Assembly (NCBI GenBank): GCA_947258885.1
Contig: CAMYKD010000002.1
Location: 1 to 64,000 of the forward strand
Reading direction: 5' to 3'
Origin: an uncultured Kiloniellales bacterium
GTDB lineage: Bacteria; Pseudomonadota; Alphaproteobacteria; Kiloniellales; JAKSDN01
DNA length: 64,000 bases
This document shows, piece after piece, positions 1 to 64,000 of the stretch. The translations under genes were made by a program, and so were the position numbers. Position 1 is the stretch's first letter; every line of letters begins with the position of its first letter. The notes beneath the pieces were generated by a model, which was not told the origin of the DNA, ran no database searches, and was given only the letters and a program-made list of their open reading frames with translations.

Positions 1-281
1 TGCGCGAAGGCGAGCCGCCAAGCCAGGCGCGACGCCACTTCTGCAAGCGCTGCGGCAGCGCGCTCTGGGCTTTCGACCCCCGCTGGCCCGCGCTCGTCCA
101 CCCCTTCGCCTCGGCGGTCGACACGGCCCTGCCGGTGCCGCCCGAGCGGGTCCACATCATGCTCGGCTCGAAGGCGCCCTGGGTCGAGGCGCCCGAGGGG
201 CCGAACGACAAGCATTTCGCCGAGTATCCGGACGAGTCGATCGCGGACTGGCACGACAAGCGGGACCTGACCGTGCCGTGA
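1..281 (+). CDS. GFA-family protein (glutathione-dependent formaldehyde-activating enzyme-like), C-terminal part
   Basis: Only the last 92 residues are present; the start lies left of the window and the frame begins at base 3. The fragment carries HFCKRCGSALW, the CxxCGS zinc-ligand segment typical of the small zinc-binding GFA fold, followed by the usual tail with VHIMLGSK and a Trp/Asp-rich end. Family members bind zinc and some act on glutathione adducts of aldehydes, but most are uncharacterised, so the substrate here is unknown. The stop codon overlaps the GTG start of the following XRE regulator by four bases (GTGA), which suggests translational coupling. Fold assignment is fairly secure; function is not. 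Confidence 0.8.
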   Translation, partial: REGEPPSQARRHFCKRCGSALWAFDPRWPALVHPFASAVDTALPVPPERVHIMLGSKAPWVEAPEGPNDKHFAEYPDESIADWHDKRDLTVP

Positions 282-640
282 CCCCCTTCGGCCAGAAACT
301 GCGCGCCCTGCGCGCCGAGCGCGGCCTCGCCGCCAAGGACATGGCGGCCGGGCTCGGCATCTCGCCGGCCTATCTCTCGGCGCTGGAGCACGGCCGGCGC
401 GGCCGGCCCAATCGGCGCTTCGTGCACGGGGTCTGCCAGTATCTCGGGATCATCTGGGACGAGGCGGAGGCGCTGCAGCGCCTGGCGGACCTCTCCCACC
501 CGCGGGTCACGGTCGACACCGCGGGCCTCTCGCCCGAGGCCACGGAGCTCGCCAACCGCCTGGCCGAGCGGGTCCACGACCTGCCGCCCGAGACGGTCGA
601 GCGGATGCTGGCGGTGTTGGACGAGGCCTCCGTGACCTAG
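278..640 (+). CDS. XRE-family helix-turn-helix transcriptional regulator
   Basis: A 120-residue protein starting at GTG inside the GTGA overlap with the preceding GFA gene. Residues about 3-60 form a Cro/CI-type helix-turn-helix ([13 protein letters not shown], then [20 protein letters not shown]). The tail is short and helical, with a leucine/arginine-rich segment, and has no recognisable ligand-binding domain. It is probably a small DNA-binding repressor that may control the coupled GFA gene; that role is inferred from the coupling only. Its end overlaps the end of hslU on the other strand by four bases. Confidence 0.8.
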
Positions 641-2040
641 AGAATAAACTTCGTCAGGTCCGCGTTCTTGGCGAGCTCCGCGACACGCTCTTGAACCATC
701 TCGGCGTCGATCGTTATCGTCTCGCCGCCGCGGTCGGTGGCGGTGAAGGAGATCTCGTCGAGCAACTTCTCCAGCACGGTGTGCAGGCGCCTGGCGCCGA
801 TGTTCTCGACGCTCGAGTTGATCTCGGCCGCGAGGTCGGCGAGCGCGTCGATTGCCTCCTCGGTGAACTCGAGGGTGACCTCCTCGGTGCCCATCAGGGC
901 CCGGTACTGCCGGATCAGGCTGTTCTCGGGCTCGGTCAGGATGCGCCGGAAGTCGTCGCGCGTCAGCGCGTTCAGCTCGACGCGGATCGGCAGGCGGCCC
1001 TGGAGCTCGGGCAGCAGGTCCGACGGCTTGGCCATGTGGAACGCGCCCGAGGCGACGAACAGGATGAAGTCGGTCTTGATCGAGCCGTGCTTGGTGGCGA
1101 CCGTCGTGCCCTCGATCAGCGGCAGCAGATCGCGCTGCACGCCCTCGCGGCTGACGTCGGCGCCGATGCGCTCGGAGCGCGCCGTGATCTTGTCCAGCTC
1201 GTCGAGGAACACGATGCCGTTCTGCTCGACCGCGGCCAGCGCCTCCGCGGTCACGGTCTCCTGGTCGAGCAGCTTGTCGCTTTCCTCGCCGGTCAGCACC
1301 TGGACCGCCTCGGCGACGGGCATGCGCCGCTTCTTGGTGCGTCCGCCGAAGGCCTTGCCGAGCATATCGTTCAGATTGATCATGCCCATGCTGGCGCCGG
1401 GCATGCCCGGGATGTCCATGGTCGGCAGGCTGAGGCCCGCCGTGTCGGCCAGCTCGAGCTCGACCTCCTTGTCGTCCAGCTCGCCGTTGCGCAGGCGCCG
1501 GCGGAAGGCGATGCGCGTGTCGTCGCGCGCGCCCTCGCCGACCAGGGCGTCGATCAGGCGCTCCTCGGCAGCCAGCTCCGCCTTGGCCTTGACCTCCTTG
1601 CGCAGACGATCGCGGGTCATGTTGAGCGAGATCTCGACCAGATCGCGGACGATCTGCTCGACGTCGCGGCCGACATAGCCGACCTCGGTGAACTTGGTCG
1701 CCTCGATCTTGATGAAGGGGGCCTGCGCGAGGCGGGCCAGGCGCCGGGCGATTTCGGTCTTGCCGACGCCGGTCGGGCCGATCATCAGGATGTTCTTGGG
1801 CAGCACCTCCTCGCGCAGCTCCTCGGGCAGCTGCTGGCGCCGCCAGCGGTTCCTGAGCGCCACGGCGACCGCGCGCTTGGCGTCGGTCTGCCCGATGATA
1901 TAGCGGTCGAGCTCGGAGACGATCTCGCGGGGGCTGAACGCGCCCGAGTCGCTCGGGCTGCGGACGCCCCGTTGCTCACTGGGCAGCGAGGCTTTCGACG
2001 ACGATGGTTTCATTGGTGTAGACACAGATTCCGGCGGCAA
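637..2040 (-). CDS. hslU: ATP-dependent protease ATPase subunit HslU (ClpY)
   Basis: AAA+ unfoldase that forms a hexameric ring on HslV and feeds it unfolded cytoplasmic proteins. The Walker A motif GPTGVGKT lies at about residues 88-95, Walker B ([11 protein letters not shown]) at about 276-286, with the family-specific I-domain between them and the C-terminal tail ending DLTKFIL that docks into HslV. The conserved protein begins at [17 protein letters not shown] (residue 35), so this 467-residue version has an unusually long leader; a second ATG at 2013 gives 458 residues. Either start overlaps the end of hslV, by 65 or 38 bases, and I see no ATG, GTG or TTG that avoids overlap. The gene is co-transcribed with hslV. 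Confidence 0.95.
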
Positions 2041-2533
2041 TGTTCAGGGATTTGCGGGCGATGGCCTCGGCGTCGAGGCCGTCGATCTCGATCAGCGCCC
2101 GGGCCGCGGCCAGGGCATAGGATCCGCCCGAACCGATGCCGATCAGGCCGTCTTCCGGCTCCAGCACGTCGCCGGTGCCGGTCAGCACCAGCGAGGTCCC
2201 GGAATCAGCCACGGCCATCATGGCCTCGAGGCGGCGCAGGTAGCGGTCGGTGCGCCAGTCCTTGGCCAGCTCCACGCAGGCGCGGGTCAGCTGGCCGGGA
2301 TGGGTCTCGAGCTTGGCCTCGAGGCGCTCGAAGAGGGCGAAGGCGTCGGCTGTGGCCCCGGCGAACCCGGCGATCACGTCGCCCTTGCCCAGGCGTCGTA
2401 CCTTGCGGGCGTTCGACTTGATCACGGTTTGGCCGAGACTGACCTGGCCGTCGCCGGCGATCACGATCTGATCGCCCTTGCGCACGGACAGGATCGTGGT
2501 ACCGCGCCATTGTGCGGGATCTCTTTCGGACAT
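1976..2533 (-). CDS. hslV: ATP-dependent protease peptidase subunit HslV (ClpQ)
   Basis: Threonine peptidase, 185 residues, that forms the proteolytic double ring of HslUV. The N-terminus [19 protein letters not shown] shows the short propeptide ending in Gly before the Thr-Thr that becomes the catalytic N-terminal threonine (Thr12 here). [13 protein letters not shown] and the C-terminal half are typical of the family. An in-frame ATG 72 bases upstream exists but its extension is not family-like, so I chose 2533. There is no clear Shine-Dalgarno sequence, and an RpoH-like promoter sits almost on the start codon. It is followed by hslU. Confidence 0.95.
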
Positions 2534-2541
2534 GGTCAGAG

Positions 2542-2570
2542 AGATGGGCCAAACGACCCGGCGGTTCAAG
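2542..2570 (-). promoter_or_regulatory. RpoH-type promoter for hslVU
   Basis: Read on the minus strand: CTTGAA (2570-2565), 16 bases, then CCCATCT (2548-2542). This fits the heat-shock sigma-32 consensus (CTTGAA ... CCCCATNT) and stands before a known heat-shock operon. Its -10 lies only about nine bases from the hslV ATG, so the transcript would be nearly leaderless. The sequence match is seen; its use is inferred. Confidence 0.5.
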
Positions 2571-2587
2571 ACAATTGCGTCCCGGGC

Positions 2588-2607
2588 GCTTGCCGCCCCT
2601 GGCAAGC
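2588..2607. repeat. Inverted repeat GCTTGCC-N6-GGCAAGC between hslV and hisB
   Basis: Perfect 7-bp arms with a 6-base spacer in the divergent hslV/hisB intergenic region. The same arms recur, with a 4-base spacer, between rph and hrcA (24126-24143), and a near copy lies before dapB (32675-32694). It could be an operator or a transcribed hairpin. Confidence 0.6.
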
Positions 2608-2679
2608 CCGGGCGCTTCCTGCTACAAGGGCGCGCAAATCACGCCAGAGGGATTGCACCGGCAGTAGAGGAAGCCCCCC

Positions 2680-3267
2680 ATGCGCGAGGCCAGCATCGAA
2701 CGGAACACCAAGGAAACGCGGATCACCGCGGCCGTCCGGCTTGATGGCACCGGCCAGTACGACGTCGAGACCGGCATCGGCTTTCTCGACCACATGCTCG
2801 AGCAGCTCTCTCGCCACAGCCTGATCGACATCACGCTGAAGGCCGAGGGGGACCTGCACATCGATTTCCATCATACGACGGAGGACACGGGCATCGCGCT
2901 GGGCCAGGCGGTGGCCCAAGCGCTCGGCGAGCGAACGGGCATCGCGCGCTACGGCGAGGCGTTGGTCCCCATGGACGAGACGCTCACGCGGGTGGCGCTG
3001 GACGCCTCCAACCGGCCCTACCTGATCTGGCGGGTCGACGTCAGCCGCGACAAGCTGGGCCAAATGGACACCGAGCTGTTCAAGGAGTGGTTCCAGGCCT
3101 TCGCGCAGCACGCCGGCCTGACGCTCCACGTCGAAACCCTCTACGGCGTGAACGCGCACCACATCGTCGAGTCCTGCTACAAGGGCCTGGCCAGGGCCCT
3201 GCGCCGGGCCATAGAGATCGACCCGCGTCAGGCCGGCGCCGTCCCCTCGACCAAGGGGGCGCTCTAG
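2680..3267 (+). CDS. hisB: Imidazoleglycerol-phosphate dehydratase
   Basis: Sixth step of histidine synthesis: dehydrates imidazole glycerol phosphate to imidazole acetol phosphate. At 195 residues it is the monofunctional HisB type without the phosphatase domain. The metal-binding motifs are present: [10 protein letters not shown] (37-46), HHTTEDTGI (64-72) and, near residue 160, [15 protein letters not shown]. It is the first gene of a plus-strand histidine run and is divergent from hslVU. The -10-like TGCTACAAG at about 2629-2637 upstream may be its promoter. ATG follows AGAGGAAG at good spacing. Confidence 0.97.
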
Positions 3268-3289
3268 CCATGGCGGTCCTGTTCGAGGC

Positions 3290-3934
3290 ATGATCGTCGC
3301 GATCGTCGACTACGGGTCGGGCAACCTGCGATCGGCGGCCAAGGCGCTCGAGCGCGCGGCGGCCGAGACCGGCCTCGCGGCGGAGGTCGCCGTGACCTCG
3401 GACCCCGAGACGGTCGCCCGGGCAGAGCGCATCGTGCTGCCGGGCGTGGGTGCCTTCGGCGACTGTCGCCGGGGGCTGGACGCCCTGCCGGGCATGATCG
3501 AGGCCCTCGCGGCGGCGACGCTGGACGCCGGCCGGCCCTTTCTGGGGATCTGCGTCGGCATGCAGCTCATGGCGACTGTCGGCCGCGAGCACGGCGTGCA
3601 CCCTGGCCTGGGCTGGATCCGGGGCGAGGTCGTGGCGCTGGAACCGGGTGATCCCTCGCTCAAGGTGCCGCACATGGGCTGGAACGAGCTCGAGGACGTG
3701 CAGAGCGGCCATCCGGTGCTGAGCGGCCTGGAGCGGGGCGCGCACGCCTATTTCGTGCACAGCTACCGGTTCACCGCCGCGAACCCGGAGCATGTCCTGG
3801 CCACGACCGATTACGGCGGCCCGATCACCGCGGTGATCGGCCGGGACAACCTGGTCGGAACGCAGTTCCATCCCGAGAAGAGTCAGGCCGCGGGCCTGCG
3901 TCTCTTGGCCAATTTTCTGAACTGGAGACCCTGA
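3290..3934 (+). CDS. hisH: Imidazole glycerol phosphate synthase, glutamine amidotransferase subunit
   Basis: Class I glutamine amidotransferase, 214 residues, that supplies ammonia to HisF. The nucleophile is Cys88 in GICVGMQ and the His/Glu pair is in FHPEKS (about 194 and 196), completing the triad. The N-terminus [13 protein letters not shown] is canonical. It starts 22 bases after hisB, and its stop overlaps the ATG of the next gene (TGATG). Confidence 0.97.
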
Positions 3935-4503
3935 TGGGCGAACCGGGCGACTTCGAACCGCAGACCGCCGTCGAGCAGCTCACCGAATTCAATGCCGGTG
4001 ATCTCCACGATCTCTGCGACGCCGCCGACGCGGCAATTTCGGACGGCGGCGGTTTCGGCTGGCTGAAGCCGCCGCCGCGCCATGTCATGGAAACCTACTG
4101 GAAGGGCGTGCTGCTGGTCCCCGAGCGCGAGATCCACGTCGCTCGCGTGGACGGCACCATCGCCGGCTCGGCCCAACTCCAGCGGCCGCCGAAGAACAAC
4201 GAGGCCCAGGCGCTGACCGGTCAGTTGACCACCTTCTTCCTCGCCCCCTGGGCGCGGGGCCACGGCCTCGCGCAGCGCCTGGTCGAATCGGTTGAGGCCG
4301 CGGCGCGCGCGGCCGACCTCCGGGTGCTCAACCTGGACGTCCGCGAGACCCAGGAGGCCGCGATACAGGTCTACAAGAGGCGCGGCTACCAGCGCTGGGG
4401 CACGCATCCGCATTATGCCTGGGTCGACGGGCGCTGGATCACCGGCTACTTCTATTTCAAGGACCTGGTCGGCAACGGTGCCACGGTTCCGGGCGAGGAC
4501 TGA
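3934..4503 (+). CDS. GNAT-family N-acetyltransferase inside the his operon
   Basis: A 189-residue protein whose residues about 60-180 match the GNAT acetyl-CoA fold: [26 protein letters not shown] resembles motif A (the R/Q-x-x-G-x-G/A loop) and [26 protein letters not shown] is the motif B region with the typical N/A-x-x-x-Y-x-x-x-G-Y helix. The substrate cannot be told from sequence. It sits between hisH and hisA, overlaps the hisH stop by one base (TGATG) and lies 15 bases before hisA, so it is translated with the pathway. Many alphaproteobacteria carry a non-his gene (often DUF2628) at this spot; an acetyltransferase there is less usual. Confidence 0.85.
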
Positions 4504-4518
4504 TATGGGGACCGAAAG

Positions 4519-5262
4519 GTGATCGTCTTCCCTGCCATCGATCTAAAGGACGGCACGGCCGTACGCCTGCTGCGGGGCGAGATGGACACCGCGAAGGTCT
4601 TCAACCCGGATCCGGCGGCCCAGGCCCGGGCCTTCGCCGAAGCGGGGTTCCGGTGGCTGCACTTGGTCGACCTCAACGGCGCGTTCGAGGGCCGGCCGGT
4701 CAACCGCGCGGCGGTCGACGCGATCCTCGCGGCGATCGACCTGCCGGTGCAGCTCGGCGGCGGCATCCGCGACATGGCGACGATCGAGGCATGGCTCGAG
4801 GCCGGAGTGGCCCGGGTCATTCTCGGCACCGCTGCGGTCAAGGACCCGGACCTCGTGCGCGAGGCTTGCCGGCGCTTTGCCGGGCGCGTCGTGGTTGGTA
4901 TCGACGCGCGCGGCGGCCGGGTCGCGGTCGAGGGCTGGGCCGAGCAGAGCGACCTCGAGGCGCACGACCTGGCGCGCCGCTTCGAGGACGCCGGCGTCGC
5001 CGCCCTGGTCTATACCGACATAGAACGCGACGGCGCGCTCCAGGGCGTCAACGTCGCCGCAACGGCGGCGCTGGCCGAGGCCGTCTCGATCCCGGTCATC
5101 GCCTCGGGCGGGGTCTCCTCGCTCGACGACATCGCGGCCCTGCTGGCGATCGAGGACCGCGGTATCGAAGGGGTGATCTGCGGTCGCGCGCTCTACGACG
5201 GGCGCGTCGATCCGAAGAGCGCGCTCGCCCTGGTCGGCGCGAAGGAGGCCGCCGGATGCTGA
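4519..5262 (+). CDS. hisA: Phosphoribosyl-formimino-AICAR-phosphate isomerase
   Basis: Fourth step of histidine synthesis (ProFAR to PRFAR). This is a TIM barrel of 247 residues; the first catalytic Asp is in FPAIDLKDG (residue 8), the second in VVGIDARGG (about 130), and phosphate loops GGGIRD and ASGGVSS are visible. The start is GTG. Just upstream a six-codon frame, ATG at 4505 encoding MGTER, ends in a TGA that overlaps the hisA GTG (GTGA), possibly passing ribosomes from the GNAT gene. The end overlaps hisF by seven bases. Confidence 0.97.
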
Positions 5263-6020
5263 AGGCGCGGATCATCCCCTGCCTCGACGTCAAGGACGGC
5301 CGCGTGGTCAAGGGCGTCAACTTCGTCGACTTGCGCGACGCCGGCGACCCGGTTGAGCAGGCCCGGGTCTACGACGCCGCCGGCGCCGACGAGCTCTGCT
5401 TCCTCGACATCACCGCCAGCCACGAGAAGCGCGACATCATTCTCGACGTGGTCGCCCGCACGGCCGAGGTCTGCTTCATGCCGCTCACCGTGGGCGGCGG
5501 CGTGCGCACGACCGAGGACATCCGCCGCCTGCTGCTGGCCGGCGCCGACAAGGTCTCGATCAACACCGCGGCGGTCGACAACCCGGATTTCGTGCGCGAG
5601 GCGGCCGAGAAGTTCGGCACGCAATGCATCGTGGTCGCCGTCGACGCCAAGCGCGCCGAACCGGGGCGTTTCGAGGTTTTCGTTCACGGCGGTCGCACGC
5701 CGACCGGCCTCGACGCCATCGACTGGTCCCGGCGCATGACCGACTACGGCGCCGGCGAGATCCTGCTGACCTCGATGGACCGCGACGGCACCAAGCAGGG
5801 TTACGACATCGAGCTGACCCGGCGCATCGTCGACGCGGTGCCCGTCCCGGTCATCGCCTCGGGCGGGGTCGGTACCCTCGACCACCTAGTCGAGGGCGTG
5901 CGTGACGGCCACGCCTCGGCGCTGCTCGCCGCCTCGATCTTCCACTTCGGCACCTATTCGATTGCCGAGGCCAAGGCGCACCTGGCACGGGCCGGGGTCC
6001 CGGTGCGGTCGGCCGGGTGA
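5256..6020 (+). CDS. hisF: Imidazole glycerol phosphate synthase, cyclase subunit
   Basis: TIM-barrel cyclase, 254 residues, partner of HisH; forms imidazole glycerol phosphate and AICAR. The N-terminus [19 protein letters not shown] is diagnostic, with catalytic Asp11 and a second Asp in VVAVDAKR near residue 130. The open frame runs upstream into hisA, but the conserved start is the ATG at 5256, seven bases before the hisA stop. HisF follows HisA closely in fold, as usual. Confidence 0.97.
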
Positions 6021-6079
6021 CAGGGCGGTCGATTCCTGTTACGGGAGCGCGACGCGAGGACAGCGGAGAGGCGGCGGAC

Positions 6080-6418
6080 ATGGGCGAGCACGAGCTGACG
6101 GGTAGTGTGCTGGACGAGCTCTACGAGGTGATCGAGAGCCGCCGCGGGGCCGACCCGGAAAGCTCCCATACCGCCAAGCTGTTCGAGAGGGGCGTCCCGA
6201 AGATCGCCCAGAAGGTCGGCGAGGAGGCGGTCGAGGCCCTGATCGAGGCCGTGCGCGGCAAGAAGAAGAAGCTGACCGCCGAGAGCGCCGATCTGCTCTA
6301 TCACCTGCTGGTGCTCTGGGCCGCCTGCGACGTCAAGCCGGAGCGGGTCTGGCGGGCGCTGGCCGAGCGAAAGGGCGTCTCCGGCCTGACGGAAAAGGCC
6401 TTGCGCAAGAAGCAGTGA
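6080..6418 (+). CDS. hisE: Phosphoribosyl-ATP pyrophosphatase
   Basis: Second step of histidine synthesis (PR-ATP to PR-AMP). The all-alpha MazG-like protein of 112 residues contains [13 protein letters not shown] and [13 protein letters not shown], the acidic metal-binding helices. An upstream ATG in the same frame (6017) gives 21 extra residues that do not look like the family; I chose 6080, preceded by a GGAGAGG-like Shine-Dalgarno sequence. The end overlaps a possible GTG start of the HIT gene. HisI is not in this window. Confidence 0.93.
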
Positions 6419-6429
6419 GGAAGACAACC

Positions 6430-6798
6430 ATGGCCTATGACGAGAACAATGTCTTCGCGAAGATCCTTCGCGGCGAGATTCCCTGCGACAAGGTTTACGA
6501 GGACGAGCACGTACTGGCGTTCAAGGACATCGAGCCGCAGACTCCGACCCATGTCCTGGTCGTGCCAAAGGGCGCCTATAGCTCCTTCGACGACTTTTCC
6601 CGGAATGCCTCCGAAGCCGAGATCGGCGGCTTCATCCGCGCCGCCGGCAAGATCGCCCGCGATCTGGGCCTGGTTCAGCCCGGCTATCGGATCCTCGCCA
6701 ACACCGGCCCCGACGCGCACCAGGAGGTCATGCACTTTCACCTGCACCTCTTTGCCGGCAAGGATCTGGGCCGCATGATCAAGCCGCCGGAGAAATAG
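6430..6798 (+). CDS. HIT-family (histidine triad) nucleotide-binding protein
   Basis: A small HINT-type hydrolase of 122 residues. The triad is HFHLHLF near the C-terminus, and the N-terminal part (FAKILRGEIPCDKVYEDEH) is canonical for the bacterial HinT branch. Such proteins hydrolyse phosphoramidates of AMP or GMP. It is the last gene of the histidine run, an arrangement common in alphaproteobacteria. A GTG at 6415 overlapping hisE is an alternative start; ATG 6430 fits the family better. Confidence 0.93.
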   Translation: MAYDENNVFAKILRGEIPCDKVYEDEHVLAFKDIEPQTPTHVLVVPKGAYSSFDDFSRNASEAEIGGFIRAAGKIARDLGLVQPGYRILANTGPDAHQEVMHFHLHLFAGKDLGRMIKPPEK

Positions 6799-6826
6799 CG
6801 GACGCCGGCGTCTCCACGCGCGTCCC

Positions 6827-6840
6827 TTGATCCAGGTCAA
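6827..6840 (+). promoter_or_regulatory. FNR/FixK-type box TTGAT-N4-GTCAA
   Basis: TTGATCCAGGTCAA matches the FNR-family consensus TTGAT-N4-ATCAA in 9 of 10 positions. A TTTCCT -10-like hexamer lies about 30 bp downstream of the box centre (6863-6868), as in class II FNR promoters, and the DUF2892 gene starts at 6912. Oxygen or redox control is inferred. Confidence 0.6.
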
Positions 6841-6911
6841 TGACCGAGAACAAAACGTGGCGTTTCCTAGCGCCAAGCGTTCGAGATCTGCACATCCGAG
6901 GACTCAAAGTC

Positions 6912-7115
6912 ATGTCCATCGACCGCGCCGTGCTCGCCTTCGCAGGCACCGTCATTTTGATCAGCTTGGCCTTGAGCCAGATCCATCACCCCGCTTGGCT
7001 GTGGCTGACCGCCTTCGTCGGCGCCAACATGCTGCAGTCCGCCTTTACCGGCTTCTGCCCGGCGGCGATGATCCTGAAACGATTGGGAATGGAGCCCGGC
7101 GAGGCGTTCCACTGA
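6912..7115 (+). CDS. DUF2892 (YgaP-type) inner membrane protein
   Basis: A 67-residue protein with two hydrophobic helices (about 8-24 and 28-46) and the family signature [18 protein letters not shown], matching the DUF2892 membrane domain found alone or fused to rhodanese domains. Its biochemical role is unknown; relatives are linked to sulfur-transfer proteins. A longer in-frame start (6840) exists, but the family begins at [10 protein letters not shown], behind GAGGA. The FNR-like box upstream suggests expression under low oxygen. Confidence 0.88.
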
Positions 7116-7158
7116 CCGCACGCTCCCGACACCCAGACGGCCAGTTCACTGCCGCTGC

Positions 7159-7173
7159 TTAAAGTTGTCTTAA
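7159..7173. promoter_or_regulatory. CtrA-type box TTAA-N7-TTAA
   Basis: TTAA at 7159-7162, seven bases, TTAA at 7170-7173, with a further TTAAC half-site at 7188-7192, in an AT-rich island of an otherwise GC-rich region. A TATAGT -10-like hexamer follows at 7206-7211. This is the full CtrA response-regulator consensus; the likely target is the small gene at 7250. Confidence 0.55.
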
Positions 7174-7249
7174 TTTTGTCATTTCTATTAACGGTGTTGC
7201 GGGGCTATAGTCCTCGGAAGATCGAACGCGATCGCCGAGGGAGGCTGCA

Positions 7250-7504
7250 GTGCAACACAGAGAACTTTGGGCCGCCGCGAAGCTGGCGGTGCGGGCCTAT
7301 GCCAGGGACCCGTCGGAACAGAACGCCGCCGAGGTCGGGATGGCTTGGCGGAAGATCAGGCAGACCGAGTCCTTGACAGTCTGGCGCCAGATGAGGTCTC
7401 AGTGGCTGGGCCGGGAGGCCCTGTTTCCCTATGCCAGGTCCGGCAACGGGCAGGCTCGGGGCGAAACGGACCCGGAGGACGAAGAGCGCCGGACCGGCAC
7501 CTGA
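7250..7504 (+). CDS. Small hypothetical protein
   Basis: An 84-residue soluble, charged protein starting at GTG behind GAGGGAGG. I do not recognise a family. The first 50 residues (LWAAAKLAVRAYARDPSEQN, VWRQMRSQW) look helical and rich in Trp, Ala and Arg; the tail is hydrophilic (TDPEDEERR). No signal peptide or membrane segment is visible. The support for it being real is the good Shine-Dalgarno sequence, a CtrA-type box and -10 upstream, and sense-strand codon use. The facing cyclase gene ends 23 bases after it. Confidence 0.55.
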   Translation: MQHRELWAAAKLAVRAYARDPSEQNAAEVGMAWRKIRQTESLTVWRQMRSQWLGREALFPYARSGNGQARGETDPEDEERRTGT

Positions 7505-7526
7505 TCGAGGCGGGTGCTCATGTGGC

Positions 7527-8195
7527 TCAGTCCGGCTCCCAGGCGATTACCCGGGCCGGCGCGCCGTCGGCCTCAGGCAGCTTGAGAGGCAACGCGAAGA
7601 GCATGGTCCGCTCCGTCTCGAGCGCCGCGAGATTGCAGAGGTACTCGATCAGGATCACGCCGCCTCTCAGCAGCACGTCGTGGGTCACGAAGTCCGAGAT
7701 CGGCGCGGTCTCGCCGCTCAGAAGCCCGCGGATCGGGTAGTCCTGCGGGAAGTCGACGCCGAGCGCCTTGATGCCCTTTTCGAGGAGCCAAGTGCAGGCC
7801 TCGCGCGTCATGTAGGGGGCCGTCGTCCAGAACTCGGGGCTGTGGTGCGAGCACACCCGGTCCCAGCAGGTCTTCAGCAGGACGATATCGCCGGGACGAA
7901 CCTCCATGCCCATTCCCTCCAGCAGGTCTGGCCCGACCGCAGTGTTCGGCGCAAGTCCTGAGAGGTCGAGGACCGCCGCCTCGCCGATGACCCGCTCCAG
8001 GCCGACCTCGCTCGTCGTCGGGCCGTCCGGCACCATGTGGCGCGGCGCGTCGATGTGGGTGAAGGCATGCACCGGCAGTCCCAGCCAGGTTACCTGGAAG
8101 CCGTCGCCCTTCGCGAGATCCGCCGTCAGCCGGCGCTCGACGGCCCAGCGGAAATGCTCTTCGATAGGCAGCGTCAGGTCGATAATTCGGGGCAT
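7527..8195 (-). CDS. Cyclase-family metal-dependent hydrolase (kynurenine formamidase-like)
   Basis: A 222-residue protein of the PF04199 family. The metal-binding HxGTHxD-type motif is HAFTHIDAPRHM (about residues 43-54), followed by VLLKTCWD and GVDFPQDYPIR in the expected order. Family members hydrolyse N-formylkynurenine or other amide and lactone bonds using Zn or Mn. In this copy the usual Gly-Thr of the motif is Phe-Thr, so it may not be a true KynB. No tryptophan-degradation genes are nearby; the substrate is unknown. Confidence 0.85.
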   Translation of the reverse strand: MPRIIDLTLPIEEHFRWAVERRLTADLAKGDGFQVTWLGLPVHAFTHIDAPRHMVPDGPTTSEVGLERVIGEAAVLDLSGLAPNTAVGPDLLEGMGMEVRPGDIVLLKTCWDRVCSHHSPEFWTTAPYMTREACTWLLEKGIKALGVDFPQDYPIRGLLSGETAPISDFVTHDVLLRGGVILIEYLCNLAALETERTMLFALPLKLPEADGAPARVIAWEPD

Positions 8196-8310
8196 TTCCG
8201 CGTCTCCCGTTCCACGCGCGAAGGCCGCCGCCTCGGAACATCAGCACGGCCACGATCTCGGCGGGCCCGCGACCGTCCTTGCCGGCGCGCAGCCACCGGA
8301 GGCGCGGCTG

Positions 8311-8862
8311 CTAGGGCGCGGCCCGGATGGGGCCACGCAATCCGTCGGGACAGCAGAACACCTGGCCCGGACCGATCGGTTGCAGGACGTGAAGGGCGAC
8401 ATAGGCATCGCCCTTTTCCATGAACTGGATCAGGAGGCTCAAGGGTTGCCCCCGCAGCGGTCCCACCAGGTCGGAGCCGCGAATCCCTCCCTTGGCCAGT
8501 ACGCCGTCGACCGTGATGCCCTTGCGGGTGAAGTCCAAGAGAAAAGCCACGATGGGTCCGTGGTGGCGGCCTTTTGACGGGCTCTCGAACCGGTGGGGAA
8601 AGCCCTCTTGCTTCAGCGCGTCCGGAGCGAGATGGATATGGGCCTGGGTAACGAGCTTGACGTTCTTGACGGTGACCTCGTATCGCAGCTCCCGGCCATC
8701 GCCGCTGAGCTGAAGCATGGCCAGTCCGCCGGCGTCCGCCGATACGAAGGCCTCGCTTCGCCCCAGCTTGGCGGTGAAGGTCCCGCTGCCGGCGGCGGCA
8801 AAGCCCGCGCCCAAGCCCGTCGCGGCCAGGGCCAGCACACACACGATCACGATCGTCCTCAT
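8311..8862 (-). CDS. Secreted CHRD-domain protein
   Basis: A 183-residue protein with a clear Sec signal peptide (MRTIVIVCVLALAATGLGAGFAAAG). The rest resembles the CHRD beta-rich domain first described in chordin: the motif with AHIHLAPDALKQEG at about 73-86, and GPLRGQPLSLLIQFMEKGDAYVALH. Bacterial CHRD proteins are extracytoplasmic and of unknown function. One Cys pair (CC) near the C-terminus is notable. It is transcribed in the same direction as the cyclase gene, 115 bases away. Confidence 0.8.
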   Translation of the reverse strand: MRTIVIVCVLALAATGLGAGFAAAGSGTFTAKLGRSEAFVSADAGGLAMLQLSGDGRELRYEVTVKNVKLVTQAHIHLAPDALKQEGFPHRFESPSKGRHHGPIVAFLLDFTRKGITVDGVLAKGGIRGSDLVGPLRGQPLSLLIQFMEKGDAYVALHVLQPIGPGQVFCCPDGLRGPIRAAP

Positions 8863-8887
8863 GGTTCCCTCCTGCCTATGCGCGCCT

Positions 8888-8897
8888 CCCCCCCCCC
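8888..8897. repeat. Homopolymer C10 tract
   Basis: Ten consecutive C residues in the intergenic region between the CHRD gene and comM, 26 bp upstream of the CHRD start. Such tracts are unstable; it could vary in length or be mis-called. Confidence 0.8.
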
Positions 8898-9018
8898 GGC
8901 CGGGCCCGGACGATGGCGAGGCATTTCTGAGAGCGTACCCCGGTTACGCCGGGAATTTCCAATTGAACTGGCGTTTGGAGACGGAACCGCCGGTCGGAGA
9001 GGCCGGTACGAGGCGACC

Positions 9019-10545
9019 TCACCCCCGTCCCGGCGCGATCCTGCGGTAGCTCAAGGCCTCCGCCACATGTATTCGGCGCACGTTTTCGCAGGCGTCCAGG
9101 TCGGCGAGGGTGCGGGCGACGCGCAGGACGCGGTGGTAGCCACGCGCCGAAAGACGCATTCTATCCGTCGCCTCGGCCAGAAGGCGCCGACCCTCGGGGT
9201 CCGGGGCGGCGATCTCCTCCAAGAGCTGGCCGTCGGCCTCGGCGTTGGAGCGCGGGCGGCCCGCTTGCGGCATGTCCGCGTAGCGGGCGTGCTGGCGGGC
9301 GCGGGCGGCGGCGACCCGTTCCGCGATCTCGGGCGAGCCTTCGGCGGGCGGTGGCAAGGAGAGGTCGGCGGCCGAGACCGACGGCACCTCGACGTGCAGG
9401 TCGATGCGGTCGAACAGCGGCCCCGAGATCTTCGATTGGTAGTCCCGCGCGCATCTGGGCGCCCGGCTGCAGGCCAGCGCCGGATCGTCCAGGTAGCCGC
9501 AGCGGCAGGGGTTCATGGCGGCGACCAGCTGGACCCTCGAGGGGTAGGTGACGTGGGCGTTGGCTCTCGCGATCGCGACCCGGCCGGACTCCATGGGTTG
9601 GCGCAGGGCCTCCAGCGTGGCGCGCGCGAACTCGGGCAACTCGTCGAGGAACAGCACGCCGAGATGCGACAGCGAGATCTCGCCCGGCCGAGCCCGGTTA
9701 CCGCCGCCGATCAGCGCGACCAGGGAGGCCGAGTGGTGCGGGTCGCGGAACGGCCGCCGGCGCAGCAGCCGCCCGCCCTCGAGCAACCCGGCCACCGAAT
9801 GGATCATCGAGACCTCCAGAGCCTCGGAAGGCGCGAGCGGCGGCAGCAGGCCGGCCAGGCGCTGGGCCAGCATCGACTTGCCGGCGCCCGGCGGACCGAT
9901 CATCAGCAGGTTGTGGCCGCCGGCCGCGGTCACCTCGAGCGCCCTCTTGGCCGTCTCCTGGCCCTTGATGTCCTTGAGGTCCGGATCCTCGCCGCCGGCC
10001 TCCGCCAGCGCCGGCTCCGGCGGGGTCAGCACCTGGGTGCCCTTGAAGTGGTTGACCAGGGCCAGCAGTGTGGCGGGCGCCAGCACCTCGACACCGGCGG
10101 CCCAGGCCGCCTCGCCGCCCTGGGCCGCCGGGCAGATCAGGCCGCGCTCCGAGGCCGCGGCGTGGAGTGCGCTGGGCAGCACGCCGGCGACCGGCGCCAG
10201 GCCGCCGTCCAGGCCAAGCTCGCCGAGCGCGATATAGCCGACGAGCTCGTCGCCCGGCAGGACCGCCATGGCGGTGAGCAGGCCGAGCGCGATCGGCAGG
10301 TCGAAGTGGCTGCCCTCCTTCAGCAGGTCGGCGGGGGCCAGGTTGACCGTAATGCGCCGCGGCGGCAGCGCAAGGCCGAGGGCGCCCAAGGCGGCGCGCA
10401 CCCGCTCGCGGCTCTCGGCCACCGCCTTGTCGGGCAGGCCGACCACGGTGAAGCTTGGCAGGCCGCCGCCGGCGATCTGAACCTGGACGTCGACATCGAC
10501 GACCTCGATGCCCTGGAAGGCCACGGTGCTGACCCGCGCAACCAT
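9019..10545 (-). CDS. comM: YifB/ComM family Mg-chelatase-like AAA+ ATPase
   Basis: A 508-residue protein: an N-terminal ChlI-type domain (about 1-165, with AVAESRERVRAALGALG and the LAPADLLKEGSHFDLPIALG block), an AAA+ core with Walker A GPPGAGKS and FLDELPEF as Walker B, and a C-terminal Mg_chelatase_C domain (SARGYHRVLRVARTLADL). In Vibrio, ComM is a hexameric helicase that promotes branch migration in natural transformation; in most bacteria the role is unproven. In alphaproteobacteria it commonly neighbours gshB or yraN, which are about 5-7 kb away here. Confidence 0.95.
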   Translation of the reverse strand: MVARVSTVAFQGIEVVDVDVQVQIAGGGLPSFTVVGLPDKAVAESRERVRAALGALGLALPPRRITVNLAPADLLKEGSHFDLPIALGLLTAMAVLPGDELVGYIALGELGLDGGLAPVAGVLPSALHAAASERGLICPAAQGGEAAWAAGVEVLAPATLLALVNHFKGTQVLTPPEPALAEAGGEDPDLKDIKGQETAKRALEVTAAGGHNLLMIGPPGAGKSMLAQRLAGLLPPLAPSEALEVSMIHSVAGLLEGGRLLRRRPFRDPHHSASLVALIGGGNRARPGEISLSHLGVLFLDELPEFARATLEALRQPMESGRVAIARANAHVTYPSRVQLVAAMNPCRCGYLDDPALACSRAPRCARDYQSKISGPLFDRIDLHVEVPSVSAADLSLPPPAEGSPEIAERVAAARARQHARYADMPQAGRPRSNAEADGQLLEEIAAPDPEGRRLLAEATDRMRLSARGYHRVLRVARTLADLDACENVRRIHVAEALSYRRIAPGRG

Positions 10546-10749
10546 GTTCCCTCTTTGTTCGCTGTTCGTGACCCGAGGTTACGCCCGCATGGGCCAATTT
10601 GCAATCTAACGGTGCGGCGGCCCTGAGGCGAGGACTTCCGCAAACGCCAAGCCATCGCCCCAACCGGGGTGCCGCGCCTCGTGTTTCGATTGACATGCCC
10701 GAGACTCCTGCCAAGGTCCGTGCGTAACGACGCCTTGAAAAAGCGGACC

Positions 10750-11592
10750 ATGACGAAGGACATTCTTGCGGTCGAGCCCGAGATCCGGCTGGGAATTTTC
10801 CTCGGGGTCTTCGCGGTCATGGCCGTCTGGGAGGCCCTCATGCCACGGCGCGGTCGAACCGTTTCCCGCTGGATCCGCTGGCCGAGCAATCTAGGCATCG
10901 TGGCCGTCAACACCTTGCTTTTGAGAGTCCTCTTCCCGACCGCCGCTGTGGGACTGGCGTTGTTGGGCGAAGAGCGGGGCTGGGGACTGTTGAACAACCT
11001 GGTCCTGCCCACCTGGCTGTCCTTGGCGCTCGCCGTCCTGCTGCTCGATTTCGTGATCTATCTGCAGCACGTGATGTTCCATGCGGTCCCGGCGCTCTGG
11101 CGGCTGCACCGCATGCACCACGCAGATCTCGATTTCGACGTGACGACCGGCGCGCGGTTTCACCCGATCGAGATCCTGCTGTCCATGGGATTGAAGCTGG
11201 CCGTCGTGACGGCGCTCGGCGCTCCGGCGCTCGCCGTGCTGATCTTCGAGGTGTTGCTGAATGGCACGGCCATGTTCAACCACGCCAACCTCCGTCTCCC
11301 CGAGGCGCTCGACCGGGTATTGCGCTGGGTGATCGTCACGCCGGACATGCACCGGGTGCACCATTCGATTGTGCCGCGCGAGACGAATAGCAACTTCGGC
11401 TTCAACCTGCCCTGGTGGGACCGGCTGCTGGGCACCTACCGCGCCCAGCCCGCCGCCGGGCATGCGGCCATGACTATCGGCATCGAGCAATTTCGCGCCC
11501 CCCGCGACCTGTGGCTCGACCGTATGCTGGTGCAGCCTTTCCTCGGCGAGGCGGGGCGCTATCCGATCAACCGGCGCGATTCGGCCGACTGA
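10750..11592 (+). CDS. Sterol desaturase / fatty acid hydroxylase family protein
   Basis: A 280-residue integral membrane di-iron oxygenase of the PF04116 family. The histidine clusters are HVMFH (about 100-104), HRMHH (about 113-117) and HRVHH near residue 207, with the conserved WWDRLLGTY just after. Four or five hydrophobic segments precede and separate the clusters. Relatives hydroxylate or desaturate sterols, carotenoids, hopanoids or alkylglycerols; the substrate cannot be assigned. The longer frame begins at 10669, but ATG 10750 gives a natural start; a TTGACA hexamer lies at 10690-10695. Confidence 0.88.
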   Translation: MTKDILAVEPEIRLGIFLGVFAVMAVWEALMPRRGRTVSRWIRWPSNLGIVAVNTLLLRVLFPTAAVGLALLGEERGWGLLNNLVLPTWLSLALAVLLLDFVIYLQHVMFHAVPALWRLHRMHHADLDFDVTTGARFHPIEILLSMGLKLAVVTALGAPALAVLIFEVLLNGTAMFNHANLRLPEALDRVLRWVIVTPDMHRVHHSIVPRETNSNFGFNLPWWDRLLGTYRAQPAAGHAAMTIGIEQFRAPRDLWLDRMLVQPFLGEAGRYPINRRDSAD

Positions 11593-11713
11593 AGGCCTGA
11601 GGCCTCGGGCGCAGCGGCAGGCAGCAGGCGTCGCGAAGTCAAAACCCCTTTGCGGGTAATTCCACTCGGAAATGCGCCGGAAGCACGATCTGCCGGGCGG
11701 CGGAGCCATCCCG

Positions 11714-11728
11714 TTAACGGGTTGTTAA
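11714..11728. promoter_or_regulatory. CtrA-type box TTAA-N7-TTAA
   Basis: TTAA (11714-11717), CGGGTTG, TTAA (11725-11728): the full CtrA half-site spacing, second such site in the window. A -10-like AT-rich stretch (TCAAATAC, about 11751-11758) lies downstream, so transcription would start near 11760. Confidence 0.55.
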
Positions 11729-11797
11729 GACGGCCTGTGACAGAATTGGGTCAAATACGCAAAACGTAATACATGGGGGAAGTCCAAGTATCGAGCG

Positions 11798-11919
11798 CTC
11801 CGAGACCACTTCGGAGAGTCAGTTTGGTCCCGGTGAAAGACCTCAAGGGACCACGGAGCGCTGATCGGCAGTCTGGACCACAGAGGCCCGGACCCCGAAT
11901 AAGGGACATCCCTCTGTGG
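11798..11919 (+). promoter_or_regulatory. Three consecutive hairpins in a long 5' leader
   Basis: Inverted repeats CTCCGA/TCGGAG (11798-11816, loop 7), GGTCCC/GGGACC (11826-11852, with an inner GGT-GAAAG-ACC stem) and CCACAGAGG/CCTCTGTGG (11878-11919, loop 24). All arms are perfect. The last ends eight bases before the AGGAGG of the downstream gene. It does not match any riboswitch class I know; it may be a regulatory leader or a small RNA. Confidence 0.55.
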
Positions 11920-11937
11920 ACGTAACAGGAGGATGGC

Positions 11938-12303
11938 ATGGCCCATCGATTCAAGAAGGGCGGGAACCGCGCCGTAGACGTTGATATCGGCCGCCGCGAG
12001 GCGTTGACCCGGCTCGGCCTCGGCGTGTCGGCCGCATACGCGGCACCCGTGCTGCTTACGCTGACCTCGACCGCGGAGGCCGGCGTCGTTATCGGCGACG
12101 AGGTTCCAACCAACCCCAAGGGTGGCAAAGGTGGCGGTGACGGAAGCGACCCGTCTGCCGTTTCGGCCCCCTCAGCCCCCTCAGCCCCCTCAGCTCCCTC
12201 GGGACCCTCGGGCTCCGGAAAGGGAAAAAAGCGGGGAGGCAATCGAAAACGCGTCACGGTGCGGGAACTGCTGGAGTACCTTGCGAACTTCGGGAAGAAA
12301 TGA
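11938..12303 (+). CDS. Small exported protein with Ser-Ala-Pro repeats, function unknown
   Basis: A 121-residue protein. The N-terminus has Arg-Arg followed by a hydrophobic stretch (RREALTRLGLGVSAAYAAPVLLTL then STAEA), resembling a Tat-type signal or anchor with cleavage after AEA. After a Gly/Lys-rich linker come tandem Ser-Ala-Pro triplets (about 76-90) and a basic C-terminus (GKKRGGNRKRVTVRELLEYL). I know no family for it. ATG follows AGGAGG by five bases; a CtrA-type box and a structured leader lie upstream. It is probably a small cell-envelope protein; this is inferred from composition only. Confidence 0.65.
   Translation: MAHRFKKGGNRAVDVDIGRREALTRLGLGVSAAYAAPVLLTLTSTAEAGVVIGDEVPTNPKGGKGGGDGSDPSAVSAPSAPSAPSAPSGPSGSGKGKKRGGNRKRVTVRELLEYLANFGKK
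12163..12207 (+). repeat. 9-bp tandem repeat encoding Ser-Ala-Pro
   Basis: Five tandem units of TCAGCCCCC or close variants (TCGGCCCCC, TCAGCTCCC, TCGGGACCC), in frame within the small exported protein. Two units are identical, so slippage could change the copy number without breaking the frame. Confidence 0.85.
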
Positions 12304-12429
12304 GTGCGGCGGCGCGGGCCCAGGTCGCGCGCCCTTGCCACGGACTCCCGAACGCCAGGATGACCGCGGATACGGTCGCCGCATTGCGCTGAACGGCGAT
12401 CCATATGCCGGGCGCGAGGGCGCTTCGCG

Positions 12430-13464
<1,035 letters not shown>

Positions 13465-13590
13465 CGCACAGCCTCATTCCAAGTCAATCCGGCGGCCGGC
13501 GCTGAACACCCGCAGTAGCAGACCACGTCGACGAGGGCGAGCTGGACGGCACCGAGCGGCCGCCTAGCTTGCGGTCCCCTCCGGGCCCGG

Positions 13591-14622
13591 TCACTTCTTC
13601 AAATTGCTCCAGATCTTGTTGTACAGGCCCACGACCTCCTTGTCGCAGGGCGGCACGAACTCCGGCGCGGGTGCGTCGGTCGGCATGACGATCTCCGGCG
13701 CCTCCATTATCTCCGGGGTCATGAATCTTCGGCTGCCCGCGATGCCATTGGCGTAGCGCGCGAAATTGGATATCAGGGCCGCGTTCTCCGGCGCCATGAT
13801 GAAGTTCTGGAAGAGCTTGGCGTTCTCCAGGTTTGCTGCATCCCTCAAGACCGCAACGTTGTCCATCCAGCCGGTGAATCCCTCGCGCGGGTAGGCGTAC
13901 TTCAAGGTCGGCACCTCCCTGCGTGCCCGCATGGCCATGCCGTTCCAGATCTGCGACGCGTCCACTTGGCCGGACTTGAGCCATTCGGTGGTTCTGTAGT
14001 CCATGCTCCGCCAGTACTGCCTGGCGTTCAGCAGCAGTTGGCTGAGTTCTCCGAGTTGCTCCTTGTTCTTGTTGCAGCGTGGGTGACCGAGGTAGCGCAG
14101 GCCGGCATTGATGACGTCATTGATGTCGTTCAGCATGTTTATCCGGCCCTTGAGAACATCGGGCGGATCGAACAGGATCGCTAGTGTGTCGATGTCGCCG
14201 TCATAGGTCGCAGTGTTTACCGAAAAGGACGTCGAGCCCCACTGCCACGGCACGGAGTACGTGCGCCCTGGGTCCCAATAGACGTCCTTCCAGCGCGTGT
14301 CGACGTGTTTGAAGTTCTCCATCTGATACGGCTTGGTTTCGGCCAGCAGACCTTCCTCGATCATGGCCTGGACCATGTAATCGCCGGGCACGACGATGTC
14401 GTAGCCGGTGCCGCCGGCCTTCACCTTTGCCAGCATGGTCTCGTTGGAATCGTAACTGTCGATCGTCACCTTGACGTCGTGAGCATTTTCGAATTTCTCG
14501 ATCAATTCGGGGCTCGTGTAGTTACCCCAGTTGAAAATGTGCAGTTCGCCCGCTGCCAGGGCCTTTCCACCTGCGGAAGCGAGCCCGAGCAAAGTGGCTG
14601 CCACGGTCAAGAGATGTTTCAT
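13591..14622 (-). CDS. Spermidine/putrescine-type periplasmic substrate-binding protein
   Basis: A 343-residue exported protein: signal peptide (MKHLLTVAATLLGLASAGGKALA), then the PotD/PotF-like start GELHIFNWGNYTSPELIEKFE and the GYDIVVPGDYMVQAMIEEGLL block typical of polyamine binders. I chose ATG 14622; the frame continues 27 codons upstream without signal-like sequence. No permease or ATPase genes accompany it, so it must work with an ABC transporter encoded elsewhere or act in sensing. It is followed by the acetylpolyamine amidohydrolase gene 126 bases on. Confidence 0.9.
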   Translation of the reverse strand: MKHLLTVAATLLGLASAGGKALAAGELHIFNWGNYTSPELIEKFENAHDVKVTIDSYDSNETMLAKVKAGGTGYDIVVPGDYMVQAMIEEGLLAETKPYQMENFKHVDTRWKDVYWDPGRTYSVPWQWGSTSFSVNTATYDGDIDTLAILFDPPDVLKGRINMLNDINDVINAGLRYLGHPRCNKNKEQLGELSQLLLNARQYWRSMDYRTTEWLKSGQVDASQIWNGMAMRARREVPTLKYAYPREGFTGWMDNVAVLRDAANLENAKLFQNFIMAPENAALISNFARYANGIAGSRRFMTPEIMEAPEIVMPTDAPAPEFVPPCDKEVVGLYNKIWSNLKK

Positions 14623-14713
14623 CGGCTTGTCTTCGGGTGCATGTCGCCTCCGCCTTTGATCCGGACCAGGGTTGCTTGCTGGTAACCGGAAGACAAACAG
14701 CATTTCGCTAGCC

Positions 14714-15673
14714 TCAAGCCCCCGCTTGGCGGGCGGCGAAACGAGCCTCTATGGCATCCCATATGTCGGATTCGAGCGACACCTCGTCGAAGCGGTTGAT
14801 CTCTTGGATGCCGGTCGGCGAGGTGACGTTGATCTCGGTCAGGTAGCCGCCGATCACGTCGATGCCGACGAAGATCAGCCCCCGTTCCGCGAGGACCGGT
14901 CCGATCGCCTCGCAGATCTCCTGGTCGCGCCGGTCCAGGCCGGCCCGCTCCGGACGGGCGCCGGCGTGCATGTTGGCGCGCGCCTCGCCCGGCGGCGGCA
15001 CCCGGTTGATGGCGCCGGCCGCGCGCCCGTCGATCAGGATGACGCGCTTGTCGCCCTCGCGCACCTCCGGCAGGTAGAGCTGGACCATGATCGGCTCCCG
15101 GTAGAGTTCGGTGAACATCTCGAGCAGCGCGTTGAGGTTCTCGTCTGCCGGATCGATGTGGAACACGCCGGCGCCGCCGTTGCCGAACAGCGGCTTGACG
15201 ATAATGTCCTTGTGCTCCGCCCGGAAATCGAGGATCTCGGCCCGGTCGCTACTGATCAGCGTCGGCGGCATGAGCGGGCCGAAGTGGGTCGCAAAGAGCT
15301 TCTCCGGCGCGTTGCGCACATGGACAGGGTCGTTGACCACCAGGGTTCTCGGGTGGACGTGCTCGAGCAGGTGGGTGGCGGTGATGTAGGCCATGTCGAA
15401 GGGCGGATCCTGGCGCATCAGCACGACATCGAGCGTCGCCAGATCGATCGGCTCCGCCTGACCCAGCGTGGCGTGGTTGCCGCGTTCGCGCCGCACCTCG
15501 AACGGCTTGGCCCGGGCGTAGACCCGGCCCTCGCGGAAGCTCAGCTCCTGAGGCAGGTAGTGGAACAGAGCGTGTCCCCGGCGTTGCGCCTCCAGCGCCA
15601 GGACGAAGGTGCTGTCGGCATCGATGTCGATCGATTCGATCGGGTCCATCTGGATTGCGACGGCGAGGCTCAT
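14714..15673 (-). CDS. gshB: Glutathione synthetase
   Basis: ATP-grasp ligase, 319 residues, that joins gamma-glutamylcysteine and glycine. Visible marks are [15 protein letters not shown] at the N-terminus, [19 protein letters not shown], the glycine-rich ATP loop [13 protein letters not shown] and the C-terminal [23 protein letters not shown]. Length and motifs are standard. It is the last gene of the sirB1-like group on this strand, and is followed 92 bases later by the polyamine-binding protein gene. Confidence 0.97.
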
Positions 15674-15746
15674 GGCTGGACCTTCGGGCTGCCTGTGCGA
15701 ATTGCGCCACTATAGCGGGTTCGGTGCGCTTTGGCCCCGTGCTCTG

Positions 15747-16601
15747 TCAATTGAGCCGGGATTTCACCTGCTGAAGGAGCGTTGCCGCCTGGTGCAGGCT
15801 CTCGGGTCCGGCGCCCAAGTCGAGGAAATGCTCCAGCGACAGCGCCGCGGCCCGCAAGTTGCCAAGGCGGGCGTGAAGCGCGCCCGCCTCATGCCACAGC
15901 GACGCCTCGCGCGGCGCGATCATCAACATGGTCCCGATTACCTCCAGCGCCTGCCGAACCCGACCGCTCTGCAACAGGCGGCCTTTAATGTTATTCTGCA
16001 GACGCAAGAGGATGTTCCGGTTGCCGGTCGCCGCGTAGTGGGCCGGCCTGAGTTCGGCGTCGGGGCCGGCAATCGCCTTGAGCCGCCCGCGCAAGGCCGA
16101 GGACTCGAGCGTCTCGCCGGTGCCGAAGGGATCGATGACTGCGCGCTGGCCGCCCAGCTCCAGGGACAACAGAAAATGGCCCGGGAAATTCAACCCGGCG
16201 ATCGACCAGCCCTGGTGCCGTGCGGCCGCGATATAAAGGATGCCGAGCGCGACCGGGAGCCCCTTGCGCCGGTCGATCACGCGCATCAGGTTGGCGTTCT
16301 GCTGGTCATCGTAAGTCAGGCGGTCGCCGTGATACCCGTATTGTTCGACGATGACGGCTCTCAAGGTGTCGATCCGCGATTCGAGGGACCGGGCCGCGGA
16401 GGCCGTGGCGCCGATGCGTGCGGTGTCGAGCTGCAGCAAGCCCACGTGGTCCCTGTAGCGCTCGATCGGCAGGCCCGGCCGGTCGAGCGCAGCGAGCAGC
16501 AAGGCGGCCCCGGCGAGGTCGATATCGGCGTCCGGTTGGCCGCCGATCCGGCGCAGCCGGGCCTCGAGCCCGGGCCGTCGGTCGGCCGGCGATCGGGTCA
16601 T
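15747..16601 (-). CDS. SirB1-family transglutaminase-like / TPR protein
   Basis: A 284-residue protein: an N-terminal transglutaminase-like region (RIDTLRAVIVEQYGYHGD, then RKGLPVALGILYIAAARHQGW and GLNFPGHFLLSLE) and a C-terminal tetratricopeptide-like repeat part (ASLWHEAGALHARLGNLRAAALSLEHFL). This is the SirB1/DUF1347 arrangement; the catalytic Cys of true transglutaminases is not evident, so enzymatic activity is doubtful. The ATG overlaps the stop of the BON gene (ATGA), so it is translated with it. The open frame extends far upstream through other genes, but that part is spurious. Confidence 0.85.
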   Translation of the reverse strand: MTRSPADRRPGLEARLRRIGGQPDADIDLAGAALLLAALDRPGLPIERYRDHVGLLQLDTARIGATASAARSLESRIDTLRAVIVEQYGYHGDRLTYDDQQNANLMRVIDRRKGLPVALGILYIAAARHQGWSIAGLNFPGHFLLSLELGGQRAVIDPFGTGETLESSALRGRLKAIAGPDAELRPAHYAATGNRNILLRLQNNIKGRLLQSGRVRQALEVIGTMLMIAPREASLWHEAGALHARLGNLRAAALSLEHFLDLGAGPESLHQAATLLQQVKSRLN

Positions 16602-17215
16602 GACTTGCGGGCCGGGTCGTCCTTGAGGCGGACATAGTTGACGACGCGGCGGACATATTGAACGTCCTTGGCGTGGGCTATGACCCGGTCCAACTCGGCC
16701 TGGTCCTGCGCCACGCCGATCAGATAGACACTCTGGTTGACCACCTCGACGGAATAGTTTGTCGAGGAAACGGCTTCGTCGAACCGCAGCTTGTTCTTCA
16801 GCTCGGTGCCAATCTTGACGTCTGTGAACCAGTCGGAGAGCGAAGAGTCGTCCTTGATCTCGATCTCGTTGATGACCTCTTTCACGCCCTCCACCTGCCA
16901 GACCAGACGCACTGCGTCGACCCGGGTCTGCGGGTCGGCGACCGTGCCGCTCAAGAGCACGCGCGCCTCCTGAACTTGAAGATTGACGCTGCTGTACAGC
17001 TCCGTGCTTTTCTGGAACCAGAGGTGGTTGATATCGGCTCGGATGCGGGTGTCGGTCAAGGCGCCCTTTGCTCCGCGCTCCTGTGTCGCAGCTACGCCGG
17101 CGGTTGCGCCGGCACCGACTAGAACAACCGGTGCGCAGGACGAAACGAACTGACCGAGCCCAATCGTGACGGCCAGCGTCAGCACGAGAGCGCAACCGCG
17201 GCTGAATGTGGACAT
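16598..17215 (-). CDS. Dual BON-domain outer membrane lipoprotein (DolP/YraP-like)
   Basis: A 205-residue protein with a lipoprotein-type signal (ALVLTLAVTIGLGQFVSSC, lipid Cys at 27) and two BON domains, about 50-118 (VNLQVQEARVLLSGTVADPQTR) and 125-195 (SVEVVNQSVYLIGVAQDQAELDRVIAHA). This is the architecture of E. coli DolP, which binds anionic phospholipids and supports outer membrane integrity and BamA. E. coli dolP also lies near yraN, lpoA and rsmI, all neighbours here. Its stop overlaps the next start by four bases. Confidence 0.88.
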   Translation of the reverse strand: MSTFSRGCALVLTLAVTIGLGQFVSSCAPVVLVGAGATAGVAATQERGAKGALTDTRIRADINHLWFQKSTELYSSVNLQVQEARVLLSGTVADPQTRVDAVRLVWQVEGVKEVINEIEIKDDSSLSDWFTDVKIGTELKNKLRFDEAVSSTNYSVEVVNQSVYLIGVAQDQAELDRVIAHAKDVQYVRRVVNYVRLKDDPARKS

Positions 17216-17275
17216 GGCGTGGACTCCTCGGTGTTGCGGGATGGTCGCTCGTCCCTTCCCATACCCCAGTCGGAC

Positions 17276-17650
17276 TCAGAATCGCAATTCCTCGCGCCAG
17301 ACGTCCGTAATGTGGCGCGGCCAGCGGCCCGGAGCGATAAGGATGGCGTCGAACCGCAGGTCGAGCTTGCCGAGACTCGGGTGCCGCTGCAAGAAGGCTT
17401 TTGCGGCCCGGGCGATTCGTTCCTGCTGGCGCCCGCCGAGCGCCTCTGCGGCCTCTGCCAAACCGCCGCGTGCCTTGACCTCGACCAGCGCCAGGACCCG
17501 CCCCCGCCGGGCGATCAGGTCGATCTCGCCGACGCCCGCGCGGTAATCCCGGGCGAGGACACGATAGCCCTTCAGGCGCAGCCAAAAAGCGGCTAGGCCC
17601 TCGGCCCTGCGGCCGCGCAGCCAAGCGCGCCGACGTCGCTCCAGGCTCAT
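17276..17650 (-). CDS. yraN: YraN family protein (UPF0102), nuclease-like fold
   Basis: A 124-residue protein with the UPF0102 pattern: RAEGLAAFWLRLKGYRVLARDYRAGVGEIDLIARR, then LVEVKAR. The E-x-D-L ... V-E-V-K arrangement is that of an endonuclease-like (Holliday-junction-resolvase-type) fold; the role is not established. It overlaps the end of rsmI by four bases (ATGA-type), so the two are coupled, as in many proteobacteria. Confidence 0.93.
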   Translation of the reverse strand: MSLERRRRAWLRGRRAEGLAAFWLRLKGYRVLARDYRAGVGEIDLIARRGRVLALVEVKARGGLAEAAEALGGRQQERIARAAKAFLQRHPSLGKLDLRFDAILIAPGRWPRHITDVWREELRF

Positions 17651-18573
17651 GCCTTGCCGCGGTCCCGACCGCCGATCGCCAGGGCGCGCGCGTAGACCTC
17701 CCGGCGCGGTAAGCCGGTCGCGGCGGCGACCATGGCCGCGGCATCACGCAGGCTGGCATGCTCCAGCGCCACCGCCAGCTGCCCGTCGAGATCCGCTATC
17801 TCGGTCGTAGCGGCATCGGGTGGCCCGGCGACAACCACGATTTCACCTTTGGGCGGACCAGCCGAGCGGTAGTGCGCGGCCAGTTCCGGCAGGTCGCCTC
17901 GCCGTGCTTCCTCGAACAGCTTGGTAAGCTCGCGGACCACCGCGGCAGGCCGCGCACCGAGAATCGCCGCCATGTCCTCGAGGGCCGCTGCCAGACGCCG
18001 GGCCGATTCGAGGAATATCAGGGTTGCCGGAACACCGGCCAAGTTCTCCAGGGCCTTACGGCGCGCAGCGCGCTTGGGCGGCAGGAACCCCGCATAGAGA
18101 AAGCGGTCGCTCGGTAAGCCGGAAACGACGAGCGCCGCGAGCGGCGCCGAGGCACCGGGCAGGGAGGTCACTGTCAAGCCTTCGGCGATCGCGGCACGGG
18201 CAAGCTTGTAGCCTGGGTCGGAAACCAGCGGTGTCCCGGCGTCCGACACCAATGCCACCGATTCGCCATCTTTCATGCGTTTAATCAGCCGCGGCCGCAT
18301 ACGGTCCGCGTTGTGCTCATGGTAGGCGGTCAGCGCCCGGTTCAGGCCGTAGGCGTTCAGCAGCTTTCGGGTGACGCGGGTGTCTTCGCAGGCGACCGTG
18401 TCCGCCGCCGAGAGGGCGTCGAGGGCTCGTAGCGAGATGTCGGCCAAATTGCCGATCGGCGTGGCGACGATATGCAGGCCGGGGCGCAGCTTGGTCGGTT
18501 TACTTCCCGTGGCAGCGTCGTTAGGCTCGGCGCGCCCCGACAGAGATGAGGTTGAACGTGGCTTCGTTGACAT
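17647..18573 (-). CDS. rsmI: 16S rRNA (cytidine-2'-O)-methyltransferase
   Basis: SAM-dependent tetrapyrrole-methylase-fold enzyme, 308 residues, that methylates the 2'-OH of C1402 in 16S rRNA. Motifs are LHIVATPIGNLADISLRAL, VACEDTRVTRKLL, VALVSDAGTPLVSDPG and LPGASAPLAALVVSGLPSDRF. The conserved part begins at about residue 33, leaving a basic, disordered N-terminus. Its start region overlaps that of the divergent lpoA-like gene by up to 28 bases. yraN follows, coupled. Confidence 0.95.
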   Translation of the reverse strand: MSTKPRSTSSLSGRAEPNDAATGSKPTKLRPGLHIVATPIGNLADISLRALDALSAADTVACEDTRVTRKLLNAYGLNRALTAYHEHNADRMRPRLIKRMKDGESVALVSDAGTPLVSDPGYKLARAAIAEGLTVTSLPGASAPLAALVVSGLPSDRFLYAGFLPPKRAARRKALENLAGVPATLIFLESARRLAAALEDMAAILGARPAAVVRELTKLFEEARRGDLPELAAHYRSAGPPKGEIVVVAGPPDAATTEIADLDGQLAVALEHASLRDAAAMVAAATGLPRREVYARALAIGGRDRGKA

Positions 18574-19928
18574 TCCTGTCCCGACGGATCACCGCAACGG
18601 CGCGCGGAGTCACCGGCGCGGCGCTGGCGGCCGTGCTGTTACTCACGGCCTGTGAGACCCCCACGGTACAGAAAGGCCCGCCCGGCACGCAAGGCGACAC
18701 AAGCATCTTCCCGCCGGGCGTGCTTTCGAGCGACGGAGCCTGGGGGCCGGATTTTGTTGGACCGCTTCGCCCGGCAACGCCGGCGACACCCTATGTCGGG
18801 CTGTTGCTGCCGCTGAGCGGACCAAACGCCAAGGTCGGCCAGGCCATGTTGAACGCGGCGCAGCTTGCGATCTTCGAGATAGCCGGCGACCAGTTCGTGC
18901 TGATCGTCCGTGATACCGCCGGAACGCCCGACGGCGCCCGCAGGGCGGCGCGCTCGGCCCTGCAGGCCGGTGCCAGCATTATCCTCGGCCCCCTGTTCGC
19001 GACTTCCGTGCAGGCGGTGGCGATGGAAGCACGGCCGCGCGGCGTGAACGTCCTGGCCTTCTCGAACGACGCCTCGGTAGCGGGCAACGGCGTCTATGTC
19101 ATGGGACTCTCGCCGCGCAGCCAGATCCAGCGGGTGCTCGACTACTCCAGCCTCCAGGGCCTGCGGCGCTATGCGGTCCTGGCGCCCGAATCGCCCTACG
19201 GGTGGACGGTGCTCTCGGCCATGCAGGCCGTCATCGATAAGAACGGTGACGAATTGACCGGCATCGCCATCTACGATCCCCTCGAGGACCCGTCGCCTCA
19301 AGTGCGTGCGCTCGCCAACTACGAACAACGGCACGAGGAGCTCTTGGACCTGAGAAAGACACTCGAGCACCGCAACGACGAGGACGCCAAGCGCCAGATC
19401 GAGGACTTGGAGAACGTCGATACCGTCGGCAGCCCCGATTTCGATGCCGTGCTGGTGCCCGTCGGCGGCAAGAACCTCATGACCCTTGCGCCATTGCTGG
19501 CTTACTACGACGTCGATCCCGACGAAATACAGTTTCTCGGAACCGCCTTTTGGGCCGATTCGCGCCTGGGATCGGAAGTAACCCTGCAGGGTGGCTGGTT
19601 CGCCGCGCCGCCGCCGGAGATGTGGCAGGGTTTCAAGGAACGCTACCAAGCGACCTACCGAAGCGAGCCGATCAGGATCGCGTCCCTGGCCTACGACGCC
19701 ACGGCTCTGGCCGCGGTGCTCACCCGGAATGCGTCGGAAACGGGACGGGCGCCGGATTTCAGTCGGGCGGCGCTCACGCAGGCCAGCGGGTTTGCCGGAA
19801 TGGACGGCATCTTCAGGTTCCTGCCGAACGGTGAGATCCAGAGGGGTTTGGCGGTCCTGGAAATGACGAAAGACGGCCTGGTGGTGCTCGATCCGGCGCC
19901 GCAAAGCTTCGAGGAGCTGATCAACTAA
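18546..19928 (+). CDS. Penicillin-binding protein activator, LpoA/LppC-like lipoprotein
   Basis: A 460-residue lipoprotein with signal sequence ending LLLTAC (lipid Cys at 36) and a periplasmic binding-protein fold: VGLLLPLSGPNAKVGQAMLNAAQLAIFE, then ASIILGPLFATSVQAVA and RYAVLAPESPYGW. This is the LppC/LpoA C-domain; the N-terminal TPR domain of gammaproteobacterial LpoA is missing, as usual in alphaproteobacteria. It probably stimulates a peptidoglycan synthase from the outer membrane. The GTG at 18558 has a better Shine-Dalgarno sequence (GAGG) than the ATG at 18546. The end overlaps hemW by eight bases. Confidence 0.88.
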   Translation: MRLNVASLTFLSRRITATARGVTGAALAAVLLLTACETPTVQKGPPGTQGDTSIFPPGVLSSDGAWGPDFVGPLRPATPATPYVGLLLPLSGPNAKVGQAMLNAAQLAIFEIAGDQFVLIVRDTAGTPDGARRAARSALQAGASIILGPLFATSVQAVAMEARPRGVNVLAFSNDASVAGNGVYVMGLSPRSQIQRVLDYSSLQGLRRYAVLAPESPYGWTVLSAMQAVIDKNGDELTGIAIYDPLEDPSPQVRALANYEQRHEELLDLRKTLEHRNDEDAKRQIEDLENVDTVGSPDFDAVLVPVGGKNLMTLAPLLAYYDVDPDEIQFLGTAFWADSRLGSEVTLQGGWFAAPPPEMWQGFKERYQATYRSEPIRIASLAYDATALAAVLTRNASETGRAPDFSRAALTQASGFAGMDGIFRFLPNGEIQRGLAVLEMTKDGLVVLDPAPQSFEELIN

Positions 19929-21135
19929 GGCCGCGTGGCCCGTCGGACAGGAGGCGGCCCAGCACGGCATCCAGGCGCTGCCGGCCGGCCGCTGTGGCGC
20001 GCAGCCGCGCCGCATCCAACTCCAGATAACCGGCCTGACAAAGAGCGCCCAGCTGCTCCTTCGCAAAGACCTCCTCGGGATCGGCCGCCAACTCGCGCCG
20101 GAAGGTGGCGCGGGCGACGCCCTCGGCCAGGCGCAGCCCCATCATGGTGAGCTCTACGAGGCGCTCCGGCCGGCCCAGCTCGTTGCGGACACGGGTCCCA
20201 TGGCCGCTGCGCTCGGCCATCGCCAGCCAAGCCTCCGGCGCCCGGTGTTGCCGGGTCGCGACCTTCATGGACCCGAGGGTCAGGCGCCCGTGGGCGCCCG
20301 GGCCGATGCCGAGGTAGTCTCCATAGCGCCAGTAGGTCAGATTATGGCGCGACTCGGCGCCGAGACGGGCATGATTGGAAATCTCATAGCCGGGCAGTCC
20401 CGCGGCGGCCATGACCTCCTGGGTCGCCTCGAAGTGGTCCGCGGCCTGCGCCGCTTCGGGCGGGACCAGTTCACCGCGCCGCCAAGCAGCGTGGAAGGCC
20501 GTGCCCTCCTCGATGGTGAGCTGGTAGAGCGAGAGGTGTTCGGCGTCCTCCTCGAGCGCCCGCGCCAGCTCGCGCCGCCAGGCCGCCAAGGTCTGCCCCG
20601 GCCGAGCATAGATCAGATCGAAGGAAAAGCGGGGAAAATGACGCCTCGCAAGAGCGACGGCATCGAGCGCTTCGGCGGCGCTGTGACGCCGCCCGAGAAA
20701 CGCCAGCGCGCTGTCGTCCAGGGCCTGAACCCCAAGCGATAGACGGTTTACGCCGGCGGCGCGGAAGTCGGCAAATCGGGCCGCCTCCGCCGAGGTCGGG
20801 TTGGCCTCGAGCGTGATCTCGGCGGCCGGACCCAAACACCAGCGCGAGTCGATCCGTTCGAGCAAAGCCGCCACCACTTGCGGCGCCATCAGCGAGGGCG
20901 TGCCGCCGCCGAAGAACACGCTCGTCACCGGCCGGCCCGCGGTTTCGGAAGCGAAATGATCCAGCTCGCCGAGCAAGGCGTTCTGCCAACGCCGCTGATC
21001 GACGCTGTCCCGGACGTGACTGTTGAAGTCACAGTACGGGCACTTGGAAAGGCAGAAGGGCCAGTGCACATAGACGCCGAGATCGCGCTCCGATACCTTG
21101 GTTTCGACAGCGGAATGACCGGCCTGGCTCGGCAT
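19921..21135 (-). CDS. hemW: Radical SAM heme chaperone HemW (HemN-like)
   Basis: A 404-residue radical SAM protein. The iron-sulfur cluster motif is C28-x3-C32-x2-C35 in FCLSKCPYCDF, preceded by VYVHWPFC, and GGGTPSL and the C-terminal HemN_C domain follow. The extra cysteine seen in true HemN (CxxxCxxCxC) is absent: Phe follows Asp where HemN has Cys, which points to the HemW heme-insertion chaperone rather than coproporphyrinogen dehydrogenase. It follows rdgB by one base in the rph-rdgB-hemW order common in alphaproteobacteria. Confidence 0.93.
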   Translation of the reverse strand: MPSQAGHSAVETKVSERDLGVYVHWPFCLSKCPYCDFNSHVRDSVDQRRWQNALLGELDHFASETAGRPVTSVFFGGGTPSLMAPQVVAALLERIDSRWCLGPAAEITLEANPTSAEAARFADFRAAGVNRLSLGVQALDDSALAFLGRRHSAAEALDAVALARRHFPRFSFDLIYARPGQTLAAWRRELARALEEDAEHLSLYQLTIEEGTAFHAAWRRGELVPPEAAQAADHFEATQEVMAAAGLPGYEISNHARLGAESRHNLTYWRYGDYLGIGPGAHGRLTLGSMKVATRQHRAPEAWLAMAERSGHGTRVRNELGRPERLVELTMMGLRLAEGVARATFRRELAADPEEVFAKEQLGALCQAGYLELDAARLRATAAGRQRLDAVLGRLLSDGPRGLS

Positions 21136-21136
21136 C

Positions 21137-21739
21137 TCAGGGCCCTTCGACGGCTTCGGCGAGCAGTTTTGCGAAAGCCCGTGCCCGGTGGCTCATGGCG
21201 TGTTTCCGGGCGGGGTCCATCTCGCCGAAGGTGAGACCGTGGCCCTCCGGCTCGAAAATCGGGTCGTAGCCGAAGCCCTGCCGGCCGCGCGGCGGCCATA
21301 CCAGGCGGCCGTCGATCCGGCCCTCGAAGGTCTCGTGGTGCCCGTCGGGCCAGGCCAGGCAGAGCGCACAGACGAAATGGGCGCTCCGGTCGTCGTTGCC
21401 GGAAAGCGCGCGCTCGACCCGCTCCATGGCCCGCTCGAATGACTTGTCCGGGCCGGCCCAGCGCGCGGATTGGATGCCCGGACTGCCGCCGAGGGCCGGG
21501 ACCACCAGCCCGGAATCGTCGGCCAGGGCCGGCAGTCCGGCCCCCAAGGCCGCGGACAGCGCCTTGATGGCGGCGTTTTCGGCGAAGCTGCGGCCGTTTT
21601 CCTCGGGCTCACTCAGGCCGAAATCCCGGGCCGGGACGGGTTCTATGCCGTGCGGCCTGAGAAGTTCAGCGATCTCGCGCAACTTTCCCGGGTTGTGGCT
21701 GGCGATCACGAGGCGTCCGTTGCTCAATGCCCGCCCCAT
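21137..21739 (-). CDS. rdgB: Non-canonical purine NTP pyrophosphatase (RdgB/HAM1)
   Basis: House-cleaning enzyme, 200 residues, that hydrolyses dITP, ITP and XTP. Motifs are [13 protein letters not shown] at the N-terminus, [23 protein letters not shown] and the C-terminal [12 protein letters not shown] and [11 protein letters not shown] chose ATG 21739 ([10 protein letters not shown]); an upstream ATG at 21751 adds four residues. It lies 48 bases after a histidine kinase gene and just before hemW. Confidence 0.95.
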
Positions 21740-21786
21740 GGCGCTCCTCAAATCTTCGGGCTCGTGTGCGAAGCCGCACAGATCGA

Positions 21787-23214
21787 TCAGGCGGCCGGGC
21801 TCGACCCGTACAAGTCTTCCTGCACGGGTGCCTCGGCAGGCGGCGCAGGCTCCACATCCTCTATGACGCGTTCGGGCGGGAAGCGCAAGTTCACCAAGGT
21901 ACCGCCGTCCGGCCGGCTGTCGATTTCCAGCTCGCCCCCATGCATCTCCAACAACAGGGCGGTCAGCGGCAGGCCAATGCCGGCGCCTTCGGTCGCGCGG
22001 GAGCGCGCATTGTCGGCGCGCCCGAAGAATTCCAGAGCGACCGCCAAGTCGCCCTCGGACATGCCGATGCCGGAGTCCCGAACCGTGAGAGCCAGTTTGC
22101 CGGTTGGTTCGCGTGTGGCCGTAAGTTCGACCAGCCCGTCTTTCGGCGTGAACTTGACGGCATTCGACAGGACATTGAGGATGATTTGCCGCAGGCGCTG
22201 CGGGTCGGCGCGAAGGCGCGGCAAGTTCCCCGGCAGGAGCGTTTCCACGCGGACACCGCTAAGCTCGGCGCGGGCCGCCATGAGGGCGACGCAGTGGGTC
22301 AGTTCGGCGGACAGGTCGACGACGACCTCGTCCCGGATCAAGAGGTGCCCGGCTTCCGCCCGCGACAGGTCGAGCAGCTCGTCGATCAGGTTCAGCAGGT
22401 GGACGCCACTGCCACTCATGTGCCCGAGGTATTCACGGTACTTGCCATGTCCAAGCGGCCCGTGGACCTCGGCTTCCAGGAGCTGGGCAAAGCCGATTAC
22501 GGCATTCAAAGGCGTGCGCAGCTCGTGACTGACCGTCGCGAGAAAGGCGGATTTGGCGACGTTGGCGGCCTCTGCCTTGGCCCGCGCCTCCGTCAGATCA
22601 TCCACCAGGTCGGACTTCTCGATCTGAAGGGTCAGCGCGCGGGTCAGGGTACGGTTCAGATTGAGGCCCGTGGCTACTAGGACCACGAGATAGACCCCTC
22701 CCATCAGCCCCATGGCGATATAGAGCACCTCGCCCTCGAACAGAAACCGGCCGACCAGGGGCACCAGGGCCGGAACGATGAAACAATGGAAGGCCGGCAA
22801 ATGACTGGCCAGGGTCGCGACCGCACCAGCCGACATGCCACCCAACACGAACACGATGAAGCCCTGCAGGGCAAGTGGGGCCTCCGGGAAGAAGACCACC
22901 GCTGGCAAGCCCCAGATCGCCCCGGATGCCAGCGCGATCCCCGTCAGCAGGCGGCCGGGAGTCCTTGCTCGGGCGGACTCGGCCGAAGCGCGCCGATATC
23001 GCAACCACACGGCACCGCGCAGCGCGGTCACGAGCCATACGCCGGCGACCCAGGCGGACAGCCAGGCTGTCGGCCAGACCTCGCCCAAGAGAAGCGCCAG
23101 CAACCCGGAGTTGATCAAGTTGGCAAGGACCGCCAAGGGTTGCTGGCGGATCAGTGTGGCGATGCGGCCGGCGTAGACCCGTTCTTCGATGCTCGGCGTT
23201 GCTGCCTGCGGCAA
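21787..23214 (-). CDS. Membrane-bound sensor histidine kinase
   Basis: A 475-residue kinase starting at TTG behind CAGGGGG. Residues 27-184 contain about six hydrophobic helices with very little periplasmic sequence, so it probably senses a signal in or at the membrane. A short coiled coil (about 196-220) leads to the H box [19 protein letters not shown] (His230), an N box ([11 protein letters not shown]), and G1 (DSGIG) and G2 (GAGIGLPL) ATP loops. No response regulator gene is adjacent, so it is an orphan, perhaps feeding a regulator elsewhere. The H box resembles the PleC/DivJ-like group of alphaproteobacteria. It interrupts the usual rph-rdgB order. Confidence 0.88.
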
Positions 23215-23359
23215 AGATGCCCCCTGCGATCCCGCCCCGCGCCTTGCGACACACCACGGGGCGTGGATTCCTCCACGTAGAAATCAACGTATGATTGGCA
23301 GGATAATTAGTTGAACCTAAGAAGCTCTTAATCGCCTTGTTGGCGCAGCCTCCGGCGCC

Positions 23360-24076
23360 TCAAAGCCCCAGCACCCGGCGCTGAAGGGCGGACAGCTCGC
23401 GCGCGCCCTGTTCGGCAAGGTTCATCAGCTGGTCGAACTCGGCGCGGCTGAAGGCTTCGTGCTCGGCCGTGGTCTGGATCTCGACGATTCCCCCCTGTCC
23501 GGTCAGCACGAAATTCGCATCCGCCTGGACATTGGAATCCTCCTCGTAATCCAGGTCGAGCACGGCCACACCCTGATACAGCCCGCAGGATACGGCCGCC
23601 ACCTGGTCGCTGAGCGGCACCGACTCGATTGCGCCGATCTCCGCCATGTAACCGAAGGCCAGATGGAGGGCGACGTAACTGCCCGTGATAGCTGCGGTCC
23701 GGGTACCGCCGTCGGCCTGCAGGACATCGCAGTCGATGCGGATCGAACGCTCGCCGAATCCGCGATCGTCGGTCACCGCCCTGAGCGACCGGCCGATCAG
23801 CCGTTGAATCTCCAGGGTGCGGCCGGTTTGCTTGCCGCGCACCGCTTCCCGGTCTGTGCGGCTGTTGGTGGCGCGCGGCAGCATGCCATACTCGGCGGTC
23901 ACCCAGCCCCGTCCGCTTTTGCGCAGGAAGGGCGGCACCCGGTCTTCGATCGAGGCGGTGCAGAGTACATGGGTGTCGCCGAACCGTGCCAGGCAAGACC
24001 CCTCGGCATGCTTGTTGACGTCTATCTCCAGAGTGATCGGACGCAGTTCGTCATCGGCACGGTCTGAGGGACGCAT
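23360..24076 (-). CDS. rph: Ribonuclease PH
   Basis: Phosphorolytic 3' exoribonuclease of 238 residues that trims tRNA 3' ends. Motifs are [17 protein letters not shown] at the start, [34 protein letters not shown], and [17 protein letters not shown] in the phosphate-binding core. Length and sequence are standard. It is divergent from hrcA, with 191 bases between, and heads rph-(histidine kinase)-rdgB-hemW. Confidence 0.97.
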
Positions 24077-24125
24077 AGGGGTCCAGTCGTCTGCAGTCTA
24101 TGGACGGTCACGCTCCGCGCGACCG

Positions 24126-24143
24126 GCTTGCCGCCCGGCAAGC
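24126..24143. repeat. Inverted repeat GCTTGCC-N4-GGCAAGC between rph and hrcA
   Basis: Perfect 7-bp arms with a 4-base spacer, arms identical to those between hslV and hisB (2588-2607). A second perfect palindrome, GCTAGTACTAGC (24142-24153), abuts it. Confidence 0.6.
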
Positions 24144-24153
24144 TAGTACTAGC
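24142..24153. promoter_or_regulatory. Perfect 12-bp palindrome GCTAGTACTAGC
   Basis: Gap-free palindrome in the rph/hrcA divergent region, 66 bp upstream of the likely hrcA -35. Size and position suit a dimeric repressor operator; the binding protein is unknown. It does not resemble the CIRCE element bound by HrcA. Confidence 0.4.
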
Positions 24154-24218
24154 GCACCGCTGGCCGGGCGTCCACCGGGAGCGGATCCAAAGCGGGTCCC
24201 GGCCGGCGGCAACGCGCG

Positions 24219-24247
24219 TTGACGCTGTCCGGGGGCCTTACTACATT
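24219..24247 (+). promoter_or_regulatory. Sigma-70-type promoter for hrcA-grpE
   Basis: TTGACG (24219-24224), 17 bases, TACATT (24242-24247), followed by GGGAG and the hrcA start. The hexamers and spacing fit a housekeeping promoter. The transcript would begin only about 15-20 bases before the start codon. Confidence 0.5.
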
Positions 24248-24267
24248 GCAGAAGCAGGGAGACGAGG

Positions 24268-25356
24268 ATGACCATGAGGCATGAGCTGAGGCCGATTTCC
24301 GACGACCCGATGCTGCAGGAGACGCTGCGGGATCTGAGCCAGCGGTCGCGCGAGATCCTTCGTCACATCATCGACGCCTACGTGGAAACCGGCGCGCCGA
24401 TCGGCTCGCGCACGCTGTCACGCCGGCTTGGTCTGGACCTGTCACCGGCCACGATCCGTAACGTCATGGCCGATCTGGAGGATCTGGGTCTGCTGTTGGC
24501 GCCGCACACCTCGGCGGGGCGGCTGCCGACGGACCTGGGTTTGCGGCTCTTCGTCCACGGGCTGCTCGAGCACGGCAATCTGACCGACGAGGAAGAGCGC
24601 CGCATCGAAAGCCAGTGCTCGGCAGCCGGCAAGAGCCTGCCGCAGGTTTTCGAACAGGCGACCTCCATGCTTTCGAACCTATCGCATTGTGCCGGCTTGG
24701 TGGTCGCGCCCAAGGCTGAAGCGGAGCTGAAGCACATCGAGTTCGTCTCTCTCGGGCCGGGCCGGGCCATGGTGGTCATGGTGACGGCGACCGGCGTGGT
24801 CGAGAACCGGATCATCGACGTACCCGTCGGCATGCCGGCCTCCTCGCTTGTCGAGGCGAGCAACTACCTGTCGTCCCGTCTCGTTGGCCGGACACTGTCC
24901 GAGGCGACCTCGGATATCGGCATGGAGCTGCAGGATCAGCGCGCCGAGCTGGACGAGTTGACCAGCAAGGTGGTCGAGCAAGGACTCGCCACCTGGGGCG
25001 GAGAAGGCGACAGCGGCGCGCTGATCATCCGTGGCCAGGCCCAATTGCTCGAGGACATCAATGCGATCGAGGATCTGGAGCGAATTCGCCAGCTGTTCGG
25101 TGCGTTAGAAGCCAAGAAGGCGCTTTTGAACCTGCTCGACCTTGCGGAAACGGCCGAGGGGGTCCAGATCTTCATTGGTGCCGAGAACGAGCTGTTCGGC
25201 CTGGCTGGTTGCTCGATGATCGTCGCGCCCTACCGCGGTAAGCGCCAGCAGTTGGTCGGCGCCATCGGAGTAATTGGCCCCACGAGGATCGACTACGCCC
25301 GGATCATTCCCATGGTCGACTACACGGCCAAGGTGATCGGGCGCCTAATGGATTAG
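24268..25356 (+). CDS. hrcA: Heat-inducible transcription repressor HrcA
   Basis: Repressor of 362 residues. The N-terminal winged helix (SREILRHIIDAYVETGAPIGSRTLSRRLG, then SPATIRNVMADLEDLGLL) binds the CIRCE operator, and the long GAF-like dimer and insert domains follow, with FIGAENELFGLAGCSMIVAPY near the end. In alphaproteobacteria HrcA typically represses groESL, which is not in this window; no CIRCE element was seen here. A second ATG at 24274 is an alternative start. grpE follows 26 bases later. Confidence 0.96.
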   Translation: MTMRHELRPISDDPMLQETLRDLSQRSREILRHIIDAYVETGAPIGSRTLSRRLGLDLSPATIRNVMADLEDLGLLLAPHTSAGRLPTDLGLRLFVHGLLEHGNLTDEEERRIESQCSAAGKSLPQVFEQATSMLSNLSHCAGLVVAPKAEAELKHIEFVSLGPGRAMVVMVTATGVVENRIIDVPVGMPASSLVEASNYLSSRLVGRTLSEATSDIGMELQDQRAELDELTSKVVEQGLATWGGEGDSGALIIRGQAQLLEDINAIEDLERIRQLFGALEAKKALLNLLDLAETAEGVQIFIGAENELFGLAGCSMIVAPYRGKRQQLVGAIGVIGPTRIDYARIIPMVDYTAKVIGRLMD

Positions 25357-25382
25357 GTTTGGAGCAGGAGCTTTTCTGGAGC

Positions 25383-26075
25383 ATGTCGAAGGCCAAACCC
25401 AAGACCGGCAATGTTGAACCGAAGGCCGCCCCGGACGCCGCCGAGCTGCAGGAGGCATCCGGCGAAGCCACGGCCGAAGCGCCAGGCACCGAGACGCCGG
25501 CCGAAGAACGCATCGCAGAGCTCGAGGGCGAGGTAGCCGAGCTCAAGGACCAGCTTCTGCGGGCGCTCGCGGAAACCGAGAACCTGCGCCGCCGCGCGCA
25601 GCGCGAGCGCGCCGATGTCGTCAAGTACGCTGCCGCGCCGATGCTTCGGGACCTGCTCGCCGTCGCCGACAACCTGAGCCGCGCCGTAGAAAGCGTGCCC
25701 GAAGACGACAACGCGGGCGACCAACGGCTCGAGACCCTGCTGGCAGGCGTCAAGTTAACCGAGAAAGAGCTGAACACGGTCCTCGAGCGGCACCATGTGG
25801 TCAAGCTCGATCCGATCGGCGAGCGTCTCGACCCGCACCGCCATGAGGCCATGTTCGAGGTTCCGGACGAAAGCCAGCCGAACGGCACGGTAGTCCAGGT
25901 GGTCCAGCCCGGCTACCTGCTGCACGACCGGCTGCTGCGCCCGGCCCGGGTCGGCGTGTCCAGGGGCGGACCGGCCAAGGCCTCGACCGAGGGCCAGGAG
26001 TCGGAGGCCGAGAGCACGGCCGAACAGCCGCCCGAATCGACCGAGCCGGGCGGACGCATCGATACCTCGGTCTGA
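25383..26075 (+). CDS. grpE: Nucleotide exchange factor GrpE
   Basis: Cochaperone of DnaK, 230 residues, that releases ADP. An acidic disordered N-terminus is followed by a long coiled coil (about 44-85: EERIAELEGEVAELKDQLLRALAETENL), then the beta domain with HRHEAMFEVPDESQPNGTVVQVVQPGYLLHDRLLRPARVGVS. The tail is unusually long and acidic (about 30 residues). I chose ATG 25383; a TTG at 25359 adds eight residues. Co-transcription with hrcA is likely. Confidence 0.95.
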   Translation: MSKAKPKTGNVEPKAAPDAAELQEASGEATAEAPGTETPAEERIAELEGEVAELKDQLLRALAETENLRRRAQRERADVVKYAAAPMLRDLLAVADNLSRAVESVPEDDNAGDQRLETLLAGVKLTEKELNTVLERHHVVKLDPIGERLDPHRHEAMFEVPDESQPNGTVVQVVQPGYLLHDRLLRPARVGVSRGGPAKASTEGQESEAESTAEQPPESTEPGGRIDTSV

Positions 26076-26138
26076 GGGTCGCGGCACAGCCACTCGGCCG
26101 ACAAGCGGCGTCGCGGAGGACCCATTCACCGAAACCGA

Positions 26139-26555
26139 ATGGCCGAGGAGTTCCGGGCCATCACCACTCTGGTGACCGTCAAGACCTACGATAGCCTTCC
26201 CGAAGCGGAGGTCGGGCGATCGGTGCTCGAGCAGAATGGGATTTTGGCCCATCTGCCCGACCGACACGTTGTCTTTGCGGCATGGTACTTGACGCGAGCG
26301 GTGGGCGGCATCCGGGTGCAGGTTCCGGAAAGCGAAGTGGACGCTGCGCGAGCGCTGCTCGGCGAGCGGGACGAAATCCTGGACGAAGGCGGAGTTGATC
26401 TGTGTCCGGAATGCGGGTCCGGCGATGTCTTTCGGCCCGCCTCCCTGCTGGTCGGGGTTCTGGTAACGAGCCTTACGGGAATACCGCTCCTTTGGCGCAG
26501 GCGCTCGCGGTATTGCCGGCAGTGCCGGCACAAATGGCTCTCGGCGCCTAGCTGA
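26139..26555 (+). CDS. DUF2007-type protein with zinc ribbon split around a membrane helix
   Basis: A 138-residue protein. Residues about 8-75 fit the DUF2007 (putative signal-transducing) domain: VTVKTYDSLPEAEVGRSVLEQNGI and IRVQVPESEVDAARALLGE. A CPECGS knuckle (about 88-93) follows, then a hydrophobic segment (ASLLVGVLVTSLTGIPLLW) and a second knuckle CRQCRHKW near the end. The two CxxC pairs probably form one zinc ribbon with a membrane-associated loop between. Function is unknown. It ends in an eight-base overlap with the DUF1848 gene. Confidence 0.75.
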   Translation: MAEEFRAITTLVTVKTYDSLPEAEVGRSVLEQNGILAHLPDRHVVFAAWYLTRAVGGIRVQVPESEVDAARALLGERDEILDEGGVDLCPECGSGDVFRPASLLVGVLVTSLTGIPLLWRRRSRYCRQCRHKWLSAPS

Positions 26556-27435
26556 TCTTCGGCCGCGCCAGAGACCCCGCCGCCGGGTCATGGGCGGAAA
26601 GAAAGCGTTTGGCGGCGTCGCGGCTGGACACCGCATAGCAGTAGATGCAGCCGTGCGGGCAGGTGTCGTAGGCGCCGATGTCCCGTGATTCGGCGCAGAG
26701 GCAGCCCGGCCGATTGCCCTTGACCTTGGCCGCGATCGGCCGGTCGGCGACGTCGGAGAGGCGCGCACTGTCGATGCAGGCGGCCGGTTCCAAGCCGTGG
26801 CCGGGCAGCTCCGGCTGGCTGCACAGCGTGGGCCTGATGCGCCGGTCCAGGGCGATCGCCGCCAGTTCTCCGAGCAGTGCCGCCTTCGCCTGCGGCTCGG
26901 GATCTGACCAGGTGAAGCCGTGGCGTCGAGCGGCCTTGTCGCTGTTGGCCCTGGTCTTGGCGTAGATCTGGGCGAAGGACAGCACGACCTCGTCGGTCGC
27001 GCCGGCGAGCGCCGCGGCGAGCTCGGCGAAGCGCAGCAAATGCCAGTCCGGCGAGGTCAGGGAGGTCAGGAAGACCGGATCGTAGCGCCAGACCACGGCC
27101 CGGCGCCCGTAGCGCACGGACAGCGCCCGCGCAAGCGCGACCGCCTGTTCCGCGGGCATGACCGAGGGCTCGATCTCGCGCGGATAGCCGGTGATCGTGT
27201 ATTGCACGACGAAGGGAAATCCGCGCGCGGCCGTTTCCTCGAGCGCGGCGAGGAAGGGCTTCACGTTGCGAGTCCAGAAAACGAAGCCGTCGGCCGCCTC
27301 GGCCGTCAGCGCGACCTCGTAGTCCCGCCCGCCGTATGGATTGACCACGCGGCAGGATCCCCGGCGCAGCCGTTCGAGGAACCAGGCGCCGTAGAAGGCC
27401 GGTATGTCGGTCCTGTAGCTGACCGAAACGATCAC
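26548..27435 (-). CDS. DUF1848 family protein
   Basis: A 295-residue protein starting at GTG behind AGGAGG. It begins VSVSYRTDIPAFYGAWFLERLRRG, then has NPYGGRDYEVAL, VFWTRNVKPFLAALE and VVWRYDPVFLT, the conserved order of DUF1848, with C-terminal cysteines in GCLC and CPHGCIYCYA that suggest a metal or iron-sulfur site. The CxxxCxxC pattern resembles radical SAM enzymes, but the fold position is unusual. The function is unknown. The GTG overlaps the stop of the upstream membrane ORF (GTGA), so they are coupled. Confidence 0.85.
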   Translation of the reverse strand: MIVSVSYRTDIPAFYGAWFLERLRRGSCRVVNPYGGRDYEVALTAEAADGFVFWTRNVKPFLAALEETAARGFPFVVQYTITGYPREIEPSVMPAEQAVALARALSVRYGRRAVVWRYDPVFLTSLTSPDWHLLRFAELAAALAGATDEVVLSFAQIYAKTRANSDKAARRHGFTWSDPEPQAKAALLGELAAIALDRRIRPTLCSQPELPGHGLEPAACIDSARLSDVADRPIAAKVKGNRPGCLCAESRDIGAYDTCPHGCIYCYAVSSRDAAKRFLSAHDPAAGSLARPKIS

Positions 27436-27815
27436 CCGGACCGGTCCTCCTGCTCGTCGTCCGGCCGCTCCGAACGTCCCGGGCCGGGCGGGTCCCGGTC
27501 GCGGCGCCCCGCTTCCCGCAGGCCGAGCCAGCGAAAGAAGAAATACAGCGCGCCGCAGATCAGCACGGTGCCGGTCCCGGTCCGGGTCATCGCTCCGGAA
27601 TAGAAAACGTACTCCCCGGCCAGCACTGCGGCCGCGCCGGCAACCGCGGAGACCACGAGGACCGTCAAGATCGCGCGATAGATGCCGTCCTGGGGCAGGG
27701 TGCCCTCCTTCGGATCGTAGAGCTGGCTTTGGCCGGCGAAAGGCCGGCAGGGGCACTCTGCCGCCAAGCCGTGCCTGGCGCAAGATGAGCCGCTGCAGGT
27801 GGTGCCCGGAACCAA
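27432..27815 (-). CDS. Hypothetical membrane protein, Cys-rich N-terminus
   Basis: About 127 residues if read from TTG 27815; a GTG at 27890 would give 152. Neither has a clear Shine-Dalgarno sequence, so the start is uncertain. The protein has four cysteines near its N-terminus (TTCSGSSCARHG, ECPC), two hydrophobic helices (ILTVLVVSAVAGAAAVLAGEY and GTVLICGALYFFFRWLG), and a charged C-terminus. The stop overlaps the GTG of the DUF1848 gene by four bases, which is the best evidence that it is translated. No family recognised. Confidence 0.55.
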   Translation of the reverse strand: MVPGTTCSGSSCARHGLAAECPCRPFAGQSQLYDPKEGTLPQDGIYRAILTVLVVSAVAGAAAVLAGEYVFYSGAMTRTGTGTVLICGALYFFFRWLGLREAGRRDRDPPGPGRSERPDDEQEDRSG

Positions 27816-27845
27816 CCGAAAGGCCGCAATGCCGCGCTTTCGCGC

Positions 27846-27875
27846 CTTGCAGGGCGGCCTGGACTCCCTATATAT
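27846..27875 (+). promoter_or_regulatory. RpoH (sigma-32) promoter of dnaK
   Basis: CTTG (27846-27849), 17 bases, CCTATATAT (27867-27875): an excellent fit to the alphaproteobacterial RpoH consensus CTTG-N17/18-CYTATNT. It lies about 100 bases before dnaK and gives a leader of about 90 bases. Confidence 0.75.
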
Positions 27876-27975
27876 CCCCGCGAGCCTCACGGTTTGTTGA
27901 ACTTCATCTGTTGGGGGCCGGAGGCGGTGCTTTGAACCAAGGCCGCCCTGGGTCTGCTGGAAAAAGAGGACAGAG

Positions 27976-29916
<1,941 letters not shown>

Positions 29917-30043
29917 CCGGATCGATTGACCACGACGGGACCGGATGGCTTAGGGGTACGCCAGATGAGTTTCACCAAGTTGTCCGGCCCGTCTGTCTCT
30001 TCCCGCAACCTCGCAATCCCGAGCTAGGCACAGCTGAGCGCGC

Positions 30044-31177
30044 ATGGCCAAGCAGGACTACTACGAAGCGCTCGGGGTTGGACGGAACGCCAGCGCTGCC
30101 GAGCTGAAGAAAGCCTACCGGACGCTCGCCAAGCAATACCATCCGGACCGCAATCCGGGAGATGCCGCGTCCGAGCAGCGCTTCAAGGAAATCAGCGAAG
30201 CTTACGAAGTCCTCAAGAACGACGAGCGCCGCGCCGCCTACGACCGATTCGGGCACGCGGCCTTCGAGGCCGGGCCGGGCGCCCGGGGGCCGGGGGGCTT
30301 CGACTTCAATTTCGCCAGCGGCTTCGCCGACATCTTCGACGAGATGTTCGGCGAGTTCACCGGCGGCCGGCGCGGCCGGGCGCCGTCGCGCGGCTCCGAT
30401 CTCCGCTACGACATGGACGTCTCGCTCGAGGACGCTTTCACCGGCAAGACGGCGGAGATCCGCGTGCCAACCAGCGTTCTCTGCGAGGACTGCGAGGGCA
30501 GCGGCGCCGAGCACGGCTCCTCGCCGGTGACCTGCTCGAGCTGCCAGGGACGCGGACGGGTCCGCGCCCAGCAAGGCTTCTTCACGATCGAACGCACCTG
30601 TCCCAGCTGCCAGGGCGCGGGGCGCGTGATCGAGAAGCCATGCCGGTCCTGTCACGGCGCGGGCCGGGTGCAGAAGACCAAGACTCTGCAGGTGAACATT
30701 CCCGCCGGCGTCGAAGACGGCACGCGGATCCGCCTGGCCGGCGAGGGCGAGGCGGGACTGCGCGGGGCGACGCCGGGGGATCTCTACATCTTCCTCACCC
30801 TAACGCCGCACCGCCTGTTCCAGCGTGACGGCGCCAATATCCATTGTCAGGTGCCGATCCCGATGACCACGGCGGCGCTGGGCGGCAGCATCGAGGTGCC
30901 GTCGATCGACGGCGGCCGGGCCCGCGTCAACATCCCCGCCGGCGCTCAGACCGGCCAGCAGTTCCGGCTCAAGGGCAAGGGCATGAGCGTGCTGCGCTCG
31001 CACGCCCGCGGCGACATGTACATTCAGGTCGGCGTCGAGACCCCGGTCAACCTGACCAAGCGCCAGCAGGAGCTGCTGCGCGAGTTCGAGAGCGCCGGAA
31101 CGCGCAAGAAGACCAGCCCCGAATCCGAAGGCTTCTTCACCCGGGTCAAGGAGTTCTGGGAAGACCTCACCGAATAG
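30044..31177 (+). CDS. dnaJ: Molecular chaperone DnaJ (Hsp40)
   Basis: Type I Hsp40 of 377 residues. The J domain has HPD at 33-35; the Gly/Phe-rich region runs from about 75 to 105; four CxxCxGxG zinc knuckles lie at about 147-206 ([32 protein letters not shown]), followed by the C-terminal substrate-binding domains. It stimulates DnaK ATPase. Its end overlaps the facing methyltransferase gene by 11 bases. Confidence 0.99.
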
Positions 31178-31955
31178 GCTTGCGGCCGCGCATGTGAACG
31201 GGGCGCAACTCGCCGCGATCGACCACCTCCAGCTTGGCCGTGGAACTGGCCAGGCGGTGTTCTGCGGCCTCTCGTCCCACCACCTTGGCGAGCCGATCCA
31301 GGCTTTCCCCCGAGACCAGCGCCAGCTCTTCGCGCACGGCCCGGCGGTACCAGTCGTTGCGGTCCCGCAGTTCGACTTCGACGAAGCCCGCGGCCTCGAG
31401 CGCAGCGGCGGTGTTCTCGGGCGTCTCCATGTCGAAGGTGATGCCGACGATGTCGAGCCAAACCCGCATGGGCGCGGAATAGGGCGTGCCGCTGCCGGCC
31501 AGCCAGTCGCTCGCGGCGAAGACGCCGCCCGGCCGCAGGACCCGCAGCACTTCGCCATAGAGTGCGGCCTTGTCTGGTATGTGAACGATCGAGTCCTTGC
31601 TGAACACGACGTCGAAACTGGCATCTGCAAAGGGAAATGGTCCCGGCGCGACCAGCAGGAGGTCTATGCGCCCGGTCAAACCTGCCGCCGCGACCGTCCG
31701 CTTCGCCCGGTCGACCAGAGGGCGCTCGACGTCAATGCCGGTGACCCGGGCCGCACGGTGCGCGCGCACCAGCAAGAGATCGACCCCACCGAGGCCGCAG
31801 CCGATGTCGAGAACCTCGGCGCCGCCGAGGTCGAGGCCATCGAGGATGGCCGCCACCTCCTCGGGTCCGCCCGGCGAGAGAAAACCTTCGCCCCAGATCC
31901 ACTCGAGACCGGCGACGAACTGCTCGGTGTACTCGTGGCTCCCTCCGTTCGTCAT
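31167..31955 (-). CDS. Class I SAM-dependent methyltransferase (phosphoethanolamine methyltransferase-like)
   Basis: A 262-residue protein with the Rossmann methyltransferase motifs: [15 protein letters not shown] (motif I, about 48-62), GIDVERPLV (motif II), [16 protein letters not shown] and [20 protein letters not shown] before motif I and the SKDSIVHI segment resemble the phosphoethanolamine N-methyltransferases, but it could equally be a UbiE/sterol-type enzyme. In Rhizobium, a phospholipid methyltransferase gene (pmtA) lies near dnaKJ and dapB; that enzyme is a different subfamily. Substrate unresolved. Confidence 0.8.
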
Positions 31956-32001
31956 GAGGCCGCTCCGTAGGTTCTGCGCTGCTGCCCGATCATGATACCG
32001 A

Positions 32002-32655
32002 TCATCCCTGCGTCGGCAGGTAATCCTCGGACCACTTCAGGACCATGTTGAAGGAAATGCTGACCCTGGGCTCCTTCGAGAGGTTCGGGTGCACGAAGTG
32101 ATAGAGGAAGGCCGGCCACAAGAGAATCGTGCCGGCGGTCGGGCGCAGGGTGTACTCCGCTTCGACGTAGGGGTCGCGCTTGATCGCGGTCATGTTCACC
32201 GCGCCGCGCGGGTCGTAGAAGGTGATGCAGCCGGGCCTGAGGTCCTTGCGCGTGCCGATCTCGCCGCCGGGTTCGGGCACGCGGACGTAGTAGGTGCCGC
32301 TCAAATAGGCGCGCGGGTGGTTGTGGGCGTCGTGATAGTCGCCCAGACGGTTGATATTGGCCCAGGCCTGAAGGCTCCAGTTGATCGGGTAGTCCATGCC
32401 CAGGTGGCGGAAGTAGTCGATCACCGTCTTGTTGACGCAGCCTTTGAGCCACTGGAGAGCCGGATCCTCCAGGGTGAAGAGGTTTCCGGAGAGGTAGTCG
32501 GTGGTCATGTCCGCCTGCGCAGCGTCCTGCGCCATGACCGTCTGCAGCAGCACGCGGTTGGCGGCCTCGTGGCCGGGCAGGCTGCGTTGGAGGAAGATCG
32601 TCGGCCACAGGGTCTTGAAGCCGTCGGCCGCCGGGGGTTCCGTTTTTCCGGTCAT
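32002..32655 (-). CDS. 2OG-Fe(II) oxygenase family protein (TIGR02466-like)
   Basis: A 217-residue protein that fits the 2OG-FeII_Oxy_5 family: WANINRLGDYHDAHNHPRAYLSGTYYVRVPE, FYDPRGAVNM, then GTILLWPAFLYHFVHPN and RVSISFNMVLK. The iron ligands are probably His in DYHDAHNH with Asp, and the distal His in YHFVHPN; Arg in RVSISFN would bind 2-oxoglutarate. Relatives occur in marine bacteria and phages with unknown targets. It is transcribed in the same direction as the methyltransferase gene 46 bases downstream and is divergent from dapB. Confidence 0.82.
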   Translation of the reverse strand: MTGKTEPPAADGFKTLWPTIFLQRSLPGHEAANRVLLQTVMAQDAAQADMTTDYLSGNLFTLEDPALQWLKGCVNKTVIDYFRHLGMDYPINWSLQAWANINRLGDYHDAHNHPRAYLSGTYYVRVPEPGGEIGTRKDLRPGCITFYDPRGAVNMTAIKRDPYVEAEYTLRPTAGTILLWPAFLYHFVHPNLSKEPRVSISFNMVLKWSEDYLPTQG

Positions 32656-32674
32656 AACCTCAGAGTTAGCGCCC

Positions 32675-32694
32675 GCTTTGCCGGCTTGGCAAGC
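32675..32694. repeat. Near copy of the GCTTGCC/GGCAAGC palindrome before dapB
   Basis: GCTTTGCC (32675-32682), five bases, GGCAAGC (32688-32694): the same arms as at 2588 and 24126 but with one extra T in the left arm. The TTGCCG at 32679-32684 and TGCTACACC at 32698-32706 may also be the dapB promoter. Confidence 0.45.
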
Positions 32695-32732
32695 CGTGCT
32701 ACACCGGCGGCAGCAAATCCGAGGGAGGAGCC

Positions 32733-33542
32733 ATGGACGCCATGAAGATCGGTGTGGTCGGCTGCGCCGGCCGCATGGGCCGGATGATCGCGCGCTGCGT
32801 CCAGGAGACCGAGGGGGCCGAGCTGGCCGGCGGCACCGAGGCGCCGGGCTCGCCCATGCTCGGCCGCGACCTGGGCGAGCTGGCCGGTCTCGGCGCGCTC
32901 GACCTCGCCATCGGCGACGACCCGGTCTTGCTGTTCGCCCATTCGGCAGCGGTGATCGACTTCACCGCGCCCGCCGTCTCGGTCGCCCATGCCGAGCTGG
33001 CGGCACAAGCCCAGTCGGTCCATGTGATCGGCACGACCGGCCTGGACCCTGAGCAGCAAGAGGCGGTCAGCCGCGCTGCCCGGCACACGGCCGTGGTCTT
33101 GGCGCCGAACATGAGCCTCGGCGTGACCCTGCTGACGGCGTTGGTCGAGCAGGTCGCGCGGACGCTCGACGCCGACTACGACATCGAGGTGGTCGAGATG
33201 CACCACCGTCGCAAGGTGGACGCCCCTTCGGGCACGGCGCTCGCGCTTGGCCTGGCCGCCGCGGCGGGCCGTGCGGTGGACCTCGACGACGTGGCGCGAC
33301 GGGTGCGGGACGGCCACACGGGCGCACGGCCGCGCGGCGAGATCGGATTCGCGACGCTGCGCGGCGGCGACGTGGTCGGCGACCACACCGTGGTCTTCGC
33401 CGCCGAGGGCGAGCGCCTCGAGTTGACACACAAGGCCTCGACCCGCGAGGTCTTCGCCCGCGGCGCAGTGAAGGCGGCGCTCTGGGCGCGCGGCAAGCCG
33501 CCTGGACTCTACTCCATGAAGGACGTGCTGGGCCTCACCTGA
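32733..33542 (+). CDS. dapB: 4-hydroxy-tetrahydrodipicolinate reductase
   Basis: NAD(P)H-dependent reductase of the lysine/diaminopimelate pathway, 269 residues. The nucleotide loop is VVGCAGRMGRMI near the N-terminus; GTTGLDPEQ and APNMSLGVTLL follow, and the catalytic and substrate motif is EMHHRRKVDAPSGTAL. ATG sits behind GGGAGGAG. It lies downstream of dnaKJ as in many alphaproteobacteria, though here two opposite-strand genes intervene. The end overlaps the DUF2244 gene by eight bases. Confidence 0.97.
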   Translation: MDAMKIGVVGCAGRMGRMIARCVQETEGAELAGGTEAPGSPMLGRDLGELAGLGALDLAIGDDPVLLFAHSAAVIDFTAPAVSVAHAELAAQAQSVHVIGTTGLDPEQQEAVSRAARHTAVVLAPNMSLGVTLLTALVEQVARTLDADYDIEVVEMHHRRKVDAPSGTALALGLAAAAGRAVDLDDVARRVRDGHTGARPRGEIGFATLRGGDVVGDHTVVFAAEGERLELTHKASTREVFARGAVKAALWARGKPPGLYSMKDVLGLT

Positions 33543-34044
33543 GCGGCTGCGGCGCGCACTTGGCTCGAGCCAGGGCACAACGCAGCGCCGTCGCCAGATC
33601 GACCCGCTCGGCCGGGCTCAGGAAGACGCCGATCACCAGCTTTCGGCCGTGCGAGCGCAGGGTAAGCCGGCTGTGGTGCGCCCTGGGGTCTTCGAGCAGA
33701 ACCTGCAGCCAAGTCGATTGGAAGCGCCAACTCGAGGCCTTGCCGCGGTGGTCGACCCGCCGCACGGTCAGGTTCCGGGGAGTCAGCTCCAACGTCTCGT
33801 AAGTTCGGCCGTGCCGGTAGTTGATCCGGAAGGCGATGTAGATCAGGGCCACGACCAGCCCCAGGAAGGCCACGACCGGCCACGCGCCCACCAGGACGAA
33901 CAGCAGCCCGGCCGCAAGGCACGCGGCGCAAACCGCCGCCATGACGATCAGGAATCCGCGCGGCGAGAGGCTGCGATGCGGCGTCAGAAGCGCGTCGAAA
34001 ACGAGCGGCTCCCGGGTTTCGCAGCGTTCATCGGACTCGACCAT
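33535..34044 (-). CDS. DUF2244 integral membrane protein
   Basis: A 169-residue protein with two adjacent hydrophobic helices (about 29-52 and 54-72), separated from an N-terminal cytoplasmic segment containing LTPHRSLSPRGF, then a soluble C-terminal part (YETLELTPRNLTVRRVD, FQSTWLQVLLED, RLTLRSHGRKLVIG). This order is the DUF2244 family, common in alphaproteobacteria beside cytochrome oxidase or nth genes. Function is unknown. Confidence 0.88.
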   Translation of the reverse strand: MVESDERCETREPLVFDALLTPHRSLSPRGFLIVMAAVCAACLAAGLLFVLVGAWPVVAFLGLVVALIYIAFRINYRHGRTYETLELTPRNLTVRRVDHRGKASSWRFQSTWLQVLLEDPRAHHSRLTLRSHGRKLVIGVFLSPAERVDLATALRCALARAKCAPQPLR

Positions 34045-34134
34045 GGTGCTGAGGATGATAAGCGTTCGCAGCCGGATCCGTAAAGCCGCTTAGCCCGGTT
34101 GGCCCGGCGGTGGGCCGCGGCTAGAGTGTCGCTC

Positions 34135-34821
34135 ATGAAGAAATCCGATGCCGCGCTGTTCTTCGACCGTCTGGCCGCTGAGATCCCGATCCCCAAGGGC
34201 GAGCTGGAATACATCAATCCCTATACCCTCCTGGTGGCTGTGGTGTTATCGGCGCAGGCGACCGACGTGGGCGTCAACAAGGCCACGGGACCGCTTTTCA
34301 AGGTGGCCGAGACACCTGAGGCGATGCTGAAGCTCGGCGAGGCGCGCCTCAAGGATCACATCAAGTCGATTGGCCTTTACAATTCGAAGGCCAAGAACGT
34401 CATCGCCCTGTCGCACCAGCTGATCGACCGTCACGGCGGCGAGGTGCCGCCGGACCGCGAAGCACTGGAAAAGTTGCCCGGGGTCGGCCGCAAGACCGCC
34501 AATGTGGTGTTGAATGTCGCCTTCGGCGAACCGACCATCGCGGTCGACACCCACATCTTCCGGGTCAGCAACCGCACAGGATTGGCCCCGGGCAAGACGC
34601 CGCTGGCCGTCGAACAGAAGCTGCAAAGGATGGTGCCGGCGGATCGCAAGCTTCACGCGCACCACTGGCTCATCCTGCAGGGCCGCTACGTGTGCAAGGC
34701 GCGCAAGCCGGACTGCCCGAAGTGCGTGGTGCGCGACCTCTGCGCCTACAAGGCCAAGACCACGCTGGAGCCGCCAAAAGCCAAAAAAAGACGAACCGCC
34801 GTTGCCGGCCGCTTAGCTTGA
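34135..34821 (+). CDS. nth: Endonuclease III (DNA glycosylase/AP lyase)
   Basis: Base-excision repair enzyme of 228 residues that removes oxidised pyrimidines. The helix-hairpin-helix LPGVGRKTANVVL carries catalytic Lys120; AVDTHIFRVSNR carries Asp138, both at the E. coli numbering. The 4Fe-4S ligands are C-x6-C-x2-C-x5-C in CKARKPDCPKCVVRDLC. I chose ATG 34135; an upstream ATG at 34099 adds twelve residues. A basic tail follows the cluster. The end overlaps the next gene by nine bases. Confidence 0.97.
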   Translation: MKKSDAALFFDRLAAEIPIPKGELEYINPYTLLVAVVLSAQATDVGVNKATGPLFKVAETPEAMLKLGEARLKDHIKSIGLYNSKAKNVIALSHQLIDRHGGEVPPDREALEKLPGVGRKTANVVLNVAFGEPTIAVDTHIFRVSNRTGLAPGKTPLAVEQKLQRMVPADRKLHAHHWLILQGRYVCKARKPDCPKCVVRDLCAYKAKTTLEPPKAKKRRTAVAGRLA

Positions 34822-35259
34822 AGTATCGGTCAGCCGGGCGCGCAACAGTTGGTTCAAGCAGAGCCTCGGTTCCGACCGGCCGCCCTTGCCGTCGCGGGCC
34901 TCGACATAGGTGACCCGTGTGCGCTCGGCCTCCTGGTACAGGATGATGTCGAACACGCAGTCGTCGCCCCGATACTGCCAGACCTGCGCAGGGCTCTCGC
35001 GGCGGATCAGCTCGGGCTGCCCGAGCAACGCGATCACGGCGCCGGGCTCGAGCCCGAACAAACGGTCGGGGTCGTCGTCGATCTCCGGCTCGGGTGGCAA
35101 TGCGGCCTGTTCCGCCGTGGCTGCCGCTGAGTCGGGCTGGGTCGCGCTCTCGGTGTCCTGTGCTGCCGGATCGCCGCCCGCAGTTTCGCAGGCGGCCATG
35201 AGGACCACCATCAGCACGGCGGCGGCCCGCGCTCCGGCGTGCCACCGGCTGTGCCTCAT
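34813..35259 (-). CDS. Putative lipoprotein, function unknown
   Basis: A 148-residue protein with a lipoprotein signal (AAAVLMVVLMAAC, lipid Cys at 24), a low-complexity Ala/Asp/Glu-rich linker, and a small C-terminal domain (LFGLEPGAVIALLGQPELIRRESPAQVWQYRG then CVFDIILYQE) resembling the BamE/SmpA type fold in pattern. I cannot assign it to BamE. An upstream ATG at 35277 adds six residues. It lies on the same strand as the bactofilin gene but the two are separated by only 30 bases. Confidence 0.72.
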   Translation of the reverse strand: MRHSRWHAGARAAAVLMVVLMAACETAGGDPAAQDTESATQPDSAAATAEQAALPPEPEIDDDPDRLFGLEPGAVIALLGQPELIRRESPAQVWQYRGDDCVFDIILYQEAERTRVTYVEARDGKGGRSEPRLCLNQLLRARLTDTSS

Positions 35260-35289
35260 GACTGTCTGTGCCTTCAAGCTATGGCAACC

Positions 35290-35967
35290 TCAAACCGAGG
35301 TCGGCTCCGACGCCTTGGCCCGGCTTGCCCGGTCTGGCGCGGGTGCGGACGCCTCGAGAGTCTCGCCAGCGGTCTCCGCCGGTTTCATTTCCGCCGTGGC
35401 GGAAATTTCCTCCATGGTGCCGACGATCATGCCGCCGCGCTCGACCTGCAGCTCGGCATAGCGCAGCGTGCCGACGATCCGCCCGCCGGCGCGCAGGTGG
35501 AGCTGCGCCTTGACGGTCAGGTCTCCTTCGAAGCGCCCGCGGATGTCGGCCGTGTCAACCAGCGCGGTGCCCTTGTAGAGGCCGGATTCGCTGATCTTGA
35601 GAGTCTTGCAGTCCTGCAGGTCGGCCTCGACCTTCCCCTCGACGATCAGTGTCTCGCAGGCCTTGATTTCCCCCGAGAGGGAAATCTCGCGGCCGACTAC
35701 CAGCTTGCGTCCCGTGGCCTCGGCGTCCACGTCCCGATTTCGCGAATCGATTCGGCGCTGTGCCGGGCCGAGATACCCGGTGACCCGCCGCTGCAAGTCA
35801 TAAAGGCCCGGCGCGCCCTGGCGGTCCTTATCGGAGGGCGATACGGACCGATGCGGCGTTCTGGCCGGCGTAGCGGGTTCCGTGTTGCCGAGCCGTCCGG
35901 CCTCGGGCGCCGTCGGCGTGCTGCCGGACTCGTCGGATTTCCGTTTGCCAAACATGATCCTAGCCAT
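35290..35967 (-). CDS. Bactofilin family cytoskeletal protein
   Basis: A 225-residue protein. After a disordered N-terminus rich in Pro, Ser and Thr, residues about 95-190 form the beta-helical bactofilin (DUF583) core with its periodic Gly/Val pattern: GREISLSGEIKACETLIVEGKVEADL, GRFEGDLTVKAQLHLRAGGRIVGTLRYAELQVERGG. Bactofilins polymerise without nucleotide and organise cell-shape, stalk or wall-synthesis machinery. A second ATG (35955) is also possible. The frame runs on upstream into the CysZ-like gene but that part is not this protein. Confidence 0.88.
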   Translation of the reverse strand: MARIMFGKRKSDESGSTPTAPEAGRLGNTEPATPARTPHRSVSPSDKDRQGAPGLYDLQRRVTGYLGPAQRRIDSRNRDVDAEATGRKLVVGREISLSGEIKACETLIVEGKVEADLQDCKTLKISESGLYKGTALVDTADIRGRFEGDLTVKAQLHLRAGGRIVGTLRYAELQVERGGMIVGTMEEISATAEMKPAETAGETLEASAPAPDRASRAKASEPTSV

Positions 35968-36011
35968 CCCTTCCTGCAATCCGCTCGCCACCGCACGGGG
36001 AGGTTTCGCCT

Positions 36012-36761
36012 TCACGTGCCCGCTGCCTCCGGAACGCCGCCGTGCCGGCGCACCTGCTCGAAAACATGCACCATCAGACCCGTCGCCACGATCGGCGCCA
36101 CCAGATTGATCAACGGCAGGGTCAGGAGAAACGCCCCGATGACCCCGGCCATGAAGACCCGGCCCCGATAGCGCCTGCGCAGCCGCCGCGCCACCGTTTC
36201 CTCGAGCCGCCGCAGAGCAACCAGCTCGAAATACTCTCGACCGAGAAGATAGCCGTTGAGTCCATAGAACACAAAGAGATTGAGCGGCGGCACGAAGAGC
36301 AGCAGCAGGTAGAGCGGCAGTGCCAGCAGGTTCAGCAGTATCGTGATCCCGGCAAAGGCAAGTGCAGCCCGCAATGCCTCCATCACCGGCTGGTCGCGGG
36401 CCGCCGGCAGCCCCGGGTAGTACCGCCGTTCGACTGCCGCCGCGATGTCCTCGAGCAGGAAGCTCAGGATCACCGCGGTCGCTGCTGGAAACAACAGGAA
36501 GCTCGCAACCAAAACTCCGGCTACCGACAGGGCGCCGAACAGCCATTGCACCACGGTCACAATATACCCGTCTACATCCTGGGCGGCGATCCAGTCGGAC
36601 AACACGGTACCGGTCCACGACAGTGCGAGCCAAGCGCCGATCCAGACCACGACGAACAGCGCGGTCGAGGCAGCCAGTGCGCGCAGCAGCACGCCGCGGA
36701 AGGCGGGGTCGGAAAACTGCGCGATAACCTTGCTGAGGGCGGCGAACATGGCCCGCAACAT
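36012..36761 (-). CDS. EI24/CysZ-family membrane protein
   Basis: A 249-residue protein with about four strongly hydrophobic segments (about 28-50, 70-98, 128-165, 203-232), AFRGVLLRALAAST near the start and the FVFYGLNGYLLGREYFELVALRR block typical of EI24/CysZ proteins. E. coli CysZ is a sulfate permease; alphaproteobacterial members are not proven to be. The start is ATG 36761 or 36749. It is divergent from the adenosine-kinase-like gene. Confidence 0.85.
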   Translation of the reverse strand: MLRAMFAALSKVIAQFSDPAFRGVLLRALAASTALFVVVWIGAWLALSWTGTVLSDWIAAQDVDGYIVTVVQWLFGALSVAGVLVASFLLFPAATAVILSFLLEDIAAAVERRYYPGLPAARDQPVMEALRAALAFAGITILLNLLALPLYLLLLFVPPLNLFVFYGLNGYLLGREYFELVALRRLEETVARRLRRRYRGRVFMAGVIGAFLLTLPLINLVAPIVATGLMVHVFEQVRRHGGVPEAAGT

Positions 36762-36812
36762 GTAGCCGTTGAGCGCCCGGCGGACAAGCCGGGAGAGCCC
36801 CCGCGGGAGCGC

Positions 36813-36840
36813 TTGCGGCGGCGCCTCGTCCGACTATACT
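36813..36840 (+). promoter_or_regulatory. Sigma-70-type promoter for the PfkB-family kinase
   Basis: TTGCGG (36813-36818), 16 bases, TATACT (36835-36840), followed 38 bases later by the ATG. It is the best -10 match in this divergent region. Confidence 0.5.
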
Positions 36841-36878
36841 GCGCCGCCAAATCGCACCGAATTCGGCGGGAAGCCTCC

Positions 36879-37871
36879 ATGAACAACCGAGCAGTCGACG
36901 CGGTCGGCATCGGCAACGCGATCGTCGATGTCCTGAGCCACGCCGAGACGTCCCTCCTCGAGCGCGAGGGCTTGTCCAAGGGTACCATGACCCTGATCGA
37001 CGGGCCCCGCGCCGAAGCGCTTTACGCGGATATGGGGCCGGGGGTCGAGGTCTCCGGCGGATCGGCGGCCAACTCGATGGCCGGCCTCGCCGCGCTGGGC
37101 GGACAGGCGGCCTTCATCGGCAAAGTGCGCGACGACCAGCTGGGCGGCATCTTCCGCCACGACATACGCGCCGCCGGCGTGATCTTCGACACCCCGTCGG
37201 CGACCGAGGGCGCGCCCACGGCGCGCTGCTTCATCTTCGTCACGCCGGACGCACAACGCACCATGGGCACCTTCCTCGGCGCTTCGGTGGACCTCGGGCC
37301 GGAGGACGTCGACGAGGAGCTGATCGCCGGCGCCAAGGTGACCTATCTGGAGGGCTATCTATGGGACAGGCCGCGCGCCAAGGAGGCCTTCGTCAAGGCG
37401 GCCGAAGTCGCCCATCGCGCCGGCCGCAAGGTGGCGCTGACACTGTCCGACCCCTTCTGCGTCGAGCGCCACCGGGTCGAGTTCCGCGATCTCGTCGACG
37501 GCCACGTCGATCTCGTGTTCGCCAACGAGCATGAGGTCTGCTCGCTCTACGAGGTGACGGCCTTCGACGACGCGCTGCAGGCCGTCCGCGGGAGTTGCGA
37601 GGTGGCGGCGCTGACCCGGAGCGAGAAGGGTGCCGTCGTGCTGCGCGACGGCGAGGTGCACGTGGTCGACGCCGAACCGGCCGAAAAGGTCATCGATACG
37701 ACGGGCGCGGGCGACCTCTTCGCCGGGGGTTTTCTCTACGGCTATACCCAGGGCAGGGGCCTCTATGACTGCGCGCGCATCGGCGCGATCGCGGCGGCCG
37801 AGGTCATTTCCCACTTCGGTGCCCGGCCCGAGGCCTCGCTGGCCGACCTGGTCGCCGGGCAGTCGGCGTGA
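36879..37871 (+). CDS. PfkB-family kinase, adenosine kinase-like
   Basis: Ribokinase-superfamily sugar kinase of 330 residues. The N-terminal [30 protein letters not shown] and the C-terminal [19 protein letters not shown] (catalytic Asp in the GAGD anion hole) are the two PfkB signatures. In alphaproteobacteria this subgroup is often labelled adenosine kinase, but nucleoside preference cannot be proven from sequence. The open frame extends far upstream into noncoding DNA; ATG 36879 is the natural start. The stop overlaps the GTG of typA (GTGA). Confidence 0.92.
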
Positions 37872-39715
37872 GCGCGCGGATGACCGACCGGGAGCGCCTG
37901 CGCAACCTGGCGATTATCGCCCATGTCGACCACGGCAAGACCACCCTGGTCGACCAGCTACTGCGCCAGTCGGGCGCCTTCCGCGAGAATCAGCAGGTCG
38001 CCGAGCGGGCGCTCGATTCCAACGAGCTGGAACGCGAGCGCGGCATCACGATCCTGGCCAAGTGCACTTCGGTGGACTGGCAGGGCCAGCGCATCAATGT
38101 CGTCGACACGCCCGGCCACGCGGATTTCGGCGGCGAGGTGGAGCGCATTCTCTCCATGGTCGACGGCGTGCTTCTCCTGGTCGATGCGGCCGAGGGCCCC
38201 ATGCCGCAGACCAAGTTCGTCACCATGAAGGCGCTGGCCCGGGGCCTCAAGCCCATCGTCGTCGTCAACAAGGCCGACCGTTCGGATGCCCGGGCCCACG
38301 AGGTGCAGAACGAGGTCTTCGACCTCTTCGCCGCGCTGGACGCGAACGACGAGCAGCTCGACTTTCCCTGTCTTTTCGCTTCTGCCAAGCAAGGCTGGGC
38401 GGCGCCCCCGGAGAGCGCCCCCGGAGGCACCCTGGCGCCGCTGTTCGACCTGATCGTCGAGCACGTGCCGCCGCCAGAGGGCGATTCGGAGGCGCCCTTC
38501 GCCATGCTGGCCACGACGCTGGAGGCCGATCCCTACCTGGGGCGGGTCCTCACGGGGCGGATCCATTCCGGCGTGGCCCGGGTCAACATGCCGGTCAAGG
38601 CGCTGGGCCGCGAGGGGGGCCTGGTCGAGCAGGGCCGGCTGACCAAGCTGTTGGCCTACCGCGGGTTGGTCCGCGTGCCGGTCGAGGAGGCCCGCGCCGG
38701 CGACATCGTGGCCGTTGCCGGCCTCGCCAACACGACGGTGGCCGACACGCTCTGCGCGCCGGAGGTGGCCACGCCGATCGTCGCCCAGCCGATCGACCCG
38801 CCCACCCTGGCCATGACCTTCTCGGTCAACGACTCGCCGCTGGCCGGGCGCGACGGCGGCAAGGTCACCAGCCGCGTAATCCGCGACCGGCTGTTGCGCG
38901 AGGCCGAGGGCAACGTGGCGATCCGGGTGACAGAAAGCGCCCAGAAGGACGCTTTCGAGGTTGCCGGTCGCGGCGAGCTGCAGCTCGGGGTCCTGATCGA
39001 GACCATGCGCCGCGAGGGCTACGAGCTGTCGATCAGCCGGCCGCGCGTGATATTTCGGACCGATTCCAAGAACGGCCAACGGCTCGAACCGATCGAGGAG
39101 CTGCTGGTCGACGTGGACGAGGCCTATTCCGGCGTGGTGGTCGAGAAGCTGAGCGCCCGGCGCGCCGAGATGACCGACCTCCGGCCCTCGGGCGGCGGCA
39201 AGGTGCGCGTTACCTTCCTGGCGCCGTCGCGCGGGCTGATCGGCTACCACGGCGAGTTCCTGACCGATACCCGCGGCACCGGCGTGATAAGCCGGCTGTT
39301 CCACGGCTACGCGCCGTACAAGGGCCCGATCCGGGGCCGTCGCAACGGCGTCCTGATCTCCAACGCCGGCGGTGCGGCGGTGGCCTATGCGCTGTGGAAC
39401 CTGGAGGATCGCGGGCCGCTCTTTATCGAGCCCGGCACGGCGGTCTACCCGGGCATGATCATCGGCGAGCACAGCCGCGGCACGGACCTGGAGGTCAACC
39501 CGCTGAAATCCAAGCAGCTGACCAACATCCGCGCCGCCGGCCGGGACGAGGCGGTGCGGCTGACCGCGCCGCGGGTCATGACCCTGGAGCAGGCCGTCGC
39601 CTACATCCAGGACGACGAGCTGGTCGAGGTGACGCCGAACGCCGTGCGCCTCAGGAAATGCGAGCTCGACCCGCACGCGCGCAAGCGGCAGAGCAGGCTC
39701 AAGGATGCCGGCTGA
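37868..39715 (+). CDS. typA: GTPase TypA/BipA
   Basis: Translational GTPase of 615 residues of the LepA/EF-G family that helps ribosome assembly and stress adaptation. G motifs are AHVDHGKTT (G1), ERERGITI (G2), [11 protein letters not shown] (G3) and NKADRSDAR (G4); the C-terminal BipA-specific domain has [18 protein letters not shown] and [21 protein letters not shown]. The GTG start overlaps the upstream kinase stop; ATG 37880 is an alternative four residues later. It overlaps the transporter start by 11 bases. Confidence 0.97.
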
Positions 39716-41171
39716 CGGTGCGACGCGAAGCTGGCGCGAGGCCTTCGCGGTCTATCTCCACCGGCGCGTCGTGGTCATGCTGTTCCTCGGCTTCTCGGCC
39801 GGGCTGCCCTTCCTGCTGGTGTTCTCCACGCTCTCAGCTTGGTTGACGGAAGCCCATGTCACGCGCACGGCGATCGGCTTCTTCAGCTGGGTCGGCATTA
39901 CCTATTCGATCAAGGTTTTTTGGGCGCCGGTCGTCGACCGATTGCCCCTGCCGCTGCTCACCCGCCTGCTCGGACGACGGCGCGGCTGGATGCTGCCGGC
40001 GCAGTGCGGCATCGCCCTGGGTTTGCTTGCCATCGCGGCCATCAATCCCATGGCGGCCTTTGGGCCACCTCTTTTGTCCGCCTTCGATGCGGGAGTCCTG
40101 CCCGTGGATGGCGGCCTGACCGACATTGGGATCGTTCCGGCGCCCCGCTCGACGGTGATTCTGGTCGCACTTGCAGCCCTGTTGGTCGCCTTTTCCTCCG
40201 CCACCCAGGACATCACGATCGACGCGTACCGGATCGAGGCGGTGGAAAGGGACCTGCAGGGTGCCATGGCCGCAACCTATCAAGCCGGGTATCGCATTGC
40301 GTTGCTCGTTGCCGGGGCGGGTGCGCTCTATATGGCGGAGTTCGTCTCCTGGCCGGCCGCCTACATGCTCATGGCGGCCTGCACGCTGGTTGGCATTTTC
40401 ACAGTCCTTTTAATTCAGGAACCCGTGGTGTCGAGGGACGCGGAGACGCTCGAGCGCGAGGCCCTCCTGGTCTCGGCAATTGAGAATCATGGACCGGTTC
40501 TGCGCCGGTGGCATCGACTGACCGCGTGGTTCTCCAGTGCCGTAGTGGGCCCAATCGTGGATTTCTTTGTGCGCAATGGCAGGGTGGCGCTGATTATTCT
40601 GGCCCTGATCGCGCTCTACCGGGTGAGCGACATCACCATGGGCGTGATGGCCAACCCCTTTTACCTCGATCTGGGCTTCACCAAGAGTGAGATCGCCAGC
40701 GTCAGCAAGGTCTTCGGTGTGATCATGACAATGATTGGCGCCTTTTTGGGCGGCCTGCTAGTCGCGCGCTACGGCATGATGCGACCACTCCTGTTCGGCG
40801 CGGTGATCATGCTCCTGACAAACTTGGTCTTCGCCTATCTTGCCGCGAGCGGCAAAGACATCCGCTTGTTGTTCATTACGATCAGCGGCGACAACCTGGC
40901 GGCCGGCATTGCCGGTTCGGCCTTCATCGCCTACATGTCGAGCCTGACCAACACGGCTTATACGGCAACCCAGTACGCCCTTTTCAGCTCGCTGTTCACT
41001 TTGCCTGGAAAGTTCCTGGGCGGCTTTTCGGGTGTTATCGTGGATGCCCACGGCTACGTGTATTTCTTCATCTACGCTGGCGCGCTCGGCATTCCCGCCA
41101 TTCTGCTTGTGATGTACATCATGGCACGCGAGCCCAAGCCGCGGCTTGGTGAGGCGGCGGCGGAGCGGTAG
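39705..41171 (+). CDS. AmpG-family MFS transporter (muropeptide-permease-like)
   Basis: A 488-residue polytopic protein with about twelve hydrophobic helices, the MFS loop arrangement, and AmpG-like features: [20 protein letters not shown] in the first helix, [41 protein letters not shown] and [24 protein letters not shown]. AmpG imports anhydromuropeptides for wall recycling. It starts 11 bases inside typA, so it is co-transcribed with it. Confidence 0.88.
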
Positions 41172-41199
41172 ACTCCCCAGCGGAAAGGAAGGGGTGCGC

Positions 41200-41712
41200 A
41201 TGGGTGACGAGCGGATAGAGATCTTCTCAGGCGACATCACCACGCTCGAGATGGACGCCATCGTGAACGCTGCCAACGAGCAGCTTACCCCCGGCGGCGG
41301 CGTATGCGGCGCGATCCATCGGGCGGCCGGACCCGGGCTGGCGGAGGAGTGCGCGAAGGTCGGCGGTTGTCCCGCGGGCGAGGCGCGGATCACCGGCGGC
41401 TACCGCCTGCCGGCGAAGCACGTGATCCACACCGTCGGACCGGTCTGGCACGGCGGCGGACAGGGCGAGGACGCGCTGCTCGCGGCCTGCTACCGCAACA
41501 GCCTCGATCTGGCGCGCAGCAACGGCCTGACCTCGATCGCGTTTCCGGCGATCTCGACCGGCATCTTCGGCTATCCGCTGGACCGCGCGACCGGGATCGC
41601 GGTCGAGACGGTGCGCGCCTGGCTGGCCGACAACGAAGGCTTCGACGGGGTCGTCTTTGCGGTCTTAGGCGAGGCTGCGCAGCAGGCCTACCGGGCCGCG
41701 CTCGCGCGCTAG
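41200..41712 (+). CDS. Macro-domain protein (O-acetyl-ADP-ribose deacetylase-like)
   Basis: A 170-residue single macro domain. [26 protein letters not shown] is the ADP-ribose loop and catalytic-Asn region, [13 protein letters not shown] the glycine-rich loop, and [15 protein letters not shown] the phosphate loop. This is the YmdB/MacroD type, which hydrolyses O-acetyl-ADP-ribose or mono-ADP-ribosyl-Asp/Glu. ATG 41200 is behind GGAAAGGAAGGGG; the frame opens at 41146. Only 12 bases separate it from the acyl-CoA synthetase/acetyltransferase gene. Confidence 0.93.
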
Positions 41713-41724
41713 GATCTCAGGGTC

Positions 41725-44430
41725 ATGACGGTCCGCAATCTCAACCGGCTGTTCCGGCCGGAATCCATTGTCCTCATCGGGGCGAGCCGGAGGGAAGGCT
41801 CGGTCGGCGCGCTGGTCGCGCGCAACCTGCTGCACGGGGGGTTCGACGGCCCGATCATGCCGCTGCACCCGCGGCACGATGCGATCGAGGGCGTGCTGGC
41901 CTATCGCCGGGTCGAGGATCTGCCGGTCACGCCGGACCTGGCGGTGATCGCCACGCCGGCCGACAGCGTGCCGGGCCTGATCGCGGAACTGGGCGCACGC
42001 GGCACCAAGGGGGCGGTGGTGATCAGCGCCGGCTTCGGCGAGGGCGGAGACGACGCGGGCGAGCGCCGTCTGGCGGAGATGCGCGAGGAGGGCCGGCGCC
42101 ACAACCTCAGAATCATCGGACCGAATTGCCTCGGCATCATGGTGCCCGGGGTCGGCGTCAATGCCGGGTTCAGCCACATTGCACCGCTCGAGGGCGATCT
42201 CGCCTTCGTGACGCAGTCGGGCGCACTCGTCACCGCCATGCTTGACTGGGCCACGCCGCGCGGCATCGGCTTCTCCCATGTGGTCTCGCTCGGCGACATG
42301 TCCGACGTCGACTTCGGCGACATGCTCGACTACCTGGCGGTCGATCCGGGCACGCGCGCGGTATTGCTGTATATCGAAGCGATCACCGAGGCCCGCCATT
42401 TCATGTCGGCGGCGCGGGCCGCCGCGCGCGCCAAGCCGGTGATCGTGATCAAGGGCGGCCGGCACAGCGAGAGCGCCCGGGCGGCGGCCTCGCACACCGG
42501 CGCGCTGGCCGGGTCCGATGCGGTCTACGACGCCGCCTTCGCGCGGGCGGGCATGCTCCGGGTCTACAGCCTCGAGGAGCTGTTCGACGCCGCCGAGACC
42601 CTGGCCACCAGAACGCGCATCGCCGCTCGGCCGGACCGCGAGCATCGCCTGGCGATCCTGACCAATGGCGGCGGGCTGGGCGTGCTGGCGACGGACGCGC
42701 TGGTCGACGAGGGCGGCCGGCTGGCGCAGCTGGCGCCCGAGACCCTTGCCGCGCTCGATCAGTCCTTGCCGGCCAGTTGGAGCCGCGGCAACCCGGTCGA
42801 CATCATCGGCGACGCGCCGGGCGAGCGCTATGCGGCGGCGCTCGAGGCGCTGCTCGCAGACCCCAATAGCGATGCCGTCCTGGTCCTGAACTGCCCGACG
42901 GCCGTCGCCTCCGCGAGCGATGCGGCGCGGGCCGTGGTCGAGGTCCTGGAAAAGCACGGCGGCCCGCGCCGACCGGCGTTCACCGCCTGGCTGGGCGATT
43001 CGGCGGTGCGCGAGGCGCGTCAGATCTTCGCCAGGCACCGGATTCCGACCTTCGACATGCCCGAGCAGGCAGTGCGCGCGGTGATGCATCTGGTGCGCTA
43101 CCGGCGGAACCAGGACCTCCTGCTCGAGACCCCGCCCTCGGTTCCCGGCCACTTCGCGCCGGATACGGGAACCGCGCGCCGGATCATCGAGGCCGTGCTG
43201 GCCGAGGGGCGGGCTTGGCTGAGCGAACCGGAGGCCAACGACGTGCTCACAGCCTACGGCATACCGGTCGTCGAAACGCGGCCGGCGGCTGATCCCGAGG
43301 AAGCCGCGGCCATCGCGGCCGAGATGGGCTTTCCGACCGTCCTCAAGATCCTGTCTCCGGACATCAGGCACAAGAGCGATGTCGGCGGTGTCGTCCTCGA
43401 CCTCGAGAGCCCGGAAGACGTGCGGCATGCGGCGGCGGCCATGCTGGCGCGGCTCGAGCGGGCTATTCCCGGGGCGCGGATCGAGGGCTTCGTGGTCGAG
43501 CAACAGCACCGCCGCCCGGACGGCCACGAATTGATCTTGGGCATGGTGGACGACCGGCAGTTCGGCCCGGTGATCCTGTTCGGTGAGGGCGGTACCGCGG
43601 TCGAGGTCATCCAGGACAAGGCGCTCGCCCTGCCGCCGCTCAACATGAACCTGGCGCGGGCGCTCATGGCGGGGACGCGGGTCCATCGCCTGCTCCAGGG
43701 CTACCGCGACCGGCCGCCGGCGGCGCTCGAGGCGATCGCGGTGGCGCTCATCAACCTGGCGCAACTGGCCACGGACATCGCCGAGATCGCCGAAGTCGAC
43801 ATCAACCCGCTGCTGGCCGATGCCGAGGGCGTGATGGCGCTCGACGCCCGCATCAAGGTCGCGCCCGCGGATCGGCCGGGGCCCGCGCGCCTGGCCATCC
43901 GCCCCTATCCCCGGGAGCTGGAAGAAACGGTCAAGCTGCCCGACGGACAGGAGGTGATCATCCGGCCGATCCGGCCGGAGGACGCACCGGCCCTGCAAAG
44001 CGCCTTCAAGAAGCTGACGCCGCGCGACGTGCGCTTCCGCTTCTTCGCGCCGATGTCGGATTTGAGTCAGGCCATGGCCGCCCGCCTAACCCAGATCGAC
44101 TACGACCGGGAGATGGCGCTGATGGCGCTCAATCCCCATCCGGGCGAGGAGACAGATGGCTGGGGCGTCGTGCGCATCGCGGCCGACGCCGACAACACCC
44201 AAGCGGAGTTCGCGGTCATCGTGCGCTCGGACATGCAGGGGCACGGCATCGGGCGGCTGCTCATGGACCGGATCTTGGCCTATGCCAAGTCACGCGGCAT
44301 CGCCGAGATCTGGGGCAACGTGCTCTCGGAGAACGACGCCATGCTCGCGCTTGGCCGTGAGCTCGGCTTCAATGCGGCGCAGCTGCCCGACGAGCCCGGG
44401 GTTGCGCGCATCACGAAACGGATCACGTAA
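41725..44430 (+). CDS. ADP-forming acyl-CoA synthetase fused to a Pat-type GNAT acetyltransferase
   Basis: A 901-residue fusion. Residues about 8-460 are the CoA-binding and ligase-like domains of NDP-forming acyl-CoA synthetases (VLIGASRREGSVG; SHTGALAGSDAVYDAAFARAG with the phosphohistidine region near residue 256). Residues about 480-700 form an ATP-grasp domain (GFPTVLKILSPDIRHKSDVGGVVLDL). From about 735 a GNAT domain follows (EVIIRPIRPEDAPALQSAF; VRSDMQGHGIGRLLMDRILAYAKSRG). This is the architecture of Pat/PatZ protein lysine acetyltransferases that inactivate acetyl-CoA synthetase. Catalytic activity of the synthetase part is not certain in such fusions. Confidence 0.92.
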   Translation: MTVRNLNRLFRPESIVLIGASRREGSVGALVARNLLHGGFDGPIMPLHPRHDAIEGVLAYRRVEDLPVTPDLAVIATPADSVPGLIAELGARGTKGAVVISAGFGEGGDDAGERRLAEMREEGRRHNLRIIGPNCLGIMVPGVGVNAGFSHIAPLEGDLAFVTQSGALVTAMLDWATPRGIGFSHVVSLGDMSDVDFGDMLDYLAVDPGTRAVLLYIEAITEARHFMSAARAAARAKPVIVIKGGRHSESARAAASHTGALAGSDAVYDAAFARAGMLRVYSLEELFDAAETLATRTRIAARPDREHRLAILTNGGGLGVLATDALVDEGGRLAQLAPETLAALDQSLPASWSRGNPVDIIGDAPGERYAAALEALLADPNSDAVLVLNCPTAVASASDAARAVVEVLEKHGGPRRPAFTAWLGDSAVREARQIFARHRIPTFDMPEQAVRAVMHLVRYRRNQDLLLETPPSVPGHFAPDTGTARRIIEAVLAEGRAWLSEPEANDVLTAYGIPVVETRPAADPEEAAAIAAEMGFPTVLKILSPDIRHKSDVGGVVLDLESPEDVRHAAAAMLARLERAIPGARIEGFVVEQQHRRPDGHELILGMVDDRQFGPVILFGEGGTAVEVIQDKALALPPLNMNLARALMAGTRVHRLLQGYRDRPPAALEAIAVALINLAQLATDIAEIAEVDINPLLADAEGVMALDARIKVAPADRPGPARLAIRPYPRELEETVKLPDGQEVIIRPIRPEDAPALQSAFKKLTPRDVRFRFFAPMSDLSQAMAARLTQIDYDREMALMALNPHPGEETDGWGVVRIAADADNTQAEFAVIVRSDMQGHGIGRLLMDRILAYAKSRGIAEIWGNVLSENDAMLALGRELGFNAAQLPDEPGVARITKRIT

Positions 44431-44521
44431 TGCGCAGCTATTGAGGGCCTATACGCAATTCGCAGTGGCATATACGGGCCGAAGTCAAGTATGACAAAGC
44501 CGGAAAAGGTGAAATCAGGGG

Positions 44522-44551
44522 CCAATTTGCACTTCTGACGAAGCAAATTGG
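44522..44551. promoter_or_regulatory. Perfect 9-bp inverted repeat before the PiT gene
   Basis: CCAATTTGC (44522-44530), 12-base spacer, GCAAATTGG (44543-44551), followed by CCAATTGG (44554-44561, itself a palindrome) that runs into the GGGGAG Shine-Dalgarno sequence. It could be an operator or a hairpin controlling ribosome access. There is no T tract, so an intrinsic terminator is unlikely. Confidence 0.55.
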
Positions 44552-44571
44552 TGCCAATTGGGGAGCAAACC

Positions 44572-46071
44572 TTGACTGAAGTACCTGCCGTCAAAAAGAC
44601 CCTCGACAAGGATCTCAAGAAAGTCATCCGGCTCGAGCAGGCGACCCACGCGACCGGCCGCCAGATTACGGCGCTGGGGCTGGCGCTGCTGTTCCTGGCC
44701 TTGGTCGGGGCCCTGGGCGTTCACCAGGCCGCCCTGCTGGATCAAGGCGTTTTCATCATCGTCGCCGCCATGATCGGTGGCTACATGGCGCTCAACATCG
44801 GCGCCAACGACGTGGCGAACAACGTCGGCCCCGCGGTCGGCGCGCGGGCGCTGACCTTGCTGGGCGCCTTGGTAATCGCCGCGGTGTTCGAGGCCGCCGG
44901 GGCGATCATCGCCGGCGGCGAGGTCGTCTCCACGATCAAGAAGGGCATCATCGACCCGGGACTGGTGGCCGACACCCAGGTGTTCATCTGGGCGATGATG
45001 TCGGCCCTTCTGGCCGCGGCGCTGTGGATCAACCTCGCTACCTACCTCAACGCCCCGGTCTCTACGACCCATGCGATCGTGGGTGGGGTGATGGGCGCGG
45101 GCATTGCCGCGGTCGGGTTCGCCGTCGTGAACTGGGGCACCATGGCCAAGATCGCCGCCAGCTGGGTGATCTCGCCGGTGATGGGCGGGGTGATCGCAGC
45201 CATTTTCCTCGGGTTCATCAAGATCATGATCGTCTACCAGGACGACAAGATCACGGCAGCCAAGCGCTGGGTGCCGGTGCTCGTCGCGCTCATGGCGGGG
45301 GTGTTCTCCTCCTATCTCGTCATGAAGGGCCTGAAGAAGGTCTGGAAGGCCGAGGCCTGGATGATCGTGGCGATCGGCGTGGCGGTCTGTGCCGGGACCT
45401 ACGCCGTGCTCAAGCCCTTGATCGCACGCCGGGCCGCGGGCATGGAGAACCGCAACAAGTCGGTGCGCACGCTCTTCGTTATACCTTTGATCTGTTCGGC
45501 CGCGCTCTTGTCCTTCGCCCATGGCTCGAACGACGTCGCCAACGCGATCGGGCCCTTGGCGGCGATCGTCAGCAGCGTCGAGACGGGCGACATAGGGGGC
45601 AAGGTGGGCATTCCCCTTTGGGTCATGCTGATCGGCGCGGCGGGAATCGCCCTCGGTCTGTTCCTGTTCGGGCCGAAGCTGATCCGCACGGTGGGTCAAG
45701 AGATCACCAGGATGAACCCGATGCGCGCCTACTGCGTGGCACTCTCGGCGGCCATCACGGTGATCATCGCCTCGGCGCTCGGCCTGCCGGTCAGTTCCAC
45801 GCACATCGCGGTGGGCGGCGTCTTCGGCGTCGGCTTCTTCCGCGAGTACTACACCGCCCGGCGGTCCCGCCCCGGTCCGAAGTGGAAGACCGAGGCCCAG
45901 CGCTTGGCCAAAGTGAGCGCCGGCAATGTCGGCAACAACAACAAACGGCGCAAGCTGGTGCGCCGCGCCCACCTGCTCACCATCGTCGCGGCCTGGGTCA
46001 TCACGGTGCCGGCGACGGCGGTGATCGCGGCCGGCCTGTTCTTCCTCCTGCGGGCCTTCCTGGCGGCCTGA
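44572..46071 (+). CDS. Inorganic phosphate transporter, PiT family
   Basis: A 499-residue membrane protein with about ten hydrophobic helices. The two PiT signatures are visible: GANDVANNVGPAVG in the N-terminal half and HGSNDVANAIGPLAA in the C-terminal half, with PVSTTHAIVGG and PVSSTHIAVGG following each. It is a low-affinity, proton- or cation-coupled phosphate carrier. I chose TTG 44572, which lies six bases after GGGGAG; a GTG at 44551 lacks this. It converges with phoB (12 bases apart), so low- and high-affinity phosphate uptake genes face each other. Confidence 0.94.
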   Translation: MTEVPAVKKTLDKDLKKVIRLEQATHATGRQITALGLALLFLALVGALGVHQAALLDQGVFIIVAAMIGGYMALNIGANDVANNVGPAVGARALTLLGALVIAAVFEAAGAIIAGGEVVSTIKKGIIDPGLVADTQVFIWAMMSALLAAALWINLATYLNAPVSTTHAIVGGVMGAGIAAVGFAVVNWGTMAKIAASWVISPVMGGVIAAIFLGFIKIMIVYQDDKITAAKRWVPVLVALMAGVFSSYLVMKGLKKVWKAEAWMIVAIGVAVCAGTYAVLKPLIARRAAGMENRNKSVRTLFVIPLICSAALLSFAHGSNDVANAIGPLAAIVSSVETGDIGGKVGIPLWVMLIGAAGIALGLFLFGPKLIRTVGQEITRMNPMRAYCVALSAAITVIIASALGLPVSSTHIAVGGVFGVGFFREYYTARRSRPGPKWKTEAQRLAKVSAGNVGNNNKRRKLVRRAHLLTIVAAWVITVPATAVIAAGLFFLLRAFLAA

Positions 46072-46082
46072 CCCGCGCGGCC

Positions 46083-46775
46083 TCAGGCCTGCGGCCGGTC
46101 AAGCGCGTAGCCGGCCGAGCGGACCGTGCGGATCAGGTCCGATTCCGTGCCGTTGTTGATCGCCCGGCGCAGACGCCGGATATGGACGTCGACCGTGCGC
46201 AACTCGACGTAGATGTCACGGCCCCAGACAGCATCCAGCAGCTGCTCGCGGCTGAACACGCGTTTCGGGTGCTGCAGAAAATGCCGCAGCAGCTTGAATT
46301 CCGTGGGTCCCAGATGCACCGGGCGCTCGCCGCGCTGCACGCGGTGCGCGGTGAGGTCCATGACCAGATCATCGAAGGCCAGGGTCTCCGCGTCCAGGCC
46401 CGGCCGCGCGCGGCGCAGCACCGCGCGCACGCGGGCGATCAGCTCGGCGGGTGAGAAGGGTTTTGTGACGTAGTCGTCCGCGCCGCACTCCAGGCCGCGG
46501 ATCCTGTCGCCTTCCTCGCCGCGCGCCGTCAGCATGATGATCGGCACCTCGGCGGTCTCGGGTCGGCGACGCAGCTGCCGGCAGACCTCGATACCCGACA
46601 GCATCGGCAGCATCCAGTCGAGCAGGATGAGATCGGGCGTTTCCTCCTTGACCAGGACCAGCGCCTCCTCGCCGTTGCCGGCCTCGGCGACCCGGAAGCC
46701 CTCGCTTTCCAGGTTGTAGCGTAGCAGGGTGACGAGGTCAGCCTCGTCCTCGACAATCAGGATCAGGGGAGTCAT
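46083..46775 (-). CDS. phoB: Phosphate regulon response regulator PhoB
   Basis: OmpR-family regulator of 230 residues. The receiver domain has the acidic pair in VEDEAD (Glu9-Asp10), phosphorylation Asp53 in LLDWMLP and Lys105 in TKPFSP. The C-terminal winged helix (GPTEFKLLRHFLQHPKRVFSREQLLDAVWG, VDVHIRRLRRAIN) binds PHO boxes. Its start overlaps the end of phoU by four bases, so it is the last gene of phoR-pstSCAB-phoU-phoB. Confidence 0.97.
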   Translation of the reverse strand: MTPLILIVEDEADLVTLLRYNLESEGFRVAEAGNGEEALVLVKEETPDLILLDWMLPMLSGIEVCRQLRRRPETAEVPIIMLTARGEEGDRIRGLECGADDYVTKPFSPAELIARVRAVLRRARPGLDAETLAFDDLVMDLTAHRVQRGERPVHLGPTEFKLLRHFLQHPKRVFSREQLLDAVWGRDIYVELRTVDVHIRRLRRAINNGTESDLIRTVRSAGYALDRPQA

Positions 46776-47530
46776 TCGGCGTCGTCTCCCTCTCCGCCCC
46801 CGGCCTCTGCGTCGTCTGGCGGCGTGACCAGATGGAAGCTAGAGGTGTCGCCCTTGGGGCGACCGCCTTCGATCTGCCGACCGGTCACCCGGAAATGGAT
46901 GAGCTCGGCGACGTTGGTCGCATGGTCGCCCATGCGCTCGATGTTCTTGGCGATGAACAGGAGGTGGGTCGCCGGCGTGATGTTGCGCGGATCCTCCATC
47001 ATATAGGTGAGCAGCTCGCGGAACAGGCTGGTATACATCTCGTCGACTTCCTCGTCGCGGCGCCAGACGGCGACTGCCTTCTCCGCGTCGCTGTCCACGT
47101 AGGCATCCAGCGTGTCCTTGATGATCGCCTGCACCTGCCGGGCCATGCGCGGCACGGCGTGGGTCGGACGGATCGGCGGCACCTGGCTGAGGACCGTGGC
47201 GCGCTTGGCGATGTTCTTGGCATAGTCGCCGATGCGCTCCAGGTCGCTTGCGATCCTGAGCGCGGAGATCACCGCACGCAGATCGTCGGCCATCGGCTGG
47301 CGCAGCGCCAGCAGGCGCATGGCGGACTCATCGATGTTCTGTTCCATCTCGTCGATTTCCACGTCCTTGGCGACGACCTGCCGGGCCAGATCGCTGTCGC
47401 GCTTGATCAGCGCCTCGACCGCGCTGGCAAGCTGGGCCTCGGCGAGGCCGCCCATGCGCACGATGACCTCGCGCAGGTGCTGCAGCTCGTCGTCGAAAGA
47501 CTTGACGATGTGTTCGTTCGCCGTGGACAT
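46772..47530 (-). CDS. phoU: Phosphate signalling complex protein PhoU
   Basis: A 252-residue two-repeat helical protein that damps PhoR signalling through the Pst transporter. Both PhoU repeats are visible: DDELQHLREVIVRMGGLAEAQ with RIASDLERIGDYAKNIAKRA, and DEEVDEMYTSLFRELL with LLFIAKNIERMGDHATNVAE; the E/DxxxD metal-binding positions are kept. The C-terminal 30 residues are a disordered acidic extension. I chose ATG 47530, which follows AGGAGGAA. Confidence 0.97.
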   Translation of the reverse strand: MSTANEHIVKSFDDELQHLREVIVRMGGLAEAQLASAVEALIKRDSDLARQVVAKDVEIDEMEQNIDESAMRLLALRQPMADDLRAVISALRIASDLERIGDYAKNIAKRATVLSQVPPIRPTHAVPRMARQVQAIIKDTLDAYVDSDAEKAVAVWRRDEEVDEMYTSLFRELLTYMMEDPRNITPATHLLFIAKNIERMGDHATNVAELIHFRVTGRQIEGGRPKGDTSSFHLVTPPDDAEAGGGEGDDAE

Positions 47531-47559
47531 CGTTGGGTTCCTCCTTGGCGCGCGCCGGC

Positions 47560-48360
<801 letters not shown>

Positions 48361-48372
48361 GGTCCGGTTCTC

Positions 48373-49674
48373 CTACCAGCGGCGCTCGAAGCGCTTGCGC
48401 AGCACGACGGCGAGCGCGTTCATGGCGATCAAGAACGCGAGCAGCACCATGATAGCGGCCCCGGTCTTGGCGACGAAGGCCCGTTCGGGACTGTCGACCC
48501 AGATGTAGATCTGCACCGGCAGCACGGTGGCCGGGTCGCTAAAGCTACCTGGAATGTCCACAACAAAAGCGACCATGCCGATCAGCAGCAGCGGCGCTGT
48601 TTCGCCCAGCGCCCGCGCCATGCCGATGATTGTGCCGGTCAGAACGCCCGGCAACGCCAGCGGGAGGACATGGTGCGTCACGGTCTGCAGCTTGGACGCG
48701 CCGATGCCGAGCGCCGCTTCGCGGATCGAGGGGGGAACCGAGGCGAACGCCGCCCGGGCGGCGATGATGACCGTCGGCAGGGTCATGAGTGCAAGCACCA
48801 TGCCCCCGACCAGGGGCGCCGAGCGCGGCAGCCCCATGAAGTTAAGGAAGACGGCCAGGCCGAGCAGGCCGAAGATGATCGAAGGAACGGCGGCCAGATT
48901 GTTGATGTTGACCTCGATCAGGTCCGTCCACCTGTTCTTCGGCGCGAACTCCTCGAGATAGACGGCCGCAAGCACGCCCAGCGGAAAGCTGAGCAGCAGG
49001 GTTATGACGAGGGTCAGGACCGACCCGACGACCGCGCCGAGGATACCCGCCTGCTCGGGTTCGCGCGAATCGCCGGTGGTGAAGAAGCTGCCGTTGAAAC
49101 GGGTCGCCACGTCGCCCCGGGCCGCGAGCGCATCGATCCACGCGATCTCGTCGTCCTTGATGCGCCGGTCCTCCGGGGGCAGATCGCGATCGATGAAGCC
49201 CTTGACGAAGCTGTCGACATCGTCCGAGGACTTCACCCATACCTCTTGCGTACGCCCGATCAGCTCGGGTTCATCCATCACCATGTTCTGCAGGGTGAAG
49301 CCGGCGCCGCTGCTGACCAGCCCGGTGAGGCGGCGCTTGTCGCGCCGCTTGGTGACCCCGGGGAACAATTCGTAAAGCGCGCGCTTGACCAGCAGCCGGT
49401 AGTCGGCCTGGGCCAAAGTGTCCGGATCGCGACTTCCCTCCGGATCGATCACCTCCGGATCGAAATGGATCTCGAGCGCGATCTCGGTCTGCGTGAAGGC
49501 GGAGTAGCCTTGCATCACGACGCTGCTCAAGAGCAGCCCCAGGACCGCGATGGCAGCCAGGATCGCGAGCAGGCCATAGGCCCGAAACCGCGCCTCGGCG
49601 GCATAGCGGCGCTTGAGCCGCTTGGCCGAGATGTCGGCCTTCCGAAGGGGATCCGATGCGATTACGTCAGTCAT
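48373..49674 (-). CDS. pstA: Phosphate ABC transporter permease PstA, long form
   Basis: Inner membrane permease of 433 residues, about 140 more than E. coli PstA. The extra part is an N-terminal region with one membrane helix (AYGLLAILAAIAVLGLLLSSVV) followed by a soluble segment (about 65-180, DUF3333-like), common in alphaproteobacteria. The C-terminal part has the permease helices and the coupling loop EAALGIGASKLQTVTHHVLPLALPGVLTG. It overlaps pstC by eight bases. Confidence 0.95.
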   Translation of the reverse strand: MTDVIASDPLRKADISAKRLKRRYAAEARFRAYGLLAILAAIAVLGLLLSSVVMQGYSAFTQTEIALEIHFDPEVIDPEGSRDPDTLAQADYRLLVKRALYELFPGVTKRRDKRRLTGLVSSGAGFTLQNMVMDEPELIGRTQEVWVKSSDDVDSFVKGFIDRDLPPEDRRIKDDEIAWIDALAARGDVATRFNGSFFTTGDSREPEQAGILGAVVGSVLTLVITLLLSFPLGVLAAVYLEEFAPKNRWTDLIEVNINNLAAVPSIIFGLLGLAVFLNFMGLPRSAPLVGGMVLALMTLPTVIIAARAAFASVPPSIREAALGIGASKLQTVTHHVLPLALPGVLTGTIIGMARALGETAPLLLIGMVAFVVDIPGSFSDPATVLPVQIYIWVDSPERAFVAKTGAAIMVLLAFLIAMNALAVVLRKRFERRW

Positions 49675-51049
49675 ACTTTTCCCGGTATCTGCGCACGACC
49701 TGCAGCGCGAGGATGTTGAGCGCCAGCGTGACGACGAACAACGCGAGACCGAGCGCGAAGGCGGCCAGCGTCTTGGCGCTGTCGAATTCCTGGTCTCCGA
49801 CCAGCAGGGTCACGATCTGAACCGTCACCGTGGTCACGGCCTCGAGCGGGTTGATGGTCAGATTGGCGGCCAGGCCCGCGGCCATGACCACGATCATGGT
49901 TTCGCCGATCGCGCGGCTGACCGCCAGAAGCACGCTGCTGACGATGCCCGGCAAGGCGGCCGGAACGACGACCTGCGCGATCGTTTCGGACTTCGTCGCG
50001 CCCAGCGCATAGGAGCCGTCGCGCAGGCTCTGCGGCACCGCGTTCATCACGTCGTCCGACAGCGAGGAGACGAAGGGGATGATCATGATGCCCATGACCA
50101 CGCCGGCCGCCAAAGCCGATTCGGAAGAGACATCGAGACCAAATTCCTCGCCGAGGCCACGGAAGAACGGTGCCATGGTCAGCGCGGCGAAGACGCCGTA
50201 AACCACGGTGGGAATGCCGGCCAGGATCTCCAGCGTCGGCTTGGTCGCCGCGCGAAACCGAGGGCTTGCGTATTCGGACATGTAGATCGCCGAGAACAGG
50301 CCGATCGGCACGGCAACGCACATGGCGATGGCTGTGATGAGCAAAGTGCCGAGGAAGAGCGGCACCGCGCCGAAGGCGCCCGAGGCGCCGACTTGATCTT
50401 CGCGCAGAGCGGTCTGCGGACTCCACTGCAACCCGAACAGAAACTCGTTCACCGGTACCCTGCCGAAGAACCGCAAGGCCTCGAACAGCAACGAAAGCAC
50501 GATCCCGATGGTCGTCAGGATGGCAACCAACGAGGCAGCGATCATGACAACGGTGATTACCCGCTCGACCTGATTGCGGGCCCTAAGATCGGGCGAAATG
50601 TAGCGTCTTCCCACCGCCAGGCCGCCGAGCGCGAGAGTCAACCCGACGACCAGCAACGCCGTCTGGCTGGTGCGCCGAATCGACGCATAGGCCTCGCTCG
50701 CCGCCAGCAGGGCAGGGTCGACCTCACGGCTGACGATATTGCCGGCCGCCAGGTTCTTGATGTCGACCAGCAGCAGGGCGAGCCGGTCGGGCGCCAGCTC
50801 GCGCACGCCGGACGGCAGCTGGGCCATCAGCAGCCATTCGGCCAGCCGCGGTTCGACGACGAGCCAGAGCACGCTCGCCAAGAGCGCCGGCAATCCGCAC
50901 CACAGCGCGACGTAGATACCGTGGTAGCGGGGCAGCGAATGGAGCGTCCGGGTTTCGCCCGCGGCGACGGCAACCGCGCGGCTCCGGCCTGCGAAGTAGC
51001 CGATGACCGAGAGCACAACCAGTGCGGCGAAGAGGATCTGGATCTGCAT
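49667..51049 (-). CDS. pstC: Phosphate ABC transporter permease PstC, long form
   Basis: Inner membrane permease of 460 residues, longer than the usual about 320. The N-terminal ~180 residues carry extra hydrophobic helices (IQILFAALVVLSVIGYFAG, YVALWCGLPALLASVLWLVV) and a linker; the permease core then has SLRDGSYALGATKSETIAQVVVPAALPGIVSSVLLA, the EAA coupling loop. It pairs with PstA in the membrane. It lies 99 bases downstream of pstS. Confidence 0.95.
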   Translation of the reverse strand: MQIQILFAALVVLSVIGYFAGRSRAVAVAAGETRTLHSLPRYHGIYVALWCGLPALLASVLWLVVEPRLAEWLLMAQLPSGVRELAPDRLALLLVDIKNLAAGNIVSREVDPALLAASEAYASIRRTSQTALLVVGLTLALGGLAVGRRYISPDLRARNQVERVITVVMIAASLVAILTTIGIVLSLLFEALRFFGRVPVNEFLFGLQWSPQTALREDQVGASGAFGAVPLFLGTLLITAIAMCVAVPIGLFSAIYMSEYASPRFRAATKPTLEILAGIPTVVYGVFAALTMAPFFRGLGEEFGLDVSSESALAAGVVMGIMIIPFVSSLSDDVMNAVPQSLRDGSYALGATKSETIAQVVVPAALPGIVSSVLLAVSRAIGETMIVVMAAGLAANLTINPLEAVTTVTVQIVTLLVGDQEFDSAKTLAAFALGLALFVVTLALNILALQVVRRYREKYD

Positions 51050-51148
51050 TACGGGCCCGGGGGGCGAACTCGGATCGAGTATTGCATCGAATAAAGGGCC
51101 AAATGAAACCGGCGGCCCGCGAACGGACCGCCGGGAAACGAGTGCCGT

Positions 51149-52183
51149 TTACATGGTCAGGGGGGCGAGCTTCGTGGCCCCGCTGCGCACGGTCTTGCGC
51201 TCCGCGGCCGGTAGCGGGATCAGTCCCTTGTCGGTCAGATACCCCTCTTCGCCCGAGGCCTTCTCGCTCGTGAACTCGGCGACGAATTCGGCGATGCCGG
51301 GGATGACGCCGACGTGCTCCTTCTTGACGTAGAAGTACATCGAGCGGGAGATGCCGTAGTCGCCGGCGGCGATGTTCTCGAAGCTCGGCTCGACGCCGCC
51401 GATCGCCGCGCCCTGGATCTTGTCGGCGTTCTGGTCCAGGAAGCTGAACCCGAAGATGCCGATCGCATTCGGGTTGGCCTCCAGCTTCTGAACGATCAGG
51501 TTGTCGTTCTCGCCGGCCTCGACATAGGCCCCGTCCTCGCGGATCGCGTGGGCCGCGGCCTTGAAGGCCTTCTTGTCGGCCTTGCGCAAAGCCTTGAGGC
51601 TGTCGAAGGTCCTGGCGCCGCCCTCCATGGCCAACTCGACGAAGGCGTCGCGCGTGCCGCTGGTCGGCGGCGGCCCGAGCACCTCGATCCTGGCGTTGGG
51701 CAGCGAGGGATCGATGTCGCTCCATTTCTTGTAGGGGTTGGGCACCATCTTGCCGCCCAGCGGCACCTCCTTGGCGAGGGCCTGGTAGATTTGCTTCTTG
51801 GTCAGTTCGAGCGGCGGGCTGCTTTTGGAGTTGGCGAGCACGATGCCGTCGAAGCCGATCTTGACCTCGGTAATAGTGATGCCACCCTTGGTGCATTTCT
51901 CGAACTCCGAGGCCTTGATCCGGCGCGAGGCGTTCGTGATGTCGGGATGCTCGACGCCGACACCGGCGCAGAACAGCTTCATGCCGCCGCCCGAGCCGGT
52001 GCTCTCGACCACGGGGGTCTTGAACTTGGTGGCCCTGCCGAACTGCTCGGCGACGGCGGTGGAGAACGGGAACACCGTCGAGGAGCCGACGATGCGGATT
52101 TGACTGCGGTTCTGCGCGAATGCTTGTGCAGCGCTGAGCGTCAAGGCGGCCGCGACGGCTGCGACAAGTGTCTTTTTGATCAA
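51149..52183 (-). CDS. pstS: Phosphate ABC transporter substrate-binding protein PstS
   Basis: Periplasmic phosphate binder of 344 residues. It begins at TTG with a clear signal peptide (LIKKTLVAAVAAALTLSAAQAFAQ), then RIVGSSTVFPFSTAVAEQFG, the loop that binds phosphate, and GSGGGMKLFCAG. The region DGIVLANSKSS and GTRDAFVELAMEGG follow as in the family. I prefer TTG 52183 over a frame start at 52294, since it gives the signal peptide directly and follows GGGAG. A PHO box lies about 130 bases upstream. Confidence 0.94.
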   Translation of the reverse strand: MIKKTLVAAVAAALTLSAAQAFAQNRSQIRIVGSSTVFPFSTAVAEQFGRATKFKTPVVESTGSGGGMKLFCAGVGVEHPDITNASRRIKASEFEKCTKGGITITEVKIGFDGIVLANSKSSPPLELTKKQIYQALAKEVPLGGKMVPNPYKKWSDIDPSLPNARIEVLGPPPTSGTRDAFVELAMEGGARTFDSLKALRKADKKAFKAAAHAIREDGAYVEAGENDNLIVQKLEANPNAIGIFGFSFLDQNADKIQGAAIGGVEPSFENIAAGDYGISRSMYFYVKKEHVGVIPGIAEFVAEFTSEKASGEEGYLTDKGLIPLPAAERKTVRSGATKLAPLTM

Positions 52184-52312
52184 GGGACAAACTCCCGAGT
52201 TTGAATTGCGTTTTCGGACAGTCCGGCGTGCTGCTAGCCACGCTTCGCGACATCTGCAACCCGGCCTAGCGGGCAAGCTACCGATCATTTGCAATCTATT
52301 TACTACAGTTCG

Positions 52313-52330
52313 ATGACATTTTTATGACAG
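52313..52330 (-). promoter_or_regulatory. PHO box upstream of pstS
   Basis: Minus strand: CTGTCAT (52330-52324), AAAA, ATGTCAT (52319-52313). It agrees with the PhoB consensus of two CTGTCAT-like 7-mers separated by four AT bases in all but one position. A -10-like TAGTAAAT follows on the pstS side. It lies between the phoR stop and the pstS start, so pst has its own promoter. Confidence 0.85.
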
Positions 52331-52361
52331 CCGCAGAAGGCGTTGGCGGGCCACGGCCCGG

Positions 52362-53693
52362 TTACCGGTCCGCCGGCTCGTTGCTCTGATCCTCGGCCGT
52401 CGGCAGGTAGACCGAAAAGGTCGAGCCGGAACCTTCGCGGCTGGTGATCTCCAACGCGCCGCGGTGCCGGCTGACGATGTGCTTGACGATGGCGAGCCCC
52501 AGGCCGGTGCCACCCAGCTGACGCGATCGGGCGGTGTCGACCCGGTAGAACCGCTCCGTCAGGCGCGGCAGGTGCTCGCGCGGGATGCCGTCTCCCCGGT
52601 CGCTGATCGCTACCGACACTGCGGGCCGGCCAAGCCGGGTGGAGGCGGCCCGGCTCGCTTCGGCCGTGACCGTTACCTCGGTTTCGGCCCGACCGTACTT
52701 TATCGCATTGTCGATGAGGTTCTGAAACACCTGAGCCAGCTCGTCCTGGTCGCCGATCACGGCTGGCGGGTCCCCGGCGGAAACCTCGATCGACATTTTC
52801 TTCTCCTGCGCCTTGTGCTCCAGGGAGCTGGCGACCGTCCTCAGGACCCGCTTGAGATCCGTCCGGCCGGTCGGCGGACTGTGCTCCTGCATTTCGATCC
52901 GCGAAAGCGACAGCAGGTCCTCGATCAGGCGCGCCATGCGCTGGGCCTGCTGATCCATTACGGGAAGGAAGCGGAGCCTGGCATCCTCGTCGTCGCGCGC
53001 CGGTCCGCCCAGCGTTTCGATGAAGCCGAGCAGGCTGGCCAAGGGCGTGCGCAGCTCGTGGCTGGCGTTGGCGACGAAGTCGGCGCGCATCTGCTCGGCC
53101 CGCTTGATCCCCGTCAGGTCGTGAAGCGACAAGATCGCAACGGTCCCGTCTGGCGCCAGCGCCGGCAACCCCGCGACATTGGCCTGAAAATACTGCGCCA
53201 AGCCGCCGGGGACCGAGAACTCGACGGACCGGTCCGGTGCGCCGGCCAATACGGCGTCCGCAGCCTCGATCAGCACCGGGCTGCGCAGCACGTCGGTCAG
53301 CGCGCGGCCGGCCAGACCGCCACCGAACAACTTTTCCGCAGCCGGGTTGGCCCGCACGATACGGCGCTCCCGGTCCAGCATGACCAGGGGGTCCGGCAGA
53401 CTGGCCAGGACCGACTCGTTGCCCGCGACCAGGGCGTCCAGTTGCGCGCGCTCGGCTTGCTCGAGAGGGGTGGCTTCGGACATTTCTGTCGGCGGTGCGG
53501 GCCCTTCGGGGAAGCGCGGCACGCGAAGCCTCGCGATCAGGCCGCCGCCGGCCAGGACGACCAAAGCACCCAACAAACCATAGCGCCAGTCGAGCAATTC
53601 CGCCGCCGCCAGGGTCACGAGCACCAAAAGGCCCGGCGCCGTGGTAACGACCACCGCGACAAGAACCGCCGTTGACCGCGCCGGCCTAGTCAT
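52362..53693 (-). CDS. phoR: Phosphate regulon sensor histidine kinase PhoR
   Basis: Membrane histidine kinase of 443 residues. Two N-terminal membrane helices (about 9-55) are followed by a PAS domain (about 90-195, LVMLDRERRIVRANPAAEKLFGG), H box [20 protein letters not shown] box FQNLIDNAIKYG, G1 SDRGDGIP and G2 GGTGLGLAIVKHIV. It has no large periplasmic domain, as expected for PhoR, which is controlled through PstSCAB-PhoU. It is upstream of pstS and co-directional, separated by a PHO box. Confidence 0.95.
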   Translation of the reverse strand: MTRPARSTAVLVAVVVTTAPGLLVLVTLAAAELLDWRYGLLGALVVLAGGGLIARLRVPRFPEGPAPPTEMSEATPLEQAERAQLDALVAGNESVLASLPDPLVMLDRERRIVRANPAAEKLFGGGLAGRALTDVLRSPVLIEAADAVLAGAPDRSVEFSVPGGLAQYFQANVAGLPALAPDGTVAILSLHDLTGIKRAEQMRADFVANASHELRTPLASLLGFIETLGGPARDDEDARLRFLPVMDQQAQRMARLIEDLLSLSRIEMQEHSPPTGRTDLKRVLRTVASSLEHKAQEKKMSIEVSAGDPPAVIGDQDELAQVFQNLIDNAIKYGRAETEVTVTAEASRAASTRLGRPAVSVAISDRGDGIPREHLPRLTERFYRVDTARSRQLGGTGLGLAIVKHIVSRHRGALEITSREGSGSTFSVYLPTAEDQSNEPADR

Positions 53694-53771
53694 TCCGCCG
53701 GCTCTTCATCCCCGACCTCCTACCATGCCGCTCCACAGTCCGCCGGTTCCGTATCGGTTCCGGCCGCCCGG

Positions 53772-54050
53772 CTATGCGCCACGGAAATGTTCGACCAGCG
53801 TCCACCCGCCGAGCGCGACGAAGCCGATCCCGGCAACCAGTTTCAACGGCACCGCCTCCAGATACCGCGCACCCTGGCTTCCCACCAGCACGGCGATCGC
53901 TGTCGACAACACCAGCGCCGAAGCGGCGGCGAGGAAGACCAGGGCCGGGTTCTGATTGCGGTCGCTGGCGAAGAGCAGGGTGGCGAGCTGGGTCTTGTCG
54001 CCCAGCTCGGCAAGGAACACGACGGCAAAGACCGTAACGAGCTTGAGCAT
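53772..54050 (-). CDS. Half-size TMEM165/GDT1 (UPF0016) family membrane protein
   Basis: A 92-residue protein with three hydrophobic helices and the signature ELGDKTQLATLL near the N-terminus; the eukaryotic and cyanobacterial proteins carry this motif twice, so this is a single-repeat form expected to work as a homodimer. Relatives transport Mn2+ or Ca2+. No manganese riboswitch (yybP-ykoY) is evident in the 59 bases between it and maeB. It is on the same strand as phoR and maeB. Confidence 0.9.
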   Translation of the reverse strand: MLKLVTVFAVVFLAELGDKTQLATLLFASDRNQNPALVFLAAASALVLSTAIAVLVGSQGARYLEAVPLKLVAGIGFVALGGWTLVEHFRGA

Positions 54051-54109
54051 CGGATTCAGTCCTCCCGGCTAACGATGCCGACCTCGAAGTCCGGTGTGCG
54101 CGGCGCTCT

Positions 54110-56389
<2,280 letters not shown>

Positions 56390-56513
56390 TGTCGGTTTTC
56401 TCCCAGCATCCCGGGGTTTTGTTCGACGCTTCGATTGGAACGGCCCCGCCCTTCGGATTTGCGACCCGCAAACATCGTCCCGGCGGGAATGTTAGTGGCC
56501 GCCGACCGAGCCG

Positions 56514-57029
56514 TCAAAGGGCCGGGCGGCGGTGGCTGTGCACGTCGGCCGCACCGTGGCGGGACAGGAGCCCGCTTGCCTCGGCCTCGCGCTCGGGCGT
56601 GTCGGCGGCCACCCAGAGCAGCACGGCGCCGCCCTCCAGCGCACGGGCGAAGGCGTCGGTGTGCGGTGTCGCCTTGATGTCCTCGAGCAGTTCGCGCAAC
56701 GCCACGCCGGTCAGGCCGGCCGCCAGCACGCCGGCAATGGCCATGCCGATCTGCCCCGTGGCGATCGCGATCAGGCCCGCCGTGGTCAGCGGGCCGACGT
56801 ACTTCACCTCGCCGACCATGCCGGCCAGGCTCTGTTTCCAGGCTTCACTCGGCGGCTCGCTGGCCGAGAGCGACTCGTGGGTATCCAGAACCGAGAGGTC
56901 GCTGTGTTCGAAGCCGGCGGCGCGCAGCGCCTCCACGGCCGCCTCGAAGGACTCGGCGTCGGCGAAGCGGCCGACCACCTCGGTCACGCCCGCAGTCTGG
57001 GTCTGGCCGTTCGGCCCGCTCTCGCTCAC
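56514..57029 (-). CDS. General-stress-type membrane protein
   Basis: A 171-residue protein beginning at GTG behind AGGAG. Residues about 13-50 ([35 protein letters not shown]) resemble the YflT/general stress protein N-domain. The middle (about 70-125) is a Gly/Ala-rich hydrophobic region ([32 protein letters not shown]), and the end ([28 protein letters not shown]) is a second small alpha-beta segment. Function unknown. It is divergent from mutS, 161 bases apart. Confidence 0.75.
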
Positions 57030-57190
57030 CTGAGGTCTCCTCACATTCCGCTTTTGGCGTCCATTGTGCCTCGGCGGCGGCGCCTTGCCTAGTCGCCTGG
57101 ACCGGTAAAGCGCCTGCCCGCAGCCGGCCGACTGTGCTATGGTCGCTCGCGCCACCGCGGTCAAGCGAATCAACCTGCCGAACGAGTGCC

Positions 57191-59884
57191 ATGCCGGAGT
57201 CCAGCGTCCAGGAGAAGACCCCGCCCGCCGCCCGTACGGCCGGGGCGGCGGGCGCCAGCCCGATGATGGTCCAGTACCTCGAGATCAAGCGGGCCCATCC
57301 CGAGGGCCTGCTGTTCTATCGCATGGGCGACTTCTACGAGCTGTTTTTCGAGGACGCGGTCAAGGCCGCGGCCGCCCTCGACATCACCCTGACCCGCCGC
57401 GGTCAGCACCAAGGCCAGGACATTCCTATGTGCGGCGTGCCGGTGCATTCGGCCGACGGCTATCTGTCACGCCTCATTCGCCAGGGCTTCAAGGTGGCGA
57501 TCTGCGAGCAGATGGAGGACCCGGCGGCCGCCAGGAAACGCGGCGGCAGGGCCGTGGTCCGGCGCGACGTCGTGCGCGTCGTCACGCCCGGCACGATCAC
57601 CGAGGACGAGCTTCTGGACGCGCGGGCGCACAACTACCTGGCCGCGCTGGCCGAGGCGGGCGGCGCGATGGGGCTGGCCTGGCTCGACATGTCGACCGGC
57701 GACTTCCTGGCTCAGCCGCTCGCCTCCGGCGCCCTGGGCGCGGTCCTGTCGCGGCTTCAGCCGGGCGAGCTGCTCCTGGCCGAACGGCTGCTTCAGCGCC
57801 CGGACCTGTTCGAGGTGCTGGGCGAGTGGAAGGCCGCGCTCTCGCCTCTGCCCTCCGCGCGTTTCGACAGCGCCAACGCGCACCGGCGCCTGGAGGAGAT
57901 CTTCCGGGTCAAGGCCCTGGAAGCCTTCGGCGACTTCACGCGCGCCGAGCTGGCCGCCGCCGGCGCGCTGGTCGATTACGTGGAGCTGACCCAGAAGGGC
58001 CGCCTGCCGCGCCTCGCCCCGCCGCGCCGCCTGGCCGCCGGGGCGGTCATGGAGATCGACGCCGCGACGCGCCGCAACCTGGAGCTGACCCAGGCGCTTG
58101 CGGGTGGCCGCAAGGGTAGCTTGCTCGGTACCATCGACCGTACCGTGACCGGCGCCGGGGGGAGGCTGCTGGCCGCCCGGATCGCGGCGCCGCTGACCGA
58201 TGCCGCGGCGGTTGCCGGGCGCCTCGACATGGTGCGGTTCCTGCTCGAGGAGGAGGCCCTGCGCGCCGAGCTACGCGCACGCCTCCGGCGCTGTCCGGAC
58301 GTCGGGCGGGCGCTCTCTCGCCTGACCTTGGGCCGTGGCGGCCCGCGCGACCTGGCGGCGGTGCGCGACGCGCTGGTCGAGGCGGGGGCGGTGCGCGAAC
58401 GGCTGGGCGCCGAGGGCTTGGCTCCGCCGCCCGAGGGCATCGAACGTACCCGCGAAGACCTCGGCCGCCACGATATCCTGGTCGAACGTTTGGGCCGGGC
58501 GCTTGCCGCCGAGTTGCCGGCGCAAGCGCGCGACGGCGGCTTTATCGCCGCGGGCTACGCGCCCGAGTTCGACGAGTTGAAGACCCTGCGCGACGGGAGC
58601 CGGCGCCTGGTCGCCGGCCTGCAGAGCCGCTACGCCGAAGAAACCGGCATCGCCTCGCTCAAGATCCGCCACAACAACGTGCTGGGCTACTACGTCGAGG
58701 TGACGCCGACCCATGCCGACAAGGTACCGAGTGGCGAGCTGGGCCCCTTCATCCACCGGCAGACCCTGGCGAGCGCGCGGCGCTTTACGACGGTGGAGCT
58801 CAGCGACCTCGAGCAGAAGATCTCGACCGCTGCCGAGCGGGCGCTGGCCGTGGAGCTTCGCCTGTTCGACGACTTGGTGGGCGAGGTTACCAGCCGTGCC
58901 GAGGAGATCGCGCTGGCGGCCGGCGCGCTCGCCGAGCTGGACCTGGCCGCGGCGCTGGCCGAACGCGCGTGCGAAGGGCGCTGGTGCCGGCCGCAGGTCG
59001 AGGACTCGAGCGTCTTCGACATCGTCGGCGGTCGCCACCCGGTGGTCGAGGCGGCGCTGAGCGAAGCGCAGCAGGGTCTCTTCGTCGCCAACGACTGCGA
59101 TCTGACCGAGACGCGGCGAATCTGGCTGGTCACCGGTCCGAACATGGCGGGCAAGAGCACGTTCCTGCGCCAGAACGCGCTGATCGCCGTGCTTGCCCAG
59201 ATGGGCTCCTACGTGCCGGCGGCCGAGGCGCGGATCGGCATGGTCGACCGCCTGTTCAGCCGGGTCGGCGCGGCCGACGACTTGGCGCGCGGGCGCTCGA
59301 CCTTCATGGTCGAGATGGTCGAGACCGCGGTGATCCTCAACCAGGCGACCGAGCGCTCCCTGGTCGTCCTGGACGAGATCGGTCGCGGCACGGCGACCTT
59401 CGACGGCTTGTCGATCGCCTGGGCCTGCGTCGAGCACCTGCATGAGGTCAACCGCTGCCGGGCGCTCTTCGCCACCCATTACCACGAGCTGACCAGCCTG
59501 GCCGCCAAGCTGCCGGCACTCGCCTGCCACACCATGCGGGTCAAGGAATGGCGGGGCGAGGTCGTGTTCCTGCACGAGGTCGCGCCGGGGGCCGCCGACC
59601 GCTCCTATGGCATCCACGTCGCCAAGCTGGCCGGCCTGCCCGGCCCGGTCGTTTCGCGGGCGGAACAAGTTCTCGAGATTCTGGAGCAGGGCGAGCAGGC
59701 CGGATCGCTCGCCCGCCTGGCCGAGGACCTGCCGCTCTTCGCCGCGCGGCAGTCCAGGCCGACGCACGCGCCCGAATCCCCCTCCGCGCTCGAGGCCCGC
59801 CTTAAGGACATCAGTCCGGACGAGCTGACGCCCAGAAAAGCGCTCGACCTGCTTTACGAACTGAGGTCTCTGATGGAGTCCTAG
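57191..59884 (+). CDS. mutS: DNA mismatch repair protein MutS
   Basis: An 897-residue MutS. The mismatch-recognition motif is GDFYELF with Phe48 and Glu50; [21 protein letters not shown] follows. The clamp and lever domains lead to the ATPase with Walker [24 protein letters not shown], Walker [20 protein letters not shown] and FATHYHEL. It ends with the short tetramerisation tail. I chose ATG 57191; the open frame upstream is not family-like. The upstream TGCTATGGT (57134-57142) may be a -10. Confidence 0.97.
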
Positions 59885-60080
59885 GGCCTCCGGCTGGGCA
59901 ATCTGCGCCTTGCCGCCACGTTCCCCGACTGATGCATTCAGGATCTACCTTTGGAAAAAGGCATCCACTGCCACGGCTCGCGACGTCCGGCAGACACCCC
60001 TCGGTATCAAGGTTTCGTTAATAATATAACCTGTAGATGAAAAGGATATGCGGGGCTAGCTGAGCTGACAAGGAGTCGAA

Positions 60081-60883
60081 GTGTTGAAATCTTGCCGACA
60101 AGCGCCGAAGGGCAATTTGGCCCGCACGGCGGCGGCCGGTGTCGCCCTGGTTGGCTCGTGCCCCAGACGATGGCCGCAATGGAGAACGGCGAGGAATATC
60201 ACCGCGAATACATCTACGGCGTGCCGGCGGCGCCGAGCGAAGTCTGGGTCCGGGCCAGTGGGGGCAGGCTCTACGACAACTGGATCGCTACCCTCGACGC
60301 GGAAAAGCCGGAAAAGACCCACCCGGCTTGGCCCGCATCGAACGCCAAGAAAAAGGGCGCCGTGACCTGGCGCTGCAAGTCGTGCCACGGTTGGGATTAC
60401 CGGGGCAAGGACGGGGCCTATGCCAAGGGCTCCTACAAGACCGGGATCATGGGTGCGCGCGCATTCGCCGGGAAGAGCCCGGAGGCGATCCATAGGATCA
60501 TGACGGATCGGACCCACGGCTTCACGCACCGCATGACGCCGCCCGACGCCATGCTGCGTCTGGCCACGTTTGTCAGCAAGGGCCAGGTCGACATGGCCGC
60601 CTATATCAACAGCGACAAATCGGTCAAGGGCGATCCGAAGCGCGGCGTGGCCATCTTCCAGAACGTCTGCGCCGCCTGTCACGGCTTCGACGGCAGGGCC
60701 CTTAATTGGGGCGACGACGACGAACCTGGCTACATCGGCACCGAGGCGAACGGCAACCCCTGGGAGGTGCCGCACAAGATCCGGACCGGGCATCCCGGGG
60801 TCGAGATGCCGGCGTTGATGGCCTTTCCGGTCCGGGATGCCGTCGACGTCCTGAGCTACGCCCAGACCCTGCCGACGAAGTAG
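60081..60883 (+). pseudogene. Diheme cytochrome c, apparently frameshifted after the signal peptide
   Basis: Two CxxCH heme motifs (CKSCHGW and CAACHGF) lie in one frame from about 60170 to 60883, with REYIYGVPAAPSEVW, RLYDNW and HGFTHRMTPP around them. That frame has no signal peptide and no Shine-Dalgarno sequence. A different frame, starting at GTG 60081 just after AAGGAG, encodes a signal-like sequence (LKSCRQAPKGNLARTAAAGVALVGS). The two join if one C is added to the CCCC at 60161-60164. So this is either a frameshifted gene or a sequence error; the protein, if intact, would be a periplasmic electron carrier of about 266 residues. Partners unknown. Confidence 0.72.
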
Positions 60884-60961
60884 CGCGGCGGCATAGGGCA
60901 GAAGGCGAAGCAACCCGAGCGCCGGGCCGCCGCGACGGGTCGGCGGGCCGGACTCTTGTCC

Positions 60962-61465
60962 CTACTCGATCCGAGGCGCCGGCAGAGTGAGCACCTGCCG
61001 CCATCCGGTCACGTCGCTGTAGTGCACTTCGATCCGCCACCCTATCGCCGCCGACCGATAGGGGGCCGGGTCGGGCAAAGGGATCTGCGCGGTGACCTGT
61101 CGGCTGCGCCGTCCGCGACCACCGCCGGTCACGTGCCAACCGATACCGACCGAAGGGTTGACGCCGCTCGACGAACCGCCGGTCACGGCGATGCCGAGGC
61201 CGGGGCGCGACACCAGACCCGGCCCCGATTCGCTCGCGGAACGAGCCAGTTCATCAGCCTCGAGTCGCTGCCCGCCCGGGCCAATCATCAGGATACGCTC
61301 GACCACCACGCCGGGCGGGATCTCGGTGACCTTCACCTCGACCACCGCGGCTTCCGGCCCCTCGAGGGCCGCCCGGGCTTTCAAGACGCGCGGTTGCTCC
61401 GGCCCGCTGGCCGCGCAGGCGGCTAGCGCGAAACTGAAAAGCGGAACGATGACGAAGCGGCCCAT
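60962..61465 (-). CDS. Putative lipoprotein, function unknown
   Basis: A 167-residue protein with a lipoprotein signal (GRFVIVPLFSFALAAC, lipid Cys at about 17). The mature part is rich in Gly, Ser and Val (ESGPGLVSRPGLGIAVTGGSSSG, HVTGGGRGRR) and ends with PYRSAAIGWRIEVHYSDVTGWRQVLTLP. I recognise no family. An upstream ATG at 61486 adds seven residues. It is convergent with the cytochrome gene and divergent from glnD. Confidence 0.7.
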   Translation of the reverse strand: MGRFVIVPLFSFALAACAASGPEQPRVLKARAALEGPEAAVVEVKVTEIPPGVVVERILMIGPGGQRLEADELARSASESGPGLVSRPGLGIAVTGGSSSGVNPSVGIGWHVTGGGRGRRSRQVTAQIPLPDPAPYRSAAIGWRIEVHYSDVTGWRQVLTLPAPRIE

Positions 61466-61581
61466 GAACCCTACATATGGGACCACGGCCCCGGCCGGGA
61501 AAAGACCAGACGAGGCCGAAATCTTCGTGCCATAATGACCGGGCGGGCGCCAGCCGCCGACTGGCGCGCCCGGACGATCGA

Positions 61582-64000
61582 ATGGTAACCAGAACGGACG
61601 CAGCTTTGCCCGACAGCCTACCCGACACGCTTGTGCATCGCAGGCGCGCGATCGTCGATCGCGCGGCCCTGCAGGACGAGCTGGCGGCGGTGGCGGAGCG
61701 ACGACTCTCCACGGAGCGAGCTCGGCAAGAGATTCTGGCCGTTCTCGGGGCGGCGCTAACCAAGGGCCAAGCCGAGGTCAGGAGGCGTCTGGAGGCCGGC
61801 GTTTCGGGCACCGAGGCGGCGCGCGCCAACTGCTTCCTGGTCGACCAGATCGTGCGTGCCGTCTACGACCATGTGACGCAGCGCCTCTACCCCCTGGCCA
61901 ACCCGTCCAAGGGCGAGCGCCTGGCCCTCGTCGCCGTGGGCGGTTACGGGCGCGGCGAGATGGCGCCCCATTCGGACGTCGATCTGCTGTTTCTGCTGCC
62001 CTACAAGCTGACGCCGCACAGCGAGCAAGTGATCGAGGCGGTCCTCTACCCGCTGTGGGACCTGGGCTTCAAGGTCGGTCAAGCGACTCGGTCGATCGAC
62101 GAATGCCTGCGCCTCGCGAAGGACGATTTTACGATTCGCACGGCGCTTCTGGAAGCGCGCTTCCTGTGGGGCGACCAGGCGCTCTTCGTCGACCTGAAAC
62201 AGCACTTCCAAAAAAGCCTGCAGGCGCGCACCGGCATTAATTTCATCGAGGCCAAGCTGGCCGAGCGCGCCACCCGGCACAAGCGGTTCGGCAACACCCG
62301 CTACGTGCTCGAACCCAACATAAAGGACGGCAAAGGCGGGCTGCGCGACCTCCAGACGCTGTATTGGATCGCCAAGTACCTCTATCAGGTCGACGACGTC
62401 TCCATGCTGGTCGAGCGCGGCGTCTTCACCCGCCGGGAGGTCCAGCGCTTCGAAAAAGCGCATAACTTCCTGTGGACCCTGCGCTGCCACATGCACTATC
62501 TGGCCGAACGGCCCGAGGAGCGCCTGACCTTCGATCTGCAGAAACGGATCGCGCCGCGGCTCGGCTACACCGCGCACGTTGGCACCCAGGACGTCGAGCG
62601 CTTCATGAAGCACTATTTCCTGGTCGCCAAGGACGTGGGCGACTTGACACGCATCTTCTGCGCCGTGCTCGAGGCCGAGCACAAACGCGCGCCGCGCTTC
62701 CGCCTGCGGACGCTGGCCAAACGGCGTCGCGTGCCGGGCTTCCAGATCGAAGGCGACCGCCTGACGGTCAAGGGTCCCGAGGTCTTCGCCGAGAAGCCTA
62801 TCGAGATGCTGCGCATCTTTCTGGCCGCCCAGGAGCACGGCTTGGATATCCACCCGCACGCCCTGCGCTGGATCACACGCAATCTGGGCAAGATCGACAA
62901 GTCGCTGCGCGAGGATCCGGAGGCCAACCGGATATTCCTGAAGATGCTTACGTCCGAGAAGGATCCGGAGGTGGCGCTGCGCCGGCTCAACGAGGCCGGC
63001 GTGTTCGGCCGCTTCGTACCGGATTTCGGCCGGGTCGTGGCGCAGATGCAGTACAACATGTACCATCACTACACGGTCGACGAGCACACGATCTTCGCCA
63101 TCGGCGTGCTGCACGATATCGAGCAGGGCCGGCTGAAGGAGGCGGCGCCGATCGCAACCGAGGTGGTCCACAAGGTGCTGACCCGGAAGGTGCTCTACCT
63201 GGCGGTCCTGCTCCACGACATCGCCAAGGGACGGCCCGGCGACCACTCCGAGGTCGGCGCCAAGATCGCCCAGCGGCTCTGCCCGCGGCTCGGCCTGAGC
63301 GCCGAGGAAACCGAGACCGTCGCCTGGCTGGTGCGGCACCACCTGGCCATGAGCGCCACGGCCTTCAAGCGCGACATCGACGACCCGCGGACCATCGAAA
63401 CCTTCGCCGGGCTGACCCAGTCCGTGGAGCGGCTGCGCCTGCTTCTGGTCCTCACCGTGGCGGACATCCGCGCGGTCGGCCCCAACACCTGGAACAGCTG
63501 GAAGGCCGCCCTGCTTCGGGACCTCTACTGGCGTACCGAGCAGGTGTTGAGCGGCGGCCTGGCCACCGAGGCGCGGGACGCGCGGGTGAACGCGGCCAAG
63601 GAGGCGCTCGAGGCGGCGCTGGAGGGATGGCCCAAGAAGGACGTCTCGGCGCACTTGGCGCGCGGCTATCCGTCCTACTGGCTGTCGTTCGACACCGAGA
63701 CCCACGCGCGTCATGCCAGGCTCGTGCGGGCCGCCGAGAAGTCCGGCGACCCGCTGACGGTCGACACCCGGGTCGACCGCTACCGCGAGGCCACCGAGGT
63801 CACGATCTACACGGCCGACCACGCCGGGCTGTTCAGCCGGATCGCCGGGGCCATGGCGGTGGCCGGCGCCTCGATCGATGCCGCCCGGATCTTCACGCTC
63901 AAGAACGGCATGGCGCTCGACGGCTTCTATGTGCGCGGCGCCGAGGGCGGCCCCTTCGATCGGCCGAAGCAGCTGGCGCGCCTCTCCGTGGCCATCGAGC
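61582..64000 (+). CDS. glnD: [Protein-PII] uridylyltransferase/uridylyl-removing enzyme GlnD, C-terminus cut off
   Basis: The first 806 codons are present; the gene runs past the window. The nucleotidyltransferase site is GGYGRGEMAPHSDVDLLFL (about 120-138; Asp132 and Asp134). A PII-uridylyltransferase linker follows. The HD hydrolase domain (about 480-610) has the conserved VDEHTIFAIGVLHDI and AVLLHDIAKGRPGDHSEVG. An ACT domain begins at about 735 (VTIYTADHAGLFSRIAGAMAVAGASIDAARI) and is cut at the edge; a second ACT is expected beyond. The enzyme senses glutamine and modifies PII. It is divergent from the lipoprotein gene. Confidence 0.97.
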   Translation, partial: MVTRTDAALPDSLPDTLVHRRRAIVDRAALQDELAAVAERRLSTERARQEILAVLGAALTKGQAEVRRRLEAGVSGTEAARANCFLVDQIVRAVYDHVTQRLYPLANPSKGERLALVAVGGYGRGEMAPHSDVDLLFLLPYKLTPHSEQVIEAVLYPLWDLGFKVGQATRSIDECLRLAKDDFTIRTALLEARFLWGDQALFVDLKQHFQKSLQARTGINFIEAKLAERATRHKRFGNTRYVLEPNIKDGKGGLRDLQTLYWIAKYLYQVDDVSMLVERGVFTRREVQRFEKAHNFLWTLRCHMHYLAERPEERLTFDLQKRIAPRLGYTAHVGTQDVERFMKHYFLVAKDVGDLTRIFCAVLEAEHKRAPRFRLRTLAKRRRVPGFQIEGDRLTVKGPEVFAEKPIEMLRIFLAAQEHGLDIHPHALRWITRNLGKIDKSLREDPEANRIFLKMLTSEKDPEVALRRLNEAGVFGRFVPDFGRVVAQMQYNMYHHYTVDEHTIFAIGVLHDIEQGRLKEAAPIATEVVHKVLTRKVLYLAVLLHDIAKGRPGDHSEVGAKIAQRLCPRLGLSAEETETVAWLVRHHLAMSATAFKRDIDDPRTIETFAGLTQSVERLRLLLVLTVADIRAVGPNTWNSWKAALLRDLYWRTEQVLSGGLATEARDARVNAAKEALEAALEGWPKKDVSAHLARGYPSYWLSFDTETHARHARLVRAAEKSGDPLTVDTRVDRYREATEVTIYTADHAGLFSRIAGAMAVAGASIDAARIFTLKNGMALDGFYVRGAEGGPFDRPKQLARLSVAIE

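Follow-up and report, generated by a model that had tools for sequence, protein, structure and literature searches.

A conserved structured leader behind a CtrA-type box in one genus of Kiloniellales, with a possible competition for its anti-Shine-Dalgarno strand

In the stretch of 64,000 nucleotides analyzed here (the window), from an uncultured Kiloniellales bacterium, we found a structured leader between a CtrA-type box and the gene for a small exported-type protein. The leader is real and conserved, is absent from Rfam, and is restricted to one genus among the genomes searched; its kind, the structured translational leaders, is already known, and this member of it is new. Our tentative reading is that it would act in cis on the translation of a CtrA-driven mRNA, a Shine-Dalgarno (SD) mimic at the 5' end and the SD itself competing for a single anti-SD strand. 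This proposal rests on the conservation of the whole unit, on the complementarities of the strands involved, and on near-equal energies of the two folds (ON and OFF) in two of the five leaders compared. From these, we infer that both folds may occur in the cell and that the balance between them may be regulated.

Promoter and anatomy of the locus

The features of the locus are listed below, with five copies compared throughout (L002, which is that of the window, L003, L004, L009 and L012).

11714..11728, plus strand: CtrA-type box TTAA-N7-TTAA, an exact match kept in 5/5 copies
11741..11746, plus strand: probable -10 element CAGAAT, 12 bases 3' of the CtrA box
11753..11937, plus strand: non-coding structured leader, 185 bases, its start placed from the position of the box
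11771..11785, plus strand: 5' SD look-alike ACAUGGGGGAAGUCC (ACAUGGAGGAAGUCC in L004), near-invariant in the five copies
11790..11799, plus strand: 5' arm of predicted helix P2, AUCGAGCGCU, nearly invariant, 44/45 cells paired
11800..11856, plus strand: variable interior of P2, including the GGTCCC/GGGACC repeat, from pair probabilities and cell counts
11857..11865, plus strand: 3' arm of P2, AGCGCUGAU, from cell counts
11866..11898, plus strand: predicted hairpin P3 (CGG..CUGGACC / GG.CCGG..CCG) with CCAC at the loop, upper stem with 39/45 cells paired
11904..11917, plus strand: anti-SD strand GGACAUCCCUCUGU, 3' arm of the predicted closing helix, with the SD as its alternative partner
11927..11932, plus strand: Shine-Dalgarno AGGAGG (CAGGAGGATGGCATG invariant in 5/5 copies)
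11938..12303, plus strand: gene of the small exported-type protein, 121 aa

The original prediction had described a CtrA-type box, a gene-free leader of about 180 bases and a strong SD, all of which are present in the sequence. The box (TTAACGGGTTGTTAA), a pattern expected by chance 0.01 times per window and occurring twice in this one, is separated by 209 gene-free bases from the start codon ATG at 11938. In each of the five copies, a -10-like hexamer comes exactly 12 bases after it (CAGAAT, CACAAT, CAGAAT, GAAAAT and GAAAAT). A full promoter was not found in a sigma-70 scan, as may be expected if CtrA replaces the -35 element. The genome encodes a CtrA orthologue (G000:C1), with 71% identity over 202 aa to a query that we take to be the Caulobacter CtrA sequence. 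Both a CtrA gene and a full TTAA-N7-TTAA box near the predicted -35 are thereby present, as would be expected of a member of the CtrA regulon. Together with the conserved box and its conserved spacing to the -10-like element, this makes it likely that CtrA drives the leader's promoter. Full CtrA boxes of Caulobacter start near -35 (PMC4287350), and that of the ctrA P2 promoter at -39, from which the 5' end of the RNA is here predicted at about 11749-11753.

The second full box of the window lies at 7159-7173, and a small ORF (VQHRELWAAAKLAVRAYARDPSEQ...) begins about 75 bases downstream of it. A relative of this ORF is found in another genome (G002:C14, L059:6134-6388), about 4 kb from two leader-bearing paralogues. 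At the other end of the leader, an out-of-frame ATG is overlapped by the SD (AGGAGGATGGCATGG, 11936-11940 and the SD) and is invariant in 5/5 copies.

Conservation and distribution

The five copies come from three draft genomes of one genus. Orthologues of the window's protein occur once in each of the other two genomes (L003 and L004), and one of these genomes also harbors tandem paralogues (L009 and L012). All four further copies have the same CtrA box, leader and SD, each before a gene of the same family; with the -10-like element included, this conservation as a unit supports the earlier suggestion that the leader is regulatory and lies downstream of a CtrA promoter. Relative to the copy of the sister species (L004), identity amounts to 84% in the leader (156/185), as against 64% (76/119) in the intergenic DNA 5' of the box, 70% in the coding region and 50% in the stretch 3' of the gene. 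Since its identity exceeds that of the flanking stretches, we conclude that the leader is under selection. The paralogous proteins have no more than 58 to 66% identity to that of the window, yet their leaders share the common core CAYGGRGGAAKUCCAAGUAUCGWGCG...CGCYGAUCG...UGGNCCAC.

Outside the genus, the searches were negative. A pattern search allowing 3 mismatches in 98 relatives rose above the background of a reversed-pattern control in the genus only, the match at L029 being rejected as lying within an open reading frame (antisense or coding). Similarly, when 61 genomes from the order and 385 from the class were scanned with a covariance model, matches came from the genus only; two marginal ones, L045 and L048, overlap coding frames and do not contain the core. 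An exact pattern search of GTDB contigs returned the same two MAGs of the genus (Kiloniellales, Rhodospirillales) and one Ignavibacteria match, and the covariance model supported neither the latter nor the 16-mer matches in IMG/VR. The leader was not found in the plasmids searched, and is absent from the distant relatives of the window's protein.

One contig carries a tandem duplication of box, leader and gene (L059:591-1891, G002:C14). Next to it is a desaturase-like gene remnant, similar in kind to the one upstream of the window gene. Box, leader and gene thus seem to duplicate together as a whole unit.

Predicted structure of the leader

As the original prediction proposed to check, the region folds more stably than shuffled sequence. 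Bases 11730-11960 reach -85.1 kcal/mol versus -73.5 kcal/mol for dinucleotide-preserving shuffles (z -2.57), with 0/200 shuffles as good, and z ranges from -2.6 to -3.2 overall, the latter for the leader alone. The leader of L009 is no more stable than its shuffles (z 0.08). The antisense strand scores similarly to the sense strand, so that fold stability gives no strand, which was assigned from the box, the SD and the gene.

Three successive inverted repeats had been described, namely CTCCGA (11798-11803)/TCGGAG (11811-11816), GGTCCC (11826-11831)/GGGACC (11847-11852) and a 9-bp CCACAGAGG (11878-11886)/CCTCTGTGG (11911-11919). Although all three are present, they cannot all form together: the first competes with a longer AGCGCTCCG/CGGAGCGCT helix, and the third with a CUGGACC/GGCCCGG hairpin. 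As for the 9-bp hairpin near the SD as a gate of translation, it finds no support: it is perfect only in the copy of the window and broken in the other four (30/45 cells pair), and was rejected for this lack of conservation.

Instead, base-pair probabilities and constrained folds point to a common architecture, a three-way junction of a closing helix, P2 and P3. J12 has three invariant bases, P2 abuts P3, and J31 has four or five bases. The SD look-alike at 11771-11785 would form either the 5' arm of the closing helix or a local hairpin, P0 (UGGN/UCCA, with GGA in the loop). The closing helix emerged from a free partner search and was not presupposed: in 4/5 leaders the 5' element pairs best, of all downstream sequence, with the pre-SD strand, and in L004 that strand lies within 0.3 kcal/mol of the best. 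The copies also agree in the register of the helix and in where its mismatches fall (A-A at pair 11). When only the flanks were shuffled and the CCNCC core was kept, p for this pairing was 0.004 (L002), 0.011 (L004), 0.064 (L009) and 0.0004 (L012), and the corresponding fractions of real 34-mers from the window were 0.0025, 0.014, 0.039 and 0.0005; as the copies are related, these values are not to be multiplied.

Covariation, another of the checks first proposed, was no better than in shuffles for the core model, and two compensatory pairs among the five sequences, both in P3, are what came out in its favor. In a hand-made alignment of the closing helix the changes are consistent only, none of them compensatory. 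Covariation is silent because most paired columns are invariant, and on five sequences from three draft genomes it is too thin as proof of structure.

Competition for the anti-SD strand

In the proposed mechanism, an SD look-alike (GGRGGA) at the 5' end and the real SD would be alternative partners of the pre-SD strand CAUCCNCC, which is complementary to both. In the ON fold, the pre-SD strand would pair with the look-alike, closing the compact three-way junction and leaving the SD free. In the OFF fold, it would pair with the SD so that translation is blocked, and the 5' element may then fold as P0. The likeliest candidate for a trigger is CsrA, which would bind at GGA sites.

The pairing behind the OFF fold joins CAUCC-C-UCUGU (11907-11917) to ACAGG-A-GGAUG in the SD region (11925-11935), and its seven pairs hold in 34/35 cells over the five copies. 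In shuffles it is weaker than the closing helix, with p of 0.048 (L002), 0.017 (L004), 0.071 (L009) and 0.84 (L012). One strand is thus complementary to the SD and to a strand competing with it, as in leaders with alternative SD pairing, the SD pairing being weak in L012. Any CCNCC strand pairs with any GGAGG, so that either pairing lends the other less support than is apparent. The SD-paired fold is the predicted energy minimum in L003, and the SD is predicted to be mostly paired in L004 and L009. The ensemble energies of the enforced ON and OFF folds are -84.3 versus -83.3 kcal/mol in L002 and -85.3 versus -86.0 kcal/mol in L003, i.e. near-equal, within about 1 kcal/mol, in these 2/5 leaders. 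The SD-closed fold is favored by about 4 kcal/mol in L004 and about 2 in L009, while in L012 the SD-open fold is favored by about 12 kcal/mol. With OFF weak in L012 and ON disfavored in L004 and L009, the balance between the folds is not conserved.

We regard the 5' element as an SD mimic since its predicted binding to the 16S anti-SD (-9.3 to -10.9) is almost as strong as that of the true SD (-11.3), about 5% of random 16-mers from the window reaching -9.3. Such a mimic could serve as a decoy or a standby site.

The main sober rival is a constitutive structural role, in which the three-way junction just keeps the SD open, or stabilizes the 5' end of an abundant mRNA, and nothing switches. The better statistics of the closing helix relative to the SD-sequestering helix speak for it, as does L012, where the open fold alone is viable. 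We nevertheless hold it to be doubtful, given that all copies retain the SD-complementary strand and that closed-SD folds are favored in L004 and L009.

Alternatively, the leader may be repressed by CsrA/RsmA, bound to the GGA in the P0 loop and to the GGAs of the SD so as to block ribosomes, the fold mainly displaying these sites; as the trigger, such binding is compatible with the SD-competition reading. The preferred site of CsrA is a GGA within a hairpin loop, and CsrA is also a competitor at SDs (PMC4347634). The genome encodes CsrA (73 bits), near fliP and beside flagellar genes, and the P0 loop holds a GGA by sequence in 5/5 copies. GGA is furthermore enriched on the sense strand, most clearly in L012 (9 versus 4.3 expected, 0/300 shuffles), followed by L004 (3/300), L003 (8/300) and L002 (19/300), and is not enriched on the antisense strand. 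In L009, however, the enrichment is not significant (58/300), and the P0 loop lacks a good match to the full RUACARGGAUGU consensus. Moreover, P0 is predicted in only part of the five copies, being improbable in L012 and minor in L002, and CsrA binding leaves the invariant CCAAGUAUCG stretch unexplained, for which reasons we consider repression of this type unlikely as the primary role of the leader.

Known RNA families and weaker alternatives

That the leader matches no known riboswitch class agrees with our Rfam search, in which no family reached its gathering score in the window; below threshold, the best match to the sense strand of the leader had E = 0.82. The homologous loci gave no Rfam match up to E 1, and a known RNA family is rejected on these results taken together. 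The GGAGGAAGUCC segment bears a resemblance to RNase P RNA that was set aside, since the remainder of the leader differs and RNase P RNA is not among the Rfam matches.

A ligand-binding riboswitch, with a metabolite or ion at the junction tipping the balance, would be in keeping with the compact three-way junction, the invariant 3-base J12 and the near-invariant GGAAKUCCAAGUAUCG strand. It is very unlikely in view of the Rfam result and of a distribution unlike that of known riboswitches, restricted as it is to a genus and linked to a single gene family that has no metabolic role. With regard to aptamer-type covariation, the five sequences offer a near-invariant core and the two compensatory pairs, not above shuffles.

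No intrinsic terminator was found in 11590-12440, and with none before the gene, transcription attenuation is rejected. The same finding, along with the conservation of SD and gene in cis, makes processing of the leader into a trans-acting small RNA most improbable, even though the RNA is stable and conserved and its SD-like and anti-SD-like strands would be able to pair with other mRNAs. Lastly, a translated upstream ORF (11773-11925) as the cause of the conservation, with 50 open codons in L002 and L003, is rejected, given ACG in place of ATG in L012, a frame that closes after 19 to 21 codons in L004, L009 and L012, and substitutions at first and second codon positions within the first ten codons.

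Relation to known leaders

Returning to the competition between the SD mimic and the SD, its closest parallels are translational riboswitches and leaders of the sequestor/anti-sequestor type, where an anti-SD strand likewise has two exclusive partners, one of which is the SD. Here, in contrast, the competitor resembles an SD in its turn and sits at the extreme 5' end, the element is not in Rfam, and no ligand is assigned. Leaders controlled by CsrA/RsmA, e.g. flagellin leaders, share the GGA in a hairpin loop, here a putative one, the GGA in the SD and a CsrA gene in the genome, but the present leader has a long conserved multibranch fold and precedes a non-flagellin gene, CsrA binding being putative. 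CtrA-regulated promoters with a full TTAA-N7-TTAA box are similar in their exact box, the conserved spacing to a -10-like element and the presence of CtrA, and differ in that a long structured leader is added here, with CtrA binding again putative. In Caulobacter, FlbT binds the flagellin leader (PMC4347634), which is also a structured 5' UTR in a CtrA-using alphaproteobacterium; FlbT is encoded here as well, while the target gene is unrelated to flagellin.

If the proposal is true, a gene timed by CtrA would be subject to a second checkpoint, at the level of translation, for which its own ribosome-binding site has been copied, a design simple enough to be searched for in other alphaproteobacteria, and the small exported protein family would be marked as worth such close control. 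Its general importance is limited for now, as the element is a narrow one, from one uncultured genus. Rather improbable, in our estimate, is the more far-reaching idea that decoy-SD junction leaders form a new class of regulatory RNA, in which a bound ligand or protein would cause the anti-SD strand to be captured or released, coupling a CtrA cell-cycle promoter to the translation of a surface or exported peptide.

The downstream gene and its relatives

The 121-aa protein has an RR-type signal (RREALTRLGLGVSAAYAAPVLLTL), a low-complexity middle rich in Ser/Ala/Pro (repeats in the window's protein) or Gly/Ser, and an invariant-like C-terminal TVRELLEYLANFGK. No family for it was found in Pfam or NCBIfam, nor any relative among solved structures. 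Relatives of its signal region, without the C-terminal motif and without the leader, are found across the class, and many of them neighbor a PqqD-HprK-related kinase fusion (PF05402 at 52 bits; TIGR04352 at 40.7 bits, below its cut-off). This suggests that the RR-signal protein and the kinase fusion act as a pair in peptide modification, where PqqD may read the signal region; the gene of the window would then be a relative that stands alone. In the genome of the window, a small RR-signal protein gene and a kinase fusion gene lie side by side (L058:8902-9198 and 9306-10532, G000:C18). The same pairing occurs at L006, L007, L011, L016, L061, L063, L064, L065, L068, L071, L072 and L073, where the proteins are mostly Gly/Ser-rich.
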